DNA of 17,694 nt, from assembly GCA_020833055.1 (NCBI GenBank), contig JAJHQZ010000015.1, positions 1-17,694 of the forward strand. The letters are read 5' to 3'. Position 1 is the first letter of the stretch. Each line of letters opens with the position of its first letter. Under the pieces are notes generated by a model. It did not search any database, had not been told where the DNA came from, and worked only from the letters and a program-made list of their open reading frames with translations. Source of the stretch: Candidatus Korarchaeum sp. (GTDB taxonomy: Archaea; Korarchaeota; Korarchaeia; Korarchaeales; Korarchaeaceae). This document shows positions 1 through 17,694 of the stretch, piece by piece. The position numbers were made by a program, and so were the translations under genes.

Positions 1-758
1 CTCCTGTACTTAGCGGCTCTGTTGGCTATTAGAGATGCTACTACTCCCGCGGGGACGCCTCCATCTATGTTGACTACAGCGAGCCCCAGCGAGCAGGACT
101 GGAGCATCGACATGAGCGCGCTCAACCCCCTGCCCCCGAAACCGTAGCCACTTGAGGAGGGGACTGCTATGACAGGGATATCAACTAGCCCCGCGACTAA
201 GGACGCTAGAGCCCCTTCCCTCCCCGCTACTACTATAAGTACATCTACGTCCTCTCTTATCATCTCCTTCAGCGGTTCGAAGAGCCTGTGAAGCCCCGCT
301 ATTCCAACATCATAAGCCCTCAGGACCTCGCAGCCCATCTCCTCAGCTATAACTCTGGCTTCCTCAGCGACCCGGATGTCAGAAGTTCCAGCTGTCAGTA
401 TACCGACTTTACCCCCCGTCCTCTCCACCCTGAACCCCTCCCTCTTAAGCACTACGATCCTCGCTCTCTCGTGCACTTCCACTATAGCCCCGGGCAAACT
501 GATCTTCATGAGATCTCCGCTCGCCCTACTTATTATAGCCCTCCCCACTTCATCGAGCATCCTCTTAGCTATCCCTAGTACTTCATCTGTGCTCTTCCCC
601 TCAGCTACTATTATCTCCGGGACCCCCCTCCTGATCCCCCTCCCGAGGTCTATCCGAGCTAGGCCCTCGATCTCAGTTATCTCGAATAACTTGAGGAGCT
701 TCTCAGCCTCATCTACAGATATCTCTCCCCTAGCTAACTTCTCCAGTATCTCCCTCAA
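1..758 (-). CDS. larB: LarB, NPN cofactor biosynthesis carboxylase/hydrolase (3' end beyond window)
   Basis: LarB carboxylates the pyridinium ring of nicotinic acid adenine dinucleotide and splits the phosphoanhydride, the first step to the nickel-pincer nucleotide (NPN) cofactor. I translated this frame by hand: 252 codons from a TTG at 758-756 run open to the window edge. The C-terminal two thirds is AIR-carboxylase (PurE)-like. It shows GKVGILTAGTSD (about 117-128), VAGREGALASLVAG (177-190), IPVIAVPSSSGYG (194-206) and LQSCSLGLAVVNIDGG (219-234). Cys222 falls where Lactiplantibacillus LarB has its catalytic Cys221. The usual family length is about 250, so only a few residues are probably missing. 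The TTG start is chosen because AGGAGGG (770-764) lies 5 bases upstream. The gene diverges from larC across 40 bases. Identity is confident; the exact start is likely. Confidence 0.93.
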   Translation of the reverse strand, partial: MREILEKLARGEISVDEAEKLLKLFEITEIEGLARIDLGRGIRRGVPEIIVAEGKSTDEVLGIAKRMLDEVGRAIISRASGDLMKISLPGAIVEVHERARIVVLKREGFRVERTGGKVGILTAGTSDIRVAEEARVIAEEMGCEVLRAYDVGIAGLHRLFEPLKEMIREDVDVLIVVAGREGALASLVAGLVDIPVIAVPSSSGYGFGGRGLSALMSMLQSCSLGLAVVNIDGGVPAGVVASLIANRAAKYR

Positions 759-768
759 ACAGACCCTC

Positions 769-791
769 CTTTATATAAGCGGATTTATAAT
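769..791. promoter_or_regulatory. Divergent larB/larC promoter region with two TATA-like boxes
   Basis: TTTATATAA at 770-778 is centred 25 bases before the larC ATG, as expected for a leaderless archaeal transcript. A second box, TTTATAA at 784-790, reads TTATAAA on the minus strand. It is the only TATA-like element upstream of larB, about 29 bases before its TTG. The larC box overlaps the larB ribosome-binding site (764-770), so the two promoters cannot be separated in space. Assigned by position and composition only. Confidence 0.55.
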
Positions 792-798
792 TCTAGCG

Positions 799-1989
799 AT
801 GATACTGATAGACTGCAGCTCCGGGATATCCGGCGATATGTTCCTAGCGGCTCTATTGGATTTGGGAGCTGATGAAAAGAAGGTATTGAGAGCTATAGAT
901 GAGATAGGGGAGCTCTTGAGCAAGATAGAGGTCAGGATAGGGGAAGTAAAGAGGAGGGGGATAAGGGCCAAGAAAGTCGACTTCTACTCTGAGAGCTGGC
1001 CCTCGCTGAGCGGGGAGGATCTCATAAATTACGTAGAGAGGTGCGTTGAGAAGTTGGATATCAGCGATGAAGCGAGGGGTTACGCGATAAGGGTGGCTGA
1101 GACTCTAGTTGAAGCTGAGAGAAGGGTGCATGGGGAAGCTCACCTCCACGAGATCGGTCAGCCAGATGCTATAGCTGAGATAGTAGGAGTTTCAGTGGCT
1201 CTCGATGACCTGAAGGCATTCAATACGACTGTTTACTCCACGCCCCTCGCGGTGGGCGGGGGCTTCGTGGAGAACTCCCACGGGAGGCTTCCAGTCCCGG
1301 CTCCAGTTACGCTAGAGATACTCAAGGGCTTCCCGATCTCAGGGGGGCCAGTGAGGGAGGAGCTAGCCACACCCACGGGGGCTTCCCTACTCGTAAACAT
1401 AGTAGACTCCGTTACTGAGCTCTATCCGATGATGAGGCCATCTGGAGTCGGATACGGTGCTGGGAGCAAGGAGCTGGAGATACCAAACGTGATCAGAATC
1501 GTCTCAGGCGAGCCACTGGATGCTAGGAGGGAGGAAGTCCTCATGATAGAGACGAATGTCGACGATGTGCCCGGGGAGGTGCTGGGTTACGCTTTAGATA
1601 AGCTAATGAAGGAGGGGGCGAGGGACGCTTTCATAATCCCCATAATAGCTAAGAAGGGCAGGCCCGGTCAGGTACTGAAGGCGATAGCTGACAGGGGTAA
1701 TGCTGAGCATCTGGCTAGGGTGATGATAGAGGAGACCGGGAGCCTGGGGGTTCGCGTATATAGATGCGAGAGGATCGTCCTGAATAGGGAGGTAGTGCCC
1801 GTTAAAGTGTCCGTGGATGGTCGAGAGTTCGAGGTGAGGGTGAAGGTGGCTGGCAGCTTGAGGGCGAAGCCTGAGTACGAGGACGTTAGGGAGATAGCTG
1901 AGAGGACGGGGAAGCCCCTCAGGGTGGTGATGAAGTTAGTTGAGGACAGGTTGAGGGAATATGGGGGAGCTCGAGGATCTAATAATTGA
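799..1989 (+). CDS. larC: LarC, nickel insertase for the NPN cofactor
   Basis: LarC (COG1641) inserts nickel into the pincer dinucleotide in a CTP-dependent step, completing the NPN cofactor. The 396-residue product opens with MILIDCSSGISGDMFLAALL, the typical LarC N terminus. It continues with HLHEIG (115-120), LAVGGGFVENSHGRLPVPAP (150-169), ELATPTGASLL (188-198), ETNVDDVPGE (251-260) and AKKGRPG (284-290). The frame stays open for 141 codons upstream of 799, but that part is antisense to larB and does not resemble LarC. ATG 799 fits both the family N terminus and the TATA box 25 bases upstream. The gene is one uninterrupted frame, whereas Lactiplantibacillus makes LarC from larC1/larC2 by programmed frameshifting. 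Its last 29 bases overlap larE, so the two are probably translationally coupled. Confidence 0.95.
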   Translation: MILIDCSSGISGDMFLAALLDLGADEKKVLRAIDEIGELLSKIEVRIGEVKRRGIRAKKVDFYSESWPSLSGEDLINYVERCVEKLDISDEARGYAIRVAETLVEAERRVHGEAHLHEIGQPDAIAEIVGVSVALDDLKAFNTTVYSTPLAVGGGFVENSHGRLPVPAPVTLEILKGFPISGGPVREELATPTGASLLVNIVDSVTELYPMMRPSGVGYGAGSKELEIPNVIRIVSGEPLDARREEVLMIETNVDDVPGEVLGYALDKLMKEGARDAFIIPIIAKKGRPGQVLKAIADRGNAEHLARVMIEETGSLGVRVYRCERIVLNREVVPVKVSVDGREFEVRVKVAGSLRAKPEYEDVREIAERTGKPLRVVMKLVEDRLREYGGARGSNN

Positions 1990-2743
1990 GAGGGGGAAGG
2001 ATGGAGTAATAATAGCCCTCTCAGGGGGACTTGATAGCTCGACTCTAGCTGCCTTATGCAAGAAACTGCTCGGAGACAAGGCGATAGCTGTGACAGTGGC
2101 TTCCGAGCTCCAGCCCGAGGAGGAGATAGAGGGAGCTAGGAGAGTTGCCGAGGAGATAGGGATAAGGCACATCCTGATAGAGATGAGCTTGCTGAAGGAG
2201 GAAGTTGCTAGGAACGGTCCGGATAGATGTTATCACTGCAAGAAGGCTATGTTCAGGAGGATTAGAGAGCTGGCGGAGGAGCTGGGGGTTAGGGAGATAT
2301 TCGATGGGACTAACGCATCAGACAGCTGGAGGCCCGGGATCGGGGCCCTGAGGGAGTTAGGGATAAGAAGCCCCTGGGCTGAATTAGGCTTCAGGAAGGA
2401 GGAGATAAGAGAGATATCTAGAAATCTAGGATTATCGGTCAGTGAGAAGGCTCCACAATCCTGCTTAGCCACTAGGATACCTTTCGGGGAGAGGATAACT
2501 CAAGAGAGGCTCATGAGGATATGGAGGGCTGAGAAGTTGATCAGGGAGCTGACTGGAGTGAAGATCCTCAGGGTGAGGGATCACGGGAGCATAGCTAGGA
2601 TAGAGGTCGGTAGGGATGAGCTGGCCTCCCTCCTAGATCCTCCCAAAATAGATGCGATAGTTAGGGGATTGAAGGGGCTGGGATTCAGGTACGTGACGCT
2701 GGATCTTGAGGGGTATAGGCCAGCGGATCCCCCTCCCCCATAA
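1961..2743 (+). CDS. larE: LarE, ATP-dependent sulfur transferase of NPN synthesis (three-cysteine type)
   Basis: LarE (COG1606) adenylates the dicarboxylated pyridinium mononucleotide and replaces its carboxylate oxygens with sulfur. The 260-residue protein has the PP-loop ATPase motif SGGLDSS at 21-27, then DRCYHCKKAMF (88-98), IFDGTNASD (113-121), PWAELGFRKEEIR (138-150) and the family signature SCLATRIPFG (167-176). Cys168 corresponds to the sacrificial Cys176 of Lactiplantibacillus LarE. Cys90 and Cys93 add a CxxC that the sacrificial type lacks. Three such cysteines are characteristic of LarE proteins that hold a [4Fe-4S] cluster and relay sulfide catalytically. The start lies inside the end of larC. 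The C terminus ends in a run of prolines at 257-260. Identity is certain; the iron-sulfur mechanism is inferred. Confidence 0.95.
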   Translation: MGELEDLIIERGKDGVIIALSGGLDSSTLAALCKKLLGDKAIAVTVASELQPEEEIEGARRVAEEIGIRHILIEMSLLKEEVARNGPDRCYHCKKAMFRRIRELAEELGVREIFDGTNASDSWRPGIGALRELGIRSPWAELGFRKEEIREISRNLGLSVSEKAPQSCLATRIPFGERITQERLMRIWRAEKLIRELTGVKILRVRDHGSIARIEVGRDELASLLDPPKIDAIVRGLKGLGFRYVTLDLEGYRPADPPPP

Positions 2744-2774
2744 AAATTCAGCGTGAGATGGGCGGCTGCCTCAT

Positions 2775-2790
2775 GGAAAAGTTTTTTGCG
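2775..2790 (+). promoter_or_regulatory. Possible promoter of the transporter-ubiD-ubiA operon
   Basis: The 67 bases between larE and the next gene contain GGAAAAGTTTTTTG (2775-2788), centred about 28 bases before the ATG at 2811. A similar purine-rich stretch followed by a T run precedes the gene at 13089. The T6 run (2782-2787) could instead, or also, act as a transcription stop for larE. Weak, positional evidence. Confidence 0.35.
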
Positions 2791-2810
2791 GATCCATAGT
2801 AGCTTAACTT

Positions 2811-3689
2811 ATGAAGTGGCACTACATCCTGATCTTAGCCCTGCTGCTCATAGCAGCTTACTTCATCATCCCGAGGGAGGGGAGGAGGGAAGTAGTAGTC
2901 GGGACGATACAGGGAGGGATAAGCACTCTCGATATAATGGAAGCTGACTGGATGAAGGTAGTCAGGTTCGATAAGCCCCTAGATCTATCTCAAGCCCTCT
3001 CCAGGGGAGAGGTGGATGTAGCTGTGATAACAGCTGAGATGTACGCTAAGTTCGCTGAGAGGGATAAGGATCTCAAGATAATAGCTGCCGATATGCTCCA
3101 GAACCAAGCTATAATAGGTATTGAAGATATCAGGGAGCTGAAGGGGAAGAGAGTGGGGGCCACGACAGCTAGCGGGACTTACGCTATGTTCCTAGCTTAT
3201 CTGAACCTCTCTGGATTGAGCCAGAAGGATATAATAATAGTTGATGCCCCTCCCCTCCAATTGGTTCAAGCTCTGGAGAGAAAAGACGTAGACGCTATCG
3301 TATGTTGGGAGCCGATAGCCTCCAAGCTCATAGCTAAGGGCTATAAGCACGTGGACTTCATAAAATTAGCTGAGAGGTACTTGGGGAGGAAGCCTGTTAT
3401 GCTGGTCTGGGTAGCTAAAGCGAGCTTCCTGGAGAGGCCGGAAGCCAAGGAGTTCGTAGAGATGAGGGAGAGAGCTGCATCGGAATGGGGGAAGAGGGCT
3501 CCTGAGGCCCTCAAGAAGTTGTACAATATGAGCGATGAGGAAATTAGTGTCCTGATGAGGAGGGTCGAGATAGTGAGGGGCCTCCCGAAGGGGGATATAA
3601 TAGCGGCTTGGGAGCTGGCTTCAGCGGGCGGTTACATAAGCGAGGGATTGATAGAGGAGCTCAAGGGGAGGGCCTTCTGGGAGGGCTGA
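2811..3689 (+). CDS. ABC importer substrate-binding protein, NMT1/SsuA type, membrane anchored
   Basis: This is the extracytoplasmic binding protein of an SsuABC/TauABC-like ABC importer. The 292-residue product starts with a short basic end and one hydrophobic segment (about 5-20) with no lipobox cysteine, so it is probably held by an uncleaved signal anchor. The periplasmic-binding fold follows. Family marks are LSQALSRGEVDVAVITAEMY (48-67), the domain-crossing IRELKGKRVGATTASGTYA, and LVQALERKDVDAIVCWEPIA, which matches the usual QALxxGxVDAixxWEP pattern of NMT1/SsuA proteins. The substrate cannot be read from sequence; relatives bind sulfonates, thiamine precursors and aromatic acids. It is followed after 2 bases by its permease. 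It resembles the MqnA/MqnD fold, but the membrane anchor and the ABC neighbours make transport the better call. Confidence 0.85.
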   Translation: MKWHYILILALLLIAAYFIIPREGRREVVVGTIQGGISTLDIMEADWMKVVRFDKPLDLSQALSRGEVDVAVITAEMYAKFAERDKDLKIIAADMLQNQAIIGIEDIRELKGKRVGATTASGTYAMFLAYLNLSGLSQKDIIIVDAPPLQLVQALERKDVDAIVCWEPIASKLIAKGYKHVDFIKLAERYLGRKPVMLVWVAKASFLERPEAKEFVEMRERAASEWGKRAPEALKKLYNMSDEEISVLMRRVEIVRGLPKGDIIAAWELASAGGYISEGLIEELKGRAFWEG

Positions 3690-3691
3690 AG

Positions 3692-4420
3692 TTGATCAAG
3701 ATAGGGGCCCTCTCATCCTTCATCTTACTCTTATTGCTTTGGGAAGCTATATCCCTTCCCGGACTCCTCCCATCCCCTCTATCCACTTTAAGATATATAG
3801 CGAGCTTAGACCCTGATTTGATAGCCCTTCACACGGTGATAACTCTCTACAATAGTTTCGCTGGCTTCTCTCTTTCTATGCTCCTCTCTTTAGCCTTAGG
3901 ATTCCTCTCTCACAGGAATGAGTTCATCAGGGGCTTCTCGATTGGGATATGCTCGATATTCAATAGCACATCGGCCCTGATATGGTCCCTAGTCTTAGTA
4001 TCTACTATAGGTATACTCAGCCCCCTCCCCCCTATACTAGTGGCCTCAGCGGTCTCCCTCCCGCAGCTACTCTCAGCAACAATAGCTGCCCTGGATTCAG
4101 TCGATAAGAACTTGATAGAGGCCGTGAGATCCCTAGGAGGGAGCTCAGCTAACGAGTACTTAGATGTGATAATACCGGGATCCCTCCCGATGATAATAGC
4201 TGCCTCCAGGGTGGCCCTCGGCCTCTCCCTCAGGATAAGCGTAGTGGCTGAGGCCTTCGGCTCCAGCGGTGGGATAGGCTATATGATAATGAGATCCTAC
4301 AACTTAGCCGATGCCCCCGGAGTCCTCGCGTGGTCCCTCATATTGATAGCATTGGTGCTCGCTCTGGACAGGCTCTTGCTCATGCCAGTTGAGGAGAGGT
4401 CGAGCTCATGGCTGAAGTGA
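3692..4420 (+). CDS. ABC importer permease, SsuC/TauC (BPD_transp_1) type
   Basis: This is the membrane subunit of the importer encoded with the binding protein before it and the ATPase after it. It has 242 residues and about six hydrophobic segments. The EAA loop, which contacts the ATPase, reads EAVRSLGGSSANEYLDVIIP, followed by GSLPMIIAASRVALG, typical of SsuC/TauC permeases. I chose the TTG at 3692 because GGAGGG (3680-3685) sits 6 bases upstream and because the hydrophobic N terminus LIKIGALSSFILLLLLWEA then follows directly. An ATG at 3608 is in frame but lies deep inside the preceding gene and would add a non-hydrophobic, unlikely leader. The end overlaps the ATPase gene by 13 bases. 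Confidence 0.88.
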   Translation: MIKIGALSSFILLLLLWEAISLPGLLPSPLSTLRYIASLDPDLIALHTVITLYNSFAGFSLSMLLSLALGFLSHRNEFIRGFSIGICSIFNSTSALIWSLVLVSTIGILSPLPPILVASAVSLPQLLSATIAALDSVDKNLIEAVRSLGGSSANEYLDVIIPGSLPMIIAASRVALGLSLRISVVAEAFGSSGGIGYMIMRSYNLADAPGVLAWSLILIALVLALDRLLLMPVEERSSSWLK

Positions 4421-5124
4421 TCTTGGAGGCTCTTGGGATAAGGAAGAGCTTCAGCGAACTAGTGCTAGATGGTATAAGCTTGAGGCTGGAGAGAGGGGAG
4501 ATACTGGGGATAGTGGGCCCGAACTCATGCGGTAAAACTACCCTATTGAGGATATTGGCCGGATTGGAGGGCTCCTATGAGGGGGAAGTCAGGAGGAATG
4601 GTAGCTTGAGCATAGTGTTCCAAGAGGACAGGTTGCTGCCCTGGAAGACTCTCATGGAGAATATATGCCTCGGTCTGAAGTACGCTGGGAGGAGGGATAT
4701 TGAGAGAGCGTTGAATTACGCTAGGAGGCTTGGGATAAGTGAGGAGGATCTCAGGAGCTTCCCTAGGAGGGTTAGCGGTGGGACTAGGAGGAAAGCCGCT
4801 ATAGTTAGAGCCCTCGCCCTGGAGCCGGAGATAATACTGATGGACGAGCCATTCACAGGCCTAGATTTCAGCACTATAGTGACTCTAAGGTCCTCCCTAG
4901 CGGATCTCCTGAGGGAGAGGGGGATTTCAGCTATAATAGTGTCGCATCAACTCGAGGACCTGCTAACTGTAGTAGATAGATGCTTAGTAATGACGCCGAA
5001 GCCCTCTAAGATAGGGGCCGAGCTTAATATGAGGGGGATGGGGTTGGAGGAGAGGGTAAACGCGCTCAAGGATGTTTTGATGAGGATGGTGAGCGATCAT
5101 GGGCCTCAGGGATTTCCTGAATAA
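4408..5124 (+). CDS. ABC importer ATP-binding protein, SsuB/TauB type
   Basis: This is the ATPase subunit that powers the importer. The 238-residue protein has Walker A GPNSCGKT (37-44), a Q-loop at Q72 (VFQEDRLLPW, typical of the SsuB/TauB class), signature VSGGT (122-126), Walker B IILMDE (142-147) and the switch histidine at 180 (IVSH). The signature continues SGGTRRK, whereas SGGQRQR or SGGMRQR is usual; the two glycines are kept, so it should be active. The ribosome-binding site GAGGAGAGGT (4391-4400) lies inside the permease gene. The 3' end overlaps ubiD by 26 bases, which physically ties the transporter to the decarboxylase. Confidence 0.92.
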   Translation: MAEVILEALGIRKSFSELVLDGISLRLERGEILGIVGPNSCGKTTLLRILAGLEGSYEGEVRRNGSLSIVFQEDRLLPWKTLMENICLGLKYAGRRDIERALNYARRLGISEEDLRSFPRRVSGGTRRKAAIVRALALEPEIILMDEPFTGLDFSTIVTLRSSLADLLRERGISAIIVSHQLEDLLTVVDRCLVMTPKPSKIGAELNMRGMGLEERVNALKDVLMRMVSDHGPQGFPE

Positions 5125-6511
5125 ACTGGAGGAAATTGGAGAGCTCAGGAGAGTGAAGGCTAGGGTTAGCGTAGATCTGGAGATAGCTGAGATACTGAGG
5201 AGGGTGGCTAGAGGAGGGCCCGCTTTACTATTCGAGAACATAGAGGGCTTCGATGGATGGAGGCTAGTGGGCAACATATTCTCGAAGGCTGAGAGGGTGA
5301 AGCTAGCCCTCAACTGCGATCCGGAGGAGGCGGGGAGTAAGTTAGTGAGCATGATAAGGGCCCCTCCTCTCAGCCTCCCGGATAAAGTGAGGATGCTGAG
5401 CGATGTAATATCCCTGGGGAGGCACCTCCCGAAGCTGAGCGGTGCGGATTGGAAGAAGGGGAAGTGGGATAGAGTCGATCTCGAGAGGATACCGGCTATA
5501 AGGACATGGCCCAAGGATGCCTCGAGGTTCTTCACCTTCCCGATAGTGATAACTAAGGATCCTGAGACCGGAGTGCACCATCTAGGGGTCTACAGGATGC
5601 AGTTGATGGATAGCAAAACTACTGGGATGCACTGGCATGTGCATAAGAGAGGGGCCGCTTACATGAGGAAGTATAGAGGTAGTATGCCCGTAGCTGTCGC
5701 TGTTGGCGTCGATCCAGCTCTAGCTTTCACTGCAGTCGCTCCAGTGCCCGAAGGGATAGATAGCTACGTTTTCGCTGGCATTATAACAGGAAGATCCTTT
5801 GAAGTGAGCAGAGGGGAGCTCACGGATCTGCTCATACCCTCCGATGCTGAGTTAGTTATAGAGGGCGAAGTGCCCCTGGATGAAGTGAGGCTCGAGGGAC
5901 CCTTCGGGGATCACATGGGTTACTACACTCCACCCTCCCCCTTCCCCGTGTTCAGAGCTGGGGCTATTTACACAGTAGAGGATCCGATATTCCACGCGAC
6001 GGTAGTGGGCTACCCCTGGCTGGAGGACTCCGTCATAGGGAAGGGGATAGAGAGGCTCTTCCTCCCTCTGGCCAGGATGATAATCCCAGAGCTAGTGGAT
6101 ATGAACATACCTGAGTACGGGCTCTTCCACGGCTTAGCTATAATATCGATAAGGAAGCGGTACCCAGGTCAAGCGAGGAGCGTAGCCATGGGGCTCCTCG
6201 GGATAGGCCAGTTCTCCCTCACTAAGATAGTAGTGGTCGTCGATGAGGACGTGAACGTCCACGATATCAATGAGGTGATATACGCTATAGCTACTACAGT
6301 GGACCCGAGGAGGGATGTTCAGATAATAGAGAACGCTGTGACAGATGAGCTAGATCACGCTAGCTCAACTCCGAGGCTGGGGAGCAAGATGATAATAGAC
6401 GCCACTAGGAAGCTCAGGGAGGAGCTGGGCAGGGAGTGGCCCGAGAGGGTGGAGCCGGATCCCGAAGTCGCTAAGAGAGTGGATGAGAGGTGGAGGGAGT
6501 TTGGGATATAG
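5099..6511 (+). CDS. ubiD: UbiD-family prenylated-FMN-dependent decarboxylase
   Basis: UbiD enzymes reversibly decarboxylate aromatic or alpha,beta-unsaturated acids using prenylated FMN, which a UbiX partner supplies (none is in this window). The 470-residue length is typical. Visible marks are TGVHHLGVYRMQ (157-168) with the conserved active-site arginine R166, HWHVHKRGA (178-186), and LEGPFGDHMGYY (265-276) with the catalytic acid pair. In this pair the second acid is Asp271 where characterised Fdc1 has Glu. GYPWLEDSVIGK (304-315) follows. The start is inside the ATPase gene, with GGTGA (5088-5092) 6 bases upstream. The coding region overlaps ubiA. Together with a UbiA-type prenyltransferase this suggests quinone-like synthesis, as in MqnL/MqnP or UbiD/UbiA. 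Family call is sure; the substrate is unknown. Confidence 0.93.
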   Translation: MGLRDFLNKLEEIGELRRVKARVSVDLEIAEILRRVARGGPALLFENIEGFDGWRLVGNIFSKAERVKLALNCDPEEAGSKLVSMIRAPPLSLPDKVRMLSDVISLGRHLPKLSGADWKKGKWDRVDLERIPAIRTWPKDASRFFTFPIVITKDPETGVHHLGVYRMQLMDSKTTGMHWHVHKRGAAYMRKYRGSMPVAVAVGVDPALAFTAVAPVPEGIDSYVFAGIITGRSFEVSRGELTDLLIPSDAELVIEGEVPLDEVRLEGPFGDHMGYYTPPSPFPVFRAGAIYTVEDPIFHATVVGYPWLEDSVIGKGIERLFLPLARMIIPELVDMNIPEYGLFHGLAIISIRKRYPGQARSVAMGLLGIGQFSLTKIVVVVDEDVNVHDINEVIYAIATTVDPRRDVQIIENAVTDELDHASSTPRLGSKMIIDATRKLREELGREWPERVEPDPEVAKRVDERWREFGI

Positions 6512-7313
6512 GACTTACTTGGAGATGCTCAGGTTACCTCACACACTCTTCAGCCTCCCCTTCGCTTATGTAGGAGCCTTAGCTGCTGGCCTCAGGGATC
6601 CCCTAGACGCTCTCATGGTGGGAGTAGCCCTGTTCTCAGCTAGATCCGTGGCTATACTCTCAAATGATCTAGTGGACAGGGAGATAGATGCGTTAAATCC
6701 TAGGACAGCTAGCAGACCCTTAGTGACTGGGGAAGCTGATCCATCAAAGGTGTCCATGTTAATAGCTTTATTCTCAGTTATATTCGTGCTATCAGCCCTC
6801 TACTTCAACTTCCTCTGCTTCCTCCTCTCCTTCCCCATACTCTTAGCTGAGCTCTCATATCCCTTCGCGAAGAGGATACACTGCTTCCCCCACTTCCACT
6901 TAGGAGCTGTATTAGGCGCCTCTCCCCTTGCAGGATTCATAGCTATCTCGGACAGTCTCAAGGGCCTACCCTGGAGCTACTCCATATCCCTAGCCCTATG
7001 GGTGGCCGGCTTCGATATAATATACTCGATGCAAGATATTGATTTCGACAGGAAGTTCGGGATAAAATCCATTCCTTCATGCTTCGGGGAATCCTTCGCG
7101 CTTAACTCAGCCTCGGCATGCCATCTCCTCTCCTTCCTATCTTTGCTCCCCTCCGTGAGGGGTCCCTACTCCCTAGCCTCCCTCATGGCATTCGGTACTA
7201 TCCTCCTGATCGAGAACGTTGAGGCCAGGAGGGGGAGGTATAAGGAGGCCTTCGACCTTAACATAATATCAGGTCTCATCCTGGGGCTCGGATTCATGAT
7301 AGACCTCATCTAA
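6501..7313 (+). CDS. UbiA-family polyprenyltransferase
   Basis: This is a membrane enzyme that transfers a polyprenyl chain onto an aromatic acceptor. The 270-residue product has about eight membrane segments. Both aspartate motifs that bind the Mg-prenyl diphosphate are intact: NDLVDREID (55-63) and QDIDFDRKFG (178-187). The N terminus YLEMLRLPHTLFSLPFA and IKSIPSCFG after the second motif resemble the 4-hydroxybenzoate-polyprenyltransferase-like 'UbiA_other' group found with UbiD in menaquinone (futalosine) pathways. I chose TTG 6501 because GGAGGG (6492-6497) lies just before it; an ATG at 6483 would add six residues but has no clear ribosome-binding site. It overlaps ubiD by 11 bases or more. 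Its last 45 bases overlap the convergent phosphoesterase gene. Digeranylgeranylglyceryl phosphate synthase is a less likely alternative. Confidence 0.87.
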   Translation: MGYRTYLEMLRLPHTLFSLPFAYVGALAAGLRDPLDALMVGVALFSARSVAILSNDLVDREIDALNPRTASRPLVTGEADPSKVSMLIALFSVIFVLSALYFNFLCFLLSFPILLAELSYPFAKRIHCFPHFHLGAVLGASPLAGFIAISDSLKGLPWSYSISLALWVAGFDIIYSMQDIDFDRKFGIKSIPSCFGESFALNSASACHLLSFLSLLPSVRGPYSLASLMAFGTILLIENVEARRGRYKEAFDLNIISGLILGLGFMIDLI

Positions 7314-8045
7314 GGAACCTGTCCTCAATATGCTTATCAGGGATTCCTCGGCCCATTTCTCCAGTTTCAAATCCTTTATCTTCCTAACTGTACTCTCCAC
7401 ATCGTATTCGATCCTCCCTAACTTTATCTCCTCCCCTATGAGGGCGAAGGAAGCTCTGGGATCGCGATCCCTCGGCTGCCCCACGGAGCCCGGGTTCAGG
7501 ATGAGGCTACTGAGCTCCCTCATCATAGCCCTGTGCGTATGGCCCAGTAGCACTAGATCGTGATCCAGTTTCCTGGGGAAGGGGCTCATTGGGTCTAGAT
7601 CGTAGAGCTCAGACTCGAGCTCCTCATCGCTCATATCGGGCATCACGTAACCGTATAAGTGATTCTTAGGAGAGGCGTGCACAGCATACACCCTCCTCCC
7701 ATCTATCTCAAGCTCAATTTTCTCAGGGAGATCAGCTAGGAACTTCAGATCTTCCTTAGAGAGGAATCTCATAGTGATTCTCTCCCTAGTGTACTCGCTC
7801 AGGGGCCTCAGCTCCTCAGCGCACCTGCAACTTATACCGTGAGCTGCCGCTGCATCGTGGTTCCCCTTCAGCATTATCGCCCCGACTTCCTTGAGCAAGT
7901 CCAGGGTCTCAGCTGGCTGGGGACCGTAATCGACGGAATCCCCCAGGAATATCACGCTCTCATATCTCAAGCTCTCAAGGACGCGAGCTAGGGCATCGTA
8001 ATTAGCGTGGGCGTCTGAGATAACGAGGTACCTCATAGCGGACAT
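7269..8045 (-). CDS. Calcineurin-like metallophosphoesterase
   Basis: This is a two-metal phosphoesterase of the small YfcE/ApaH-like class. The 258-residue protein carries the full motif set: DAH (11-13), GDSVDYGP (35-42), GNHD (61-64), H123 (VHASP) and GHTH (168-171), followed by NPGSVGQPRD (184-193), which is common in this group. The substrate is unknown; nucleotide or phosphodiester hydrolysis is all that can be claimed. The ATG at 8045 overlaps the stop of the upstream EamA gene (TGATG) and has AGGAGGTGAG (8060-8051) 5 bases before it. A TTG at 8048 and an ATG at 8033 are other in-frame starts. Coupling to a transporter gene suggests co-expression but not a defined joint role. The 3' end runs 45 bases into ubiA on the opposite strand. 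Confidence 0.85.
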   Translation of the reverse strand: MSAMRYLVISDAHANYDALARVLESLRYESVIFLGDSVDYGPQPAETLDLLKEVGAIMLKGNHDAAAAHGISCRCAEELRPLSEYTRERITMRFLSKEDLKFLADLPEKIELEIDGRRVYAVHASPKNHLYGYVMPDMSDEELESELYDLDPMSPFPRKLDHDLVLLGHTHRAMMRELSSLILNPGSVGQPRDRDPRASFALIGEEIKLGRIEYDVESTVRKIKDLKLEKWAEESLISILRTGSLDEVYHESEPQDET

Positions 8046-8899
8046 CAAAGCTCACCTCCTAAGTTCATTATGAGGAGCCCGGTCATTATTAAACACATCC
8101 CCACTATATGCCTGAGCTCCAGCCTCTCCCCCAGGAAAGCGGTGCAAAGCAGAGTGGCCGTCACTGGTATCAGTAGCGTGACCAGATTCGCATTCGTAGC
8201 TCCAGCCCTCTCCAGTATCCTGAAGAATATGAGGTAAGCTAGAGCCGTTGAGAAAACGCTTATACCTATTATAGAGACCCAGGCCCTCTGCGAGGGCATA
8301 ACCAGCCATGGCCTCTCCAAAATCGCTAGTGGAATTGAGGTAGCTGCGGCAGTTGATAGCTGCCCGAAAGCTATGTCGAGAGGGGAGAGGCCCATGGAAT
8401 AGAACCTCCTCCCGTAAACAGTGGCGTAAGAGTAGCATATGACAGCAGTTATTATAGCGAGCTCCCCTATCAAGCTGCCCTGCAAGTCCCAGGCCATAGC
8501 CAGGACACCCGAGAAACCTAGGGAAATTCCCATCATACTGAATTTATTTATCTTCTCATCATCTGTCAGGAAGTGAGCGAAGATAGATGTGAAGAAGGGT
8601 GAGGTGGAGTTTATTATAGAGGCAACGCTGCTGCTCACATACCTCTGCCCCCAGAGGATGAGAGCATACGGTATCGTGTTGTTAAGCACTCCCAGGATGA
8701 GGAGCTCCCTCCAGGGGAGGTCCTTTGGCCTCTTAGAAGCTAATATCCCTATGAGGAGGGAGGCTATTGTGAGGCGGGAGGCCGATATAGTGAGGGGTGG
8801 GAGTTCCTTGACCAGTATCCCCATGAATAGGAAGGAGGCCCCCCATAGAACTGAGAGGATTATGAGGAGGCCCCATTCCCCCGCTCCCATCCTATTCAT
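8045..8899 (-). CDS. EamA/DMT-superfamily transporter
   Basis: This is an inner-membrane carrier of the drug/metabolite transporter superfamily (RhaT/YdcZ-like, COG0697), a group that exports amino acids, metabolites or drugs. The 284-residue protein contains about ten hydrophobic helices in two EamA repeats (roughly 10-140 and 150-280). Typical pieces are LSVLWGASFLFMGILVKELP near the start and FSTALAYLIFFRILERAGAT followed by TLLIPVTATLLCTAFLGE in the second repeat. The substrate is not predictable. The gene is divergent from the MATE gene with 39 bases between starts, and its stop overlaps the start of the phosphoesterase. A weak AT-rich element (CTTATCTATC, 8927-8918) lies about 23 bases upstream. 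Confidence 0.88.
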   Translation of the reverse strand: MNRMGAGEWGLLIILSVLWGASFLFMGILVKELPPLTISASRLTIASLLIGILASKRPKDLPWRELLILGVLNNTIPYALILWGQRYVSSSVASIINSTSPFFTSIFAHFLTDDEKINKFSMMGISLGFSGVLAMAWDLQGSLIGELAIITAVICYSYATVYGRRFYSMGLSPLDIAFGQLSTAAATSIPLAILERPWLVMPSQRAWVSIIGISVFSTALAYLIFFRILERAGATNANLVTLLIPVTATLLCTAFLGERLELRHIVGMCLIMTGLLIMNLGGEL

Positions 8900-8938
8900 G
8901 GGATCGCTTCCCCCCCTGATAGATAAGAGGGTGATGGG

Positions 8939-10225
8939 ATGGAACTATCAAAATTCGCTTATATAACAGCTATAGGAACCCTGGCCGATTCCTTAATAAG
9001 TCTAATCAGCTTGATAACTGTCTCAAAACTCTCAACTGTCGCAATAGCTGCTACTGGTATCGTCTCGTACCTCTTCTTCCTGATAAACGCCGCTTCAATG
9101 GTATTCACGGGCGGGTTGATGGTCCTGATATCGCAAGCATTCGGGGCTAGGAAACTGGAGCTAGCTGAGGAAGCTTCAGCAGAGACCCTCTTCCTGGCGA
9201 TAGCTTCCTCCCTAATAGCTCTGATCTCTATGCCAATGTGGCTCAAGCCCTATCTCGAATTTGTGTCGATGGGTAACTCCGATATAGTATCGGAATCCTA
9301 CATTTACGCTTCTATGAGGCTCCTCTCCCTCCCGGCTATACTGATCAATTCCTCCCTCTCGGCCATCTACAGGGCTGGAGATGACGCTTACACCCCGACT
9401 ATCTGCTCCTTAGTGAACGCATCCTCTGGGGCCATAATAATACCCTCTATGACACTAGGCCTCTTCGGGCTCCCCAGAATGGGGCTGCTCGGAGCTGGGC
9501 TCGGCTCATCTATCTCGATTTACCTCAGCGTCCTCGTATACGCAGTGAGACCCCCTCCCCTCAGGATAGGGATCGGGAGGCCCCGATCTCTAGCGGCTAA
9601 GGTTATATGGATAGGGCTGCCCACGGCAGCTGAGAGGATAGTGGCTAGCATCTCCCATAACGTTTACATAAATGCCGTTGCCAGGGGAGGGGCTCCTGCT
9701 CTAGCTGCTCACAACATAGGGATAACTGTGGAGAATGTGATAATACAGCCCAGCTTCGCGATAGGTATGACTGCCCTAGTCAAAGCGGGCCAGAACTTGA
9801 GGTCCGAGGATGAAGTGAATGAGGTCCTTAGGAGGAGCTTGAGGATCGGTGCATCCTGGATGGGCTTAGCTTCCCTGCTGCTGGTAGCCGCCTCTCCATT
9901 CGCGGGAAGGGCTTTCTCATCGGACCAAGACGTAGTCAAGCTGACCTCCATATATCTGATACTAGCTGCGATGAGCGAGATAGGGCTCGGGATAAGTCAG
10001 GCTTTCTTCGGAGCGATAAGGGGTATGGGGAGTGTCTGGATCCCCTTCCTGATAAGCAGCATCTCCCTGATATTCCTGAGGGCCTTACCGGCTCAGCTCC
10101 TCTCCATGAAGTACGGGGCTATAGGGGCTTGGATGACCCAGAACACTGATATGTACGGAAGGGTAATGATATCTTACGCCATCTGGAGGTCATCAGGGAG
10201 GAGGTTGATGAAGAGGGTAATCTGA
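8939..10225 (+). CDS. MATE-family multidrug/metabolite exporter
   Basis: This is a cation-coupled efflux protein of the MATE family. The 428-residue product has about twelve hydrophobic segments in two bundles. Its first helix pair (ADSLISLISLITVSKLSTVA, then ATGIVSYLFFLINAASMVFT) has the usual MATE spacing. Further family pieces are GLMVLISQAFGARK, with the QxxGA pattern, IYRAGDDAYTP (the G-D-x-x-x-P of MATE TM4-5) and the second-lobe copy GMTALVKAGQNLRS. Slightly short but complete. GAGGGTGATGG lies immediately before the ATG. No clear TATA box lies in the 39 bases shared with the divergent EamA gene, so its promoter may sit inside that gene. Transported compound unknown. Confidence 0.9.
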   Translation: MELSKFAYITAIGTLADSLISLISLITVSKLSTVAIAATGIVSYLFFLINAASMVFTGGLMVLISQAFGARKLELAEEASAETLFLAIASSLIALISMPMWLKPYLEFVSMGNSDIVSESYIYASMRLLSLPAILINSSLSAIYRAGDDAYTPTICSLVNASSGAIIIPSMTLGLFGLPRMGLLGAGLGSSISIYLSVLVYAVRPPPLRIGIGRPRSLAAKVIWIGLPTAAERIVASISHNVYINAVARGGAPALAAHNIGITVENVIIQPSFAIGMTALVKAGQNLRSEDEVNEVLRRSLRIGASWMGLASLLLVAASPFAGRAFSSDQDVVKLTSIYLILAAMSEIGLGISQAFFGAIRGMGSVWIPFLISSISLIFLRALPAQLLSMKYGAIGAWMTQNTDMYGRVMISYAIWRSSGRRLMKRVI

Positions 10226-10233
10226 TCCCCGAA

Positions 10234-10243
10234 ATTTTATAAT
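10234..10243 (+). promoter_or_regulatory. TATA box of the cupin gene
   Basis: The AT-rich GAAATTTTATAATATT (10231-10246) contains TTTTATAAT at 10235-10243, centred about 24 bases before the ATG at 10263. This is the leaderless arrangement seen elsewhere in the window. The promoter looks intact even though the gene behind it is interrupted. Confidence 0.55.
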
Positions 10244-10262
10244 ATTCCGATGTAGCGGGCGT

Positions 10263-10502
10263 ATGAGGAGGATCCCGGTACTGGAGAGCGGCGATATGAG
10301 GGTGGAATCCGAGGGAGAGGATATACCCGAGCACACGCATGAGGCCGATGAAGTGGTTTACGTGGAGAGGGGGAGCGCTGAGATAACTGTAGAGGGGAAA
10401 GCGTTCCACGTCGGTTAGGGTGAAGCTTTATTGATACCGAAGGGAGCTAAACACTGGGCTTCACTCAGAAATTGCACTCTAATAGCTTTTTACCACCCTT
10501 AA
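10263..10502 (+). pseudogene. Small cupin protein gene interrupted by one in-frame TAG
   Basis: This is a 79-codon cupin-2-type gene (single beta-barrel metal-binding domain) read by hand. Codons 1-51 give cupin motif 1, HTHEADEVVYVERG (24-37), with H24, H26 and E30 as metal ligands. Codon 52 (10416-10418) is TAG. The same frame then continues with motif 2, GEALLIPKGAKHWASLRN (53-70), with H64, and stops at TAA 10500-10502. Nothing else is damaged. GAG (Glu) or AAG (Lys), common at this loop position, differs from TAG by one base, so a recent nonsense mutation or a sequence error is the simplest reading. Readthrough or pyrrolysine insertion is possible but has no support here. The final TAA overlaps the nurA stop on the other strand. 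A start at ATG 10263 fits the TATA box. Confidence 0.75.
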
Positions 10503-11626
10503 AATATCTTCTGAGGGTTCAGGAAGTGGAAGAACCACCTGACCATCTCCTTATCCTTCAGCCTCTCCAAGACCCTGGCTTCCACTTCGCTGACGTACTC
10601 ATCAGTGAGCTTGGAGCTCAGGCTCACAGAGGAGTCTATGAGATCTATGGCCACAGGGAGCCCTGTGACATCGCTGAACAGATCTTCCCATACTTCTAAA
10701 TCTATCGATGGGTGCTCGAGCTCGCACACCGGTGTTGAAGCATGAGCCTTGACTTGAGCCCTCCTCAATGATCTGAAATCATCCAAATCCAGACCGAGCT
10801 TCCTGAACGGCTCATAAGCCTTCTCCCTCGCTCTCTCCATCAGATCCTCTAGCATGCTCTTGCTGGCCAAGTAGGCGGCTTGAGTGTAGACGCTCACGTT
10901 CTCATCCCCTATCAACCTCTCGTACCTGAAGATAGTCCTGGGAGGCATTATAGCTGAAAGTATGAGCTTATCTATCACTGTTATGAGATCTTTAAGCTCC
11001 TCTATTGAGTTCAAGGCTATGAACCCTCCTATCGCCCTAGTGTGACTCCTCTTTATCACTCCAATGACCTTCTTACTCCTGCTCAGCACCCTGGTCATCT
11101 CATATACCTCCCTGAATATCTCCTCCTCCCTCTCCCCGAACAGCCCCTGCTTCCTCATCCTCAGGACGGGATAGACGAAACTGTAGAAACTTCCGTCTAT
11201 GAATAGGAGATCGACATCATCCAATATCTCGAGAGCTATCTTCCTCTCAGCGTATACAGAGAGGAGATCGAAGAAATACTTGCTTACCTCCCCTGAAAGT
11301 GCTTGCTTCCTCTTGAACTGTCCGGCTATGTACTTCTCACTTATCCTCCTCTTCCCCTCTATTATGAGGGCCCCCGCAGCTATGAGGCCGTACCTAGCCC
11401 CCATCCTCTCGCTCAGCTTTGGGGATCGAGATCCGTCAACGGCCCCCACTCTAATGACCTTCCCCTCCCCCAGGGGCTCTATCAACCCTGAGATCAAGCT
11501 CTTAGCTGAATTCACGCTTTTCGCTAGCTTCTCTATGAGAGAGGAGATCTGAGAGGCCTCCTCCTCCGCCCTCTCGAGGAACTCAGCTAGGAGGGGGTGG
11601 GGTAAGCTGAGCCACTCGACTTCCAT
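10499..11626 (-). CDS. nurA: NurA 5'-3' nuclease
   Basis: NurA is the nuclease partner of the HerA translocase in archaeal DNA end resection, degrading the 5' strand at double-strand breaks. The 375-residue protein shows the NurA/RNase-H-like core: AVDGSRSPK (62-70) with catalytic D64, a conserved acidic residue around E128 (YAERKIALE), LFIDGSF (141-147) with D144, and the lysine/arginine segment IKRSHTRAIGG (191-201). Length is within the family range (about 330-400). The ATG overlaps the herA stop by one base (TGATG), with GAGGTGA (11636-11630) upstream, so translation is coupled. The gene ends against the cupin gene with overlapping stop codons. Identity is strong because of motifs plus the herA partner. 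Confidence 0.92.
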   Translation of the reverse strand: MEVEWLSLPHPLLAEFLERAEEEASQISSLIEKLAKSVNSAKSLISGLIEPLGEGKVIRVGAVDGSRSPKLSERMGARYGLIAAGALIIEGKRRISEKYIAGQFKRKQALSGEVSKYFFDLLSVYAERKIALEILDDVDLLFIDGSFYSFVYPVLRMRKQGLFGEREEEIFREVYEMTRVLSRSKKVIGVIKRSHTRAIGGFIALNSIEELKDLITVIDKLILSAIMPPRTIFRYERLIGDENVSVYTQAAYLASKSMLEDLMERAREKAYEPFRKLGLDLDDFRSLRRAQVKAHASTPVCELEHPSIDLEVWEDLFSDVTGLPVAIDLIDSSVSLSSKLTDEYVSEVEARVLERLKDKEMVRWFFHFLNPQKIF

Positions 11627-13038
11627 CAGCTCACCTCGAAAGTTATGAGAAGGGGGACTGGTGATGGGTTCATAGCTCCTGAGAAGTAAAATCTGCCCTC
11701 CTCGAGCGTCAAGAGGTAGTCAGGGGTTATTCCATATGGGCCAAGCCATTCCTTAGCTCCCCCCTCGCCAGCCGCATCCAAGGGGTGGAGCCTCCCGTAG
11801 AAATTCGTGTTCAAGTTCCTCCTTATCGCAGCGTTTATCCCTATCTCCCCAGCTATGCCCTGAGCTATGAGCGTTATGTTCAAGCGGTGCTTCCTCCCGA
11901 GGGCAGCTAAATTCTTTATCTCCTCAGTAGCCCTAAGCTGAATCCCCTCCGGCCTATATGGGCAGTACTGAGGGGCCTCATCTATTATCAGGGCTATATA
12001 CATCCTCTGGCCCCTCACCATCCTCCTCTTGAGCTCCTCAGCTAAGCTCAGGAACAAGCTTAGCTTAGCCTCGTTCGAGAACCCGGACATGTCTATGACC
12101 GTTACCTGGCCCGAGTCTATTATCTCGCTGACCCCGATCTCCCCCATGAAGGGCGATAGATCCTCAGGCCTTATCCTCCTGAATACCCTCTGAAAAGCCC
12201 TCTCAGCGGATCTCCTCCAATCTTCCCTGCTTATTTTCCTCAAGCTCTCCTGAACGAATTTCTTGAGCTCCTCATATAGTTCAGATTCACTCCTCCCCCT
12301 AACGAATTCAGCCCATCCCTGAAGGAACTCCTCGAAAGCGCTCCTTATAGCTTCATTCCTGTAGAAGCCCTCAGTTATCCCGCTTATGTAATCTAGGATT
12401 GAGGATTCATCAGAAGCTATCTCCCTCATGCTGATGCCCCCGAAGTGAGGGGCGTAATCCTCGCCGCTCCAATCTAAGACTATAGCCCTGTAACCGTTCT
12501 GGACGTAGAAAGGTATAAGGACGTGCCTAGTGAAGTAGGACTTCCCGCTGCCAGTCGACCCGAAGACCCCGACGTGATATGGGATGTAGAAAGCATCGGC
12601 AGGAACGAGCCAATCCTTCCCCTCCACATGAGCCCTCATCCAGCTCAATTTCTTCGCAGATTTTGCTATGAAGAGCTCAAGAGGGTTCTCATCATCGAAT
12701 ATATAGACAGGGGAGCCGGGGGCTATTATCTTCCTGTTCCCCCTCACCTTCCCATCGACCACTTCCCCTATTATTATGATATCGAATGAATAGACTTCTT
12801 TAGCTGCTGAAGGCTCCCCCCCATGCCTCAAATACGCCACTTCAGGCCTGTAGCTCGATCTACTCAGGAACTCATTCCTGCCGAGCCCTCTCCTCAGTAT
12901 CCCGAGGACATCGCTCTCCCCGTTCTTTATCAGGACTAAGCTCTCGGCCCTCACTTCCCTCTCCAAGCCCTTCAGTAAGATGACGGAGGCCGAGGTATCT
13001 GAGGACCCGTCTGCCACTCTCCCTATCAGCTTCATCAT
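11626..13038 (-). CDS. herA: HerA hexameric DNA translocase/helicase
   Basis: HerA forms a hexameric ring that moves on duplex DNA and drives NurA. The 470-residue protein starts with a HAS-barrel-like beta domain (about 1-130). The RecA/FtsK-like motor follows: Walker A GSTGSGKS (160-167), IVLDWSGEDY (186-195), Walker B ALIIDEAP (349-356), GRKHRLNITLIAQ (381-393) with the sensor glutamine, and AIRRNLNT (404-411) with a candidate arginine finger. The HAS barrel marks the chromosomal archaeal type rather than HerA-like defence ATPases. Two consecutive ATGs (13038 and 13035) open the frame. A TATA-like TTTAAA centred about 24 bases upstream suits a leaderless transcript. Many archaea place mre11-rad50 in this operon; they are not here. 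Confidence 0.93.
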   Translation of the reverse strand: MMKLIGRVADGSSDTSASVILLKGLEREVRAESLVLIKNGESDVLGILRRGLGRNEFLSRSSYRPEVAYLRHGGEPSAAKEVYSFDIIIIGEVVDGKVRGNRKIIAPGSPVYIFDDENPLELFIAKSAKKLSWMRAHVEGKDWLVPADAFYIPYHVGVFGSTGSGKSYFTRHVLIPFYVQNGYRAIVLDWSGEDYAPHFGGISMREIASDESSILDYISGITEGFYRNEAIRSAFEEFLQGWAEFVRGRSESELYEELKKFVQESLRKISREDWRRSAERAFQRVFRRIRPEDLSPFMGEIGVSEIIDSGQVTVIDMSGFSNEAKLSLFLSLAEELKRRMVRGQRMYIALIIDEAPQYCPYRPEGIQLRATEEIKNLAALGRKHRLNITLIAQGIAGEIGINAAIRRNLNTNFYGRLHPLDAAGEGGAKEWLGPYGITPDYLLTLEEGRFYFSGAMNPSPVPLLITFEVS

Positions 13039-13055
13039 GCCAAATCGAAACGCAA

Positions 13056-13066
13056 GTTTTTTAAAG
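13056..13066. promoter_or_regulatory. Palindromic TATA box shared by herA and the CPBP gene
   Basis: The 50 bases between the divergent starts contain a single AT-rich element, GTTTTTTAAAG (13056-13066), whose TTTAAA core (13060-13065) is its own reverse complement. Its centre lies 26 bases before the rightward ATG (13089) and 24 bases before the leftward ATG (13038), so it fits a leaderless start in both directions. I saw no other TATA-like sequence in the gap. Confidence 0.5.
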
Positions 13067-13088
13067 AGTTTCCCATGCCCGATGACTT

Positions 13089-13973
13089 ATGAGGGGCCTC
13101 ATAACATTCTTGTTAGTGTCCTTCTGCTCAGCTTCCCTCCTGGACTTAGCGTTCTACTCATACTCCCAGGGGTTGAATCAGCTCTTCCTCAGCCTTCTCT
13201 TAACGCTCTGGGGATTTTTGAGGATGTATACACCGACTTTGGGGGCGATAATAGCTCTAATAGTATCCAGGGAGAATTTGAGAGCTATAGAGAGCTACAT
13301 AAACTTCAGTTGGAGGTCCCTCAAGTACTTCCTGCTCGCCCCTCTGTACGCTTACTTCAGCTCAGCTACATTCCTCCTGCTAGCTCATGCGATGGGCCTT
13401 CTAGATATAGATGGCCTCTTGCAGCTTATATCCAGCAGCTCCGGGGTTACGAGGGAACTCGCTAGCGTGATATTGATGATGCAAGTGATAATAGCATACC
13501 CAGCGGCCCTGACGATAAACTCTATCGCAGCCTTAGGGGAGGAGATAGGGTGGAGGGGCTACTTATTCAGGCAGCTGGGTGGTAATTTCGGGTTGAAGAG
13601 CATCTTATTAGTCGGTACTATCTGGGGCCTCTGGCACTCAACAGCAATAGCCATTCTTGGCCATAATTACCCGCTCCTCAGGGCCTCGGGAATACCCCTC
13701 TTCATCCTCTTCTGCATCTCATCGAGCATAGCGATGCTGAAGCTCACGGAGGCTAGTGGAAGCATCCTCCCATCCGTATCCCTGCATGGGGGCTTGAATG
13801 CCCTCTGGGGGTTAGCTGCTTACTCCACTAAGTTCAGAGGAGTTGAGAATGAGTTATACGGGGGCCTAGGTGTTCTGGGAATAATATCTCTCTTCATAGC
13901 TTCAGTTTCAACTGTAGTGATACTGAAGAAGTATGAAGCTCGTGCGAAGGCTGAGGAGAAGCTTGAGAGCTAG
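13089..13973 (+). CDS. CPBP-family intramembrane metalloprotease (Abi/Rce1-like)
   Basis: This is a multi-pass membrane protein of the CPBP (Abi/CAAX protease-like) family, whose members cleave peptides inside the membrane. The 294-residue product has about eight hydrophobic segments. All three catalytic motifs are present: EEIGWRG (151-157, the EExxxR motif), WGLWH (179-183, the FxxxH-type motif with Trp for Phe) and HGGLN (233-237, HxxxN). The charged tail KKYEARAKAEEKLES probably lies in the cytoplasm. The substrate is unknown; archaeal members are mostly uncharacterised and CAAX processing should not be assumed. It shares a promoter gap with herA but nothing else ties it to DNA repair. 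It stops with TAG. Confidence 0.87.
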   Translation: MRGLITFLLVSFCSASLLDLAFYSYSQGLNQLFLSLLLTLWGFLRMYTPTLGAIIALIVSRENLRAIESYINFSWRSLKYFLLAPLYAYFSSATFLLLAHAMGLLDIDGLLQLISSSSGVTRELASVILMMQVIIAYPAALTINSIAALGEEIGWRGYLFRQLGGNFGLKSILLVGTIWGLWHSTAIAILGHNYPLLRASGIPLFILFCISSSIAMLKLTEASGSILPSVSLHGGLNALWGLAAYSTKFRGVENELYGGLGVLGIISLFIASVSTVVILKKYEARAKAEEKLES

Positions 13974-14185
13974 CTATCCATTTCGAGGCTAAACTTCCCA
14001 TTGATGAGTTCACCCTCTCCCAAACGTATTTCCCCCAATCTCGGGAGGGCATCCCCGCTAATATCTTGGATGCTGTTCGAAAATGGCCCTTTCGGATTCC
14101 CTGTAAGATATAATGGATCTTATTATAGGGAGTGCGAAAGTGCCGAAAATTTAATATATAATGCTTTATCTAACGGGGGGTAATC
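13974..14185. promoter_or_regulatory. 212-base intergenic region upstream of the Lrp gene, with inverted repeats
   Basis: This is the longest gap in the window. It holds an imperfect inverted repeat with arms TTCGAAA (14076-14082) and TTTCGGA (14090-14096). It also holds two nested perfect repeats around GGATCTT: AAGAT (14105-14109) with ATCTT (14117-14121), and TATAAT (14109-14114) with ATTATA (14122-14127). Two further direct CGAAA copies lie at 14135-14139 and 14144-14148. The TATA-like TTTAATATATAA (14150-14161) lies just after these. The arrangement suits binding sites for an Lrp-type regulator upstream of its own promoter. A possible minus-strand gene remnant is described separately. 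Confidence 0.45.
14150..14161 (+). promoter_or_regulatory. TATA box of the Lrp/AsnC regulator gene
   Basis: TTTAATATATAA is the most TATA-like element in the gap. Its centre is about 31 bases before the TTG start, predicting a transcript beginning around 14180, right at or inside the G-run (14175-14180) that could act as ribosome-binding site. Confidence 0.55.
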
Positions 14186-14641
14186 TTGGAGAGGCTCGAT
14201 GATATAGACCTAGCTATCCTGAGGATCCTCCAGGGGGACTGCAAGAAGAATATAGCTGAGATATCAGAGGCCCTGAATATACCTAAGTCGACAGTTCATT
14301 ACAGGATATCCAGGCTGGAGAAGATGGGTTTCATAGAGGGATGCTACGCTAAGCTCAATCCTGAGAAATTGGGGAAGAATTTCATTGGAGTGACATTAGT
14401 GAGGGCTAAATACAGCCCGGGTTATCACGAGATAGTCGGTGAGAAGCTCTCAAAGATACCCGGAGTCATGGCAGTTTACTTCGTCTTCGGGGATACTGAT
14501 TTCGTAGTGATATCCAGGGCCGCGAATAGGGATGAGCTCATGGGCATAGTGGAGCAGATGATGAAGATAGAGGAGATAGAGAGGACCTCAACGATGGTAG
14601 TAGCGAAAGTTATAAAAGAGGATATGAAGATTCAGATATAA
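14186..14641 (+). CDS. Lrp/AsnC-family transcriptional regulator
   Basis: This is a DNA-binding regulator that usually senses amino acids. The 151-residue protein has the standard layout: an N-terminal winged helix-turn-helix (about 4-53) with IAEISEALNIPKSTVHYRIS (23-42) as the HTH, a short linker, and a C-terminal RAM effector domain (about 65-140) with GDTDFVV (102-108) in the ligand loop position. TTG 14186 is chosen because it starts the canonical ERLDDIDLAILRIL segment and follows a G-run. Its 3' end faces the aminotransferase-ALDH operon with a gap of 3 bases between stop codons, making that operon and its own gene the natural candidate targets. Ligand not predictable. Confidence 0.92.
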   Translation: MERLDDIDLAILRILQGDCKKNIAEISEALNIPKSTVHYRISRLEKMGFIEGCYAKLNPEKLGKNFIGVTLVRAKYSPGYHEIVGEKLSKIPGVMAVYFVFGDTDFVVISRAANRDELMGIVEQMMKIEEIERTSTMVVAKVIKEDMKIQI

Positions 14642-14644
14642 AAA

Positions 14645-14926
14645 TTACCTGAGGATCACTTCCACCTCAGGTATCTCCTTCCAGTCTTCATCCTTCCATC
14701 TCCCCTTTATCACGACTTTCTTCAGGTAGATGTCCATCACTATATCCAGCTCCTGGGATGAGTTCCCAGGGATCTTTCTGCTCACCTTCTGAATGGTTCC
14801 CTGAGGCCCGGCCACCTCTAACTCGACTAAGATCTCTCTATCGCAGGAATTCCTTATCCTCAGAGGGATGTGCTCTTGATCGACTGTATCTAACCACGGG
14901 CTCCCGACTGAGAGCTCTACGCACAT
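14645..14926 (-). CDS. Unrecognised 93-residue protein in the aminotransferase-ALDH operon
   Basis: I do not recognise a family. The protein has 93 residues, no signal peptide and no membrane segment. It alternates short hydrophobic strands with polar turns (HIPLRIRN, EILVELEVAGPQG, QELDIVMDI, KKVVIKGRW, EVEVILR), which suggests a small all-beta, perhaps Ig/CARDB-like, fold. There are two cysteines (C2 and C28). The ATG follows the ALDH stop codon with no base between them, and GAGGTGG at the end of the ALDH gene serves as ribosome-binding site, so it is the last gene of the operon. The codon style matches its neighbours. It is a real gene by position and coding character; its role is unknown, possibly a partner or sensor of the two enzymes. 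Confidence 0.7.
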   Translation of the reverse strand: MCVELSVGSPWLDTVDQEHIPLRIRNSCDREILVELEVAGPQGTIQKVSRKIPGNSSQELDIVMDIYLKKVVIKGRWKDEDWKEIPEVEVILR

Positions 14927-16399
14927 TCAGAACCACCTCACTATCCCTACCTTCCTATCGGTGAAGAAGTCCACTGTATCCATCTGCGGGTGGTGGCTCC
15001 CCACACCTGCTAACCTCTTGCCCCCGAACGGGAACCAACCGACTGGTGCTGCTATCCCTATGTTTATCCCCACGTTACCCACGTAAACGTTGTGCAGGAA
15101 CTCCCTAGCATACTTCCCGCTCCTAGTGAATATGGAGGCGGAATGATGGTACTTATTCTCATTTATCCATTCTATAGCTTGATCCAGGCTATCAGCTCTC
15201 AATAAGTTGGCTACTGGCCCGAATATCTCCTCCCTAGCTACCTTCATATCTGGAGTCACGCCCTCTAGCACCGTTGGACCGAGGTAGAAGCCATCAGGAT
15301 ATTCCTCAACTCTCACTCCCCTCCCATCTAAAACAAGCTTAGCTCCTTCCTTCAATCCCTCCTCTATCATCTTAATCACATTATCCCTGTACTTCTTGCT
15401 GGCCATCGGACCCATCTCACTCCTCTCATCGAGCCCATATCCTATCCTTATCTCCTTAGCTAGGTTCAGGAATTGCTCCTTGAACTTATCATAGATATCT
15501 CCCACTAACACTATGTTCTGAATGGCTAGGCACCTCTGCCCAGTATTTCCGAACTTGGAGTCCCTCAGAGTATGGACAGTCCTCTCGAGATCGGCATCCG
15601 GCATCACTACAGCGTAGTTAGCTGCGCTCCCCCCTCCCAAGAACCTCTTCCCCCTGGAAGCTGAGAGCTCGTAGAGGCGGAGGGCAGCGTTACTGGTCCC
15701 CACGAATGCGGTGCCCTCGACCAAGGGATGTGTCACTAAATGCTCCCCCACCTTATGATCGCAGTATATTACGTTGAGGACTCCCGGCGGTAGCTCGCTG
15801 GCCAGGGCCTCCATGACGAGCACCATAGGTACGGGAGTGGTGCTGCTGACCTTCACCACTAGAGTATCTCCCAGGGCTAGGGCGTAAGGTATGAACCAGA
15901 AGGGTATCATAACTGGGAAGTTGTAAGGGCTGACTATAGCGAAGACACCCAGGGGCTCCCTTATGAGCACTTCATCCACTCCCTTAGCGATCTCCTGTTG
16001 ATACTCGCCCTTCGCTAAAGTGTAAGCGACTGATATAGCTGCCTCAATGTTCTCTATAGATCTCCTCAAATCACCTCTAGATTCCCTTATGACTTTGCCG
16101 TGGTTCTGAGTGTTAGCTCTAGCTATTATCTCCTTCCTCTCCTCCATCAAGTACTTCATCTTGAATATGTACTGCAGCCTGTCCGGGACCGGGAGCTTGC
16201 TCCAGGATTTGAACGCCTCGTAAGCAGCTTCGACAGCTTCATCTACCTCAGCTTCAGTCGCCATAGGTACTTTAGCTATCACCTTGCCCAATCCGGGATC
16301 GTAGACCTCTGCATACTCTCTGCTCGATGACTCGACCCACTTCCCGTTTATGAAGAGCTTCAATACCCCGTAATCAGATCTGGGCGGCTCCAATATCAT
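14927..16399 (-). CDS. CoA-acylating aldehyde dehydrogenase, methylmalonate-semialdehyde dehydrogenase type
   Basis: This is an NAD-dependent aldehyde dehydrogenase of 490 residues, most like MmsA/IolA, which turn malonate or methylmalonate semialdehyde into acetyl- or propionyl-CoA with loss of CO2. Seen: SPYNFP (157-162, with N160), the nucleotide-binding K183, and GNTGQRCLA (284-292) with nucleophile C290. The usual general-base glutamate (ELGGK motif) is missing: the region reads FLGGGSAANYAVVMPDAD (253-270), close to the MMSDH form ending in MPDAD. Loss of that glutamate is typical of the CoA-acylating group. R113 (GDLRRS) and R289 sit where MMSDH has its two substrate-carboxylate arginines. 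Its ATG overlaps the aminotransferase stop as ATGA. Class is firm; the exact semialdehyde is inferred. Confidence 0.88.
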   Translation of the reverse strand: MILEPPRSDYGVLKLFINGKWVESSSREYAEVYDPGLGKVIAKVPMATEAEVDEAVEAAYEAFKSWSKLPVPDRLQYIFKMKYLMEERKEIIARANTQNHGKVIRESRGDLRRSIENIEAAISVAYTLAKGEYQQEIAKGVDEVLIREPLGVFAIVSPYNFPVMIPFWFIPYALALGDTLVVKVSSTTPVPMVLVMEALASELPPGVLNVIYCDHKVGEHLVTHPLVEGTAFVGTSNAALRLYELSASRGKRFLGGGSAANYAVVMPDADLERTVHTLRDSKFGNTGQRCLAIQNIVLVGDIYDKFKEQFLNLAKEIRIGYGLDERSEMGPMASKKYRDNVIKMIEEGLKEGAKLVLDGRGVRVEEYPDGFYLGPTVLEGVTPDMKVAREEIFGPVANLLRADSLDQAIEWINENKYHHSASIFTRSGKYAREFLHNVYVGNVGINIGIAAPVGWFPFGGKRLAGVGSHHPQMDTVDFFTDRKVGIVRWF

Positions 16400-17694
16400 G
16401 ATACCACCTCCCTCATCGATTCCTCCAATATATCGAGGCCCCTCATCAAAATATCCTCCTCTATCGTCAGGGGAGGATGGAGCCTTATCACGTTCAAATA
16501 GACCCCCGCCCTCAGGAGGAGCAAGCCCTTCTCCCTCGCCTTATTTATCACTCTCATCGTCTCATCAGCCGCTGGCTCCTTACTCCTCCTGTCCCTGACT
16601 AACTCGATAGCTTGCATGGCCCCCAACCCTCTGACGTCCCCTATCAACTCGTACTTCTCACGCATCTCCTCTAGCCTCTTCCTCATGATATCCCCAAGCT
16701 TCGCGGCTCTCTCCGGTATCTCATCCCTCTGCATTATCTCTATCACTTTTATAGCGACTGAGCAGGCCACTGGATTGCCGCCATAAGTACCTCCGAAGCT
16801 CCCGGGGCTCGTATTCTCCATTACCTCCCTCTTCCCTATAACAGCGGATAGGGGGAGGCCGTTGGCTATCGCTTTAGCTGTAACGAGTATATCAGGCTCT
16901 ATACCGAAGTGCTCTACTGCCCACATCTTCCCGGTCCTTCCCCATCCAGCTTGGACTTCATCGTCTATCAGCAGGATTGAGTTCGCCTCCAGGAAGGATT
17001 TGAGCTCCCTAACGTAATCCCTCGGAGCCACTACGAAGCCTCCCTCTCCCTGAACCATCTCGATAATGAAAGCCGCTACCCTCTCCGGAGGGACTCTAGT
17101 GTGCGAGAACCAGTTCTTCACGTAATCCAAGCAAGCCAGCCCGCAAGAAGGATACTCCTGCTTGAAGGGGCATCTGTAACAGTAAGGATAGGGGATGAGC
17201 TCCACTCCTGGGATCAATGGATCGAATCCCGTCTTGTAAGGCTTATACTTCCCCGTAGATGCTAGGGCGTAACCATAAGTGCCCCTGCCGTGGAAGGAGT
17301 TCTCATAGGCCACTACATAAGGCCTCCCAGTCACTTGCCTCGCTACCTTTATCGCGTTCTCTATGGCCTCCGATCCGCTATTCTGAAGCAATACCATCTT
17401 CTCAGAGCTCCCGGGAGCTATCTTAGCCAGCCTTTCAGCTAGCTCGACGTAAGGCTTGTAATTGACGACCATGAAGCACATGTGCCATAACTTCTTGAGC
17501 TGCTCCTCTGCCGCCTTTATGAGCTCTGGATTGGCATGCCCCAAGTTAGTTACTCCTATCCCGCTCGTGAAATCTATGTATTCCTTCCCGTTGACATCGT
17601 ATAGCTTCGCATTAACTCCCCTCTCTATAGTCACGGGATGGTAGAGGGCGACCCCCTTCATAACGTACTTGCTCCTCGCATCCAAGGGGTCCAT
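16396..17694 (-). CDS. Class III aminotransferase, 4-aminobutyrate/beta-alanine type
   Basis: This is a PLP-dependent fold-type I enzyme of the GABA/ornithine aminotransferase class, moving an omega-amino group to a keto acid and leaving a semialdehyde. Over 432 residues it shows NSGSEA (105-110), FHGRG (134-138), IIEMVQGEGG (210-219), LIDDEVQAGWGRTG (242-255) with the PLP aspartate D244 or D245, and TAKAIANGLP (272-281) with Schiff-base lysine K274. An insertion with four cysteines, C172, C175, C184 and C188, recalls thermophilic GabT-like proteins. Its product fits the ALDH that follows (ATGA overlap). The ATG lies exactly at the window edge, so the true start could be further upstream. Related archaeal enzymes include amino acid racemases, a possible alternative. 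Confidence 0.88.
   Translation of the reverse strand: MDPLDARSKYVMKGVALYHPVTIERGVNAKLYDVNGKEYIDFTSGIGVTNLGHANPELIKAAEEQLKKLWHMCFMVVNYKPYVELAERLAKIAPGSSEKMVLLQNSGSEAIENAIKVARQVTGRPYVVAYENSFHGRGTYGYALASTGKYKPYKTGFDPLIPGVELIPYPYCYRCPFKQEYPSCGLACLDYVKNWFSHTRVPPERVAAFIIEMVQGEGGFVVAPRDYVRELKSFLEANSILLIDDEVQAGWGRTGKMWAVEHFGIEPDILVTAKAIANGLPLSAVIGKREVMENTSPGSFGGTYGGNPVACSVAIKVIEIMQRDEIPERAAKLGDIMRKRLEEMREKYELIGDVRGLGAMQAIELVRDRRSKEPAADETMRVINKAREKGLLLLRAGVYLNVIRLHPPLTIEEDILMRGLDILEESMREVVS

Follow-up and report, generated by a model that had tools for sequence, protein, structure and literature searches.

A conserved gene module linking an ABC importer to UbiD and UbiA in Korarchaeia: a candidate system for salvage of a respiratory quinone precursor

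Organization of the locus

The stretch of DNA analysed here (the window; 17,694 nt) comes from an organism placed in the Korarchaeia, with a genome of 1.39 Mb that is 99.5% complete. Between positions 2811 and 7313, five genes follow one another on a single strand, encoding a substrate-binding protein (SBP), a permease, an ATPase, a UbiD-family decarboxylase and a UbiA-family prenyltransferase. Neighbouring genes overlap except for one 2-base gap: the permease reading frame is open from TTG 3608, but its likely start is the in-frame TTG at 3692, 2 bases past the SBP stop codon, chosen by its position relative to that stop and by the site upstream. The ATPase and UbiD genes overlap by 26 bases, and the UbiD and UbiA genes by 29 bases if UbiA starts at ATG 6483 or by 11 bases if it starts at TTG 6501, which is preceded by a GGTGGAGG-like site. 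The first-pass annotation had given the same coordinates, gene order and 26-base overlap, as well as an overlap between ubiD and ubiA, the length of which depends on the start codon. It had also reported no ubiX or further quinone gene in the window, and we likewise found none in the 17,694 nt.

The importer

The first three genes encode an ABC importer with its substrate-binding protein. The SBP (2811..3689, plus strand; 292 aa; PF09084, 43.5 bits) is a membrane-anchored member of the NMT1/SsuA/TauA superfamily; the permease (3692..4420, plus strand) contains a BPD_transp_1 domain (PF00528, 63.5 bits), and the ATPase (4408..5124, plus strand; PF00005, 95.1 bits) carries intact Walker A (GPNSCGKT), signature (SGG) and Walker B (IILMDE) motifs. 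In the AlphaFold model of the SBP (pLDDT 94.6), residues 3-19 form an N-terminal helix, and the motifs TLD, QNQA, SGTY and WEP are under strong conservation. The nearest solved folds are PqqT, SsuA and TauA, followed by MqnD and MqnA; the fold is common to binders of sulfonate, nitrate, bicarbonate and thiamine precursors. PqqT is the top VIA-align match (Z 25.2, 2.7 A, 261 residues), with a sequence identity of only 16%; among the Foldseek matches, TauA has the best E-value. The SBP also shares its fold with MqnA in complex with 3-hydroxybenzoate (Z 19.1) and with MqnD (Z 20.2), and the profile of these two proteins, PF02621, matches it weakly (23.9 bits, below the cut-off). However, MqnA and MqnD are enzymes, whereas the SBP has an N-terminal membrane anchor and is encoded in an ABC operon.

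The SsuABC and TauABC sulfonate importers have the same three-gene make-up, with SBP, permease and ATPase from the same superfamilies. However, the SBP scores 71.6 bits against the SsuA model (cut-off 163.5) and 56.9 bits against the taurine-binder (TauA) model (cut-off 304.25), far enough from both cut-offs for a standard sulfonate importer to be rejected, and its partners are quinone enzymes rather than sulfonate oxygenases. Based on gene context and distribution, we propose that the SBP binds a quinone head-group acid, which the importer would transport.

The UbiD and UbiA enzymes

The UbiD-family decarboxylase (5099..6511, plus strand) contains the N-terminal, core and C-terminal UbiD domains (PF20695, PF01977 and PF20696), all above cut-off, with 230.6 bits for the core domain, and an EGPFGDHMGYY motif. 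It aligns over its full length with the E. coli UbiD structure (438 bits, compared with at most 220 bits for others). The closest named model is that of the menaquinone biosynthesis decarboxylase MqnL (TIGR03701), although the score remains below the cut-off (467.6 versus 495.9 bits). Elsewhere, UbiDs linked to the importer score 415-487 bits on this model, and three UbiDs from mqn-bearing genomes 542-667 bits. The canonical MqnL clade of the UbiD tree, made up of UbiDs from mqn-bearing genomes (34 rows, 100/100), excludes every importer-linked UbiD; these share a region of the tree with UbiDs of Sulfolobales, the quinones of which are not naphthoquinones. The host encodes a second UbiD copy (C1:46807-48003), which reaches only 133 bits on TIGR03701. 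Because this copy and its relatives form a distant group, a role of the window UbiD in the archaeal mevalonate route, as anhydromevalonate phosphate decarboxylase, was rejected.

The last gene (6483..7313, plus strand, or from the alternative start TTG 6501) encodes an MqnP-like UbiA-family aromatic prenyltransferase (PF01040, 156 bits) with two aspartate motifs, NDLVDREID and DIDFD. The protein exceeds the cut-off of the UbiA-like polyprenyltransferase model TIGR01475 (224.6 versus 180.8 bits) but not those of the MqnP models NF041584, NF041585 and NF041586 (163.7-177.9 bits versus 375-430). The latter models are narrow, since the UbiA of a Desulforamulus with mqn genes also scores 351.8 bits at most. 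The nearest solved relative is 4OD4/4OD5 (181.8 bits), annotated as a 4-hydroxybenzoate prenyltransferase. Lipid DGGGP synthase and heme o synthase were rejected as identities of the window UbiA, as the host has separate proteins of each type.

The position of the importer-linked UbiDs outside the MqnL clade, together with the scores below the MqnL and MqnP cut-offs, implies that the ligand may be an aromatic acid other than the futalosine intermediate favoured below. Nevertheless, the best-scoring models are MqnL for UbiD and the UbiA-like/MqnP group for UbiA. The closest counterparts of the pair are the last steps of the futalosine pathway (MqnP and MqnL) and not ubiquinone synthesis.

Quinone genes elsewhere in the host

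Neither the complete futalosine pathway (mqnA, mqnC, mqnD) nor the classical Men pathway (MenD) was found in the host genome, in agreement with the expectation of the first-pass annotation that men and mqn genes would be missing. No MqnA/MqnD homologue (PF02621) scores above the cut-off, the sole, sub-threshold match being the SBP itself; MqnC is missing from the genome, and the best MenD match attains 25.4 bits against a cut-off of 244.2. A MenG candidate is present but falls under the family cut-off (109.1 versus 158.35 bits). UbiD requires prenylated FMN, and the same annotation had expected a ubiX homologue in the host; this was not borne out, as a genome-wide search yielded no UbiX-type (PF02441) protein. 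In line with these results, MenF, MenB, MqnA, MqnC and MqnD were not listed for the single Korarchaeota genome covered by Zhi et al. (2014), where Korarchaeota are given as without a known quinone (PMC3914697). Menaquinone-dependent complexes have been reported for some Korarchaeia (PMC10667645).

Conservation and distribution of the module

The ABC trio adjoins UbiD-UbiA in 14 of the 15 Korarchaeia genomes, which are related genomes of the order, in four relative arrangements. More broadly, the trio lies beside UbiD/UbiA in 30 of 80 named loci, from Korarchaeia, Geothermarchaeum, Desulfurococcales/Acidilobaceae/Pyrodictiaceae, Thermococcus MAGs and WOR-3 bacteria; it thereby spans several unrelated thermophilic archaeal lineages and a single bacterial group. 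Maintenance of the linkage through rearrangement and its recurrence in other phyla place it far beyond chance, and the five-gene association, for which a wider search had been suggested, is not confined to this genome. Some of the operons contain additional genes. In WOR-3, a UbiX gene (TIGR00421, 249 bits) is inserted between the ATPase and UbiD genes, and in Thermococcus, a MenG/UbiE-type methylase (TIGR01934, 210 bits, above cut-off) is encoded 3' of the ATPase. Strong matches to such methylases, the substrates of which include menaquinone and ubiquinone precursors, are present in both lineages.

The importer and the upstream futalosine genes nearly exclude each other. Among the genomes compared, mostly incomplete MAGs, MqnA/D together with MqnC occurs in a single one of the 30 with the importer (G048), whereas 19 of 21 importer-free genomes carry MqnA/D (Fisher p 8e-11, with genomes as the counting unit). 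On the UbiD tree, only two well-supported independent pairs are available; most pairings agree and none disagree, which falls short of significance. No MenD above cut-off was detected among 33 genomes, and the SBP profile was found in none of 20 genomes picked for having no trio beside UbiD. In the exceptional genome G048, the importer ATPase gene contains a one-base frameshift at the SGG motif; its close kin, L102, has an intact ATPase gene and no MqnA/D. The mqn cluster of G048 includes neither UbiD nor UbiA, suggesting that the importer-linked pair may serve the mqn pathway there.

Proposed function and alternatives

We consider it probable that the five genes form a respiratory-quinone salvage unit that imports a carboxylated aromatic precursor to be finished by UbiA and UbiD. 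The SBP would capture this precursor, a soluble compound given off by neighbouring organisms, and the permease and ATPase would carry it into the cell. UbiA would then join a polyprenyl chain to the precursor and UbiD would strip the carboxyl group, yielding a demethylquinone that a MenG-type methylase could complete. The most likely ligand would be 1,4-dihydroxy-6-naphthoate, which MqnD forms as the last intermediate of futalosine-dependent menaquinone synthesis that is still soluble. The salvage idea itself had been put forward in the first-pass annotation and now finds good support in the conserved linkage, the UbiX and MenG additions and the near exclusion of mqnA/C/D. The order of import, decarboxylation and prenylation assumed there is less secure: prenylation may precede decarboxylation, the order being left open by Ravcheev and Thiele (2016; PMC4746308).

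The module may instead salvage a different precursor, a hydroxybenzoate- or benzothiophene-type carboxylate, giving another quinone or a prenylated phenol rather than menaquinone. The placement of UbiD near the Sulfolobales proteins, the scores below the MqnL and MqnP cut-offs and the annotation of 4OD4/4OD5 fit this possibility, which we regard as unlikely given the strong MenG/UbiE-type methylases in WOR-3 and, inside the operon, in Thermococcus, the combination of such a UbiD/UbiA pair with an mqn cluster in G048, and the record of methylmenaquinone in Pyrodictiaceae (Pyrolobus fumarii; PMC8105010). Considerably less credible is an importer for an unrelated nutrient, such as a sulfonate, nitrate or thiamine precursor, with the proximity to UbiD-UbiA incidental or reflecting mere co-regulation. 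SsuA and the taurine binders are indeed the nearest sequence models of the SBP and TauA tops the Foldseek matches, but the scores are far too low, the linkage outlasts rearrangement, recurs across phyla and attracts UbiX and MenG, and all 20 genomes selected for having no trio beside UbiD lack the SBP profile. It appears highly improbable that UbiD and UbiA serve to break down or detoxify aromatic acids taken up by the importer: the UbiD family includes many degradative aromatic acid decarboxylases, yet degradation needs neither a prenyltransferase nor MenG, and the full-length likeness is to the quinone branch represented by E. coli UbiD.

Comparison with known systems and implications

The proposed salvage unit most closely resembles the late futalosine pathway, which comprises the UbiA-like MqnP, UbiD-like MqnL, UbiX-like MqnM and MenG (Ravcheev and Thiele, 2016; PMC4746308). 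The same enzyme families are gathered in a single operon, to which UbiX is added in WOR-3 and MenG in Thermococcus, but the ABC importer takes the place of the upstream mqnA/C/D, and the enzymes are set apart from MqnL and MqnP by the clade position of UbiD and the scores of both. PqqT, the best structural match within the SBP superfamily, binds the carboxylated quinone PQQ (PMC12124388) and thereby recaptures a carboxylated aromatic quinone; however, PQQ is a finished soluble cofactor, whereas the proposed ligand of the module would be a precursor completed by enzymes of its own operon. For gut bacteria with partial pathways, use of exogenous menaquinone precursors has been proposed (PMC4746308), the importers being said to 'remain to be annotated'. 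There, too, a partial pathway would depend on an imported soluble precursor, but it belongs to the Men branch, whereas the present module couples a candidate importer to finishing enzymes of the Mqn type. We found no published quinone-precursor importer or account of this module in the open-access literature, the scope of our survey; on the reading proposed here, the module would provide the first candidate for the import of a quinone building block. For the uptake of precursors by organisms with partial pathways, it supplies such a candidate together with a gene neighbourhood in several lineages.

The chances seem to us about even that the module is a mobile quinone cross-feeding cassette of hot environments, combining an importer of a soluble futalosine intermediate with the finishing enzymes. 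If so, Korarchaeia, Thermococcus lineages, WOR-3 and Desulfurococcales without head-group synthesis would gain a respiratory quinone from their neighbours, the cassette would represent the first known importer for a quinone precursor, and some Thermococcus would be quinone users. The module also predicts which organisms would depend on quinone donors and the presence of quinones in groups without a demonstrated quinone, such as Korarchaeota, and offers a marker of respiratory-cofactor exchange in hot spring and vent communities.

Importer, UbiD and UbiA genes in the host

The host genome (1.39 Mb, 99.5% complete; archaeal, most likely of the Korarchaeia) carries the window as one entire contig, in which five genes run on the same strand. 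These encode a substrate-binding protein (SBP; 2811-3689), a permease (3692-4420), an ATPase with conserved nucleotide motifs (4408-5124), UbiD with its core motif (5099-6511) and UbiA with both aspartate motifs (6483-7313); the gap and overlaps described in the first-pass annotation agree with these coordinates. Genes for LarC and LarE (nickel-pincer cofactor; 376-2743) lie immediately upstream of the importer, an adjacency kept, among the relatives compared, only in the closest, L034.

The top model for UbiD is menaquinone decarboxylase TIGR03701 (467.6 bits, below its cut-off of 495.9), which outscores the general UbiD (432.8 bits) and E. coli-type (345.3 bits) models. UbiA passes the threshold for UbiA-like polyprenyltransferases and reaches ~164-178 bits on three MqnP models, below their cut-offs. 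Because the second host UbiD is a distant paralogue and the two further UbiA proteins match heme o synthase (above cut-off) and archaeal lipid prenyltransferases, respectively, the window pair is, judging from sequence, the sole quinone-type UbiD-UbiA pair found in the genome. The heme o synthase (host locus L049, 1426-2319, contig C7; 258.6 bits versus a cut-off of 210.3) hints at a respiratory oxidase; inspection of the adjoining ORFs by eye revealed no oxidase genes.

The suspected lack of men and mqn genes was borne out for MqnA, MqnC, MqnD and MenD: the only host match to MqnA/MqnD (PF02621) is the window SBP, under the cut-off, MqnC has no match, and MenD is absent (best 25.4 bits versus a cut-off of 244.2). 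Similarly, MenF, MenB, MqnA, MqnC and MqnD were all unlisted for the then-single Korarchaeota genome (Zhi et al., 2014; PMC3914697). The ubiX homologue that was also sought did not turn up, as the host encodes no UbiX-type flavoprotein (PF02441, UbiX/Dfp-type). This family is absent from 22 of the 25 genomes of the order, despite the presence in all 25 of UbiD-family enzymes needing prenylated FMN.

Conservation and distribution of the module

This UbiD is present in 15 of the 25 genomes of the order, and in 14 of the 15 the ABC trio adjoins UbiD-UbiA, in four arrangements: preceding the pair in the same orientation (window, L034-L036), divergent from it (L037-L043), convergent with it (L044, L047) or following it in the same orientation (L045). 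The remaining genome, that of Candidatus Methanodesulfokora washburnensis, a member of the host's family, has its SBP and permease on a different contig from UbiD. Retention of the neighbourhood despite rearrangement is good evidence of shared function.

The grouping recurs in several other lineages. Among 80 named loci obtained by a scan with a UbiD alignment, the trio (or its part within the contig) adjoins UbiD, usually together with UbiA, in 30: Korarchaeia, Geothermarchaeum, Acidilobaceae/Desulfurococcales, Pyrodictiaceae, five Thermococcus MAGs and four WOR-3 bacteria. A UbiX gene sits between ATPase and UbiD in WOR-3, and a MenG/UbiE methylase gene (above the TIGR01934 cut-off) follows the ATPase in Thermococcus. 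In Thermococcus MAGs (L118, 5701-9988; L101), the quinone operon comes after genes for a flavodoxin and for another ABC importer, this one of the Peripla_BP_2/FecCD type (the heme/siderophore kind), which suggests that quinone is salvaged together with heme or iron. Two Acidilobaceae and one Thermoproteaceae carry a distinct NMT1-type ABC set divergent from UbiD (L069, 7140-9486; L070; L091, 7438-9933), possibly a second importer recruited separately.

In the UbiD tree, canonical-type UbiDs form a clade of 34 (support 100/100), mostly from genomes with mqn genes. The importer-linked UbiDs fall outside it, in a part of the tree also containing Sulfolobales, two Acidilobaceae and one Thermoproteaceae UbiD, which makes a firm assignment to MqnL less secure; the ligand may therefore differ.

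Importer versus mqn genes

We compared 51 genomes, 30 with the importer (29 called by SBP profile; the contig of the thirtieth, G041, starts within the permease) and 21 without. Full-scoring MqnA/D and MqnC occur in one importer genome, G048, and MqnA/D in 19 of the 21 lacking the importer. Five further importer genomes give a PF02621 match that is weak and comes from the SBP itself, barely passing the Pfam cut-off in G026 (29.9 bits). Counted by genome, Fisher p for the exclusion is 8e-11; on the UbiD tree, however, there are only 4 changes of importer state and no more than 2 independent pairs with good support (mean agreement 1.7, disagreement 0 over 200 pairings), so that this test is unable to reach significance.

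The G048 importer ATPase gene (L132, 8816-9566) is shifted by one base at the SGG motif, perhaps through an assembly error; in L102, a near relative, the ATPase is intact and MqnA/D is absent. Of the two genomes with neither importer nor MqnA/D, G056 (L069) has the different NMT1-type set, perhaps as a replacement, and the second, from the Micrarchaeota, has a UbiD placed among those of Sulfolobales in the tree. Four Sulfolobales genomes (G055, G057, G058, G068; L067, L071, L073, L110) encode one PF02621 protein each, lack MqnC and have a UbiD that does not belong to the canonical MqnL clade; having MqnA/D thus does not equal having a complete futalosine pathway. These PF02621 and UbiD genes are candidates for the uncharacterised caldariellaquinone route.

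The binding protein and the proposed route

The SBP structure, predicted from a 30-sequence alignment, is confident (mean pLDDT 94.6). Foldseek placed TauA on top and VIA-align PqqT (Z 25.2, 2.7 A, 261 residues), followed by SsuA (24.4), MqnD (20.2) and MqnA with 3-hydroxybenzoate (19.1). PqqT binds PQQ with a Kd of 50 nM, as cited in PMC12124388. Since the top matches are tied, they show that the fold is compatible with quinones and carboxylated aromatics, as well as with further ligands, rather than that any of these is bound.

Most likely, an exogenous aromatic acid would be captured by the putative binding protein, imported at the expense of ATP, prenylated by UbiA and decarboxylated by UbiD, with methylation carried out elsewhere. 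This proposal retains the import and both enzymatic steps of the route first suggested and reverses its order, in which decarboxylation preceded prenylation; the order was left open in PMC4746308. In favour of a naphthoquinone product are the MenG partners, the methylmenaquinone reported in Pyrolobus fumarii (PMC8105010) and the G048 mqn cluster, which lacks its own UbiD/UbiA.

Ravcheev and Thiele postulated importers for such precursors, still to be annotated (PMC4746308). We found no described quinone-precursor importer in the open-access papers searched. Salvage operons that join an importer to the closing stages of cofactor synthesis are familiar; a quinone head-group version seems to be new.
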